Part shown: in pieces, positions 1 through 42,825 of the stretch
How the letters are laid out: each line of letters opens with the position of its first letter
Numbering within the stretch: the first letter of the stretch is position 1
Assembly: GCA_007116035.1 (NCBI GenBank)
Contig: SKJG01000026.1
Location: forward strand, 1 to 42,825
Origin: Thioalkalivibrio sp.
GTDB lineage: Bacteria > Pseudomonadota > Gammaproteobacteria > Ectothiorhodospirales > Ectothiorhodospiraceae
DNA: 42,825 nucleotides
Direction of reading: 5' to 3'
Translations under genes and position numbers: made by a program
The notes under the pieces: model-generated
Database searches by the model: none
Seen by the model: only the letters and a program-made list of their open reading frames with translations
What the model was told of the DNA's origin: nothing

Positions 1-240
1 CGAACCCGACAACTCCATGCCGATCCGTGCTTTGCGCCGCGCCGCCTCGAGTTGTGTTCCGGCCCGCGGGATCTCGCGCGTAAACGTACCCAGCTGGTCG
101 GTGTCGAAGCCGTCCACCACCTCGATCCGGCACCCGAGCGCCGATTCGAGCGTGGGGGCCATCACGCGCTCCTTGCCGTGGCGCGTCAACAGCACGATCG
201 TTTGTCCCGCGAGACTGTACGAACGCATCCGGGCTGACAT
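1..240 (-). CDS. DUF6671 family protein (partial, C-terminus outside window)
   Basis: Reading the minus strand from an ATG at 240 gives an open frame that runs off the window edge. It contains the string TRHGKERVMAPTLE followed by DGFDTDQLGTFTREIPR and then KARIGMELSGS. This is the conserved N-terminal pattern of the DUF6671 family as I remember it: a TxHGKE block, then a DTDxLGTFTREI block, then an alanine/lysine-rich helix. Function is unknown for the family. An alternative in-frame ATG lies at 285, 15 codons upstream, and would add a polar tail. Neither start has a strong ribosome binding site, so the start is uncertain. The remaining two thirds of the protein lie to the left of this window. 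Confidence 0.7.
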   Translation of the reverse strand, partial: MSARMRSYSLAGQTIVLLTRHGKERVMAPTLESALGCRIEVVDGFDTDQLGTFTREIPRAGTQLEAARRKARIGMELSGS

Positions 241-362
241 CGATTCAGCCGTTCCTGTCCACTGCGGTTCGCGTGCTGCTGACATGCCATCACCATGAGG
301 CTGGACCCGATCGGTCGAATGCCCCGAAAGCCCATTGAGCCAGAAAAACCTTACACCGAAAC

Positions 363-1175
363 CTAAAACTTCGATCCGGTACTTTGAGCATCGCGTCGGG
401 GCACACGGGTATGGAGATACACTACGTCTGAGGATGCCTCGCCGGGCTTTGGCGCGTCGCAGAGGCGCGGGACGTCCGAGTCGGTGAGCGGTGTGTTGAG
501 CCGCAGTTCCAGCCAGCTCGTCAGTGGTAACCAGCCTGCGAGATCCTTCTTCGTCCTCGAGGGATGCATCTCGTGGATGCTGGAGCCCTCGTCGGCGGTG
601 TGCACGTAGTTCTGGCTGTCGCGCAGAGCGCCCACGATCGGGATCTGCACCCGGTCGAGGAAGGCCGTCAGCTTGCGAAAGCCTAAGGTATTCTCCCGTA
701 CGCGATTCGCCACAATACCCAGCCTGCCCATGCGCTGGCTGACCTTCGCCACCAACAACAGGTCGGCAATCAGGCGCGACGCCGCGTGAATGTCGATGGC
801 GGATGGCAGCACCGGCACGAGTATCGCGTGGGCCCCTGGCGTGAATTCGGTGAGCTGTGCCGTCGTCATGGCAGCAGGCGTATCCACGACGCAATAGCGG
901 ATATCGGGCGGCATGCGCAACTGGAAGCTGCGCGTCATGTTCGTTTTCTTCTCGAAGGCGGCCACGCCGTAGATTGCGGTCTGGGTCGGAGGCCGCTTCT
1001 TGAGCCACCGGATGCTGGAGGCCTGGGGGTCGAAATCCATGAGGGCGGCGGGCCGTCCGAGCGAGGCGAAATAGCCGGCCAGGTTCATGGCGAGCGTTGT
1101 CTTACCCGAGCCGCCCTTGGGGTTCAGGATCACGATCTTGCGTAGTTCCCGGTGGCCGGGGATGTTCAGGGTCAT
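363..1175 (-). CDS. ParA/MinD-family ATPase (orphan)
   Basis: A 270-residue P-loop ATPase of the ParA/Soj/MinD superfamily. Residues 20-27 are KGGSGKTT, the deviant Walker A box with the signature lysine. LMDFDPQAS at 45-53 is the switch I/A' aspartate motif, and CVVDTPAA near 95-102 is Walker B. The frame stays open far upstream, but the ATG at 1175 is preceded by GGAAAGGAGACGACCC, a strong Shine-Dalgarno at good spacing, and the ATPase fold begins right after it. No ParB homologue or parS-like cluster is visible beside it. It is therefore probably not the chromosome partition protein but one of the orphan ParA ATPases that position other cargo. Cargo is unknown. The nearest same-strand upstream neighbour is the DUF4242 gene, whose stop lies 163 nt before this start. 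Confidence 0.85.
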   Translation of the reverse strand: MTLNIPGHRELRKIVILNPKGGSGKTTLAMNLAGYFASLGRPAALMDFDPQASSIRWLKKRPPTQTAIYGVAAFEKKTNMTRSFQLRMPPDIRYCVVDTPAAMTTAQLTEFTPGAHAILVPVLPSAIDIHAASRLIADLLLVAKVSQRMGRLGIVANRVRENTLGFRKLTAFLDRVQIPIVGALRDSQNYVHTADEGSSIHEMHPSRTKKDLAGWLPLTSWLELRLNTPLTDSDVPRLCDAPKPGEASSDVVYLHTRVPRRDAQSTGSKF

Positions 1176-1338
1176 GGGTCGTCTCCTTTCCCGCACGCTA
1201 CGACGTGAACGAATGCCTGCACCGGTGACCGGCTCAAGGAAGAGAAACGGCTCACAGTTGGTCCAGTAACCTACTGGAACATAGCACAATCGGGATTCGG
1301 TTGCCGGTCCGTATCGGCCAAGCCCGCCCCTCCCGGGC

Positions 1339-1623
1339 TCAGGCGTCGCTCTCGCTGGTCGGGTCAAGAATGCTGTGGACCCGGGTAATGCGGGTCGCAG
1401 GGAAGCCGGAGAGTTCCGCGTGTCTGCGGATCACCTCCTCGTTCTCCGCGACATAGACGCAGAAGGTCTTGTTCCCGGTGACGTAGCTGTGTTCCCAGTG
1501 AACGGCAGGCGCGAGCTCCTGTAGGGCTGCGTTCGACTTGGCCGCGGCGGCGGCGAGGTCGGAGCGATCAAGAGAACCGATGTCGGGGACATCACGCTCA
1601 ATGACGTAGCGGTGTAAAGGCAT
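1339..1623 (-). CDS. DUF4242 family small protein
   Basis: A 94-residue protein beginning MPLHRYVIERDVPDIG, with later strings VHWEHSYVTGNKTFCVYVAE and HAELSGFPATRITRVHSILD. This is the pattern of the DUF4242 family (ferredoxin-like fold; one actinobacterial member is described as nickel binding). The start at 1623 follows GGAGGATCGGCC, a clear ribosome binding site. The frame is open further upstream, but that part looks non-coding. Family members are usually 80-100 residues, so this one appears complete. Role in this organism is unknown. It precedes the ParA-type ATPase gene on the same strand. Confidence 0.8.
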   Translation of the reverse strand: MPLHRYVIERDVPDIGSLDRSDLAAAAAKSNAALQELAPAVHWEHSYVTGNKTFCVYVAENEEVIRRHAELSGFPATRITRVHSILDPTSESDA

Positions 1624-2115
1624 GGCCGATCCTCCATTTTCGTCGTTGAGGAACTTCTTGGCACCACATCCCCGCTCGTGCGGCTCGTCGCGGAGGCGTG
1701 CGGGCCGGGCGCTAGTAATGCTGGCGGCGGCTATTCGGACGCCAACACGATTGCGCCAGTACGACGGCGGCCAGCCCACCCGGGCCGGGGATTCCCAGCA
1801 TCAGGCATCCCGACTGGCACCGTTTGTTTCGAGCTTAGGGTCTGGGTCGGTGAAATACTTGCAGCATCTTGCGCATGGGCGACGGATCTTGCGGTTTGTT
1901 ACCGGCATGGGGCGGGAGCACACGGTCCCCGTACACCACGAACCGGGGGCCCGCCCGGCAGTTCCAGTGTCGCCCCGAGGGGAAGCTGCTTAAGGCGGTC
2001 ACGCTCATCCTTGGCCCACTTCACTGGCGTTGCGTAAAGGGCGTTGAGGCGTCCTAGCCGCCGGATCGGCCTGTCGGGCATCCGCTGCGGTTCTGCAGCT
2101 TTGCCGGAACCGGTA
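1624..2115. other. Intergenic stretch with only decayed coding
   Basis: Nearly 500 bases between the DUF4242 gene and the end of ppc. I see no intact gene, RNA or terminator. The only structure is the frameshifted coding-like segment on the minus strand at 1835-2081, listed separately. Confidence 0.5.
1835..2081 (-). pseudogene. Possible frameshifted gene remnant, unrecognised
   Basis: From an ATG at 2081 the minus strand encodes a plausible hydrophilic stretch that includes LNALYATPVKWAKDERDRL and LPLGATLELPGG. The frame then turns into low-quality Arg/Pro/Cys sequence. Moving by one base at about 1940 restores a sensible continuation, RFVVYGDRVLPPHAGNKPQ, which ends at a stop at 1835. Two adjoining coding-like pieces in different frames suggest one gene broken by a single indel near a run of C residues. 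A sequencing error would look the same. I do not recognise the family. Confidence 0.3.
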
Positions 2116-4908
2116 CTACCCCGTATTGCGCATGCCGGCCGCGATGGCGTTGATGCTGCGCAGCAGCGGGTCGAGCCAATCTTCCCGCTTGGCCTGATCG
2201 GGCTCGCTTCGGTAGTGCTCCAAGGCGGCGACCTGGATGTGGTTCAACGGGTCCAGATAGAGGTTGCGACGGATCAGGGAATGGGCAAGCTCGGGGGTCT
2301 CCTGCAGGAGCCCCTGGATTCCGGCAACATTCAGGACCTGGATGCGCGTGCGTTCGTACTCCGCCTCGATGACCCGGAAAATGGCTTCGGCCTGCTCGCG
2401 ATCCCGGGCTAGCCGGACGTACTCCCTGGCGATATGCAGCTCGGCCTTGAAGAGGGACATCTGGGTATTGGAGAGCAGTGCCCGAAAATAGGGCCAGTCC
2501 TGGTACATGCGCTGAAGCTTGGCCAGACGCTGGGGTTCGTTCGCGCGCCAGCGCTCCAACGCATGGCCGATGCCAAACCAGGCGGGCAGGGTGTGCCTGG
2601 ATTGGGCCCAGCCGAACACCCACGGGATGGCCCGGATGGAGCCCAGGGAACGGTCGGCCTTCTTGCGATGGGAGGGCCGCGAGCCGATGTTCAAGAGGGC
2701 AATGGCATCAAGGGGCGTGCACTCGTAGAAGTAATCCAGAAAGCCCGGGGTTTCGCGAATCAGGCCCCGGTAGGCCTCCTCTCCATAGCGGGCCAGCTCG
2801 TCCATGATGCCGAGATCGTCGTTACGATCCTCGGCGGGCGGCTCGATCAGGCAACGGCTGGCCTTGATCAGCCCACTGATGCCCATGATGAGCTCGTAAC
2901 GTGCGGTCTCCGGGTTCGCGTACCGATAGGACAAGACCTCGCCCTGCTCGGTGAACTTGATCTGGCCATGGACGGTATCCATGGGCTGGGACAGGATCGC
3001 CTCGTGGGTCGGCCCGCCGCCACGCCCGATGGTGCCGCCGCGGCCATGAAAGAGCCGACAGTCGACGTGGCGGTCGTCGGCAAGGGCGATGACCTTCCGC
3101 TGGGCCTCGTACAGGTTCCAGGTGGACGACAGGATGCCGCCGTCTTTGCAGGAATCCGAATAGCCGAGCATGACCTCCTGCCGGTTGCCGGACGCGCGCA
3201 GCAGCGCGCTGTAGGTCTCGTTGTCGAAGAGCGTCGACATGACCTCGTCGATTCGGGTCAAATCTTCGATGGTCTCGAACAGGGGCGAAACCTGGATGTC
3301 GCAGAACCACCCCGAGCGATCCCGCCCGGCAAGGCCGGCAAGTCGGGCGAGCAGCATGACCTCCATGACGTGGCTCGCGGCATGGGTCATGGAGATCACG
3401 TACTGGCCGAAGCAGTCCGGACTGATCTCCGCGCGCATGCGGGCGATGACCTCGAAGACCTCCAGGGTCTCCCGGGTCTCCGGCGTCAGGGTTGCCTTGT
3501 CGATCACGAAGGGGTGGGGGTGGGCGATCGCCTCGGCCAGGGCGCCCAGGCGCTGCTCCTCGTCAAAGGCCTGGTAGTAGGGTGCGCCCGGCTGGCGGGC
3601 GAACAACTCGGTGACCGCCTGGGTGTGCCGGGTCGACTCCTGGCGGATATCGAGGTGCACGAGGTGAAAACCGAAGCTCTCGGCGAGCCGGATCAGGTCC
3701 TCCAGCGGGCCAGTAGCGGCATTGGCATCCCCGTGGTGAGCGAGCGAATCGCGGATGAGATAAAGATCGGAGAGGAAGTCCCGGTCGCTCGCGTAGCCGT
3801 CGGGCAGCTCCTCGTGGTGGCGGCCGGCGATTCGCGTCCGTACCCCATCCAGGTTGGCCCGCAGCCGGTGCAGCATCATGGAGATCTTGCGCCGGTAGGG
3901 TTCGTTCACGTAACGGCGCAGGTTCTCGCCCATGGTGCCGAGCCAGTAGTCCTCGTCCGCGTACAGGCTGTCAAGGAAGGACGGCGAGGGCTGACAGAGA
4001 CCGCTCGAATGGCTGAGCATCCGGTGTAGCGATCGAAGCCGCCCGATGTACTCCTCCAGCAGGATCTCGTGGTGCATGCGCACCGCAAGCTCTGTGGTCT
4101 CGGGCTTCACGAAGGGATTGCCGTCACGGTCGCCGCCGATCCAGGACCCGAAGCGGATGAAGCTGGGGATCCGTATCCCGCTCGCTGGGCCATAGACCCG
4201 GCGCACCGCCTTGCCGAGCTGGCGGTACACCTCGGGCACCGCCGAGAACAGGGATTCGCGGAAGAAATACAGGCCCTGCCGGACCTCGTCCGTGACCTGA
4301 GGTTTGTGCGGGCGCACCTCGTCCGTCTTCCAGAGTATTTGGATCTGGGTGCGGATGGCGGCGAGGCGCTCCTGCATCTCTTCTTCGTTGAGCTTGCGAC
4401 GATGCAGCTCCTGGGCCAGCAGAAAGATGCGCCGGAAGATCTCGAGGGTCGTGCGCCGTTTGGCCTCGGTGGGGTGTGCCGTGAAGACCGGAAGATAAAT
4501 CAGATGCTCGAACAGTCCCTGGACCCGCTCCGGGGCAATTTGGTCGTCGTGGAGCTGGCGCACGGTGTCGTCGAAGGAGCCGACCCACAGACGCCCGCCG
4601 GTGCTCATGCGGTCCATGCGATCGAGATAGGCGTTCAGCTCCTCTGCTATGTTGACCAGGCCAAAGTAGATCGCGAAGGCGCGGATGACCTCGGACAAGG
4701 TCTGTGCATCCAGCCCTCCGATGCGCTTGATGAGCTTGGCGCGCAGGGCCGGGTCGTCGCGCTGGCGCAGTTGCATGAAGCCGTCGCGCAGGCGCTCGAC
4801 GATCACCAAGACGCGCTTGCGGCTGTGCTCGCGCAGCACCTCCCCGAGCAGCTCAGTGAAGAGCTGGATGTCGGGCTCTAACGCATGCGCTTGTGGATAC
4901 GTACTCAT
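2116..4908 (-). CDS. ppc: Phosphoenolpyruvate carboxylase
   Basis: A 930-residue enzyme that carboxylates PEP with bicarbonate to give oxaloacetate and phosphate, the anaplerotic feed of the TCA cycle. Diagnostic strings are VFTAHPTEAKRRT (catalytic His145), FHGRGGTIGRGGGPTHEAI (the glycine-rich catalytic loop) and LGYSDSCKDGG, which holds the second signature lysine; the usual residue after DS is Ala, here Cys. The C-terminus ends in RNTG, matching the QNTG/RNTG tail that closes the active site in this family. Length is within the normal 870-930 range. The start is the first ATG of the conserved frame. A GC-rich hairpin followed by T residues lies about 170 nt upstream on the same strand. 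The enzyme is usually allosterically controlled. Confidence 0.97.
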   Translation of the reverse strand: MSTYPQAHALEPDIQLFTELLGEVLREHSRKRVLVIVERLRDGFMQLRQRDDPALRAKLIKRIGGLDAQTLSEVIRAFAIYFGLVNIAEELNAYLDRMDRMSTGGRLWVGSFDDTVRQLHDDQIAPERVQGLFEHLIYLPVFTAHPTEAKRRTTLEIFRRIFLLAQELHRRKLNEEEMQERLAAIRTQIQILWKTDEVRPHKPQVTDEVRQGLYFFRESLFSAVPEVYRQLGKAVRRVYGPASGIRIPSFIRFGSWIGGDRDGNPFVKPETTELAVRMHHEILLEEYIGRLRSLHRMLSHSSGLCQPSPSFLDSLYADEDYWLGTMGENLRRYVNEPYRRKISMMLHRLRANLDGVRTRIAGRHHEELPDGYASDRDFLSDLYLIRDSLAHHGDANAATGPLEDLIRLAESFGFHLVHLDIRQESTRHTQAVTELFARQPGAPYYQAFDEEQRLGALAEAIAHPHPFVIDKATLTPETRETLEVFEVIARMRAEISPDCFGQYVISMTHAASHVMEVMLLARLAGLAGRDRSGWFCDIQVSPLFETIEDLTRIDEVMSTLFDNETYSALLRASGNRQEVMLGYSDSCKDGGILSSTWNLYEAQRKVIALADDRHVDCRLFHGRGGTIGRGGGPTHEAILSQPMDTVHGQIKFTEQGEVLSYRYANPETARYELIMGISGLIKASRCLIEPPAEDRNDDLGIMDELARYGEEAYRGLIRETPGFLDYFYECTPLDAIALLNIGSRPSHRKKADRSLGSIRAIPWVFGWAQSRHTLPAWFGIGHALERWRANEPQRLAKLQRMYQDWPYFRALLSNTQMSLFKAELHIAREYVRLARDREQAEAIFRVIEAEYERTRIQVLNVAGIQGLLQETPELAHSLIRRNLYLDPLNHIQVAALEHYRSEPDQAKREDWLDPLLRSINAIAAGMRNTG

Positions 4909-5073
4909 AGGGGCTCGGGGATGGCGCGCGCGTCCACCGGGGCAATACTACCCTGCCGAGGCGCCCACGCCAGCGCTGGCCCCCGACCGTATCGCCGTGG
5001 GTTTTCCGGACGCGCGTTTCCGTAGATCAGCCCGAGCTGTACCCCGAGCGGGGCGCGGTTTCGCCAGACACGT

Positions 5074-5101
5074 AAAACACCCGCCCCGCGGGTGGGGCGG
5101 G
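5074..5101 (-). terminator. GC hairpin followed by T-rich tract, upstream of ppc
   Basis: On the minus strand CCCGCCCC and GGGGCGGG form a perfect 8-bp stem with a 6-nt loop, followed by TGTTTT. This has the form of an intrinsic terminator with a short T tract. It lies about 170 nt before the ppc start and would stop transcription arriving from the right, or act as an attenuator in a long ppc leader. Confidence 0.45.
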
Positions 5102-5273
5102 AAAAGCGCGATGGAGGAGAGTCGCGCATACGCAAGTCGTTAAGAAGTTCATCCATTGTCTCGACTCGGATTCTTCGCCCCAGCGCAATGAACCATGAGT
5201 CTTGGGATGCGTCGGTCATTTTTGACTCTGGGCGGGAATCCTTTTCTTTGCGGGGCGCGGCGATCCACGCGCG

Positions 5274-5348
5274 TCAGATCGCATGAGCGAAATGCATGGC
5301 GCCGATGATGGTCAGCGAGGCCATGCCTGATGCGACCAGAATTCTCAT
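5274..5348 (-). CDS. Possible 24-residue hydrophobic peptide
   Basis: An ATG at 5348 opens a 24-codon frame: Met-Arg, a hydrophobic core of small and aliphatic residues, then FAHA and one more residue before TGA. GGAAACC lies 5-11 nt upstream of the ATG. The sequence has exactly the shape of a Sec signal peptide with an AxA-like cleavage site, or of a one-helix membrane microprotein. It could be a real small membrane peptide, or the surviving signal sequence of a lost exported protein. No homologue is known to me. Confidence 0.25.
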   Translation of the reverse strand: MRILVASGMASLTIIGAMHFAHAI

Positions 5349-5701
5349 GACGGTTTCCGGTTCTGGGCCTGGCGAAGCGGGGTCAGGCACCTTCATCAAA
5401 GATCAAGCATCCATCGTGCCAATCTCTCTCGGGTTCGAAGAAAGTTCTATATTTATCGTTTCGTATCCATTTTTGTTGCATTAAGGTGAATCGATCCGTT
5501 GGTCCCGCGCGTGCGAAATCGGTGCATTTGCACCATGCTCGACGGCTTCGTGACCGCTCCAGGTGCGAACATCCCATGACGTAAAGGCAGCGGTTCAGGC
5601 GGCATTGCTTCTGGCCTATCCGGGGCATAGGGTAAGAGTCGCGGTCCGCCCGGCAGCCGCTTGGGCCGACCGTCTCTGAACCGATCGCTTGAGGTGACGC
5701 C

Positions 5702-6160
5702 GTGAAAAACCTTCCCGTGATTTTCGCCGCGGGCGCGCTTGCGCTTGCCGTTGCGCCGTTGCACGCCGAAGAGGTGACCTACCGCGAACACGTGCAGCCC
5801 CTGTTTCAGACTCAGTGCGTCGGCTGCCACGGGGTGCATGCCCCGTATGTCGGCGATTTCGACGAGGACAAGGCCCGTTACGAAGAGATGGGGCTCGGAC
5901 CCCGCATGGACTCCTACGCGGACCTGATCATGTTCGTCGTATATCCCGACACCGGTGCCCTGATGCGCCGACTCGACGACGGCAGCAGGCGCCCAGAAGG
6001 CCAGCCCGGTAACATGTACGAGTACCTGGGGGCCGATCCTGAAGAGCGCGCGCGCAACTTCTCCGTGTTCAAGGCCTGGGTCGGGGAGGATGCATGGAAC
6101 CTCGAGCGCTGGGGCGACATCACCAAAGAGCAGTTGGACCGGCTCGAACTGGCCTACTGA
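5702..6160 (+). CDS. Periplasmic monoheme c-type cytochrome
   Basis: A 152-residue exported protein. It has a signal peptide (MKNLPVIFAAGALALAV then LHA-E as likely cleavage site) and one CVGCH heme attachment motif near residues 39-43, in a context (HVQPLFQTQCVGCHG) typical of soluble c-type cytochromes. Several Met residues follow (around LIMFVVYP, GALMRRLDD and GNMYEYLG), any of which could be the distal heme ligand. The start is GTG at 5702, preceded by TTGAGGTGACGCC, a good ribosome binding site. The role is probably periplasmic electron transfer. The partner is unknown because no oxidoreductase gene is adjacent. Confidence 0.85.
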   Translation: MKNLPVIFAAGALALAVAPLHAEEVTYREHVQPLFQTQCVGCHGVHAPYVGDFDEDKARYEEMGLGPRMDSYADLIMFVVYPDTGALMRRLDDGSRRPEGQPGNMYEYLGADPEERARNFSVFKAWVGEDAWNLERWGDITKEQLDRLELAY

Positions 6161-6312
6161 GCTTCGGGTTCGTATTTCAGGATTGCAACCGGATCCCGAT
6201 GCTGCGTGCGAAACCGCGTCCGGTCGGAGTGCAGCGGTGAACCGCCAGGGTGCTGCCTGATCCAACAAGTGGCGAGGTCCCGGATGATCAATGGGAGGGT
6301 ATGAGGGAGGTG

Positions 6313-7287
6313 ATGTCGAAACACGTCTGTTGGACACCCTATGGTGTCGCGCTGCTGGTGCTTTGCATGTTTTTCCCCGTTGGGGCCGCGGAGGAACTCG
6401 CCGACGGCGCCTGGGCGCGCGGGCACTACCCGCTACCGCAATACAGCGATTTGATCGGTCAGGTGTATGTCGTACGGGTGCAGGAGGACGAGACGCTGGT
6501 GGATATCGCCCGCGAGCACAACGTGGGCTTCGAAGAGATCCGGATCGCGAACCCCAACGTGAGCATCTGGGCGCCAAGACCGGGAACGGAGGTCCTGATC
6601 CCAGCCCGCCACATCCTTCCAGACGCCCCCCGCGAAGGCATCGTGATCAACCTGTCCGAGATGCGGCTCTACTACTACTCGAGCCCCGAGGTGGTGGAGA
6701 CCTACCCCATCAGCGTCGGGCGCGAAGAGTTCGCCACGCCCGTAGGGGTCACACGGACGACGGTCAGAGTGCGCGATCCTTCCTGGACCCCGCCGCGCTC
6801 CGTGCGCGAGGAGGCCGCGGCCCGCGGCGAGCCGCCGCCCGAAGTCGTTCCCGCTGGACCGGACAACCCACTGGGCAGGCACGCGATCCTGTTGGACCTG
6901 CCCAGCTACCTGATCCACGGCACCAACCAGCCTGATGGCGTCGGCATGCGGGTCAGCCGCGGCTGCATCCGCATGTTCCCCGAGGACATCGAGTCGCTGT
7001 TCGACCGCGTGCCTGCTGGCACCCGGGTCAACATCATCGATCAGCCGTTCAAGGCGGGTTGGTCCGAGGACAACGTGCTGTACGTTCAATCCTTCCCGCA
7101 ACTGGAGGAGAACGTCGGAAGCTTCGATCCAGTCCGCAATGCCCTCGACGTCGTGGCTCTTGTCGCCTTCGACGACAACTTGAACCCCGTCGACTACAGA
7201 CGTGTGCGCCAGTTGGTCGAAAACCCCAACGGGCTTGCGGTTCCGCTGCGGGGCCCGCTCCGCCAGAGCCCCCCCGTCCCGGACTGA
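6313..7287 (+). CDS. L,D-transpeptidase with LysM domain (ErfK/YbiS/YnhG type)
   Basis: A 324-residue periplasmic enzyme with a signal peptide (hydrophobic core GVALLVLCMFFPVGA), a LysM peptidoglycan-binding domain at about 50-98 and a YkuD catalytic domain at about 107-240. The catalytic motif is intact: IHGTNQPDGVGMRVSRGCIR gives His202 and nucleophile Cys218. Enzymes of this group form 3-3 cross-links or attach Braun lipoprotein to meso-diaminopimelate. The C-terminal ~80 residues lie beyond the fold, as in ErfK relatives. The start is ambiguous: 6313 gives the best signal peptide and has AGGGAGG just before it; 6301 and 6250 are also in frame. The next gene encodes a Lpp-like lipoprotein, a likely substrate. 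Confidence 0.9.
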   Translation: MSKHVCWTPYGVALLVLCMFFPVGAAEELADGAWARGHYPLPQYSDLIGQVYVVRVQEDETLVDIAREHNVGFEEIRIANPNVSIWAPRPGTEVLIPARHILPDAPREGIVINLSEMRLYYYSSPEVVETYPISVGREEFATPVGVTRTTVRVRDPSWTPPRSVREEAAARGEPPPEVVPAGPDNPLGRHAILLDLPSYLIHGTNQPDGVGMRVSRGCIRMFPEDIESLFDRVPAGTRVNIIDQPFKAGWSEDNVLYVQSFPQLEENVGSFDPVRNALDVVALVAFDDNLNPVDYRRVRQLVENPNGLAVPLRGPLRQSPPVPD

Positions 7288-7334
7288 GGTCGTGCAAGAG
7301 CCTCCAGTCGCCCGCTGCGGCTGCCTCCCGTGGG

Positions 7335-7643
7335 TTACTTCTGCATCGTGCGACGGAACATGCGGTTCATCTCTTCGCGGTTCTGCTCCGAGATCCGTTT
7401 GGCTTCGGTGGCATCCCGCTGCGCTTCGTTCGCGGTATTGATGGCCTCGTTCGCGGTGCCCTGGGCCTCGTTCGCGGTGCCCTGGGCCTGGTTGGCGAGG
7501 GCCTTGGCCTCTGTCGCCTCTGCTTGCGCGGCTTCGGCCTTGAGGCGGACTTCTTCCAGCGCTTTGGTGGAGGCACAGCCGCTCAGGATGGCCAGTGAGG
7601 CGGCAACTGCGGTTAGCTTCAGGACGGTGCTCTTTGCGTTCAT
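7335..7643 (-). CDS. Braun-type alanine-zipper murein lipoprotein
   Basis: A 102-residue outer-membrane lipoprotein. The signal peptide ends in the lipobox LSGC (Cys22). The mature part is almost wholly an alanine-rich coiled coil with repeated NQAQGTANEAQGTANEA heptads, as in Lpp/OprI alanine zippers. The last residue is Lys (TMQK), the residue through which Lpp is covalently joined to peptidoglycan by L,D-transpeptidases. It is longer than E. coli Lpp (78). The start at 7643 has AAGGAAAAAAGCGACC before it; an upstream extension in the same frame lacks a signal sequence. L,D-transpeptidase genes lie on both sides. Likely role: tethering the outer membrane to the cell wall. That it is covalently attached is inference from the C-terminal Lys. 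Confidence 0.88.
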   Translation of the reverse strand: MNAKSTVLKLTAVAASLAILSGCASTKALEEVRLKAEAAQAEATEAKALANQAQGTANEAQGTANEAINTANEAQRDATEAKRISEQNREEMNRMFRRTMQK

Positions 7644-7820
7644 GGTCGCTTTTTTCCTTGGGTGTTTCCCGAACAGGCGTGTCAGAAGTCTCGTGGATCC
7701 CGGCCGCACAGACCATCACGGCGCGGTTGGCTGGATCCGCTCATGCGGGTCGTCACAACCTGCTCTAGCGTAGCCGGACCCTGCCAGCCACGCCAGTGGT
7801 GGACCGCGTCGCAGGCGTGC

Positions 7821-8435
7821 TTACCGAATCACCACCCGCGAGCCAATGCCGACCAGTTCCGCGAGGCGCTCGATCTGCTCGTTACTGACCGCGACGCAGC
7901 CCTCGGTCCAGTGGAAGCGGCTATGGATATCGGGGCTGCCGCGGCCGATCCCGTGGATGCCAATCGCGCCGCCCAAGACGGTGTTCTGGGGCGGGTGGCC
8001 GTACCGCCGGTAATAGGCGTGATAGGCCTCGTAGTCCTGCTCGGTGAAGATCCCCGACTCCAGTGCCATCCGGGCATGCACGGGCGTCGGGTAGTCGATC
8101 CCGATGAAGATGTGCCACCGGCTCTCGTGGTTGAACCGGTTCACGCGAAATTCTCCGAGCGGCGTCACGTTATCTCCGCGAAGGCGTGCCGGCTTCGCAC
8201 CGCCGCGCCCCAGCGAGATCGGAAAGAAACGCTCGATCTCTGTGTTGCCGCGATAGACGCTCAGCGTTGCCGCCTGGTCGTCTACCAGAATCCAGACCTC
8301 ACCGGCATATCGGGGCGTCTGCGCGTTGGCCAGTAAATCCTCGATTGGATTGGCACGGCTGTCCGTCGCGTTCAACAGCGCGAGGGGAGCGGCCAGCGTC
8401 ATGAGCGTAAAACGGCGTCGGGACAGGGATTTCAT
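7821..8435 (-). CDS. L,D-transpeptidase (YkuD/YafK type)
   Basis: A 204-residue exported protein with an Arg-rich N-terminus (MKSLSRRRFTLMTLAAPLAL) that could be a Sec or weak Tat signal. The YkuD fold follows: VWILVDDQAATLSVYRG, then TPLGEFRVN, then the catalytic segment IGIHGIGRGSP...FHWTEGCVAVS with His161 and Cys180. There is no LysM domain, unlike the other L,D-transpeptidase 0.5 kb away. The IHG...TEGCVAVS form resembles YafK-like enzymes, some of which in E. coli (DpaA/LdtF) cut the Lpp-peptidoglycan bond instead of making it. Whether this one cuts or joins cannot be told from sequence. It is co-oriented with and upstream of the Lpp-like gene. Confidence 0.88.
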   Translation of the reverse strand: MKSLSRRRFTLMTLAAPLALLNATDSRANPIEDLLANAQTPRYAGEVWILVDDQAATLSVYRGNTEIERFFPISLGRGGAKPARLRGDNVTPLGEFRVNRFNHESRWHIFIGIDYPTPVHARMALESGIFTEQDYEAYHAYYRRYGHPPQNTVLGGAIGIHGIGRGSPDIHSRFHWTEGCVAVSNEQIERLAELVGIGSRVVIR

Positions 8436-8823
8436 CGCATGCTCGAAGCGTGAACGGGCGGAGGATGTCGGCAGACACCGTTATAGCGCAGCCGGGCTCC
8501 CGAATCATCCGTACGGCCCTTACCGTGCCCGGTTGGCCGCTGCGCAACCGGGTCGTGGTGGACCGATGGGGCATTCCCGGGGACAGCACACCCATTCCCG
8601 TGTGTCTCTGCGCTTCGCGCTGGTGGCATGGTTTGTGGGAGTCACAAGCAGGTGAGCGATGGCTAGGAGGACTCGTGTTCAGGAGAGCGAACCGCAGCAT
8701 GCGACGCAGAGCGGCAAATGAGTCAATAGGGGTCAACCCTGAGCGGGCGGTAAGCTGGGAAAGGTCCGTGACGGCAGTCGTTTGCGCACCCGATACGCCG
8801 CAGGTGCCCTTGACCTTCTGGTG
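8436..8823. other. Intergenic region, no convincing gene
   Basis: Nearly 390 bases. Plus-strand frames exist but have no recognisable motif and unusual composition. The segment AATAGGGGTCAACCCT at about 8726-8741 is a short imperfect palindrome of the GGGTC/GACCC kind often found at the ends of small transposable remnants, but no transposase is present. I see nothing else. Confidence 0.4.
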
Positions 8824-9447
8824 CTAATGCAGATCCGGGGTGTCCGAAAAACGATAGCGAACACCTGTGCTGACGAAGTTGGATCCCCTGGCATCGCTGA
8901 CCAGCCTGAACGCCCCGGAGCGGTGGTGAACTCGAAGCAGTAGTTCCCAGCTTGGATCACGGTCCTGCGGCGGGGCGAAAGTGATTTCCACAGGCATGAA
9001 TACAAGCAGGCGGGATGCAGGACGACGCGGGTGCTCTTCCACTCGCGGTGTGCGGAAGGCGTAGGAAGGGCCGAGCCCAAAGGCGACCGTGGTGTTCACG
9101 TACCTGTCCCAGGGGAACCGGTGCCAGCGGATTAGCAGTGCGGCGCTTACCTCGGGGTGACGCTGCAGACCGGCGTGGAAGGCTGCGTTCGCCTCCACGC
9201 CGGGTCTGTTGACGTCCAGCATGCCGATATAGATGTGCACGAGCAGCGCAATCCCGACGATTGCAAAGCTCCACACAGGAATCATGCGTGACAGCAGCAC
9301 CAGCTCTTCCGGAAAGACATCGCGGAACATCAGCACGAGCCCCGTCAGAACAAGAGCGGGGGTCGTCAGGATGAACACATAGGCAGCCAGTTTCTGCCCG
9401 TTGTTGAACCGCCCGGTCGGATGATGCTTGCGCAACGCGCCTCGCAC
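8824..9447 (-). pseudogene. Chimeric relic: formate dehydrogenase gamma C-half fused to outer-membrane protein C-half
   Basis: One 207-codon frame joins two unrelated pieces. Residues ~9-83 (HPTGRFNNGQKLAAYVFIL, two membrane helices, VHIYIGML) match the C-terminal half of the cytochrome b subunit of formate dehydrogenase (FdnI/FdoI type). The His normally found in the RMIHA.SF helix is Pro here (RMIPVWSF). Residues ~98-200 (RWHRFPWDRYVNTTVAFGLG, then ELLLRVHHRSG, then STGVRYRF) match the C-terminal part of a beta-barrel outer-membrane protein family with an HHRSG motif and a C-terminal aromatic. The barrel part cannot fold from the cytoplasmic side of this fusion. The first codon is GTG at 9447, with no good ribosome binding site. 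Most likely a deletion joined two gene fragments. Confidence 0.75.
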
Positions 9448-9464
9448 AGGGTCCCGGACGGGCG

Positions 9465-10658
9465 TCAGTCGGCGGGTTCCAGCCGCCAGATGCCGTCCTG
9501 ATCCTCTCCGTTGTCGGTAGCCACGTGGACGATGCCGTCCGGGCCGACGCGCACGTCCCGGATGCGACCTAGCTCGCCACGAATGAGCTCTTCCTCGTGC
9601 ACGGGGTTCCCGTCACGGAAAACGATGCGCCGCACCTGCTCGGTGCGCAGACTGCCGGCCAGAAAATTACCCGACCACTGCCGAACGTAGGGGCTTTTCT
9701 CGGGTAGCACCGCGAGTCCCGAGGGCGGCATGGCGGGTGTCCAGTCGATCACCGGGTCCACCATGCCTTCCTTATGGCGCTCGGTGTAGTCGAAGTAGGG
9801 TTCCTGAGTCTGGTAGCTCAGGCCGAGCGAAACCTTCGGCCACCCGTAGTTCTCACCCGCTTCGATCCGGTTCAGTTCATCGCCTCCCCGCGGCCCGTGA
9901 TCGGTGGCCCAGATCTCGCCGGTATCGGGATGCACCATCAGGCCCTGAATATTGCGGAGTCCAAAGGCGTAGATTTCCGCCGCAGCATCGTCGCGGTCCA
10001 CGAAGGGGTTGTCGTCCGGCACTGATCCGTCGTCGTTCAGGCGCAGCAGGCTCCCGGCATGGTCACTCAGATCCTGTGCGCGGGGCGGTTCCGAACCGCG
10101 GTCTCCGACGCTCATCAGTAGGGTTCCGTCGGGTAGCCAAGCGATGCGCGACCCGTAATGGCGGCCGGGTTGCGAGTATTGGTTCTGGACGAAAATCTCC
10201 TCAACGTTCTCGAGGGGGAGTTCGCGCAGCGCGTGGACGATGATCTCCAGAAAGTGATCAAGATCCAGTTCGCCGCGCGCGAGCGCGACGGCCGTCTCGT
10301 CCGGATTATCGGGGTTCGCGCGCGAGTAGGTGAGGTAGATGAGCCGGTTGTCCTCGAAATTCGGGTGCAGGGACACATCGAGCAGCCCGCCCTGGCCTTG
10401 TGCCGTGACCTCGGGAATCCCGACGATCTGCCGCGCGATGCCCGCCCGAACCCAGTTCAGACGACCGGGGCGCTCAGTCACCAGCAGGTCACCATTCGGC
10501 AGGAAGGCGAAGGACCATGTGTGGTCGAGGCCGTCCACCACATTGACAAGGTGTAGTGGCTGGTATTGGGAATCCACGATGTCGGACGCGACGGCGGCGC
10601 CCGAAAACAGCAGCATTGAGGCCACCATCGTGGCGGAGACACATCTCGGCTTGTGCAT
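9465..10658 (-). CDS. PQQ-dependent aldose sugar dehydrogenase (YliI/Asd family)
   Basis: A 397-residue exported beta-propeller of the glucose/sorbosone dehydrogenase family. The signal peptide is MHKPRCVSATMVASMLLFSGAAVA-S. Characteristic strings are LDHTWSFAFLPNGDLLVTER, GQGGLLDVSLHPNF, GRHYGSRIAWLPDGTLLMSV, YAFGLRNIQGLMVHPDTG, WATDHGPRGGDELN and ENYGWP. The His and Arg pattern (GRHYGSR, GLRN, DHGPRGGDE) is that of soluble aldose dehydrogenases that oxidise sugars with PQQ in the periplasm. No PQQ synthesis genes are seen here, so the cofactor source is unknown. The start at 10658 follows GCAGGAGGAATGCC, a strong ribosome binding site. A hairpin sits between this site and the upstream small gene. 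Confidence 0.92.
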   Translation of the reverse strand: MHKPRCVSATMVASMLLFSGAAVASDIVDSQYQPLHLVNVVDGLDHTWSFAFLPNGDLLVTERPGRLNWVRAGIARQIVGIPEVTAQGQGGLLDVSLHPNFEDNRLIYLTYSRANPDNPDETAVALARGELDLDHFLEIIVHALRELPLENVEEIFVQNQYSQPGRHYGSRIAWLPDGTLLMSVGDRGSEPPRAQDLSDHAGSLLRLNDDGSVPDDNPFVDRDDAAAEIYAFGLRNIQGLMVHPDTGEIWATDHGPRGGDELNRIEAGENYGWPKVSLGLSYQTQEPYFDYTERHKEGMVDPVIDWTPAMPPSGLAVLPEKSPYVRQWSGNFLAGSLRTEQVRRIVFRDGNPVHEEELIRGELGRIRDVRVGPDGIVHVATDNGEDQDGIWRLEPAD

Positions 10659-10675
10659 GGCATTCCTCCTGCAAA

Positions 10676-10691
10676 GGGGGCTTCAGCCCCC
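10676..10691. repeat. Short GC hairpin in the sugar dehydrogenase leader
   Basis: GGGGGCTTCAGCCCCC forms a 6-7 bp stem with a tiny loop. On the minus strand it is followed by TTTGCAGGAGG, so it lies immediately before the ribosome binding site of the sugar dehydrogenase gene. It could be a weak terminator, an mRNA stabiliser or a translational control element. Confidence 0.35.
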
Positions 10692-10761
10692 GGCTTGTCA
10701 GTGTGTTTCGAGAGCGGCCGCGAGGTCGGATCTTCCGGTCCAACACCGGTGCAGCGAAACA

Positions 10762-10917
10762 TCAGAACAATTCGCTCTCGACTTCCCGGAACTCGGCATC
10801 GGCATTGCGACGGTGGGTCTCCTCGAACGCTGGGGCGTTCTGGTATTCCGGCCAGTCGCCGCGGTAGCAGGCCTCGTCGAAGGAGAGAAAGTCCTCCACA
10901 GCTTCGGCGACTGTCAT
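10762..10917 (-). CDS. Small acidic hypothetical protein
   Basis: A 51-residue frame from an ATG at 10917 reading MTVAEAVEDFLSFDEACYRG and ending in FREVESELF. It is acidic, helix-prone and of good coding composition, unlike the sequence upstream in the same frame, which is Arg/Cys-rich. A weak GGACAGGA precedes the start very closely. I do not recognise the family. It lies ahead of the sugar dehydrogenase gene on the same strand, with the 10676-10691 hairpin between them. It may instead be the tail of a longer frame starting at 11073. Confidence 0.4.
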   Translation of the reverse strand: MTVAEAVEDFLSFDEACYRGDWPEYQNAPAFEETHRRNADAEFREVESELF

Positions 10918-11375
10918 TCCTGTCCATTTCTGGCAGGGGGTGGAGCGGCGCCGGCACGTTGAACGTGGCGCCAAATCGACAGGGAATGTTGACCATGACA
11001 AGCCCCTGTCGTGACCGACAGTCGCCCCCACGATGGAGATCGGCATCCCACCACCGCCAGCGATAGTCTGCACTGCCCATTCCCGCTTTCACATGGGGGA
11101 AATTACGACGGATGAGCCGATGCATCCGCTTCCCGAATCGCAGAAAGGATCTCCATTTCCTCGCCGTGCGTGCGCAGCTCTTGGTTCAAGGCCCACTAGG
11201 CCGCTGACGCCAGCTCTGCCCAGGGTTCAGTCGGTGTCTCCAGGCTGATGCTTTGCGGCCTTTGATGCGGGATGTGTAAAGCCCGGCGTAGGCGGTTGGT
11301 TTCCCCATCCCTTTGCTAGACTCTCCGGAGAGCATCGCGAAGGTGCCTCTCAAACGCCCGGCCCGGAGCTACCCC
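10918..11375. other. Intergenic region before pyruvate kinase
   Basis: About 460 bases. A short minus-strand segment at about 11113-11199 (LNQELRTHGEEMEILSAIRE) looks coding, but is preceded by a stop and has no start or context, so it may be a gene relic. The right end holds a probable promoter for pyruvate kinase at 11296-11322. I see nothing else. Confidence 0.4.
11296..11322 (+). promoter_or_regulatory. Putative sigma-70 promoter of pyruvate kinase
   Basis: TTGGTT (11296-11301) and TAGACT (11317-11322) are separated by 15 nt, a little short of the ideal 17. Transcription would start near 11329, giving a leader of about 47 nt before the pyk ATG at 11376. Confidence 0.35.
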
Positions 11376-12818
11376 ATGCCCTTGCCTGCACACAAGACCA
11401 AGATCGTCGCCACCATCGGGCCGGCCTCGGACCCACCCGAGACGCTGCGGGCCCTGATCGAGGCCGGACTGGGGATTGCCCGGCTCAACTTTTCCCACGG
11501 CAACGCCGACTACCACGCAGCACTGATCAAGCGTATCCGGGAGGCCGGGGCCGCATGCGATCGCCGAGTGGCGATCCTGGGTGACCTGCCCGGTCCGAAG
11601 ATGCGCATCGGTGACCTGGCCGAGGAGCCGGTCGAACTGGTTCGGGACGAGCACATCACGTTGACCACTGAGGAATGCGTCGGTACCGTCGAGCGCGTAT
11701 CGGTCAGCTTTGCCGGTCTGCCTGCCACCGTGAAGCGCGGCGATGCACTGTTCCTGAACGACGGCTACATCCAGCTCGAGGTCACGGACGTCGACGGCAA
11801 CGACGTGGTCTGCCGGGTGCATACCGGTGGCGAACTGCGCTCGCGCAAAGGGCTGAACCTGCCCGGCATCGACCTCGGGATCAGTGCCTTTACCGACAAC
11901 GACCGTGAGTGGCTGGCTTTTGCCGCCGAACATGGCGTTGACGCGGTGAGCCAGTCCTTCGTGGTCAACGCCCAGGACATCGAGGAGGTCCGGGCCGCCG
12001 CTGCGGCCCTCGGCTACGCACCCTTCGTCATCGCCAAGATCGAGCGCGCCGCGACGCTCGACAACCTGGACGCGATCCTCGAGGTTGCGGACGGCATCAT
12101 GGTCGCGCGCGGCGACCTCGGCGTGGAGATCCCGATCGAGACCATCGCCGTGGCGCAACGCCGGATCACGGAGCGTGCCCTCCGCGCCGGGAAACCGGTG
12201 ATCACGGCGACACAGATGCTGGAGTCCATGGTCACCTCACGGCGACCGACCCGTGCCGAAGCCACCGACGTTGCCAACGCGATCCTCGGGGGTACCGATT
12301 GCGTCATGCTCTCCGCCGAATCTGCCATGGGTCAGTTTCCGGTGGAATCGGTCGCAATGCTGGCCGGCATTGCGACCGCCATCGAGCCCGAACAGGACGA
12401 CCGGGCGTTCGCCGAGATCCAGGGTGTCTACGGGGATGTCGGGAGTGACGGCCACCCGCCGTGTCCGCTCGATCTGATCGCGCGCTGCGTGTATTACACC
12501 GTGCAGCAGGCGCCCCCCCGGGCCGTGGTGGTTCCGACCCGCAGCGGCGCGAGCGCGCGCAACGTCGCCCGTTTTCGGCTACCGCGCTGGGTCGTTGCGC
12601 TCAGTCCCGATCCGGCGACCGCCCAGACCCTACAATTCCATTACGGGGTGTACCCGGTGAACGTGGATTGCGACCGCGCCGACTGGACAGGATATGTGCG
12701 CGACCAGCTCGCGGTACTGCACATGGACACGGGAATGGTGCTGCTGACACAGGGGCCCTCTGCCGAAAATCCCCGGGGCAACCACCGGCTCGAGATCATC
12801 GAGCTTGACCCGCAGTGA
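11376..12818 (+). CDS. pyk: Pyruvate kinase
   Basis: A 480-residue glycolytic enzyme that transfers phosphate from PEP to ADP. Visible motifs: HKTKIVATIGPAS at the start, ARLNFSHG at 35-42 (Arg and Asn bind the phosphate and metal), FVIAKIERAATLDN with the catalytic Lys-Ile-Glu, MVARGDLGVEIPIE, KPVITATQMLESM and RPTRAEATDVANAILGGTD. The string ILGDLPGPKMRIG is the DLPGPK variant, where E. coli PykF has DLQGPK. The upstream open frame starts at 11313, but the ATG at 11376 has GGAG eight bases before it and is where the family's homology begins. A separate C-terminal domain is present but short, with no extra PEP-utilising domain. Confidence 0.96.
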   Translation: MPLPAHKTKIVATIGPASDPPETLRALIEAGLGIARLNFSHGNADYHAALIKRIREAGAACDRRVAILGDLPGPKMRIGDLAEEPVELVRDEHITLTTEECVGTVERVSVSFAGLPATVKRGDALFLNDGYIQLEVTDVDGNDVVCRVHTGGELRSRKGLNLPGIDLGISAFTDNDREWLAFAAEHGVDAVSQSFVVNAQDIEEVRAAAAALGYAPFVIAKIERAATLDNLDAILEVADGIMVARGDLGVEIPIETIAVAQRRITERALRAGKPVITATQMLESMVTSRRPTRAEATDVANAILGGTDCVMLSAESAMGQFPVESVAMLAGIATAIEPEQDDRAFAEIQGVYGDVGSDGHPPCPLDLIARCVYYTVQQAPPRAVVVPTRSGASARNVARFRLPRWVVALSPDPATAQTLQFHYGVYPVNVDCDRADWTGYVRDQLAVLHMDTGMVLLTQGPSAENPRGNHRLEIIELDPQ

Positions 12819-13093
12819 CGTGGTGGAACCGCGACGCCACGAAAGAGCGGCGCGGCGGACCTTGCATCTGCTCACGTTCGGTGATCATGCCTTCGGCACG
12901 CACAAGAAGCGGTCCGGCTGAAGCGGGCACGCCCTCCAGATAGGCCCGTTCGAGCGCCAGATTTTCCTGCCTGCGGAGGATTCATGACCATCAGGAACGT
13001 CGTGGAAGCTCGAGCCCGCGTCTGTGCCTTGTCGAACAGCACTGGTCTGCGGCAAGCGCAGCACAGCCGCCAGCGGTTTCGCCGCCGCGCGGA

Positions 13094-13753
13094 TCAGCCG
13101 CCGGCTTCGTCGCCCCAGATTTCTTCGAGGCGAGCGTCGCGACCGCAGCGCCAGCGATAGAACTTGTAGCGCACCGGGTTTTCCCGGTAGTAGCCCTGAT
13201 GGTATTCCTCGGCGGCGTAGAAATTCTTGAACTCGAGGATCGGCGTCACGATGGCTTGGTCGAAACGCCCCGACTGCTCCAACCTTTCGAGCGAGACGCG
13301 TGCCTGGTCTTTCTGCTCATCGCTGTGGGCGAAGATGGCGGTACGGTAGGCATCGCCGCGGTCGCAGAACTGGCCGCCATCATCGAACGGGTCGATATTT
13401 CGCCAGAAGACGTGCAGCAGCTCGGCGTAATCGATGACATCGGGATCGAAGACCACCTGCACCACCTCCCGATGCCCGGTGCCGCCTCGGACCACGTCCG
13501 CGTAGGCCGGGTTTGATACGTGGCCGCCGCTGAAGCCCGAGATGGTCTCGACCACGCCATCGAGGTCGTCGTAGGGCGGCTCCATGCACCAGAAGCAGCC
13601 GCCGGCAAAAGTCGCCCGCGCCAGGTTGTCCTCGGCGTCGTTTGCAGCGCCGGCAAGCGACGCCGTGAGGAGAAGTGAGCCGGCAAGGGCGGCCAGGACA
13701 ATGATTCGATGGCCCCAGCGAATGGTTGCAGGATGAAACAGGGTCGGCATCAT
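13094..13753 (-). CDS. msrA: Exported peptide methionine sulfoxide reductase MsrA
   Basis: A 219-residue protein. The catalytic motif GGCFWCMEPPYD holds Cys53, and FSGGHVSNPAYADVVRGGTGHREVVQVVFDP and AEEYHQGYYRENP are MsrA family blocks. It reduces methionine-S-sulfoxide in proteins. Unlike cytoplasmic MsrA it begins with a hydrophobic segment (IIVLAALAGSLLLTASLAGA-A), so it is likely exported to the periplasm. An exported form needs an electron source such as a DsbD-like protein, not seen here. GCG-rich tail residues include one more Cys (RWRCGRD) that could be the resolving cysteine. The start at 13753 follows GAGAGGCAGTC. No msrB gene is adjacent. Confidence 0.93.
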   Translation of the reverse strand: MMPTLFHPATIRWGHRIIVLAALAGSLLLTASLAGAANDAEDNLARATFAGGCFWCMEPPYDDLDGVVETISGFSGGHVSNPAYADVVRGGTGHREVVQVVFDPDVIDYAELLHVFWRNIDPFDDGGQFCDRGDAYRTAIFAHSDEQKDQARVSLERLEQSGRFDQAIVTPILEFKNFYAAEEYHQGYYRENPVRYKFYRWRCGRDARLEEIWGDEAGG

Positions 13754-14048
13754 GACTGCCTCTCGACGTGGGTTGGTGTCATTGGCACCTAAGGCGACAG
13801 CGCGGCAATACAGAGTGACGGTTTTCCATCACCTGATTGGAGCCGATTTCGCGGCGTTGGTTCGTGAACACGCTCGCCTGGCAGGGCGCGCGGAGCCACT
13901 GGGTGATGACGGCGCGGCCCTCTGGTATCCGGCAGGCGTCGTGCGAACCGGCGATGAATGCCCCCCGCTCCCTATCACGGTCATTCGTCAGCATTCCTGA
14001 TCCCGCGATCTGTGCCCCGCCAGCCAGGGCATGGACTGCGTCCCAGGA

Positions 14049-15296
14049 TCATGACGCCCCGTCGCGTTCCATGGCCAGCGTGGAGACCCGCCTTGCGGCC
14101 TGAACCGCGGTCTCCAGCAGCGGCACTCCCTCGTAGGCCCAGGAACCGCAGTAAAATACGCGCCGTCCGGGCTCGCGATGCCAGCGGTCCATTTGCCGCA
14201 GTATCGATGCGGTTCCGGCATGAACCACAGCCCGCTGCAAAGGCGTTCGATCGATCACCTTCTCGTCCGCCGGCGGAAAGATCGGGTTCCAGGTCTGGAA
14301 GACCGGCGCGTCGGCGGTCATTCCCGCCTCGACTGCATTGATCCAGACGGTGAACATCACCTTGTCCATCTGCGCGTCGGTCCGGAAATTCAACGCGGTC
14401 CAGTCGCGCGGATCCCGCGGCATGAAGCGCTCGTCGGTGTGCGTGATCAGTTCGCCGTCTGCAAAGCGGATGCCGGAGAGCACTTCACGCTCGTTTCCGA
14501 ATTGCTCGCCGTCGAGGAAGTCGAGCTGGTTGGCCTGGGTCGCGAGGATCACTCGGTCGAACAGGCCGCCCTCGCCACGGGAATTGCTTACCGAAACCGC
14601 TTCGCCCCGTTGCGCAACCTCGACCACCCGACTTCCGCTGAAGTGTTTCAGGTCGCTGGACAGCGCATTGACCAGGGCCGAGGTGCCGCCCTGAAGCCGG
14701 ACCAGTCCCGGCCCGTTCAGAATGTCCTGTAACAGCGAGAGCAGCTGACCCACCGGCCAGTCGAGCAGGTGCCTCTCGTCGCAGGTGCAGATTGTCGTGA
14801 GTATCGGCAGCACCAGTCCCCGCCAGACCTCCGGGTCGAAGTCCTCGTCGGCCAGGTAATGCTGCAGGGAGATGTCCCCGTTTTTCTTGGAGAGTTTCTG
14901 CGCTCCGCGGGACAGGCGGTACAGCGTTCGTGCAACGCGAAGGGCGCGCCGGTCGAGGTAGCGCAGTGATCCGACGAAGTGCCAATCGGTCAGCGGGAAG
15001 CGGCCGCTCCGAAACCAGGTGCTGCGATCGGACCGGCTGCAAGAGATGAACGTGCGGATGTCATAGGTGCCAACGCCGACGTCAGCCGCCAGCGAGAGAA
15101 CGTTGTTCCAGGCTGAGGCGTTCATTACTCGCAGGGGCACGTCGACACGTGCGCCGTACACCGGTACTGCGTGCGCATCCATGCCCCAGTCGGGGTGTTC
15201 CTCGAACACGGTTACCTCGCAGCCCCCCTCGCGGCAGAAATGTGCTGCGGCAAGACCCGCCATTCCGCTTCCGACCACCGCAACGCTCAAGGTCAT
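14049..15296 (-). CDS. FAD/NAD-binding oxidoreductase (COG2907-like, amine oxidase fold)
   Basis: A 415-residue flavoprotein. The N-terminus VAVVGSGMAGLAAAHFC is a Rossmann dinucleotide-binding GxGxxG motif, and FEEHPDWGMDAHAV has the acidic residue that ends the fold. The segment ELITHTDERFMPRDPRDWTALNF and the C-terminal GRRVFYCGSWAYEGVPLLETAVQAARR are the features of the predicted NAD/FAD-binding family COG2907, related to amine oxidases and phytoene desaturases. Substrate is unknown; relatives often lie near cyclopropane fatty acid genes, but none are present here. The start ATG at 15296 immediately precedes the Rossmann strand. There is an intergenic repeat just upstream (15340-15410), so it is probably transcribed alone. 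Confidence 0.85.
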   Translation of the reverse strand: MTLSVAVVGSGMAGLAAAHFCREGGCEVTVFEEHPDWGMDAHAVPVYGARVDVPLRVMNASAWNNVLSLAADVGVGTYDIRTFISCSRSDRSTWFRSGRFPLTDWHFVGSLRYLDRRALRVARTLYRLSRGAQKLSKKNGDISLQHYLADEDFDPEVWRGLVLPILTTICTCDERHLLDWPVGQLLSLLQDILNGPGLVRLQGGTSALVNALSSDLKHFSGSRVVEVAQRGEAVSVSNSRGEGGLFDRVILATQANQLDFLDGEQFGNEREVLSGIRFADGELITHTDERFMPRDPRDWTALNFRTDAQMDKVMFTVWINAVEAGMTADAPVFQTWNPIFPPADEKVIDRTPLQRAVVHAGTASILRQMDRWHREPGRRVFYCGSWAYEGVPLLETAVQAARRVSTLAMERDGAS

Positions 15297-15339
15297 CGTC
15301 TTCTCCCGGGTGGCTGCATTTTTCCCTGCTCTCCATGCT

Positions 15340-15410
15340 GTAGGAGGCCAGCCTCTGGCCGATGGTTTCCAGTCCCGGACCCGATCGGCGATAGGCTCGC
15401 CTCCTACGGG
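15340..15410. repeat. Type A composite palindromic intergenic repeat (copy 1)
   Basis: Outer arms GTAGGAGG and CCTCCTAC enclose two inner hairpins, GGCCAGCCTCTGGCC on the left and GGCGATAGGCTCGCC on the right, so the element has the layout of a BIME-like pair of REP units. Its reverse complement aligns from end to end with the copies at 32727-32793 and 33758-33822. It lies between the FAD oxidoreductase gene and the small membrane protein gene. Confidence 0.8.
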
Positions 15411-15434
15411 ATGGGCGTCTGCGACGCTTTCGTG

Positions 15435-15620
15435 CTAATGCATTCGCCTGGCGGACAGGACCTGGATCAGGCCGGCGATCCCGACCACGGTGCCGCCGAA
15501 GGCGGCGGCGTAGGCGATCAGGGACAACGCCAGGCCCGGCTCGAGCGCCCGGCTCACCTGGGCCAGCAGCAACGCAAGGCCCGCGAGCATACTGAACAGA
15601 CCACCGAGCAGAAGGCGCAT
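15435..15620 (-). CDS. Small two-helix membrane protein
   Basis: A 61-residue protein with two hydrophobic helices (LLLGGLFSMLAGLALLLAQ and LALSLIAYAAAFGGTVVGI) and a basic C-terminus, LSARRMH. The start lies 13 nt after the stop of the preceding ABC ATPase gene, on the same strand, so it is probably the last gene of the transporter operon. GAGGG lies about 11 nt before the ATG. I do not recognise the family. It could be an accessory subunit of the importer or an unrelated membrane peptide. Confidence 0.55.
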   Translation of the reverse strand: MRLLLGGLFSMLAGLALLLAQVSRALEPGLALSLIAYAAAFGGTVVGIAGLIQVLSARRMH

Positions 15621-15633
15621 TCCGGCGGCACCC

Positions 15634-16644
15634 TCAGCGATACAGCCAGCAGGCCGTGCCGTGCCCCGGACGCGGTTCGAGATCCGGTGGATACTCCTGG
15701 TCGCAGGTGCCGGCGATCATCCGGTTGCAGCGCGGGTGAAAGCGGCAGCCGGCCGGGGGCTTCAGCAGGCTGGGTGGTTCGCCTGAGGGCACTTCGCGCT
15801 GCTGGCGCGCATTGTCAGGGTCCGGGTCGGAGATTGCCGTGAGCAGCGCCTGGGTGTAGGGGTGCTGCGGGTGATTCAGCAGTTCGTTCACCTCCGCCTG
15901 CTCGACGATCCGGCCCGCGTACATCACGAAGATGCGCTCCGCGAAATGCCTCACGGTGGAGAGATCGTGGGTGATGAAAGCCAGTGTCAGGCCATGGTCG
16001 ATCTGGATGCTCCGTAACAGCTGCAGGATCTCCACGCGTACCGAGGCGTCGAGCATCGAGACGGGCTCGTCGGCGATGATCATCGCGGGACGCAGGATGA
16101 GGGCGCGTGCGATCACGACCCGCTGCTGCTGCCCGCCGCTCAGCATGTGGGGGAACTTGGACAGGAAATCCTCCGGCGGCGACAGGCGGACCTCTTCCAG
16201 TGCCTCCCGGGCGCGTTGGTCACGCTCCGCGCGGTTGCGTACGCCGTGCACGATCAGCGGTTCGTGCAGGATGCGCCGTACGTCCATGAACGGCGGCAAC
16301 GCACCGTAAGGGTCCTGCTGCACGTAGCCGACCCGCGCCAGGTAGGCCTTGCGCTCCGCGGCATCGAGTGTTCCGAGGGAGCGGCCTTCGAAGATCACCT
16401 CGCCCCGCGTGGGCTGGTGCAGGCCGAGCAGGGTGCGCGCGAGCGAGCTCTTGCCACAGCCGCTCTCGCCGACGAAGGCCACCGCCTCGCCAGCCTTCAG
16501 GTCGAAGTTCACGCCGTCCACCGCGCGCACCGAGCCGACGCGCAGGAAACCCCACTGGCGCAGTTCGAACCAGGTGTGCAGATCGCGGACGGAGAGCACC
16601 GGGCCAGTCGCCGACGTGCGGACTTCCCTGATGGAGGCGCTCAT
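15634..16644 (-). CDS. ABC transporter ATPase, OppF/DppF type
   Basis: A 336-residue nucleotide-binding subunit of a peptide/nickel-type importer. Walker A is GESGCGKSS, the signature is LSGGQQQRV and Walker B is MIIADEP, followed by FITHDLSTVRH. The C-terminal region PPAGCRFHPRCNRMIAGTCD is the Cys-containing oligopeptide-transporter tail of OppD/OppF proteins. The frame is open to 16674, but the ATG at 16644 overlaps the stop of the preceding ATPase gene in an ATGA arrangement, so translation is probably coupled. Fourth gene of a five-gene transporter set, followed by a small membrane protein gene. Confidence 0.93.
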   Translation of the reverse strand: MSASIREVRTSATGPVLSVRDLHTWFELRQWGFLRVGSVRAVDGVNFDLKAGEAVAFVGESGCGKSSLARTLLGLHQPTRGEVIFEGRSLGTLDAAERKAYLARVGYVQQDPYGALPPFMDVRRILHEPLIVHGVRNRAERDQRAREALEEVRLSPPEDFLSKFPHMLSGGQQQRVVIARALILRPAMIIADEPVSMLDASVRVEILQLLRSIQIDHGLTLAFITHDLSTVRHFAERIFVMYAGRIVEQAEVNELLNHPQHPYTQALLTAISDPDPDNARQQREVPSGEPPSLLKPPAGCRFHPRCNRMIAGTCDQEYPPDLEPRPGHGTACWLYR

Positions 16645-17615
16645 GTCCTGGTCCCCTCCGCGTGGAGCCAGCAACGCACCGTTCGACGATCGCCGATGCG
16701 GAACGTCTCCGGATCACGGTCGCAGCGACCGAACCGCGACGGACAGCGCTCGGCGAATCGGCACCCCTCGGGTGGATCGAGGAGATTGGGCGGCTGGCCC
16801 GGTATGTGGACCGGCTTCTCTTCCTGGTGCAGGCGCGGCACGCTGGCCATCAGCAGCTTCGAGTAGGGGTGGGCAGGTTCCCGGAAGAAGTCCTTCGCAT
16901 CGGCGAGCTCCACGAGCTGGCCGGCGTACATCAGCGCGACCCTCTCCGCGAGCTCACTGGAGGTCGAGACATCGTGGGTGATCAGGATGAAGCTGGTTCC
17001 GAGTTCCTGCTTGATGCGCTTCAGGGCGTTCATGATGCTGGCCTGGGTGAGCACGTCGAGCGCGGAGGTGGGTTCGTCCATGATCACCAAGTCCGGCTCG
17101 GTGACCAGGGCCATCGCCAGTACCACCCGCTGGCGCATTCCTCCGGAAAGCTCGAAGGGATACCGCTGCAGGAAGTCCGCGGAGACGCCGACCAGCCCGA
17201 AGACGTCGGCCGCCCGGTCCAGCGCCCGTCGATTGGACCAGCCGCGGTGCACGCGCAGCGGCTCCGCCACCTGCTGGCCGACCCGGACCACGGGGTTCAG
17301 CGCGTTCATCGCTGCCTGCATCACCAGCGAGATGCGGACCCATCGCACCTCGCGCCGGAACCGCTCTTCCGAGTGGCCCATGGTTTCCACGCCGTCCACC
17401 AGCATACGGCCGGAGAAGTGCGCGATGTTCCGCGGTAGCAGGCGCATCAGTGCCTTCGCCAGCGTGCTCTTGCCACAGCCGGATTCGCCGAGCACCACCA
17501 GCGCCTCGTTGCGGCGGACGTCGAAGCTCACCCCGTCCAGCGCACGAACCACGCCGCGTCCGCTGCGGTAATGCAGCTTGAGATCCTCGACGCGGAGCAG
17601 GGGTTCGCCGGCCAT
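16641..17615 (-). CDS. ABC transporter ATPase, OppD/DppD type
   Basis: A 324-residue nucleotide-binding subunit. Walker A is LGESGCGKST, the signature is LSGGMRQRV and Walker B is LVIMDEPTSALD, followed by LITHDVSTSSELAERVALMY. The C-terminal oligopeptide-transporter domain is present (PPEGCRFAERCPSRFGRCDRD). The start lies three bases beyond the stop of the membrane subunit gene, and the stop overlaps the next ATPase gene by four bases. It pairs with that second ATPase to power the importer encoded by the same operon. Confidence 0.93.
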   Translation of the reverse strand: MAGEPLLRVEDLKLHYRSGRGVVRALDGVSFDVRRNEALVVLGESGCGKSTLAKALMRLLPRNIAHFSGRMLVDGVETMGHSEERFRREVRWVRISLVMQAAMNALNPVVRVGQQVAEPLRVHRGWSNRRALDRAADVFGLVGVSADFLQRYPFELSGGMRQRVVLAMALVTEPDLVIMDEPTSALDVLTQASIMNALKRIKQELGTSFILITHDVSTSSELAERVALMYAGQLVELADAKDFFREPAHPYSKLLMASVPRLHQEEKPVHIPGQPPNLLDPPEGCRFAERCPSRFGRCDRDPETFRIGDRRTVRCWLHAEGTRT

Positions 17616-17618
17616 CGT

Positions 17619-18950
17619 CTACATCGTCCTCAGGCGGGGGTTGAAGACCCGGTCGAGCGCGAAGCCCAGCATCGCGAACCCGAGGCCTGTGAGCATCAGC
17701 AGCGCCGCCGGCGACAGTACCCAGTAGTAGAAGCCGTGGTAGAGCGCGCTCTGGGTCTGGGCATCGTTCATGACCTTACCCCAGGTCGGCAGCACCGGGT
17801 CGCCGAGTCCGAGCAGCGCGAGCGAGGCCTCGAGGAACACGAACGAGGGGATCAGGATGACGAAGGTCGGGATCAGTACCGGCAGGATCCGCGGGATCAT
17901 GTAGCGCAGGATGATGCGCGCGTTGCCGGCACCATAGGCCTTCGCGGCCTCGATGTAGGGCGATTCCCGGATCGGCAGCAGCATCGCGCGGTACATCTTG
18001 ATGCCCGCGCTGAAGATGCCAAGCGCGATGACCACCCCCAGCATGACCCAGATGCTGGTCGAATAGAGTGTGCCGACCATCACCAGGATCGGCAGCATCG
18101 GGAGGATGATGTTGACCTCGGTCAGGCGCTGGATCACCGCATCGATCCAGCCCCCATACCACACCCCGGCGGCCGCGATCACCAGTGTCGTCACCGTCGT
18201 CCCCACCGCCGCGAGCAGGCCGAAGGCCAGCGCCACGGGGATGCCCCAGAGCAGCGCAACCATCAGGTCCCGGCGCTGGTGGTCGGTGCCGGCGAGGCCG
18301 TGCACTCGCCCGTACACGACCAGGTCCGCGTCGACGCGCGCATCCTCCTCGAACGAAATCACGTCGAGCGTGAGGCGATAGCGTCCCTCCAGGACCTGCG
18401 GTGGGCGGTCGTCCGCGGGTTCGGCGAACAGGCCGACGTGAGGTACGCGCCCGAGTCGGCGTTCGAGTTCCCAGTCCTGCGAGATCGACACTCGCTCCTC
18501 CCGCGCCAGCCGGCGGCCGCCGAGGATGAACTCCCGGCCGTCGGGGGTCTCCCAGGTCAGGCGGACGAAGGGTTCTCGTTCGACATGCGTCGACGTCAGA
18601 AAGAGGTTGAGTTCGCTGGGGAAGCCGGCATAGCCGAAGTCGAATTCCAGCGGAATGCGCATGCGGCTCCCGCCGACGAAGGGTTCCTCCTCGATCAACG
18701 CGTCACGGCTCGAGACGACCATCGTGCGCGGCGAGTTGTTGCCCGCGATGCGGTCGACCCACACCGGACGCGCATTCACCGGGTGCATGCGCCAGGGATC
18801 GCCCCCGCGCCAAAGTTCCAGCGCCTGGCCATAGGGGATGGTCACGACGGTGAACACGGCGGTGCCCACCAGCGCGAAAATGATCGCAAGCCCCACCAGC
18901 GCGGAAGGGTACTGACCCAGGCGGCGAAGGCCATCGAGCAGCTGCCTCAT
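17619..18950 (-). CDS. ABC transporter permease, DppC-like, with large extracytoplasmic insert
   Basis: A 443-residue membrane subunit. After one N-terminal helix (ALVGLAIIFALVGTAVFTVV) comes about 200 polar residues with no membrane segment, containing the strings FVRLTWETPDGREFILGG and LEGRYRLTLDVISFEED. Then comes the usual permease core, beginning LMVALLWGIPVALAFGLLAA and including the coupling segment EAAKAYGAGNARIILRYMIP, which contacts the ATPase. DppC/OppC proteins are normally about 280-320 residues, so the insert is extra and probably folds as a beta-rich periplasmic domain. The start has AGGAGAGGAC before it. Confidence 0.9.
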   Translation of the reverse strand: MRQLLDGLRRLGQYPSALVGLAIIFALVGTAVFTVVTIPYGQALELWRGGDPWRMHPVNARPVWVDRIAGNNSPRTMVVSSRDALIEEEPFVGGSRMRIPLEFDFGYAGFPSELNLFLTSTHVEREPFVRLTWETPDGREFILGGRRLAREERVSISQDWELERRLGRVPHVGLFAEPADDRPPQVLEGRYRLTLDVISFEEDARVDADLVVYGRVHGLAGTDHQRRDLMVALLWGIPVALAFGLLAAVGTTVTTLVIAAAGVWYGGWIDAVIQRLTEVNIILPMLPILVMVGTLYSTSIWVMLGVVIALGIFSAGIKMYRAMLLPIRESPYIEAAKAYGAGNARIILRYMIPRILPVLIPTFVILIPSFVFLEASLALLGLGDPVLPTWGKVMNDAQTQSALYHGFYYWVLSPAALLMLTGLGFAMLGFALDRVFNPRLRTM

Positions 18951-18984
18951 GTCCTCTCCTCTCGATGCATGCGCCGTTCCCGCA

Positions 18985-20097
18985 TCAGCCGGTCCCCACG
19001 CGTACGCGCGGGTCCAGCAGCGCGTAGAGGATGTCCAAAAGGAAGACCGTGACCGCCAGCAGGTAGGCGAAGATCACGACCGTGCCGATGATCACCGGCG
19101 TGTCCCGGTGTCCGATGGCCTGGAACAGCAGGGTGCCGAGCCCCGGCCAGTTGAAGACCTGCTCGAGGATGATCGCGCCGCTCCACAGACCGATCAGCAT
19201 CAGTGCGAAACTGGTGATGATCGGCGACAGCGTCGGGCGCAGCACGTAGCGGCGTTCGATCATGTGGGAGGGCAGGCCTTTGGCACGGGCCATCTCGACG
19301 TAGTCCTCGCTGGAGTGGATCAGGAAGAAGGTCCGCCAGGAGTAGATCGAGATGAAGATCGTCGAGAGGAACATCGCCGCGACCGGCAGCAGCATGTGCC
19401 GCAGCAGGCTCGCCGCGTAGGCGAGCGTGCCTTCCGGCGGTGGCACGTCGACCATGCCGCCGGCCGGCAGTATGGGGATCAGGAAGGCGAAGATCAGGAT
19501 CAGGAAGATGCCGTAGAACCATCCCGGCGCAGCCGAACTGGGCGCCAGCGCGATCACCGAGCGGTCAAGTGCGCTGCCGTAGCGCCGCGATAACCCCAGC
19601 GCGATGAACACCGAGGCGAAGAACACCAGCAGGTTCGCGGTGCCGAACAGCAGGAGGGTGGCCGGTAGGCGTTCGACGATGATCCAGTACACCTCGCGGG
19701 CGCCGCGATCGCTGTGCATGTGCTCGGCCCGCCCGAGGTCCAGCCGGATCGCCTGCTGCAGGTAGTCCACACTGCGCACGATGAATGGCTGATCCAGGCG
19801 CAGGCGCTCCACGTCGAGCTGCACCCGCCGTTCGATCAGGGCGTTGCGCTCCTGCGGGCTGAGATCGAAGAAGGCGGGGTCGGCCCGTACCTGCTCCGCG
19901 ACGGTACTCTGGATCTGCACCATCCGCAGTTCGTCCACCTGGCCGCCCATGTTGGCGATCAGGATGGTCAGGTAAACCCCGACCAGCACGGTCAGGAACA
20001 GTGCGGCGAGACGCTTGACGGTGAAGAGCGCAAGGCGCCGCAGATCACGCAGGACGCCGCGTCCCGGTGTCGCCATCGCGCCTGGGGAACCGGTCAC
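18985..20097 (-). CDS. ABC transporter permease, DppB-like
   Basis: A 370-residue membrane subunit with an N-terminal helix (LAALFLTVLVGVYLTILIA), a polar extracytoplasmic stretch of about 100 residues (ERNALIERRVQLDVERLRLD then a DLGRAEH segment) and the BPD_transp_1 core with EMARAKGLPSHMIERRYVLR as the EAA coupling loop. It carries solute across the inner membrane with the DppC-like subunit. The start is GTG at 20097, overlapping the stop of the binding-protein gene by four bases; an ATG seven codons later is an alternative. It lies second in the operon. Confidence 0.92.
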   Translation of the reverse strand: MTGSPGAMATPGRGVLRDLRRLALFTVKRLAALFLTVLVGVYLTILIANMGGQVDELRMVQIQSTVAEQVRADPAFFDLSPQERNALIERRVQLDVERLRLDQPFIVRSVDYLQQAIRLDLGRAEHMHSDRGAREVYWIIVERLPATLLLFGTANLLVFFASVFIALGLSRRYGSALDRSVIALAPSSAAPGWFYGIFLILIFAFLIPILPAGGMVDVPPPEGTLAYAASLLRHMLLPVAAMFLSTIFISIYSWRTFFLIHSSEDYVEMARAKGLPSHMIERRYVLRPTLSPIITSFALMLIGLWSGAIILEQVFNWPGLGTLLFQAIGHRDTPVIIGTVVIFAYLLAVTVFLLDILYALLDPRVRVGTG

Positions 20098-22631
20098 GGC
20101 TGGCCTCCGGGTTGCGCGGTCTCACGCGCGGGCACGGTGGCGAAGACCTGCGAGGCGAAGGAGGGCAGGGCGACCAGCCGCGAGATCACCGCCAGTTCGA
20201 GGCTGTTCGCGCCGCTGCCCAGTGCCGCCAGTTCCTCCGGCTCGAGCCGTAACGGCCAGGCCCCGTCCCCGGCGGGCGACAGGGTGCCCCTGCGGGCGAG
20301 GCTGCCGGTGCCGTCGAAGAGCAGGTACTGGACGCTCTCGATGCCGTCCTCCGGGTAGGGCTCGCCCTGGAAGCTCACGCGTAGCGTGAAGTCGGCGGAT
20401 TCCCCGGACGTCACGACCATCGGGCCGTCCAGTTCGAGTTCCGGAATGGCCGGCTGGGTGAATCGCAGCCACTTGTCGGAGGGGTCCGGGAAGTCCTCGA
20501 AGCGACGCAGCACGATCGCCCGTTCGAGCGGGTGCACGGAGTGCAGGTAGAACGGCCCGTCGCCGACCCAGTAGTGTCCACGCTGGTCCCGCCATTCCCC
20601 GAGTGCGAGGAAGCGTCGGGTGGCCTCGCCCGGTTCGGTGAAGTCGGCAAGGGTCGCGGGGAAGGGCAGGAAGTCGTCTGCGAGGGCCGCGTTGCGATGC
20701 CGGTCCAGGATCGGGAGGCTTGGACCCGCGACCAGATTCATCCACGTCACCGCCATCCGGTCCGCCTTGTTCGAGGAGAACGCGAGGTCCCCGGCGGTCT
20801 CCGCGCGCAGACCCACCGCCAGCGTGTGCCAGGGGGAGATCGAGGGGGTGCGCGCCGAGACGATGGTCTCCGCGTCGGGATAGATCTGATCACTGTAGAT
20901 CTCCACCACCAGTGGATCCCGTGAGACGATCCGCCAACCGCGGAAATGACGCTGGAAGACCTCGAAGGTCGGCACGTGGCTGGGGTCATGCAGCGGGCTG
21001 TCCTCGTGCGCGCGCTCGAAGGTCAGGATCCAGGGCAGCACCATGTCTGCGAGCGACATGGGCGAGCCATCATGCCAGTCTCGGTCGAGAAAATCCGGCT
21101 CGTAGTGTACGCGTGTCCGGGTTCTGGCCGTGATGCCCTCGGGATGGCGTTCACCCACCGTGACGAAACGTCCCGACGTGGTGTCCCAGTCGATCCAGGT
21201 GTCCTCCGGGACCTCGATTTCCGGGAGGGTATCGAGCGTTAGCCAGTCGTGGGTGCGGATCACTGGTACCCCCTCCTGCACGGTCACCTCCGCGCGATCG
21301 ATTCGCTGCGGCCAGTACAGCCCCGTGAACGGGTCCGGTACCAGCTCGACGTCCGCGAGCGCTCGGATGATCATCGTGTCGAAGATCCAGTTGCTGCCAG
21401 CCACCGGGTTCCAGGGTTCGGTGAGCAGGCTGGGGACGGCGAACACGACGCTGCCGCCGACCCGATCCCGAAAGCGGATCGTGTAGGGCCACAACCGCGA
21501 GCCGGAGATGCCGCCCGCCAGGTCGACCGCCAGTTCGACGTCGCGGGAATGGGGGAACACGTTCAGCTGATCGACGATCCAGATGCGCACCGAGTCGGCC
21601 ATCGCCAGTTCGAGCGCGCGCGTCATCAGCGCCTGGCGCTCGTCCCAGTCCGAGTAATCCCTGCGTTGCAGGCGGTCCGCGATCTCGTCGAACTCCGGAT
21701 CCGGCGTGTAGACCTGCCAGAGCGGTTCCGGCCGGCCGCGCGGCGTGTAGTAATAACTGAAGTTGTCGGCAAGGTCGCGGTTGATCACGGTGGAGATCCA
21801 GCCGCCGGTATACAGGTGCCAGCGCCCGGAGTGCGGGTCGCCCGCGATCCAGATGCGTGATGCCTCCTCGGCGGTGCGGTACAGCCGCTCGACGCGGAAT
21901 CCGAAGTCCTCCATCAGGTTTGCGACGTAGTCGCCAACCCGCTTGCGTGCATCCTCGGTGCGGATCAGTACGCTGACCCGGACCGGTTGGCCCTGGTACA
22001 TCCACTGGCCGTTCTCGTGGCTTGCGCCGAGGCGTTCCATCTCTCGGCGGATCACCCGCTCCGCCGCTTCCGGATCGTGCTGGTAACGCAGTTCGAGCGC
22101 ACGCGCGACATCGGCAAGCCGTGCGTAGTCGGGGAAGACGGTGTTCAGGGGTAGGTAGCGTGGCACCGCCAGCCCGCCGTAGAGTTCCTCGGCGACGTAG
22201 CGTCGGTTGATTAGCCGGTTCAGCGCTTCGCGGATTTCGGAAACGTGGAAGGGGTTCAGTTCGCCGTTGGCGAAATGGGGGCCCGCCGGATTCACGGTCA
22301 GTTCCATCGACGAGCCGTAGGCGAGGGCATAGGTCGCGCGCTCGGAATCCCGCAGGCGCTGGAACACCGTGGTGCTGCTGACCCCTTGTCCGAACAGGTG
22401 ATGCGTTCCGCTCTCGATCAGCCCGGTCACCTTGCCGACGTCGGACTCCTGCGTAAAGACGATCTGATCGACCAGCGCGCCGGTCCGCTCGGCGGGATCA
22501 CCGACGACGCCGCGGTCGCCGACCCGGCCGGAAGGCTGGTCCGGACTCGTGACCTCCGGCCGCAGGAAGAGTGCACCGACGATACCCACGAGGAGCAGCG
22601 CGATGGCAGTGAGTCCGATCTTGCTCATCAT
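20094..22631 (-). CDS. Large solute-binding protein of the importer, apparently with swapped halves
   Basis: An 845-residue protein, much larger than the usual 500-600 of SBP_bac_5 (OppA/DppA) proteins. It has an uncleaved-looking N-terminal helix (IGLTAIALLLVGIVGALFL) and no lipobox, so it is probably membrane anchored. Residues ~55-390 look like the C-terminal half of a normal binding protein (SEIREALNRLINRRYVAEEL, then DYVANLMEDFGFRVERLY). Residues ~396-720 look like the N-terminal half (TEPWNPVAGSNWIFDTMI, then WHDGSPMSLADMVLPWI, then GDGPFYLHSVHPLERAIVLR). A beta-rich C-terminal domain of about 110 residues follows. It is first in the operon; substrate is unknown. The ribosome binding site is weak. 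Confidence 0.88.
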   Translation of the reverse strand: MMSKIGLTAIALLLVGIVGALFLRPEVTSPDQPSGRVGDRGVVGDPAERTGALVDQIVFTQESDVGKVTGLIESGTHHLFGQGVSSTTVFQRLRDSERATYALAYGSSMELTVNPAGPHFANGELNPFHVSEIREALNRLINRRYVAEELYGGLAVPRYLPLNTVFPDYARLADVARALELRYQHDPEAAERVIRREMERLGASHENGQWMYQGQPVRVSVLIRTEDARKRVGDYVANLMEDFGFRVERLYRTAEEASRIWIAGDPHSGRWHLYTGGWISTVINRDLADNFSYYYTPRGRPEPLWQVYTPDPEFDEIADRLQRRDYSDWDERQALMTRALELAMADSVRIWIVDQLNVFPHSRDVELAVDLAGGISGSRLWPYTIRFRDRVGGSVVFAVPSLLTEPWNPVAGSNWIFDTMIIRALADVELVPDPFTGLYWPQRIDRAEVTVQEGVPVIRTHDWLTLDTLPEIEVPEDTWIDWDTTSGRFVTVGERHPEGITARTRTRVHYEPDFLDRDWHDGSPMSLADMVLPWILTFERAHEDSPLHDPSHVPTFEVFQRHFRGWRIVSRDPLVVEIYSDQIYPDAETIVSARTPSISPWHTLAVGLRAETAGDLAFSSNKADRMAVTWMNLVAGPSLPILDRHRNAALADDFLPFPATLADFTEPGEATRRFLALGEWRDQRGHYWVGDGPFYLHSVHPLERAIVLRRFEDFPDPSDKWLRFTQPAIPELELDGPMVVTSGESADFTLRVSFQGEPYPEDGIESVQYLLFDGTGSLARRGTLSPAGDGAWPLRLEPEELAALGSGANSLELAVISRLVALPSFASQVFATVPARETAQPGGQP

Positions 22632-23116
22632 TTCGGGGAGGAAGCCCCTGTCGCAGGCATGTCAGGGAAACGATCGTCAACGCGTCCGTGCCCTGACAAG
22701 GTGGTTACGGATTGGTGTTAGAAGGGCCGGTTAGCCGGTAGTTCCGAAAGGGCCGGAATCAGCCCCGGCTCCGTTCCATCTCGAGTTTAACGTGAAAGTC
22801 ACGGCCATGCCCGCCCCTGCGCGCCCGTTTATGGAGTGCGGGAGCTTGCTCCCGCTATTCGATGTCAGGGAGATCCCGGGCTCCCCAAAGCGGCGGCAAG
22901 CCGCCGCACTCCATAGGCGTTTGTGCTTTCATCCTTCGGGGTGGCGCGCTCCGTGGCCATGAGCGTCAGCCCAGGTAACGCGCAATGGCGGACGGGGCGG
23001 TGCATCGGGTTTCGGGTACCGTTGGCTTCTGGCAGAGTCGAGGCGTCTGCCCGCTGGCTCGGGCGAGGGGTTTTCCAACCCTGACGTGGCTCTTTGCTGA
23101 TTCCGGAGGTCGCTCC
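22632..23116. other. Intergenic region with a type B repeat
   Basis: The divergent region between the transporter operon and the lipase-like gene. It holds the long palindromic repeat at 22804-22919. An open frame starting at 22985 runs into the lipase-like gene, but its first 44 codons are not protein-like. I see no convincing promoter consensus. Confidence 0.5.
22804..22919. repeat. Type B composite palindromic repeat (copy 1)
   Basis: Core at 22830-22915: outer 12-bp arms TATGGAGTGCGG and CCGCACTCCATA enclose two hairpins, GCGGGAGCTTGCTCCCGC and GCGGCGGCAAGCCGCCGC. The left flank at 22804-22826 is also part of the repeat, because it recurs identically, inverted, next to the second copy at 33891-33999. 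By eye, 39 of the first 42 bases match that copy. Confidence 0.8.
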
Positions 23117-24169
23117 GTGTTCCGTCTTATCCTGTTTGCTCTGTTCATGACCGCACTCGTGTTCCTGCTGGCCGCCTGCGGAAGAATCCAGTCACAGCCC
23201 GCGGGGCCTCCGGTGCAGGAGCCTGTGCTTTCCGACCGTGAGGCCGTGATGGCGGATGGCTATGTGCTGCCGATTCAACGTTGGGAAACCCATGAACCAA
23301 CGGCGGACGTGATTCTTGGGGTGCATGGTTTCGGCGATCACGGCGGGGCATTTGCCGTGTTGTCGGAGGCGTTGGTGGCGCCGGGGCTGGCCACCATCTA
23401 CGCCTACGACCAGCGGGGCTTCGGCGCAACGCGGCAGTCGGGCATCTGGCCCGGTGGCGACACCCTGGTCGGCGATCTGCGCAGCGTGACGGACCTGCTT
23501 CGCGTGCGCTACCCCGAGCGCAGCCTCTACCTGATCGCGGAGAGCATGGGTGGTGCGGTCGCGCTGCGGGCGCTGACCGAGACCCCGGGGCTCGATGTCG
23601 ATGGTGCGGTATTGCTGGCCCCGGCGGTCTGGGGCGCGGATACGATGCCCTGGTATCAGCGTCTGGGCCTCTGGATCATGCTCAGGATCGCTCCGGGTGC
23701 AGCCGTTCCCGGCGAAGCCGCCGACTGGCTGGGGTTTCGGGCGACGGACGACCGGGAGGTCATGGAAGCCCTCAATGAGGATCCGCTGGTGTACAGGACG
23801 GCCCGCGTGGACATGCTGCGCGGTCTGACCCGGCTCATGGGGGAAGCTCTGCTGCACCCGCACCGGCTGGACGACTCGGTGCTGGTGCTCTACGGCCTCA
23901 AGGACCACGTGATTCCGCCCGGACCCGTTTGTGCGTGGTGGGAGCGCCTGGCCGAAGAAGCAGGCGATGCACGCCCGCGCATCGCGCTCTACCCGGAGGG
24001 CTACCATATGCTCACCCGCTACCTCGGGGCAGACGATACGCTGTCAGACATCGCGTCCTGGATCGACGATCCGGAGGCGGAGCTCCCGGCGGGCGAGGGA
24101 CTGCCCCTGGAGGCGGCGCGGGACCGGGTCTGCGCGTTGCCGCCGAGGGGGGACTGGACAGGGCCTTGA
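23117..24169 (+). CDS. Alpha/beta-hydrolase lipoprotein (monoacylglycerol lipase / serine aminopeptidase S33 type)
   Basis: A 350-residue lipoprotein with signal MFRLILFALFMTALVFLLAAC; Cys21 is the lipid site in lipobox LAAC. The hydrolase fold has ILGVHGFGDHGG (oxyanion loop), YAYDQRGFGATR, the nucleophile elbow LIAESMGGAVA (Ser143), acid Asp263 in LYGLKDHVIPP and His297 in PEGYHML. The alpha/beta-hydrolase S33 lysophospholipase-type pattern GHGxS-like elbow appears here as AESMGG. Lipid or ester hydrolysis at the membrane surface is the likely activity. The start is GTG at 23117 because CGGAGGTCGCTCC precedes it directly and the signal peptide begins there. The ATG at 22985 would bury the signal. 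Confidence 0.85.
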   Translation: MFRLILFALFMTALVFLLAACGRIQSQPAGPPVQEPVLSDREAVMADGYVLPIQRWETHEPTADVILGVHGFGDHGGAFAVLSEALVAPGLATIYAYDQRGFGATRQSGIWPGGDTLVGDLRSVTDLLRVRYPERSLYLIAESMGGAVALRALTETPGLDVDGAVLLAPAVWGADTMPWYQRLGLWIMLRIAPGAAVPGEAADWLGFRATDDREVMEALNEDPLVYRTARVDMLRGLTRLMGEALLHPHRLDDSVLVLYGLKDHVIPPGPVCAWWERLAEEAGDARPRIALYPEGYHMLTRYLGADDTLSDIASWIDDPEAELPAGEGLPLEAARDRVCALPPRGDWTGP

Positions 24170-24641
24170 CGGGGCATTCATGGGGCCGGATGGTGGCCTC
24201 CTGGGTTCATCGCGGCAGGTCCTCCGGTAAACGCTCACGCACTCCGCGATGCAGTGAATCATCGGGACCGATCGATTTCCGGTGAACTGTCACAAAGACA
24301 CCTGATGCAGCGCGGCTCAGGCCGAAGACCGCTTAAAGGTGCAGCGGCACGCAAGGAACAGCGTCGATCGGACGAGGCGATCGTTTATACTGACGCATGT
24401 CCTGGGCGCGTCTCAGCGTTCGGGGCAGTGGATGAAGTACAGTGCTGCCGACCATGAGTTCCTGGTCCGGCCCTGTGGAATCGTGCCGCGAACAGGATGG
24501 CGCGCCACCCTTCGCGTCTGCTCTGCCGGCCGGCTGCGCGAAGGCGCAGGACGGTCCTGCCGGGGCTGAAATGGTCGGCACCGGGGTCGGCTCTTCCGTG
24601 CACGCCATCGGGAGAATGCCCCCTTATCCGTGGAGGAGCCC
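24170..24641. other. Intergenic region, no recognised gene
   Basis: About 470 bases with several short frames in all phases but none with a known motif. A TATACT hexamer at 24386-24391 could be a -10 box on the plus strand, though no good -35 lies upstream. If real, the SH3 gene would have a leader of about 250 nt. Confidence 0.4.
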
Positions 24642-25244
24642 ATGAATACCACGCCCCCAACACGTCAGCGAAAGACGAGGCCCGGTGCCAGGGCCACATC
24701 GCAGCCGGCAAAGACCGAGTTCATCTATCATTGGAATCGCATCTTTGCTGCGCTCGCCTTTGTCCTGCTGCTGATCGGTTTTCTCGGTTTCGCTATCCAT
24801 GCGTGGTTGTCCTCCCCGTCCCGCGACGCGGGGTTCGACGAGGTGGGCGCACCCGTCGGGCACCTCGAGGTGGCTCCTGAGGCGGGTCCGGGCGACGTCC
24901 ACGGGCCCGCTCCGGCAGATCCCGAGGTCGCAGCTGCCTCCGAAACCGTAACACCCCCCGACACGGCTTCGCCCTTCGAAGAGGGCATTCCGGCGCCGCC
25001 AGAAGCGCAGGAAACCACCGCAGAGGACTCGGCGCGCGTCTTTCTGCCACCGGACACGCGGGTCAATCTGCGCGCCGCGCCATCGCTGGACAGCCCGGTG
25101 TTGCGCGTGCTCGAGGCTCCCGTGGAGCTGCAGCTCCTTGAAACCGACGAGGCGTTCCACCAGGTCCGCTCGCCTGAGGGCATCGTCGGCTGGGTCAGTC
25201 GGGATTTTTCATCGCTCACGCCTTATGCCGCGCCTGCGCCGTAA
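24642..25244 (+). CDS. Membrane-anchored bacterial SH3-domain protein
   Basis: A 200-residue protein. A basic cytoplasmic N-terminus (residues 1-30) is followed by one membrane helix (FAALAFVLLLIGFLGFAI), then a Pro/Ala/Glu-rich linker of about 80 residues, then a C-terminal SH3-like domain (DTRVNLRAAPSLDSPVLRVL, then EGIVGWVSRDF). The RVNLRAAPSxxSPVL pattern is the SH3_3 hallmark, often found in cell-wall or periplasmic sensors. The start at 24642 follows GTGGAGGAGCCC, a strong ribosome binding site. The domain probably faces the periplasm and may bind peptidoglycan or a partner protein. No enzymatic domain is present. Confidence 0.75.
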   Translation: MNTTPPTRQRKTRPGARATSQPAKTEFIYHWNRIFAALAFVLLLIGFLGFAIHAWLSSPSRDAGFDEVGAPVGHLEVAPEAGPGDVHGPAPADPEVAAASETVTPPDTASPFEEGIPAPPEAQETTAEDSARVFLPPDTRVNLRAAPSLDSPVLRVLEAPVELQLLETDEAFHQVRSPEGIVGWVSRDFSSLTPYAAPAP

Positions 25245-25567
25245 CCTGCCTGCCCCCGCCCCGAAAACATAAACACCGGGTCGGACCAAGGCAAATTATT
25301 GATTATATGGGATAAAGGTATCGAAGCCGGCGTCTTTCACGGCCTTAAACGCCCCATTTTCGGGCCAAAAACAGCCGAATAAGCCGGGATTCTACCGCGC
25401 CGAACGGATTCCTTCAGGGCGTCTTTCCAGAAACGAGAGCCGACGTTCTACGAGCCAACGCGGTGGTGGGCTCCCGGCTGTTTCCAGACTTTCGTGTGGC
25501 GAAGAGAAGGCGGTTGTCCCGAAGCAGCCGCCGACGCCGAGGACACCTCGCGCACCCCGGACTGCTT
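25245..25567. other. Intergenic region including an AT-rich patch
   Basis: The segment 25270-25320 is distinctly AT-rich (AAATTATTGATTATATGGGA) in an otherwise GC-rich window. It is preceded by ACCGGGTCGGACC, a sequence type common at edges of small mobile remnants. The patch looks foreign or regulatory, but no gene or terminal repeat pair is visible. From 25392 onward minus-strand frames are Arg-rich and not protein-like. Confidence 0.4.
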
Positions 25568-25858
25568 CTACACCGAGCCTGCTCCGGGTAGGGGAGCGAG
25601 GCCCACCTGGCGCAACAGGGCTTCGATCTCGGGACGGCAGGAACCGCAATTTGTGCCCGCCTGGAGGTGCTGGCCGACCGCATCGCAGTTCGTCAGCCCG
25701 AGCTCATCGATGGCGTTGCGGATCCGGTCGTCGCTGACGGCGAAACAGGCGCAGATGGTACGGCTGGGTAGCGAAGCACCGCCAGGCGCGCGTCCGGACA
25801 ACAAGGCGGTTCGTTCCGGTTCCGATAGGGTCCCGTCGCCGAACAGGCCCGCCAGCCA
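25568..25858 (-). pseudogene. C-terminal remnant of assimilatory nitrate reductase (BFD-like [2Fe-2S] domain)
   Basis: A 96-codon minus-strand fragment. It begins WLAGLFGDGTLSEPERTALL, continues through RTICACFAVSDDRIRNAI and ends with AGTNCGSCRPEIEALL. The CxC...CGSC arrangement (four Cys) is a bacterioferritin-associated-ferredoxin-like [2Fe-2S] domain, and the preceding WLAxLF...ERxxLL segment is how this domain is joined to the C-terminus of NasA-type nitrate reductases. The molybdopterin part (about 800 residues) is absent. It is in frame with the nrtA remnant upstream, separated by one stop. It may by chance still be translated from an internal TTG at 25804, but I treat it as a relic. 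Confidence 0.75.
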
Positions 25859-25900
25859 GGCGCGACCGGGCCACCGCCCCGTTCTTCCTGGATGCGCCGA

Positions 25901-26648
25901 TCACGTAGGCCCAACGGCGAGAATTGCCTCCATCGGGTCCGCGGCAAATAACCGCGGGTTTCGGTCGGCGCTTACAGCCGCGGCCGCGCGCCAGATGTCC
26001 TCGCGGTTGACCCGATCGACCAGGGCGCGGCCGTCGAGGTCCCGAGGCAGGTAGCCCCAGCGGATGTCTTCAGTGATGAACCACAGGTCGTGGCTCTTGA
26101 AGGGATAGGCGGCGTGGTGTTCCCAGTAGCGCATCTGGTCGGGGTGATTCTCGACCACGCGTCCGGTGCCGTAGTCGAAATTGCCCTGCATCCGATCGAT
26201 GATGTCTTCGAAAGGGGCGGGGATCCAGCGACGTCGGGAGCAGATGCGCGCGACCTCCTCCTTGTTCTGCGGATCCTCGCAGAACATCTGGGCCTCCATC
26301 ACCGCCATGGTCAGGGCCAGTGCGGCATTGGGGTTCGTATCCACGTAATCGGCGCGCAGGGCGAAGGCCTTCTCGGGATGGTTGTGCCAGAGCTCGCCGG
26401 TGATGTTCGCGGTATAGCCGATGCCCTGGTTGATCAGCTGCATGTTCCAGGGCTGGCAGACACAGAAGGTATCCATGCTGCCCACCCTCATGTTCGCGAC
26501 CATCTGCGCCGGGGGGACGGTGATGGTGGCGATGTCGCGGTTGGGGTCGATTCCGGCCGCCGCCCAGCATGGCGGCACCGGCGGTAGCGGCCAATCCGCC
26601 CAGGAAGCGGCGGCGCGAAATACCGTTCTGACGATTGTTCTTGCTCAT
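25901..26648 (-). pseudogene. nrtA: Nitrate ABC transporter binding protein NrtA, internally deleted
   Basis: The start at 26648 encodes MSKNNRQNGISRRRFLGGLA, a Tat signal peptide. Within about 30 codons the frame shifts at a GGC-rich site, and the sequence resumes in another frame deep inside NrtA: AAGIDPNRDIATITVPPAQM, then FCVCQPWNMQLINQGIGY, then HDLWFITEDIRWGYLPRDLD. Full NrtA proteins are about 430-450 residues; the first ~170 mature residues are missing. The C-terminus diverges after REDIWRAAAAV and ends at a stop at 25901, so the normal tail is also lost. The protein cannot work. An intrinsic terminator lies 36 nt upstream of the start. Confidence 0.85.
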
Positions 26649-26683
26649 GATCGGTTCTCCGGACCAATGGATCGTGAAGGCAC

Positions 26684-26736
26684 AAAAAAAAGGCGTCTCA
26701 CCTCCTAACGCCGCGATGCGACGAGGGGTGGACGCC
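26684..26736 (-). terminator. Strong intrinsic terminator in the nrtA leader
   Basis: On the minus strand GGCGTCCACC pairs with the matching arm ending GACGCC (single-base bulge), followed at once by eight T residues (26691-26684). It sits 36 nt before the nrtA start codon. In Klebsiella-type nas operons such a leader terminator is overridden by the nitrate sensor NasR, and the NIT-domain remnant next door fits this. Confidence 0.8.
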
Positions 26737-26738
26737 CC

Positions 26739-27115
26739 GATGGCCTGTTCGGAAATCGCCGCGCGAAGTAACGGCAGACGTGACAGTCCGTCGAGCACCA
26801 GGGCAATGGCACCCAGCAGGCGGCTGCATTGCGGGGCGCGGCTCTCCGGGGTCAGCCACTGGGCCAGATGGATGTGCAGGACCCCCTCGGCCTGATCCGC
26901 ATCGGCGCGATAGCGCTGCAACGGCTCGGCGTAGCGTTGCCCCTGGGAACCGACGAACAGATTGAAAGCGCTCCGCTCACGTTGCAGGTCATGGATCAGC
27001 GCGCGTACGACGCCGCCCAGCTTTACCGCCCGGCCGAGGTGTTCCAGGCCGCCACTTCGCACTGGCGGGCCGCGACCAGCGCAGCCAGCATATTCGACCG
27101 ATTTTGTTCCGCCAT
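26739..27115 (-). pseudogene. NasR-like nitrate-sensing (NIT domain) regulator remnant
   Basis: From an ATG at 27115 the minus strand reads MAEQNRSNMLAALVAARQCE and then hits a stop; a one-base shift at about 27040-27055 continues as GLEHLGRAVKLGGVVRALIH, then DLQRERSAFNLFVGSQGQRY, then a helical segment. LIHDLQRERxxxNLFVGSxG is the start of a NIT domain, the all-helical nitrate/nitrite sensor of NasR antiterminators. The frame decays before the rest of the sensor, and the RNA-binding ANTAR domain is absent. It ends at the leader terminator. Frameshift plus truncation make it non-functional. Confidence 0.7.
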
Positions 27116-27294
27116 TTGCCTGACCTGTGCACGCTGTCCCCATCGGGGGAGTCTCGCGGTGCGACAGGCATTTGGCGTGCCAACCGTTCAACGCCAACCT
27201 CCCGCCGGCGCCGGGCAGCCGGCCATGCGTTCAGGTGGCGAGTCCCTTGCGTCTTCGCGATACCAAATCGATCGGGTATTCGAACCGCGGCTCC

Positions 27295-27329
27295 GCGCGG
27301 GCCGCGATACGACGCACCGCGGCCCGCGC
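27295..27329. repeat. Perfect 12-bp inverted repeat downstream of the DsrE gene
   Basis: GCGCGGGCCGCG and CGCGGCCCGCGC form a perfect stem with an 11-nt loop, starting 39 nt after the stop of the DsrE-family gene on the minus strand. No T tract follows, so it may stabilise the transcript end or be a Rho-assisted end point. Confidence 0.55.
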
Positions 27330-27367
27330 ATCCCGGACCGGCCCTGCAAGGCTCTTCCTTCAGCGGC

Positions 27368-27742
27368 TCAGAAGATCATGATCTGATAGCCATCGGCGGC
27401 GAGGGCGCGCAGGCTGGGCAGGCCCGCCGTTCCGGGGGCTGCGTTGTCCTTCAGCATGGTGAAGCCGGCCTGCTCGGCGCCGCCGGCCGCACCGAAGAAA
27501 TCCGAGCACGTTGCCGAGACCCCGGCCACCTTGTCCTCGACCGACTGGTAGAGCGCGTTGAGCGGATGGTCCTCCCTGGCGATCTGAGCAGCCCAGCGCG
27601 TCCCCGCGCCGAGAAACACCAGGGCCACCTCGTCGCCGTGATTCTTGAAGTCGTAGGCCACACCGAGGGCGTTGAACACCCGTCCCAGGGCTTCGTCGTT
27701 GTTGGCTTCAGGGTCGGACATCACCACGATGGCTGCTTTCAT
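27368..27742 (-). CDS. DsrE/DsrF-like family protein
   Basis: A 124-residue cytoplasmic protein starting MKAAIVVMSDPEANNDEALG and containing DEVALVFLGAGTRWAAQIAR, which match the DsrE/DsrF/YchN fold. One Cys (SATCSDFFGA) is in the position of the conserved sulfur-carrier Cys of many family members, so sulfur relay is possible, but the family is diverse. The start at 27742 follows CCGGAGGTTCCGAAC. An intrinsic terminator lies about 43 nt upstream of the start, the same layout as at nrtA. It is oriented like the nitrate remnant beside it and like katG. Confidence 0.8.
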   Translation of the reverse strand: MKAAIVVMSDPEANNDEALGRVFNALGVAYDFKNHGDEVALVFLGAGTRWAAQIAREDHPLNALYQSVEDKVAGVSATCSDFFGAAGGAEQAGFTMLKDNAAPGTAGLPSLRALAADGYQIMIF

Positions 27743-27784
27743 GTTCGGAACCTCCGGTAGGGGGGGTAGGTAGGGTGTCTATGC

Positions 27785-27817
27785 AAAAAAAACGCTTGAG
27801 GGGGGCCTCAAATGGCG
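27785..27817 (-). terminator. Intrinsic terminator just upstream of the DsrE gene
   Basis: On the minus strand TTGAGG and CCTCAA pair across a CCCC loop, extended by CGC/GCG with a three-base bulge, and are followed by TTTTTTTT (27792-27785). It lies about 250 nt beyond the katG stop and 43 nt before the DsrE start. It could end the katG transcript or attenuate the DsrE gene. Confidence 0.7.
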
Positions 27818-27998
27818 TCGCTCGAGTATAGGCCGCATCCAACGCCTCTTTCTTCGACAGCCGCTTGCCTTGCCTTCATCGGCGCCGGAGACCACGCGTT
27901 GATCTCATGTGCGCCGTGCCTTCGAGTCGGGTCGTCGGCGTGCGGGTTTGGGGTGCGATGTCGCGTTGCTGGAAGGCGATCGCTTGGGAATGACCAAC

Positions 27999-28020
27999 GG
28001 CGGCACATCCCTGTGCCGCC
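27999..28020. repeat. Hairpin shortly after the katG stop
   Basis: GGCGGCACA and TGTGCCGCC form a perfect 9-bp stem with a 4-nt loop, 44 nt downstream of the katG stop on the minus strand. No T tract follows, so it may protect the katG 3' end or act with Rho. Confidence 0.5.
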
Positions 28021-28063
28021 CGAGGAGGTCGATCCATCGACGCTTCTCGGGAGAAGTCGGCGA

Positions 28064-30313
<2,250 letters not shown>

Positions 30314-30538
30314 TCAACCGGTCGGCACGATGCCAGGAAGGCCTGCATTTGTGGGCGGTTGACCCCGCCGCGGTTGCTACTTTCCGCTTACCCCAAGTCT
30401 ACGCCGTTCATTTTTATCGTGAACCCCAAATCCGATTCAATCTTCCTCTCGTCGAAATAGCCATTCTTAATGACTGCAATCGAGTCCGTCGGCGTGCTTT
30501 CCCTCGTGCCGCCTCCGTTGCGTCGCCACGGCGTCATT

Positions 30539-31834
30539 TCACCCCCGCTTGCGAAAATGTCCCCGTCCGGATCTGCGCGGGTACCTGGGGCTTGGCGGAC
30601 CGGCCTGCGCCACGGTGGCCTCTATGTCGTGCGCCCAGGCCACCGCTTCGAGGTAGATCTGGCCCGTGCGCTCGTCGTCCAGTCCCCGAAATTGGCGGGT
30701 TTCGCTGGCGCTGTCGAATTCGAAGGCAATGGCACAGGTCAGGGCATCCCCCATCGGACCTTCGCGTTGCAACAACGCGGCATTGACGTCTTCGGTGAGG
30801 GGCAGTTCCTGCAGCAGTTCGTCCATCGGCAGATGCAGCATTTTCTCGAGAATGGAGAAGATGCCCACCGTAAAGAAGCTGTCCGAGTGCGCCAGTCGGC
30901 ACTCCTCCGCCAGCCGTTGGGCCATGCGTCCACGGACCAGCGCGGTCACCAGCAAATCGCTGTGTTGGTCGTCCATGGCACGTAACGCCATGATCGTGAT
31001 CCAGTTGCGAATGGCGTTCTGGCCAAGGTAGACGACCGCGCGACGAATGGACTCGACGGGTCGGGACAGACCGTAGAACGCGGAATTGATGAAGCGCAGC
31101 AGGTGGTAACTGAGCGAGACATCCCTGGAGATATGCGCTTCCAGTTCGCGCAGATCCACGTTGGCGCGATACAGTTTGTTGACGAGTTCAATCACTGCCA
31201 GTCGGCTCGTCGGCAGCCGCTGACCCTGAACCACCACGGGCCGGCTCAGGTAGTAACCCTGGAAGTACTCGAAGCCAAGGCCGAGACAGGACAGGTACTG
31301 TTCCTGCGTCTCCACCTTTTCCGCGAGCAGCTGCACGTCGTACTGGCGGAGTTCGCGCACGTGCTCGTGCAGCTCCACCTGGGTGAGCCGGGTCAGGTCG
31401 ATTTTCACGATCTTGGCCAGATGGAGCAGCGGCGCATGGCTTCGATCGTAGACGTAGTCATCCAGCGCGACGCTGTACCCGCTCTCCGTCAGGGCGCGTA
31501 CTCCGGCAATCACCTCGTCATCGATCTCGATGTCCTCGAGGACCTCCAGCACGACCCGGTCCTTGGGAAAGACGAAGGCGCTGCCATTGGTCAGGAACGA
31601 GCGCGTGAGATTCACAAAGGCCGTCTTGTTGCCGACCAGGCGCTGTAACCCGATATCCATCAGGCTGCTGTGGATCACCTCAGAGGTTGCGGCGTCGCCA
31701 TCGACGAACACCGCCTGTCCCTCATCCTTGGCACGGAACAGGAGTTCGAAGGCTTGCGTCCGCATGTCGCGGTCGTAAATGGGCTGACGCCCGATGAAGA
31801 CTTCTTCCACGTGTCTGCTCTTGCGGGTACCCAC
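30539..31834 (-). CDS. EAL-HDOD signal-transduction protein (YuxH/CdgJ-like)
   Basis: A 431-residue protein. The N-terminal ~200 residues are an EAL-like domain of the catalytically degenerate YuxH type: VFIGRQPIYDRDMRTQAFEL begins it, but the EAL motif is ELLFRA and the DDFG-like loop is VALDDYVYD. The second half is an HDOD domain (LRELEAHISRDVSLSYHLLR, then FINSAFYGLSRPVESIRRAV). Proteins of this build in other proteobacteria affect motility and surface behaviour without phosphodiesterase activity. The start is GTG at 31834, with no clear ribosome binding site; later in-frame GTG/ATG codons are possible. The C-terminal ~25 residues are basic and Pro-rich. Confidence 0.88.
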   Translation of the reverse strand: MGTRKSRHVEEVFIGRQPIYDRDMRTQAFELLFRAKDEGQAVFVDGDAATSEVIHSSLMDIGLQRLVGNKTAFVNLTRSFLTNGSAFVFPKDRVVLEVLEDIEIDDEVIAGVRALTESGYSVALDDYVYDRSHAPLLHLAKIVKIDLTRLTQVELHEHVRELRQYDVQLLAEKVETQEQYLSCLGLGFEYFQGYYLSRPVVVQGQRLPTSRLAVIELVNKLYRANVDLRELEAHISRDVSLSYHLLRFINSAFYGLSRPVESIRRAVVYLGQNAIRNWITIMALRAMDDQHSDLLVTALVRGRMAQRLAEECRLAHSDSFFTVGIFSILEKMLHLPMDELLQELPLTEDVNAALLQREGPMGDALTCAIAFEFDSASETRQFRGLDDERTGQIYLEAVAWAHDIEATVAQAGPPSPRYPRRSGRGHFRKRG

Positions 31835-32153
31835 GATGCATGGTGGCGATCACCACAATATTAACAGGTGCTCATGGCAGGGGACTCATTTTCGACCCTT
31901 CCGGCGCCGGTCGCTGCACGAACCTCGAGGCGCGAATCTTACGTACTCATCCGCCGGGTCGTTGACCGGCGAAAGACCGTCGTCCGCTGTCGGCATTGAC
32001 CGCCATCGGGATGTCGTTGGGGCCGGGGAGTCTGTGCGATCCCCGGTGCCGGGGGACGGCAGACGGCTGCCTCCGGCCTCTCCCGCTCTACGCGCAGTCG
32101 TGCGGTCGTTTATCGTTACAGAGCCGCAGGAACTCTCAGCCCAAGGAAACGGT
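31835..32153. other. Divergent intergenic region
   Basis: About 320 bases between the EAL-HDOD gene and the HIT gene. Open frames run through it, but they have no family motif and no ribosome binding site. I see nothing I can name. Confidence 0.4.
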
Positions 32154-32600
32154 ATGGCAACCAACGAAATCACCGAAGAATTCCGGCTCGATGCACGCCT
32201 GGCGCAGGATACCGTGCACGTCACCGAGTTTCCGTGCTGTCGCCTGCTGTTGATACGCAATGCGGATTACCCTTGGTTCATCCTGGTGCCCCGCCTTGCC
32301 GGGGTCACGGAGCTGCACCATCTCTCGGCCCCGGACCTCGCTCGATTGATGGAGGAGTCCCGGGTCCTCGCGACGGCCATGGAAGCGGCCTTTGCACCCC
32401 GGGCCCTCAACGTGGCCAAGCTCGGCAACGTCGTGCCGCAGCTGCATCTGCACCACGTTGCGCGTGTCCCGGGAGATGCCGCGTGGCCGGGCCCGGTCTG
32501 GGGTCGGCCCGCGGGCGCTCTGCATGATCACGCGAGTGCCAAGGCGATGATCGCGCGGTTATTGGGTCACATGGCCGCGGGTCCTGAAACGGCGGAGTAG
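32154..32600 (+). CDS. HIT-domain nucleotide hydrolase/transferase family protein
   Basis: A 148-residue histidine-triad protein. The triad motif reads VVPQLHLHHVARV, so the first His of HxHxHxx is Gln, as is common in one proteobacterial HIT branch; the catalytic middle His remains. FILVPRLAGVTELHHLSAPD and DAAWPGPVWG are typical of this group. HIT enzymes cleave nucleotide phosphoesters such as diadenosine polyphosphates or adenylated amines; the substrate here is unknown. The start ATG at 32154 follows CCAAGGAAACGGT. The frame is open upstream to 31794, but that part is not homologous. Confidence 0.88.
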   Translation: MATNEITEEFRLDARLAQDTVHVTEFPCCRLLLIRNADYPWFILVPRLAGVTELHHLSAPDLARLMEESRVLATAMEAAFAPRALNVAKLGNVVPQLHLHHVARVPGDAAWPGPVWGRPAGALHDHASAKAMIARLLGHMAAGPETAE

Positions 32601-32726
32601 AAACGTCATCCTGTCCGGCGAGTCTCTTTGCAGGATCCCTGTCGCGCTTGCGCCTACCTGATCATCACGGAAGCTCCGCAGGCCGTGTTGCCGAGCGCGA
32701 TGTACTCTCCGCGTTGGCCGGCCCCC

Positions 32727-32793
32727 GTAGGAGGCGAGCCATCTCGCCGATCTGCAGCCGGGAAACCCATCGGCCCGGGGCCGGCCTCCTCTA
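32727..32793. repeat. Type A palindromic repeat (copy 2)
   Basis: Begins GTAGGAGGCGAGCC and ends GGCCGGCCTCCTC, with a left hairpin GGCGAGCCATCTCGCC and a right GC-rich hairpin. It aligns with the reverse complement of 15340-15410. The right arm is slightly decayed (CTCCTCTA where CTCCTAC is expected). Confidence 0.75.
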
Positions 32794-32802
32794 TCGACGC
32801 CG

Positions 32803-32840
32803 GGGATAAACCAACTCCCCACAGCGGCGGCAAGCCGACG
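32803..32840. repeat. Partial type B repeat
   Basis: About 38 bases that include CTCCCCACAGCGGCGGCAAG; about 33 of them match by eye the reverse complement of the left half of the copy at 33891-33999. The other half is missing. It directly follows the type A copy. Confidence 0.65.
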
Positions 32841-32926
32841 AACTCGACAGAGGTTCTTAGTTTCATCGTCAGCGGTGCCGCGGGTCCGCGGACACGAGAG
32901 GGAGGATGGCCGGCAAAAGGGCGCAT

Positions 32927-32958
32927 AAAAAAAGGCCCGGTCGTTGCGGACCGGGCCT
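32927..32958 (-). terminator. Intrinsic terminator of the sulfur-globule-like gene
   Basis: On the minus strand AGGCCCGGTC and GACCGGGCCT form a perfect 10-bp stem with a 6-nt loop, followed by a run of T residues. It starts about 42 nt past the stop codon of the Gly/Tyr-rich gene. Confidence 0.9.
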
Positions 32959-32999
32959 CGCGTTCAACCGGCAGGCCGGTTGGTTGCTTTCAGGCAGCC

Positions 33000-33374
33000 T
33001 TACTCGGCGTCAGGAGCCTGAGGGGCCTGAGGGGCGCCCCAGGGGGCGCCGCCGTAGGGTGCGCCGTAGTAGGGACGGTAGCCGTAGCCGTAGCCGTAGG
33101 GGCGTCCATAGCCGTAGGCATCGCCATAGCCGCGGCCGTAACCATGGCCGGCGCCGCGTCCGCGGGCGGTGAAGTCGAAATCACCGAACATGTCGCCGAA
33201 GCCGAACATGTCACCCAGGCCGCGGCCGTAACCCGGGCCGTAGCCGTAGCCGGGGCCATAGCCGTAGCCGGGGCCACCCCAGCCAGGTCCGCCCCATTGG
33301 GCGCTCGAGGACATCGGGATTGCGAACGCGCCGATCAGGGCGGCCGTTGCCAGAACTTTCAATGACTTACGCAT
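33000..33374 (-). CDS. Sulfur globule protein-like exported Gly/Tyr-rich protein
   Basis: A 124-residue protein with a signal peptide ([20 protein letters not shown], cleavage near SSA-Q). The mature part is made of [20 protein letters not shown]-type repeats, a middle [14 protein letters not shown] segment, and more [11 protein letters not shown] repeats, ending in a Pro/Ala tail. This composition and layout resemble the sulfur globule envelope proteins (CV1/SgpA group) of purple sulfur bacteria, which coat periplasmic sulfur deposits. A different structural Gly-rich protein is possible. The start has TAGGAGATTCTTGAT before it. A perfect terminator follows, so it is a single-gene transcript. 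Intergenic repeats lie on both sides. Confidence 0.7.
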
Positions 33375-33561
33375 ATCAAGAATCTCCTAGGTTGTTAAGC
33401 CCCTGTTGGCGTGTACGTCCTATACGAGAGCGTACTCCCTACGGTGTCCGCTATCGCGAAGGGCGCGCGCCAGCGGTTTCTGTAATGCGAATCCGTATTA
33501 AAGACGTCTTCGGAGGCGTTTTTCAAGTCTCCCCGCAGAATCCGTCGCAAAGCATCAGTGA

Positions 33562-33578
33562 TTGCTAATATTCAGCAA
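33562..33578. promoter_or_regulatory. AT-rich imperfect palindrome, possible operator
   Basis: TTGCTAATATTCAGCAA has TTGCT/AGCAA arms around AATATT. It lies about 190 nt upstream of the sulfur-globule-like gene start in an AT-rich patch. A regulator site is possible but unproven. Confidence 0.25.
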
Positions 33579-33757
33579 ACGGTACCGGAAAATAGTGATC
33601 CAGATCAATATTTTTCGAGAAATCTGGCGGGTATTTCGGTCATTTTTTGTCCAGGAGCGGCGAAATCAACGATTTTTTAGACAATTATCGAAAATACTTC
33701 ATTTTCTCGCTAACTCTCTTCGCCTCGGAGCGCGCCACCCCTGCATTTCCGTACCTT

Positions 33758-33822
33758 GTGGGAGGCGAGCCCTCTCGGTGACGGAATGGCAGAAAACCTT
33801 CGCCCAGAGGCTGGCCTCCCAC
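33758..33822. repeat. Type A palindromic repeat (copy 3)
   Basis: Arms are GTGGGAGG and CCTCCCAC. Relative to the GTAGGAGG/CCTCCTAC arms of copy 1, both sides change together (A-T to G-C), keeping the stem. Orientation is the same as copy 2. The inner right hairpin GCCCAGAGGCTGGC is close to that of copy 1. Confidence 0.8.
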
Positions 33823-33890
33823 AGGGTTCCCCTGAAACAGCGGCAATCCGACCGCCTGCGTAGCTTTGGTGCTGATCAAGAGCGCCTGTG

Positions 33891-33999
33891 GCGTGCGGCA
33901 GCTTGCCGCCGCTATGGGGAGCTGGGTTATCCCAGGCCCCCCGAATAGCGGGAACAAGCTCCCGCATTCCATAAGTGGGCGCGCAGGGGCGGGCATGGC
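33891..33999. repeat. Type B palindromic repeat (copy 2, inverted)
   Basis: The reverse complement of this segment matches 22804-22919, including the shared flank outside the palindrome. Inner hairpins are GCGGCAGCTTGCCGCCGC and GCGGGAACAAGCTCCCGC. It ends just before the stop codon of the maf gene. Confidence 0.8.
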
Positions 34000-34010
34000 A
34001 GAGCGTCGGG

Positions 34011-34610
34011 TCACGGCGTCTCGGGAGGCAGCATCAGTCCGGCCTCCCGGAGCCAGGAGCACAGCAGGATCAGCGGCAGGCCGATCAGCGCCGTCGGGTC
34101 ATCGCCTTCCATGCGCCGGAATAGGACGACGCCCAGCCCCTCCGACTTGAAGCTCCCGGAGCAGTCATAGGGTTTCTCCAGCCGCAGGTAGCGTTCGATC
34201 TCCGCGGTTTCCAGTTTGCGGATGTGCACGGAGTAGGGCACCACCCCGTGCCACTGGCGACCCGAGGCGCTGTCGATCAGGCACAGGCCTGTGTGGAATA
34301 CCACGCGCTGTCCCGAGAGCGCCCTGAGCTGTTCCCTTGCCTGCGCGTGGCCTCCGGGTTTGCCCAGGATGCGGTCGCCGACGGCGGCACATTGATCCGA
34401 CCCGATGATCAGCGCATCGGGATAGTGCCGGGCGACATCGGCAGCCTTCGCGACCGCCAGCCGCTCGACCATGGCCTCCGGTGCTTCGTCGGGAAGCCGG
34501 GTTTCTTCGACCCGCGGGTGCGCGGTCTCGAAATCGAGATGGAGCCGCTCCAGCAGAGAGCGGCGGTAGGCCGAGGTCGATGCCAGAACGAGGCTGCGCT
34601 TGCCCTGCAC
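34011..34610 (-). CDS. Maf-family nucleotide pyrophosphatase (YceF type)
   Basis: A 199-residue house-cleaning enzyme that hydrolyses modified nucleoside triphosphates; the E. coli YceF group prefers 7-methyl-GTP. LVLASTSAYRRSLL is the Maf P-loop-like start, IIGSDQ holds the catalytic Asp72, GKPG and the YDCSGSFKSEGLG segment are family blocks. YceF genes in gammaproteobacteria usually sit by yceD-rpmF-plsX-fabH, which lies 3.4 kb away here. The start is GTG at 34610, directly after the TGA of the pycB gene, so it is likely in one operon with it. The C-terminus is complete. Confidence 0.9.
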   Translation of the reverse strand: MQGKRSLVLASTSAYRRSLLERLHLDFETAHPRVEETRLPDEAPEAMVERLAVAKAADVARHYPDALIIGSDQCAAVGDRILGKPGGHAQAREQLRALSGQRVVFHTGLCLIDSASGRQWHGVVPYSVHIRKLETAEIERYLRLEKPYDCSGSFKSEGLGVVLFRRMEGDDPTALIGLPLILLCSWLREAGLMLPPETP

Positions 34611-36443
34611 TCAGGCCTCGATTTCGATCAGGGCGTCGTCCGGGTTCGCGGCCTGACCCTTGGTCACGTTGACGGTCTTGACCGTGCCGCTGATCGGGGC
34701 CGGAATCTCGGATTCCATCTTCATCGCTTCGATTACCAGCACCGGGTCGCCGGCTGTGACCTCCTGGCCCTCGCTGACCAGAACGTCGATCACGGTTCCG
34801 GGCATCGAGGTCGTGACGTCGCCGGGACGGGTGGCGCGGCGCGGACCGGACTTGCGGGTGCGCTTGCCGCCATCGCCGCTTGCCGCTGCTCCGGGGGTGA
34901 CATCGATTTCCTCCAGCGTCTCGAGCAGGACCTCCTCGGGCAAACCGTCGACCGTCACGTAGAGCGGCCGGGAATCCTCGCGGCGGTGGCCGCTGCCGGT
35001 GACCTTGATGTGATAGGTCTCGCCGTGGAAGGTGACATTGAACTCCACCGGGGCCGGACAGCCCTCGGCGGTGGAGGCCTGCGGTGGATTCAGGGGTTCC
35101 GGGAGCAGGGTGCCTTCAAGACGTTGCTGCAGGAACTGGCGCCCGACCTCCGGGAACAGCGCATAGGTGAGCACGTCCTCTTCGTTCAGTGCGAGGTCGC
35201 CGATTTCCACGCGCAAACTGTCCATTTCCGGTGCGATGCGGTCCGCGGGGCGGCAGTCCAGAACCTCGGCATTGCCGATGGCCTTGCCGCGGATGATCGG
35301 GTTGACCGGGCCCGGCGTCTTGCCGTAGTGGCCCATCAGGTAGTGCTTGACCTCGTTGGTGATGACCTTGTAGCGCTCTCCGGCAAGCACGTTCATCACC
35401 GCCTGGGTGCCGACGATCTGCGAGGTCGGCGTGACCAGTGGCGGGTAGCCGAGATCCTCGCGGACGGTTGGGATCTCCAGCAGGACGGCCTCGAACTTGT
35501 CCAGCGCATCCTGATCGCGCAGCTGGTTGGCGAGGTTGGAGATCATGCCGCCGGGTACCTGGTTGACCAGAACCCGCGTGTCCACGCCCGTGTAGTCGCT
35601 CTCGAAGCGCGCGTACTTCTTGCGCACCTCGCGGAAGTAGCTGCTGATCTCCTGCAGTGCCTCCAGGTCGAGCCCCGTATCGAAGCGGGTGCCGGCCAGG
35701 GCCGCCACCAGGCTCTCCGTCGGAGGATGGCTGGTGCCGCCGGCGAAGGCGGAGATGGCCGTCTCGATGTGGCGGCAGCCGGCCTCGATGGCCTGCCATT
35801 GGCACAGCTCGGACAGGCCCGAGGTCGCGTGGGCGTGCAGGTGGATGGGCACGTCGACCGCCTCGACCAGGTCGCCGACCAGTTCGCGGGTCGCGTTCGG
35901 GGTCAGCAGGCCGGCCATGTCCTTGATCGCGATGCTCTGCGCGCCCATCGCCACCATCTCGCGTGCCATGGCCACGAACTGGCGGGCGGTATGCACCGGA
36001 CTGGTCGTGTAGCAGATCGTGCCCTGGGCATGGGCCCCGGCTTCGCGGGTGGCCTCGATCGCCACGCGCAGGTTACGCACGTCGTTCATCGCATCGAAGA
36101 TGCGGAAGATCCCGATGCCGCCCTCGGCGCTGCGCTGCACGAAGCTGCGCACGACGTCGTCGGCGTAGTGGCGGTAGCCGAGCAGGTTCTGGCCGCGCAG
36201 TAGCATCTGCAGCGGCGTGTTGGGAAGGGCCGCCTTGAGCCGCTGCAGGCGCTCCCAGGGATCTTCCTTCAGGAACCGCACGCAGGCATCGAAGGTGGCG
36301 CCGCCCCAGGCCTCCAGAGAATGGAAGCCGATGCGGTCCAGTTGCGGACAGATCGGCAGCATGTCCTCGGTCCGCAGGCGGGTGGCGATCAGGCTCTGGT
36401 GGCCGTCGCGCAGGGTGACGTCGGTAATGTGTACTCGGCTCAT
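34611..36443 (-). CDS. pycB: Pyruvate carboxylase subunit B (oxaloacetate decarboxylase alpha-like, biotinylated)
   Basis: A 610-residue protein with a carboxyltransferase domain (residues ~1-300), a conserved linker domain and a biotinyl domain at the C-terminus. VTLRDGHQSL starts the TIM barrel, IAIKDMAGLL holds the catalytic Lys that is carbamylated in relatives, IHLHAHATSG carries the metal-binding His pair, and EAMKMES holds biotinylated Lys575. No membrane subunits OadB or OadG are nearby, but a biotin carboxylase gene is. It is therefore most likely the B subunit of two-part pyruvate carboxylase making oxaloacetate. AGGATCACCCC precedes the start; the gap from pycA is 9 nt. Confidence 0.9.
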   Translation of the reverse strand: MSRVHITDVTLRDGHQSLIATRLRTEDMLPICPQLDRIGFHSLEAWGGATFDACVRFLKEDPWERLQRLKAALPNTPLQMLLRGQNLLGYRHYADDVVRSFVQRSAEGGIGIFRIFDAMNDVRNLRVAIEATREAGAHAQGTICYTTSPVHTARQFVAMAREMVAMGAQSIAIKDMAGLLTPNATRELVGDLVEAVDVPIHLHAHATSGLSELCQWQAIEAGCRHIETAISAFAGGTSHPPTESLVAALAGTRFDTGLDLEALQEISSYFREVRKKYARFESDYTGVDTRVLVNQVPGGMISNLANQLRDQDALDKFEAVLLEIPTVREDLGYPPLVTPTSQIVGTQAVMNVLAGERYKVITNEVKHYLMGHYGKTPGPVNPIIRGKAIGNAEVLDCRPADRIAPEMDSLRVEIGDLALNEEDVLTYALFPEVGRQFLQQRLEGTLLPEPLNPPQASTAEGCPAPVEFNVTFHGETYHIKVTGSGHRREDSRPLYVTVDGLPEEVLLETLEEIDVTPGAAASGDGGKRTRKSGPRRATRPGDVTTSMPGTVIDVLVSEGQEVTAGDPVLVIEAMKMESEIPAPISGTVKTVNVTKGQAANPDDALIEIEA

Positions 36444-36452
36444 GGGGTGATC

Positions 36453-37877
36453 CTAAAGACCGTGGTGGGCAGCCAGGGCGGCGGCGATGACGACTGCGAG
36501 GTTGCGGTTGGGGCGGGCCTCGTGGACCTGGGTCAACTCCGGATGCGCGCCGATGAAGCCGGTGTCGAAGACGCCGGTACGGAACTCCGGATGGTTCAGG
36601 ATCGCCAGGTGGTAGGGAATCGTGGTCTTGACCCCGTAGACGCCGATGTCGCGCAGGGCGCGGTCGGCTCGGGCGAGCAGCAGGTCCCAGTCCAGCGCCC
36701 AGCAGATGAGCTTGGCGCACATGGAGTCGTAGTGCGGGGGGATCTGGTAGCCGGTGTAGATCGCGCCGTCGGTACGGATTCCGGGGCCGCCCGGAGCGAA
36801 GTAGCGGGTGATGCGCCCGAAGCTTGGCAGGAAGTCGTTTTCGGGGTCCTCGGCGTTGATGCGGAACTCCATCGCATAGCCGCGCCGGGTGATGTCCTCC
36901 TGCCGGTAACGCAGGGGCAGGCCGGCCGCCACGCGCAACTGCTCCTGCACGATATCGACCCCGGTGATCATCTCCGTGATCGGATGTTCAACTTGAAGAC
37001 GTGTGTTCATCTCCATGAAATAGAACGATCCGTCGTGGTCCATCAGGAACTCGACGGTGCCCGCGTTCTCGTATTTGACCGCGCGCGCTGCGGTCACCGC
37101 GGCCTCGCAGACGAAAGCGCGCTGTTCCTCGGACAGCTGCGGCGACGGTGCGATCTCGATCAGTTTCTGGTGCCGGCGCTGGATCGAGCAGTCGCGCTCG
37201 AACAGGTGGGTGACGTTGCCGTGACTGTCGGCGAGAATCTGCACCTCGATGTGGCGCGGATTGACGATCGCCTTTTCGAGGAAGATGTCGGTGCTGCCGA
37301 AGGCGCGGGTCGCCTCGGAACGTACGCGATCGAAGTTGCGCCGCAGGCTGTCGGGATCGGTGCACAGCCGGATGCCGCGCCCGCCGCCGCCGTTGGTGGC
37401 CTTCAGCATCACCGGATAACCAACCTTCTCGGCAACGGGCAGGGCGGCCTCGACGTCCGCGAGGTTGCCATCCGATCCCGGGACGACCGGTACGCCGGCT
37501 GCAATCATCGCGGCGCGGGCCGCCACCTTGTCGCCCATGCTGCGGATCACTGCTGCCGAAGGCCCGACAAACCGGATCCCGCGCGCCGCGCAGGCCGCTG
37601 CAAAGTCGGGGTTTTCGGACAGGAAGCCGTAGCCGGGATGGGCCGCGTCACAGCCGGCGGCACGGGCTACGTTGATCAGCCGGTGCATGTTCAGGTAGCC
37701 GCCCATCGTATCCGGCCCGATCGAGTAGGCCTCGTCGGCCTTCTTTACATGCAGGGCGTGCCGGTCGGCATCGGTGAAGACGGCGACCGAGGTGATGCCC
37801 ATCTCCGCGCAGGCACGGATGAGGCGCACGGCGATCTCGCCGCGGTTGGCAATGAGCAGTTTGCGGATCGGGAGCAC
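36453..37877 (-). CDS. pycA: Pyruvate carboxylase subunit A (biotin carboxylase)
   Basis: A 474-residue ATP-grasp enzyme that carboxylates the biotin on its partner. IRKLLIANRGEIAVRLIRAC begins it; HPGYGFLSEN, the glycine-rich ATP loop KATNGGGGRGIRL, and FYFMEMNTRLQVEHPITEMI are biotin carboxylase motifs. It could be confused with AccC of acetyl-CoA carboxylase, but the adjacent carboxyltransferase/biotin gene identifies it as the PycA type. The start is GTG at 37877 with AAGGACTCAGGGC before it. The operon order is pycA-pycB-maf. The divergent promoter of yceD lies about 80 nt upstream. Confidence 0.9.
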   Translation of the reverse strand: MLPIRKLLIANRGEIAVRLIRACAEMGITSVAVFTDADRHALHVKKADEAYSIGPDTMGGYLNMHRLINVARAAGCDAAHPGYGFLSENPDFAAACAARGIRFVGPSAAVIRSMGDKVAARAAMIAAGVPVVPGSDGNLADVEAALPVAEKVGYPVMLKATNGGGGRGIRLCTDPDSLRRNFDRVRSEATRAFGSTDIFLEKAIVNPRHIEVQILADSHGNVTHLFERDCSIQRRHQKLIEIAPSPQLSEEQRAFVCEAAVTAARAVKYENAGTVEFLMDHDGSFYFMEMNTRLQVEHPITEMITGVDIVQEQLRVAAGLPLRYRQEDITRRGYAMEFRINAEDPENDFLPSFGRITRYFAPGGPGIRTDGAIYTGYQIPPHYDSMCAKLICWALDWDLLLARADRALRDIGVYGVKTTIPYHLAILNHPEFRTGVFDTGFIGAHPELTQVHEARPNRNLAVVIAAALAAHHGL

Positions 37878-37955
37878 GCCCTGAGTCCTTTCGAGGATGT
37901 TGATCGCCCAGTATCGGCAAGGCTTCTCGTCGCTGCAAGTAAACCTCTGTTCGCT

Positions 37956-37984
37956 TTGACAGAAAACCCTGGCGCGGGTATATT
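37956..37984 (+). promoter_or_regulatory. Near-consensus sigma-70 promoter of the yceD-rpmF operon
   Basis: TTGACA (37956-37961) and TATATT (37979-37984) are separated by exactly 17 nt. Transcription should start near 37990-37992, only 5-7 nt before the yceD ATG at 37997. Confidence 0.8.
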
Positions 37985-37996
37985 CCGCGCCCTTGT

Positions 37997-38506
37997 ATGA
38001 GCCGCATTCCTGTTTCCCTGGATCCCTTCGTTCCCCGCGCCCTGCGCCAGCGGTGGGAAGGGGAACTTGGGGGCGATGAACTGCCGCGAGTCCGTGCCGC
38101 CGCGCTGGAAGGGTCGCCGATTTCGGTTCGGGTCGGCTTGAGCGTCGTGCAGGGCGCCCTCGGAGAGATCCGATTTCAGGGTACGATCACCGGCGCGATC
38201 AGTCAGCAGTGTCAGCGTTGCCTACAGCCGATGACATGGCGTTTCCGCCTGGAACCGGACGTGGTCCTGGTCGATCCGGCTGGCCCGCCGCCGGCGCTGG
38301 GAGACGACCAGGAGATGCTCGAATTGGGACCGGAGGGTCTGCGGCCCGCCGAGTTCGTCGAGGAGGAGATCCTCCTGGCGTTGCCGCTGTCGCCCAGGCA
38401 CCAAGAATGCCAGGCGCGTCTGCCGCACGAGTTTGAGGCGGGGAGCGGCGATCGGGATGCCGAGAACCCGTTCGCCGTTCTGCAGGAACTGCGAAAGAAT
38501 CGCTGA
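37997..38506 (+). CDS. yceD: YceD (DUF177) family, 23S rRNA accumulation protein
   Basis: A 169-residue protein containing [26 protein letters not shown] with a later Cys, and the C-terminal [12 protein letters not shown]. This is the YceD/DUF177 pattern, which in E. coli is linked to 23S rRNA processing or stability. The CxxC with further Cys may bind a metal. The gene precedes rpmF, the usual order. No Shine-Dalgarno is present before the ATG, and a near-perfect promoter lies so close that the message may be almost leaderless. Confidence 0.93.
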
Positions 38507-38571
38507 CGCGCGCGCTCGAAACCTTATACACTGCGCCCGGAATTTGGAATTCAGGATACTGGAGAAGCACC

Positions 38572-38769
38572 ATGGCCGTTCAACAAGCCCGTATGACCCC
38601 TTCGAAGCGCGGCATGCGCCGTTCGCATGACGCCCTCAAGGGTGCCACCCTCTCGATCGAACCGACCACCGGGGAAGTTCATCGCCGGCACCACGTGTCG
38701 CCCGATGGCTTCTATCGTGGGCGCCAGGTCATCCAGAAGGATGTGGCGGTCGAAGACGACGAGGATTGA
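38572..38769 (+). CDS. rpmF: 50S ribosomal protein L32
   Basis: A 65-residue basic protein starting [20 protein letters not shown], with the [20 protein letters not shown] segment of bacterial L32. L32 sits near the peptidyl-transferase region of the large subunit. The zinc-binding Cys found in some L32 proteins are absent, so it is the Cys-free form. The start ATG follows CTGGAGAAGCACC. It lies 65 nt after yceD and ahead of plsX, the standard order. Confidence 0.97.
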
Positions 38770-39019
38770 TCCACCAGTCCAGGTCTTTGTCACGGGCCGC
38801 GGGACGCGTCGTTCCGTGGCCCATTCACGTCGGGTCAATCCCCGCATGCCGCGCGCTGGGCTCGGCTGGGTCTAGTCGTCCGACCCCGTCACCCGCTCCG
38901 CTGTATTTGTTCGCCCGCGCCTGCTTGGTCGGGTTGCGCCCGCAGGCCGGAAGCGCCACCGGGCGGGCGAATGCGCGGGTGCTCCGGATCATGCGGAAAT
39001 AGAGCAGGTCGCGATCGGC

Positions 39020-40048
39020 ATGAATCACAGGTACACCATTGCGCTGGACGTGATGAGCGGAGACCACGGGGCCTCCGTCATCATGCCGGCCGCCCTCGCG
39101 GCGCTGGGTGAGACTGCGGACATCGGGTTGCTCCTGGTCGGCGACGAGGCGGTGATCGCGGCTCACATGCGCCATTGGTCGGAGAAGGCCCGGTCGCGTA
39201 CCCAGGTCGTGCACGCCTCGCAGACGGTCGGCATGGAGGAACTTCCCGCGGTGGCCCTGCGGAACAAGAAGGATTCCTCCATGCGCAGGGCCATCGATCT
39301 GGTGAAGCTGGGAAGCGCCGACGCCTGCGTCAGCGCCGGCAACACTGGGGCGCTGATGGCCACCGCGCGCTATGTGCTAAAGACGCTGCCCGGCATTGAC
39401 CGGCCGGCGATTGCCACCGCCCTGCCTTCCTTGTTCGGTCACACGCATATGCTGGACCTCGGTGCCAACATCGACGTCGAGGCCGCCCACCTGTACCAAT
39501 TCGCGGTGATGGGCTCAGTCCTCGTGACGGCCATCGACGGGGTGGAATCGCCCCGGGTCGGTCTGCTGAACATCGGTTCCGAGGCCATGAAGGGCAATGA
39601 CCGTGTCCGTGAGGCGGCCCACCTGCTGGAAAAGTCTTCGTTGAACTACATCGGTTTCGTTGAGGGCAACGACGTGTATTGCAGCGACGTCGATGTCGTC
39701 GTCTGCGACGGGTTTGTCGGCAACGTCGCGCTGAAGACCAGCGAGGGCGTGGCCCGGATGATCGCCGACAACATCAAGATGGAATTCAAGCGCAACTGGC
39801 TCACGCGCCTGCGTGGGCTGGTGGCGCTGCCAGTACTGAACCGTTTCCGCAACCGCATCGACCCCCGGCGCTACAACGGTGCTTCGCTGCTCGGTCTGCA
39901 GGGGATCGTCATCAAGAGCCACGGCGGCGCCGACGAACTCGCATTCCAGAATGCGGTCCGGATCGCGCGCAAGGAGGTCGAGGCCAACGTGCCGCAGCGC
40001 ATCGACAAGCAGCTCGGACGTATGTTGCGCCAGGAGGTGGAAGTGTGA
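39020..40048 (+). CDS. plsX: Phosphate acyltransferase PlsX
   Basis: A 342-residue enzyme that makes acyl-phosphate from acyl-ACP for the first step of phospholipid synthesis. [14 protein letters not shown] is the N-terminal motif; most PlsX proteins have DAMGGD, here [31 protein letters not shown] and the C-terminal region are typical. The 250 bases between rpmF and this gene carry no other gene I recognise. The ribosome binding site is weak (AGCAGG, 13 nt away). The stop overlaps the fabH start. Confidence 0.95.
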
Positions 40049-41001
40049 GCTTTTCACGTATCACGGGTACCGGAGGCTACCTGCCGGAGGGCATTCTGAC
40101 CAATGCCGACCTGGAGAAGATGATCGATACCACCGATGAGTGGATCTTCGATCGCACCGGGATCCGGGTTCGGCACATCGCGGCACCCGGCGAGACGACT
40201 TCCGACCTGGCGCTGCATGCCTCGCGCCAGGCACTGGATGCCGCCGGGTTGCGTGCAGCCGATCTGGACATGATTCTGGTCGCCACCACGACCCCGGATC
40301 AGATCTTTCCCAGTACCGCATGCCTGCTGCAGGCCAAGCTGGGCGTGGGTGGCTGCCCGGCCTTCGATCTGCAGGCCGTCTGCAGCGGGTTCGTGTTTGC
40401 CTTGGCCACGGCGGATCAGTTCATCCGCGGCGGCCAGTGCCGACACGTCCTGGTGGTGGGCGCCGAAACCCTTTCGCGCATCACCGACTACACCGACCGC
40501 GGTAACTGCATCCTCTGGGGCGACGGCGCGGGTGCCGTGATCCTCTCGCGTTCGGAGGAGCCGGGTGTGATCTCGACCCATCTGCATGCCGACGGCGCCC
40601 ATCGCGCGTTGCTCGAGGTGCCGGGCGGGGTGTCGCGCAACGACGTCGCGGACACCAAGATCCGGATGGAAGGTCGCGCGGTCTTCCGGGTCGCGGTCAA
40701 CACGCTGGACCAGATCGTGGACGAGACCCTGGCGCACAACGGCATTAGCAAGTCCGAGCTGGACTGGCTGGTCCCGCACCAGGCCAACATCCGGATCATC
40801 CAGGCGACCGCGAAGAAGCTGGCGATGTCGATGGACAACGTCGTGGTCACGATGGATACCCATGGCAACACCTCCGCCGCCTCCATCCCGCTGGCACTGG
40901 ATGTCGCCGTGCGCGACGGACGCATCAAGCCGGGCGAACTGATCCTGACCGAAGCCTTCGGCGGCGGCTTCACCTGGGGCGCCGCCCTAATCCGCATGTA
41001 A
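40045..41001 (+). CDS. fabH: Beta-ketoacyl-ACP synthase III FabH
   Basis: A 318-residue condensing enzyme that starts fatty acid synthesis from acetyl-CoA and malonyl-ACP. The triad is complete: Cys113 in LQAVCSGF, His245 in [10 protein letters not shown] and Asn275 in HGNTSAAS. The start is GTG at 40045, overlapping the plsX stop in GTGA fashion, with CAGGAGGTGGAA before it. The frame is open far upstream but overlaps plsX there. A large palindromic repeat starts right after the stop. Confidence 0.97.
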
Positions 41002-41069
41002 CCCCGTAGAAGCGACCTCTGGTCGCGATCCCCCGCGCCGGATCGCGGCTGGAAGCCGCTCCTACGGGG
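41002..41069. repeat. Large palindromic repeat directly after fabH
   Basis: Outer arms CCCCGTAG and CTACGGGG, then AGCG/CGCT and the pair CGCGATC/GATCGCG form a long stem-loop with two inner hairpins (ACCTCTGGT and GCTGGAAGC). It begins one base after the fabH stop and could also act as a transcript end or stabiliser. It is related in design to the type A repeat (GTAGGAG...CTCCTAC) but differs in sequence. Confidence 0.75.
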
Positions 41070-41137
41070 TGGTTTGGATTGGTCACAGGGCTTCGGGCGC
41101 GCTACCCTTCGTCAAGTTCGCTAACAAAAAACACCAA

Positions 41138-41602
41138 ATGGCGCGAGAAATCGAACGCAAGTTTCTGTTAAAGCACGATGGATGGCGCTCGTCCGTGCAC
41201 GAATCGCGGACGCTGCGGCAGGGCTATCTGTGCGGGAACACGCGCGCCTCGGTGCGTGTCCGCATTGACGGGGATCGGGCCAACCTCAACATCAAGAGCG
41301 CCACCCTCGGCGTCGAGCGGCTGGAGTTCGAATACCCGATTCCCCCCGAGCAGGCCCGGGTGCTGCTCTCGGAACTCTGCGGCGAGGTCGTCGAGAAGAC
41401 GCGCCACGAGGTCAGGCACGAAAGCCACCTCTGGGAGATCGACGAGTTCGCCGGCGACAACGCGGGCCTGATCGTCGCCGAGATCGAGCTGGAAGACGCC
41501 GACGAGGCCTTCGCCCGGCCGGACTGGCTGGGGGCGGAGGTGTCGGACGACCCACGCTACTACAACAGCGAACTCGCACGGCACCCGTACTCGCAGTGGT
41601 AA
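41138..41602 (+). CDS. CYTH-domain triphosphate tunnel protein
   Basis: A 154-residue protein starting MAREIERKFLL. EIERK is the ExExK signature of CYTH/triphosphate tunnel enzymes, which bind long-chain phosphates with metal ions; bacterial members often hydrolyse inorganic triphosphate. ASVRVRIDGDRANLNIKSAT, LEFEYPIP and AEIELEDADEAF supply the other acidic and basic strands. The ATG at 41138 has no Shine-Dalgarno (AACAAAAAACACCAA precedes it); a start at 41069 is possible but lacks homology. Its stop overlaps the start of the next gene. Confidence 0.88.
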   Translation: MAREIERKFLLKHDGWRSSVHESRTLRQGYLCGNTRASVRVRIDGDRANLNIKSATLGVERLEFEYPIPPEQARVLLSELCGEVVEKTRHEVRHESHLWEIDEFAGDNAGLIVAEIELEDADEAFARPDWLGAEVSDDPRYYNSELARHPYSQW

Positions 41603-42234
41603 ACGACATATCGACCTTCGACCCGGCCTGTGTGTGCTGCCCGCGGCTCGCCGGGCACCTCGCTGCGGTCCGGCGCGACCATCCCGGCTACCATGCCGCG
41701 CCCGTCGCGCCGTTCGGACCCGCCAATGCCCCGCTGCTGATCGTCGGCCTGGCACCGGGTATGCACGGCGCCAACGCGACCGGGCGGCCCTTCACCGGCG
41801 ATCATGCCGGCATCCTTCTGTACCGCACCCTGCACGCCTTCGGTTTCTCGAATCAGGCTGACGCGGTCGCGCCCGACGATGGGCTGGTCTTGAAGGACTG
41901 CCGGGTGACCAACGCCGTCAAGTGCCTGCCGCCGCAGAACAAGCCGACGCCGGCCGAGATCCGCACCTGCAATGGCTTCCTGGCCGCGGAGATCGATGCC
42001 GTGGCCCCGCGGGTCATCCTGGCCCTGGGCCGTATCGCCCACGACGCGGTATTGCGTGCCCAGGGCCTTGCGCTCGCGGCGTACCCCTTCGCCCACGGCG
42101 CCGAGCACGACCTGGGGCAGGGGCGGCGGCTGTTCGACTCCTACCACTGCTCGCGCTACAACACCCAGACCCGCCGCCTGACGACCGCGATGTTCGACGA
42201 ATTGTTCCGGGAGATCCGCGCCCGGTTATCCTGA
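41596..42234 (+). CDS. Uracil-DNA glycosylase, family 5 (UdgB-like)
   Basis: A 212-residue DNA repair enzyme that removes uracil or other deaminated bases. The active-site motif is [20 protein letters not shown], and the second motif [15 protein letters not shown] is the family-5 form. Cys residues at the N-terminus ([10 protein letters not shown]), in [12 protein letters not shown] and in SYHCS can supply a [4Fe-4S] cluster as in families 4 and 5. The start is GTG at 41596, overlapping the CYTH gene by seven bases. uvrC starts 5 nt after its stop, so repair genes are grouped. Confidence 0.9.
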
Positions 42235-42238
42235 CCGC

Positions 42239-42825
42239 ATGAGCGATACCGCGCCCGCGTTCGATCACAAGGCCTTTCTGAAGACCTGCACACCGGCGCC
42301 CGGCGTCTACCAGATGCTGGACGATGCCGGTACCGTGCTCTACGTCGGCAAGGCGAACAGCCTGCGCAAACGCATCGCGAGTTACTTCCGCACGGCCGGC
42401 GAGCGCAGCCCGAAGACCCGCGCCATGGTCGCGCAGATCGCCGACATCCGCGTCGCGGTGACGCAGACGGAGGCCGAGGCCCTGCTGCTCGAGGCGAACC
42501 TGATCAAGCGCCACCGGCCGCGCTACAACATCCTCCTGCGGGATGACAAGAGTTATCCCTATATCTATGTTTCCAATCACGACTACCCCCGGCTTGGCTT
42601 CCATCGCGGGACCCGGAAAAAGGGCGTGCGCTACTTCGGTCCGTACCCTTCGACGGTCGCGGTGCGCGATACCCTAAACCTCCTGCAGAAGCTCTTCCTC
42701 GTGCGTCAGTGCGAGGACAGCGTGTTCGCCCATCGCAGCCGGCCCTGCCTGCAGCACCAGATTGGTCGCTGCACCGCGCCCTGTGTCGGCCTGATCGATC
42801 CGGACGAATACGCGGCCGACGTCGA
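42239..42825 (+). CDS. uvrC: Excinuclease ABC subunit C (partial, C-terminus outside window)
   Basis: The first ~195 residues of UvrC, the nuclease subunit of nucleotide excision repair. The N-terminal GIY-YIG domain is visible ([20 protein letters not shown] then LRKRIASYF), followed by [20 protein letters not shown] and the typical [11 protein letters not shown] and [11 protein letters not shown] blocks, then the [15 protein letters not shown] Cys-rich segment. The start ATG at 42239 overlaps nothing and is 5 nt from the UDG stop. The gene runs off the right edge. Confidence 0.97.

Follow-up and report, generated by a model that had tools for sequence, protein, structure and literature searches.

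The minus strand of the window (the whole 42,825-nucleotide stretch analysed, from a draft genome of Thioalkalivibrio sp., a soda-lake sulfur bacterium) carries, between 27115 and 25568, a collapsed nitrate-assimilation operon, best explained as an ordinary pseudogene remnant; remnants of this kind are common, and the history of this one is unusually easy to read. We put at about 0.88 the probability that the locus is what remains, without function, of a nasR-nrtABC-nirBD-nasA operon after a loss of 7.2 kb, probably element-seeded, and two smaller deletions. Frame translation and alignment to relatives identified five surviving pieces, namely the start of nasR, a leader terminator hairpin, the nrtA signal, the nrtA C-terminal part and the nasA [2Fe-2S] tail (Table 1). 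Order and strand of these fragments are as expected from the intact homologues that they match. The host genome is a 3.03-Mb draft of 186 contigs with a completeness of 99.67% and a contamination of 2.15%.

Table 1. Features of the remnant-bearing segment, in window coordinates
Feature	Position	Strand	Description
nasR remnant	26733..27115	-	start of nitrate-sensing regulator; NIT profile positions 1-86 of 239; frameshift near 27040
nrtA leader, kept end	26680..26741	-	strong hairpin followed by T run (terminator); from fold and alignment
nrtA 5' end	26560..26648	-	signal sequence, then 0.5-kb deletion junction near 26563
nrtA C-terminal part	25977..26560	-	other frame, 194-196 codons, stop-free
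Palindromic interspersed repeat	25888..25976	-	TGTAAGCGCCGA...TCGGCGCA; likeness to another copy reaches 25853
nasA C-terminal tail	25568..25870	-	BFD-like [2Fe-2S] domain, five conserved cysteines
Second interspersed repeat family	25272..25411		GGGTCGGACCAAGGCAA ...; just downstream of nasA tail
Whole remnant-bearing segment	25254..27342		absent from nearest relative G018

Surviving fragments and the intact operon of relatives

The nrtA fragment begins at 26648 with the signal MSKNNRQNGISRRRFLGGLAATAGAAMLGG, whose motif suggests a Tat type. As described in the earlier note on this DNA, minus-frame translation places a frame jump near 26563, after which the remaining NrtA stays open down to a single stop at 25903-25901; the same frame then continues into a BFD-type [2Fe-2S] tail that ends at the stop 25570-25568. 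Both the NrtA part (Pfam NMT1_2, E = 5.9e-44, profile positions 145-251 of 252) and the tail (Pfam Fer2_BFD, E = 2.1e-17) match far beyond chance. In tblastn searches the NrtA C-terminal part was 86% identical to NrtA of the relative G012 (E = 5.2e-121) and 80-86% identical across relatives, and the nasA tail was 58% identical to nasA of the relative G027 (E = 1.9e-31). The tail has kept its five cysteines, which are invariant across the 12 relatives compared; it is all that is left of the NasA domain set, and the list of open reading frames holds none of at least 80 aa from ATG, GTG or TTG in its frame. A complete one-frame NrtA with signal is absent from the remnant, as signal and C-terminal part lie in different frames. 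NrtA of G012 matches the NrtA structure 2g29 ('Nitrate transport protein nrtA') over residues 38-434 (E = 2.4e-172); compared with a NrtA of this type, the window copy lacks about G012 residues 31-195, presumably most of the first lobe. The earlier note was right about the NrtA remainder, whereas the divergence that it saw at the C terminus is an interspersed repeat (25888-25976). Its account of the content of 25568-26648 likewise stands, but the remnant extends further upstream, to a nasR fragment and the leader terminator.

The nasR fragment matches Pfam NIT (E = 6.7e-10) and is 60% identical to nasR of G012 (tblastn, E = 6.9e-33). Its nucleotide alignment pairs 336 with 337 bases and hence contains an early frameshift; the first ~24 residues sit in another frame, the start codon and the frame switch having been placed by eye. 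The remainder of the NIT domain and the ANTAR domain are gone. Between nasR and nrtA, the leader sequence 26672-26745 folds with -36.6 kcal/mol (z = -4.05), and the matching hairpin in the G012 leader gave -36.0 kcal/mol (z = -4.47). With Rfam, the window gave no match at gathering scores, and 25200-27400 gave none even when E up to 1 was allowed; the leader and the repeat thus match no curated RNA family. In Klebsiella, NasR relieves such a leader terminator and carries an ANTAR domain. As this part of NasR has been lost here, we infer that any remaining transcript should stop at the leader terminator.

The intact order in the relative G022 (locus L033) is nasR-nrtA-nrtB-nrtC-nirB-nirD-nasA-cysG. 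Its nasR encodes NIT and ANTAR domains (Pfam), its nrtB and nrtC score above the TIGR01183 and TIGR01184 cut-offs, respectively, nirB and nirD were recognised by eye in the translated frames, and its NasA has all four domains (Fe4S4, molybdopterin, dinucleotide-binding and BFD). The earlier note had placed nrtBCD and nirBD between nrtA and nasA; nrtB, nirB and nirD are indeed there, whereas nrtC is a single gene in L033. The surviving pieces share gene order and strand with this Thioalkalivibrio operon, the nrtA part shows 81-86% identity in comparisons with 13 copies from the genus, and the terminator hairpin before nrtA in the G012 operon is also present in the remnant. In contrast to the intact operon, the remnant lacks nrtB, nrtC, nirB, nirD, most of nasA and nasR, and the middle of nrtA. 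A search of 57 other genomes gave 15 relatives with NrtA of at least 80% identity. In all 15 the NrtA frame is open over 437-499 aa and in none is the short architecture found, in agreement with the earlier reading of a broken gene.

Full-length NasA of at least 65% identity is present in 10 of the 22 other same-genus genomes, and 5 of the 12 without it are less than 90% complete. Two genomes, G010 (C1:2493504-2494091) and G013 (C14:10490-11080), have a NrtA relative only 39-40% identical to the remnant NrtA. Their NasA proteins are of the genus type (65% and 88% identical to NasA of G022, respectively) and lie ~5 kb from the divergent NrtA relative, and nasR of G010 is 60% identical to the remnant nasR fragment. 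In these two genomes the operon may have had its NrtA binding protein replaced by another.

Three junctions and a palindromic repeat

Three junctions can be told apart, with losses of about 1.3, 0.5 and 7.2 kb, ~9 kb in all; the earlier note had called for at least two deletions and several kilobases. At the nasR-leader junction, the match of nasR to G012 breaks off at about L022:11302 and that of the leader starts at L022:12616, a loss of ~1.3 kb. Within nrtA, window position 26563 joins L022:12790 to 13287, with a loss of 496 bp or about 165 residues relative to the intact G012 gene (~170 had been estimated). At the third junction, nrtA at 25977 is joined to the nasA tail at about 25868. Synteny with relatives that keep the operon, proposed earlier as a check, bears this out: the interval from the nrtA end to the nasA tail spans 7116-7272 bp in 14 of the 14 relatives measured (13 in single loci and G012 over two, L024 of G055 being omitted for its weak tail match) versus about 0.1 kb here.

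The third junction is occupied by the palindromic repeat, which adds the in-frame stop after the NrtA part. Other copies in the same genome lie on contigs C5 (94% identity over 107 bases), C60 (86%) and C23 (100% over 47 bp), and all four copies have one sharp end in common, TGTAAGCGCCGACC, which in the window abuts nrtA at 25976. In two pattern searches, related ends were found besides the host genome in G010, G012 and G014 only (4 of 40 and 4 of 36 genomes), and a reversed control pattern gave zero matches in the 36-genome search. The window copy folds into an outer stem with two inner hairpins at -40.5 kcal/mol versus a shuffled mean of -29.7 (z = -3.2). In this copy the outer stem leaves the first five bases free and is interrupted by a bulge after seven pairs; the inverted ends of the G012 copy L191 pair over their outermost twelve bases. 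Agreement between the C5 copy and the window reaches 25853. The last 14 bases of this match, CAGCCAGGCGCGAC, are also similar to nasA of relatives, and past this position the C5 and C60 copies remain alike. That the C5 likeness ends in a nasA-like stretch fits a deletion running from the element into nasA at a short similarity.

We also considered 25860-25985 as a leftover of nrtB, nrtC, nirB or nasA, for which the best nucleotide matches had E of 0.03 or worse; the stretch is the own-genome repeat. An insertion-sequence end was likewise rejected, as no transposase was recognised by eye in the long open reading frames around seven copies from other genomes and three from the host genome. No target duplication was seen by eye in the aligned repeat ends.

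We call the repeat MITE-like, a label of our own. Like MITEs and Rickettsia palindromic elements in the excerpted accounts of them (PMC10969869, PMC3733652), it is short and palindromic with no transposase recognised by eye near the fetched copies, and three of the copies here end reading frames by adding a stop; as a difference from the elements in those excerpts, only four copies were found in the host genome and the family was identified with no named one. GTAG-type REP repeats of 20-40 bp occur in Thioalkalivibrio sp. K90mix and HL-EbGr7 according to an excerpt of PMC3733652. These, too, are interspersed palindromic repeats of the genus, some inside genes as here, whereas the present repeat, compared with that excerpt by description, measures about 89 bp and has two inner hairpins. 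Elsewhere in the host genome, a HipA-like open reading frame (recognised by eye; L175:4621-5316, contig C60) and an unknown small one (L174:3728-4249, contig C5) each terminate in frame within the element, suggesting that it truncates other genes too. A broader role is doubtful, namely that a palindromic family of one Thioalkalivibrio branch inserts in genes, adds an in-frame stop (VSADRNPRLFAADP...), seeds kilobase deletions and drives the loss of accessory pathways. If true, soda-lake bacteria would owe the loss of such pathways, nitrate assimilation among them, to an element family.

The 7.2-kb deletion was probably seeded by the MITE-like element. A small palindromic element of this kind would have inserted in the 3' part of nrtA, and a deletion from inside it to a short similar stretch of nasA would then have removed ~7.2 kb. 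The unselected segment would also have suffered the ~1.3-kb loss from nasR into the leader, the ~0.5-kb loss inside nrtA and the nasR frameshift. The NrtA product would be ~165 residues short, has no permease or ATPase gene next to it and would lie behind a terminator that has lost its working regulator; nitrate assimilation by this route is therefore not expected in the strain.

Search for other copies in the genome and signs of relaxed selection

Searches of the host genome with NrtA and NasA, proposed in the earlier note, returned only the remnant for NrtA: there is no second copy in this 99.67%-complete draft, and the one extra match is its own signal part. NasA gave seven matches; among the four listed, one is the tail (53%) and the three others are 25-32% identical over parts, the best of these listed others covering residues 14-378 of a 1013-aa frame at 30%. 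For NirB, nine matches to TIGR02374 were obtained with none over the cut-off (best 141 bits versus 578), and matches to NrtB reached 26% and 22% identity at best. Since no other orthologue of NrtA, NrtB, NirB or NasA was found in the draft, the loss of the NrtABC-NirBD-NasA route, already proposed in the earlier note, is well supported as a prediction from the genome sequence.

For nrtA, 194 codons could be compared, and changes were counted at sites that do not vary among 15 relatives. The window copy has 11 changes of its own, distributed 7/3/1 over codon positions 1/2/3 (neutral expectation 4.5/4.8/1.8, p = 0.29), and 9 of the 11 are nonsynonymous; the 15 relatives, treated alike and summed, have 12/5/30, with 18 of 47 nonsynonymous. 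Fisher tests of the window against the relatives, which treat the relatives as independent although they are not, gave p = 0.0016 for positions 1 and 2 versus 3 and p = 0.016 for nonsynonymous versus synonymous changes. In one relative (L027), 10 of 16 private changes are also nonsynonymous. This pattern, which comprises 11 changes, supports a putative release of the nrtA fragment from selection. Pairwise, the nrtA part shows dN of 0.07-0.12 and dS of 0.46-0.90 against relatives, as expected of a gene with a long history of selection; most of the divergence is therefore older than the collapse. The nasA tail is too diverged to be read in this way, as the window differs from 12 relatives at 21/20/20 of 79/83/47 invariant sites. 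With nrtA 86% identical and stop-free over 194 codons and five cysteines kept in the nasA tail, either the collapse is recent or some constraint lingers; the operon may thus have been lost recently.

Genomic setting and rival explanations

The nearest relative, G018 (as judged by a neighbouring hydrolase of 87% identity), has 44 bp between the flanks compared with 2.09 kb here. In blastn the flanks match its locus L151 over 24261-25253 and 27343-27866, around SH3 and DsrE genes, and no NrtA match was found in G018. G018 may have lost all of it, or else the operon was gained by the window genome and decayed there. The second repeat family, situated between the nasA tail and the SH3 gene, occurs at four other places in the host genome, and similar stretches are found in four fetched loci at 62-71% identity. 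Stretches fetched from 15 genomes around their intact operons contained no match to the flanking proteins. The idea that the flanks mark an ancestral operon site found no support: in G008, G010, G012, G015 and G017 the hydrolase gene is near the genes of window 33-38 kb. The G003 contig ends at the hydrolase gene region, and the DsrE gene of G014 lies on a 3.6-kb contig without nas pieces.

A misjoin of an intact nrtA and nasA during assembly would mimic a collapse, and the draft does consist of 186 contigs with a repeat, a usual cause of misjoins, at the main junction; we nevertheless regard such an artefact as very improbable, because searches with NrtA, NasA, NirB and NrtB found no intact pieces elsewhere in the 99.67%-complete assembly, the nasR frameshift is independent of the junction, and the nucleotide changes in nrtA look unselected. 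The same changes, mostly nonsynonymous, speak against a functional mini-locus in which a short NrtA-like protein or the [2Fe-2S] tail has taken a new role. Frames of about 219 and 110 codons are still open and the five conserved cysteines persist, as such a role would have it, but the NrtA signal and remainder are in different frames, the nasA tail has no open reading frame of at least 80 aa with an ATG, GTG or TTG start, none of the 15 relatives with NrtA of at least 80% identity has the short form, and the segment is absent in G018. We consider this alternative very unlikely.

The remaining alternatives concern how the remnant arose. That the operon never worked in this lineage, an already broken fragment having been acquired by transfer, would account for the lack of matches to the flanking genes next to intact operons in the 15 genomes fetched and for the missing segment in G018. 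Acquisition of a whole operon followed by its loss would explain these facts too, and the own-genome element family at the junction points to a break in this genome or a close relative; we regard transfer of a broken fragment as improbable. Recombination between two element copies, one in nrtA and one in nasA, could have produced the 7.2-kb deletion in place of a deletion out of a single copy. One copy does sit at the junction, and MITEs are called hotspots for homologous recombination in the excerpted text of PMC10969869. On the nasA side, however, the C5 likeness stops inside the longer repeat common to C5 and C60, in a nasA-like stretch, which fits a truncated single copy better; the two-copy route is a possible one that we consider somewhat unlikely.

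A decayed operon, our preferred reading, would represent an intermediate between retention and full loss of nitrate assimilation within one genus, with full NasA, scraps and an empty site (G018) side by side, and the specific repeat at the largest break makes the route of loss checkable in related strains. Reports on named strains, each seen in excerpt, describe the use of ammonia, nitrate and nitrite as nitrogen source by K90mix (PMC3368412), the inability of T. thiocyanodenitrificans to assimilate nitrite (PMC4624374), and nitrate reduction for assimilation by some T. thiocyanoxidans strains, with T. paradoxus unable to use NOx in assimilation (PMC5328954). This physiology is informative at the genus level only, apart from the genomes compared, and an intact operon alone is no proof of nitrate use. 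No description of this remnant was found in the titles and abstract beginnings of the literature searched.

The surroundings vary as well. A katG segment (katG at 28064-30277 within 27867-30570) directly next to the nas remnant is missing from G018 at this place, where its flanks lie one base apart. Most of 24261-32656 (SH3, nas remnant, DsrE, katG and EAL-HDOD) looks like a variable island of the window genome and G018. G008 and G010 have a piece similar to window 32.2-32.6 kb on the opposite side of the hydrolase gene. A further interspersed repeat occupies 22804-22963, 32799-32898 and 33878-33999, with 75-85% identity and in both orientations, and is also present in G018.
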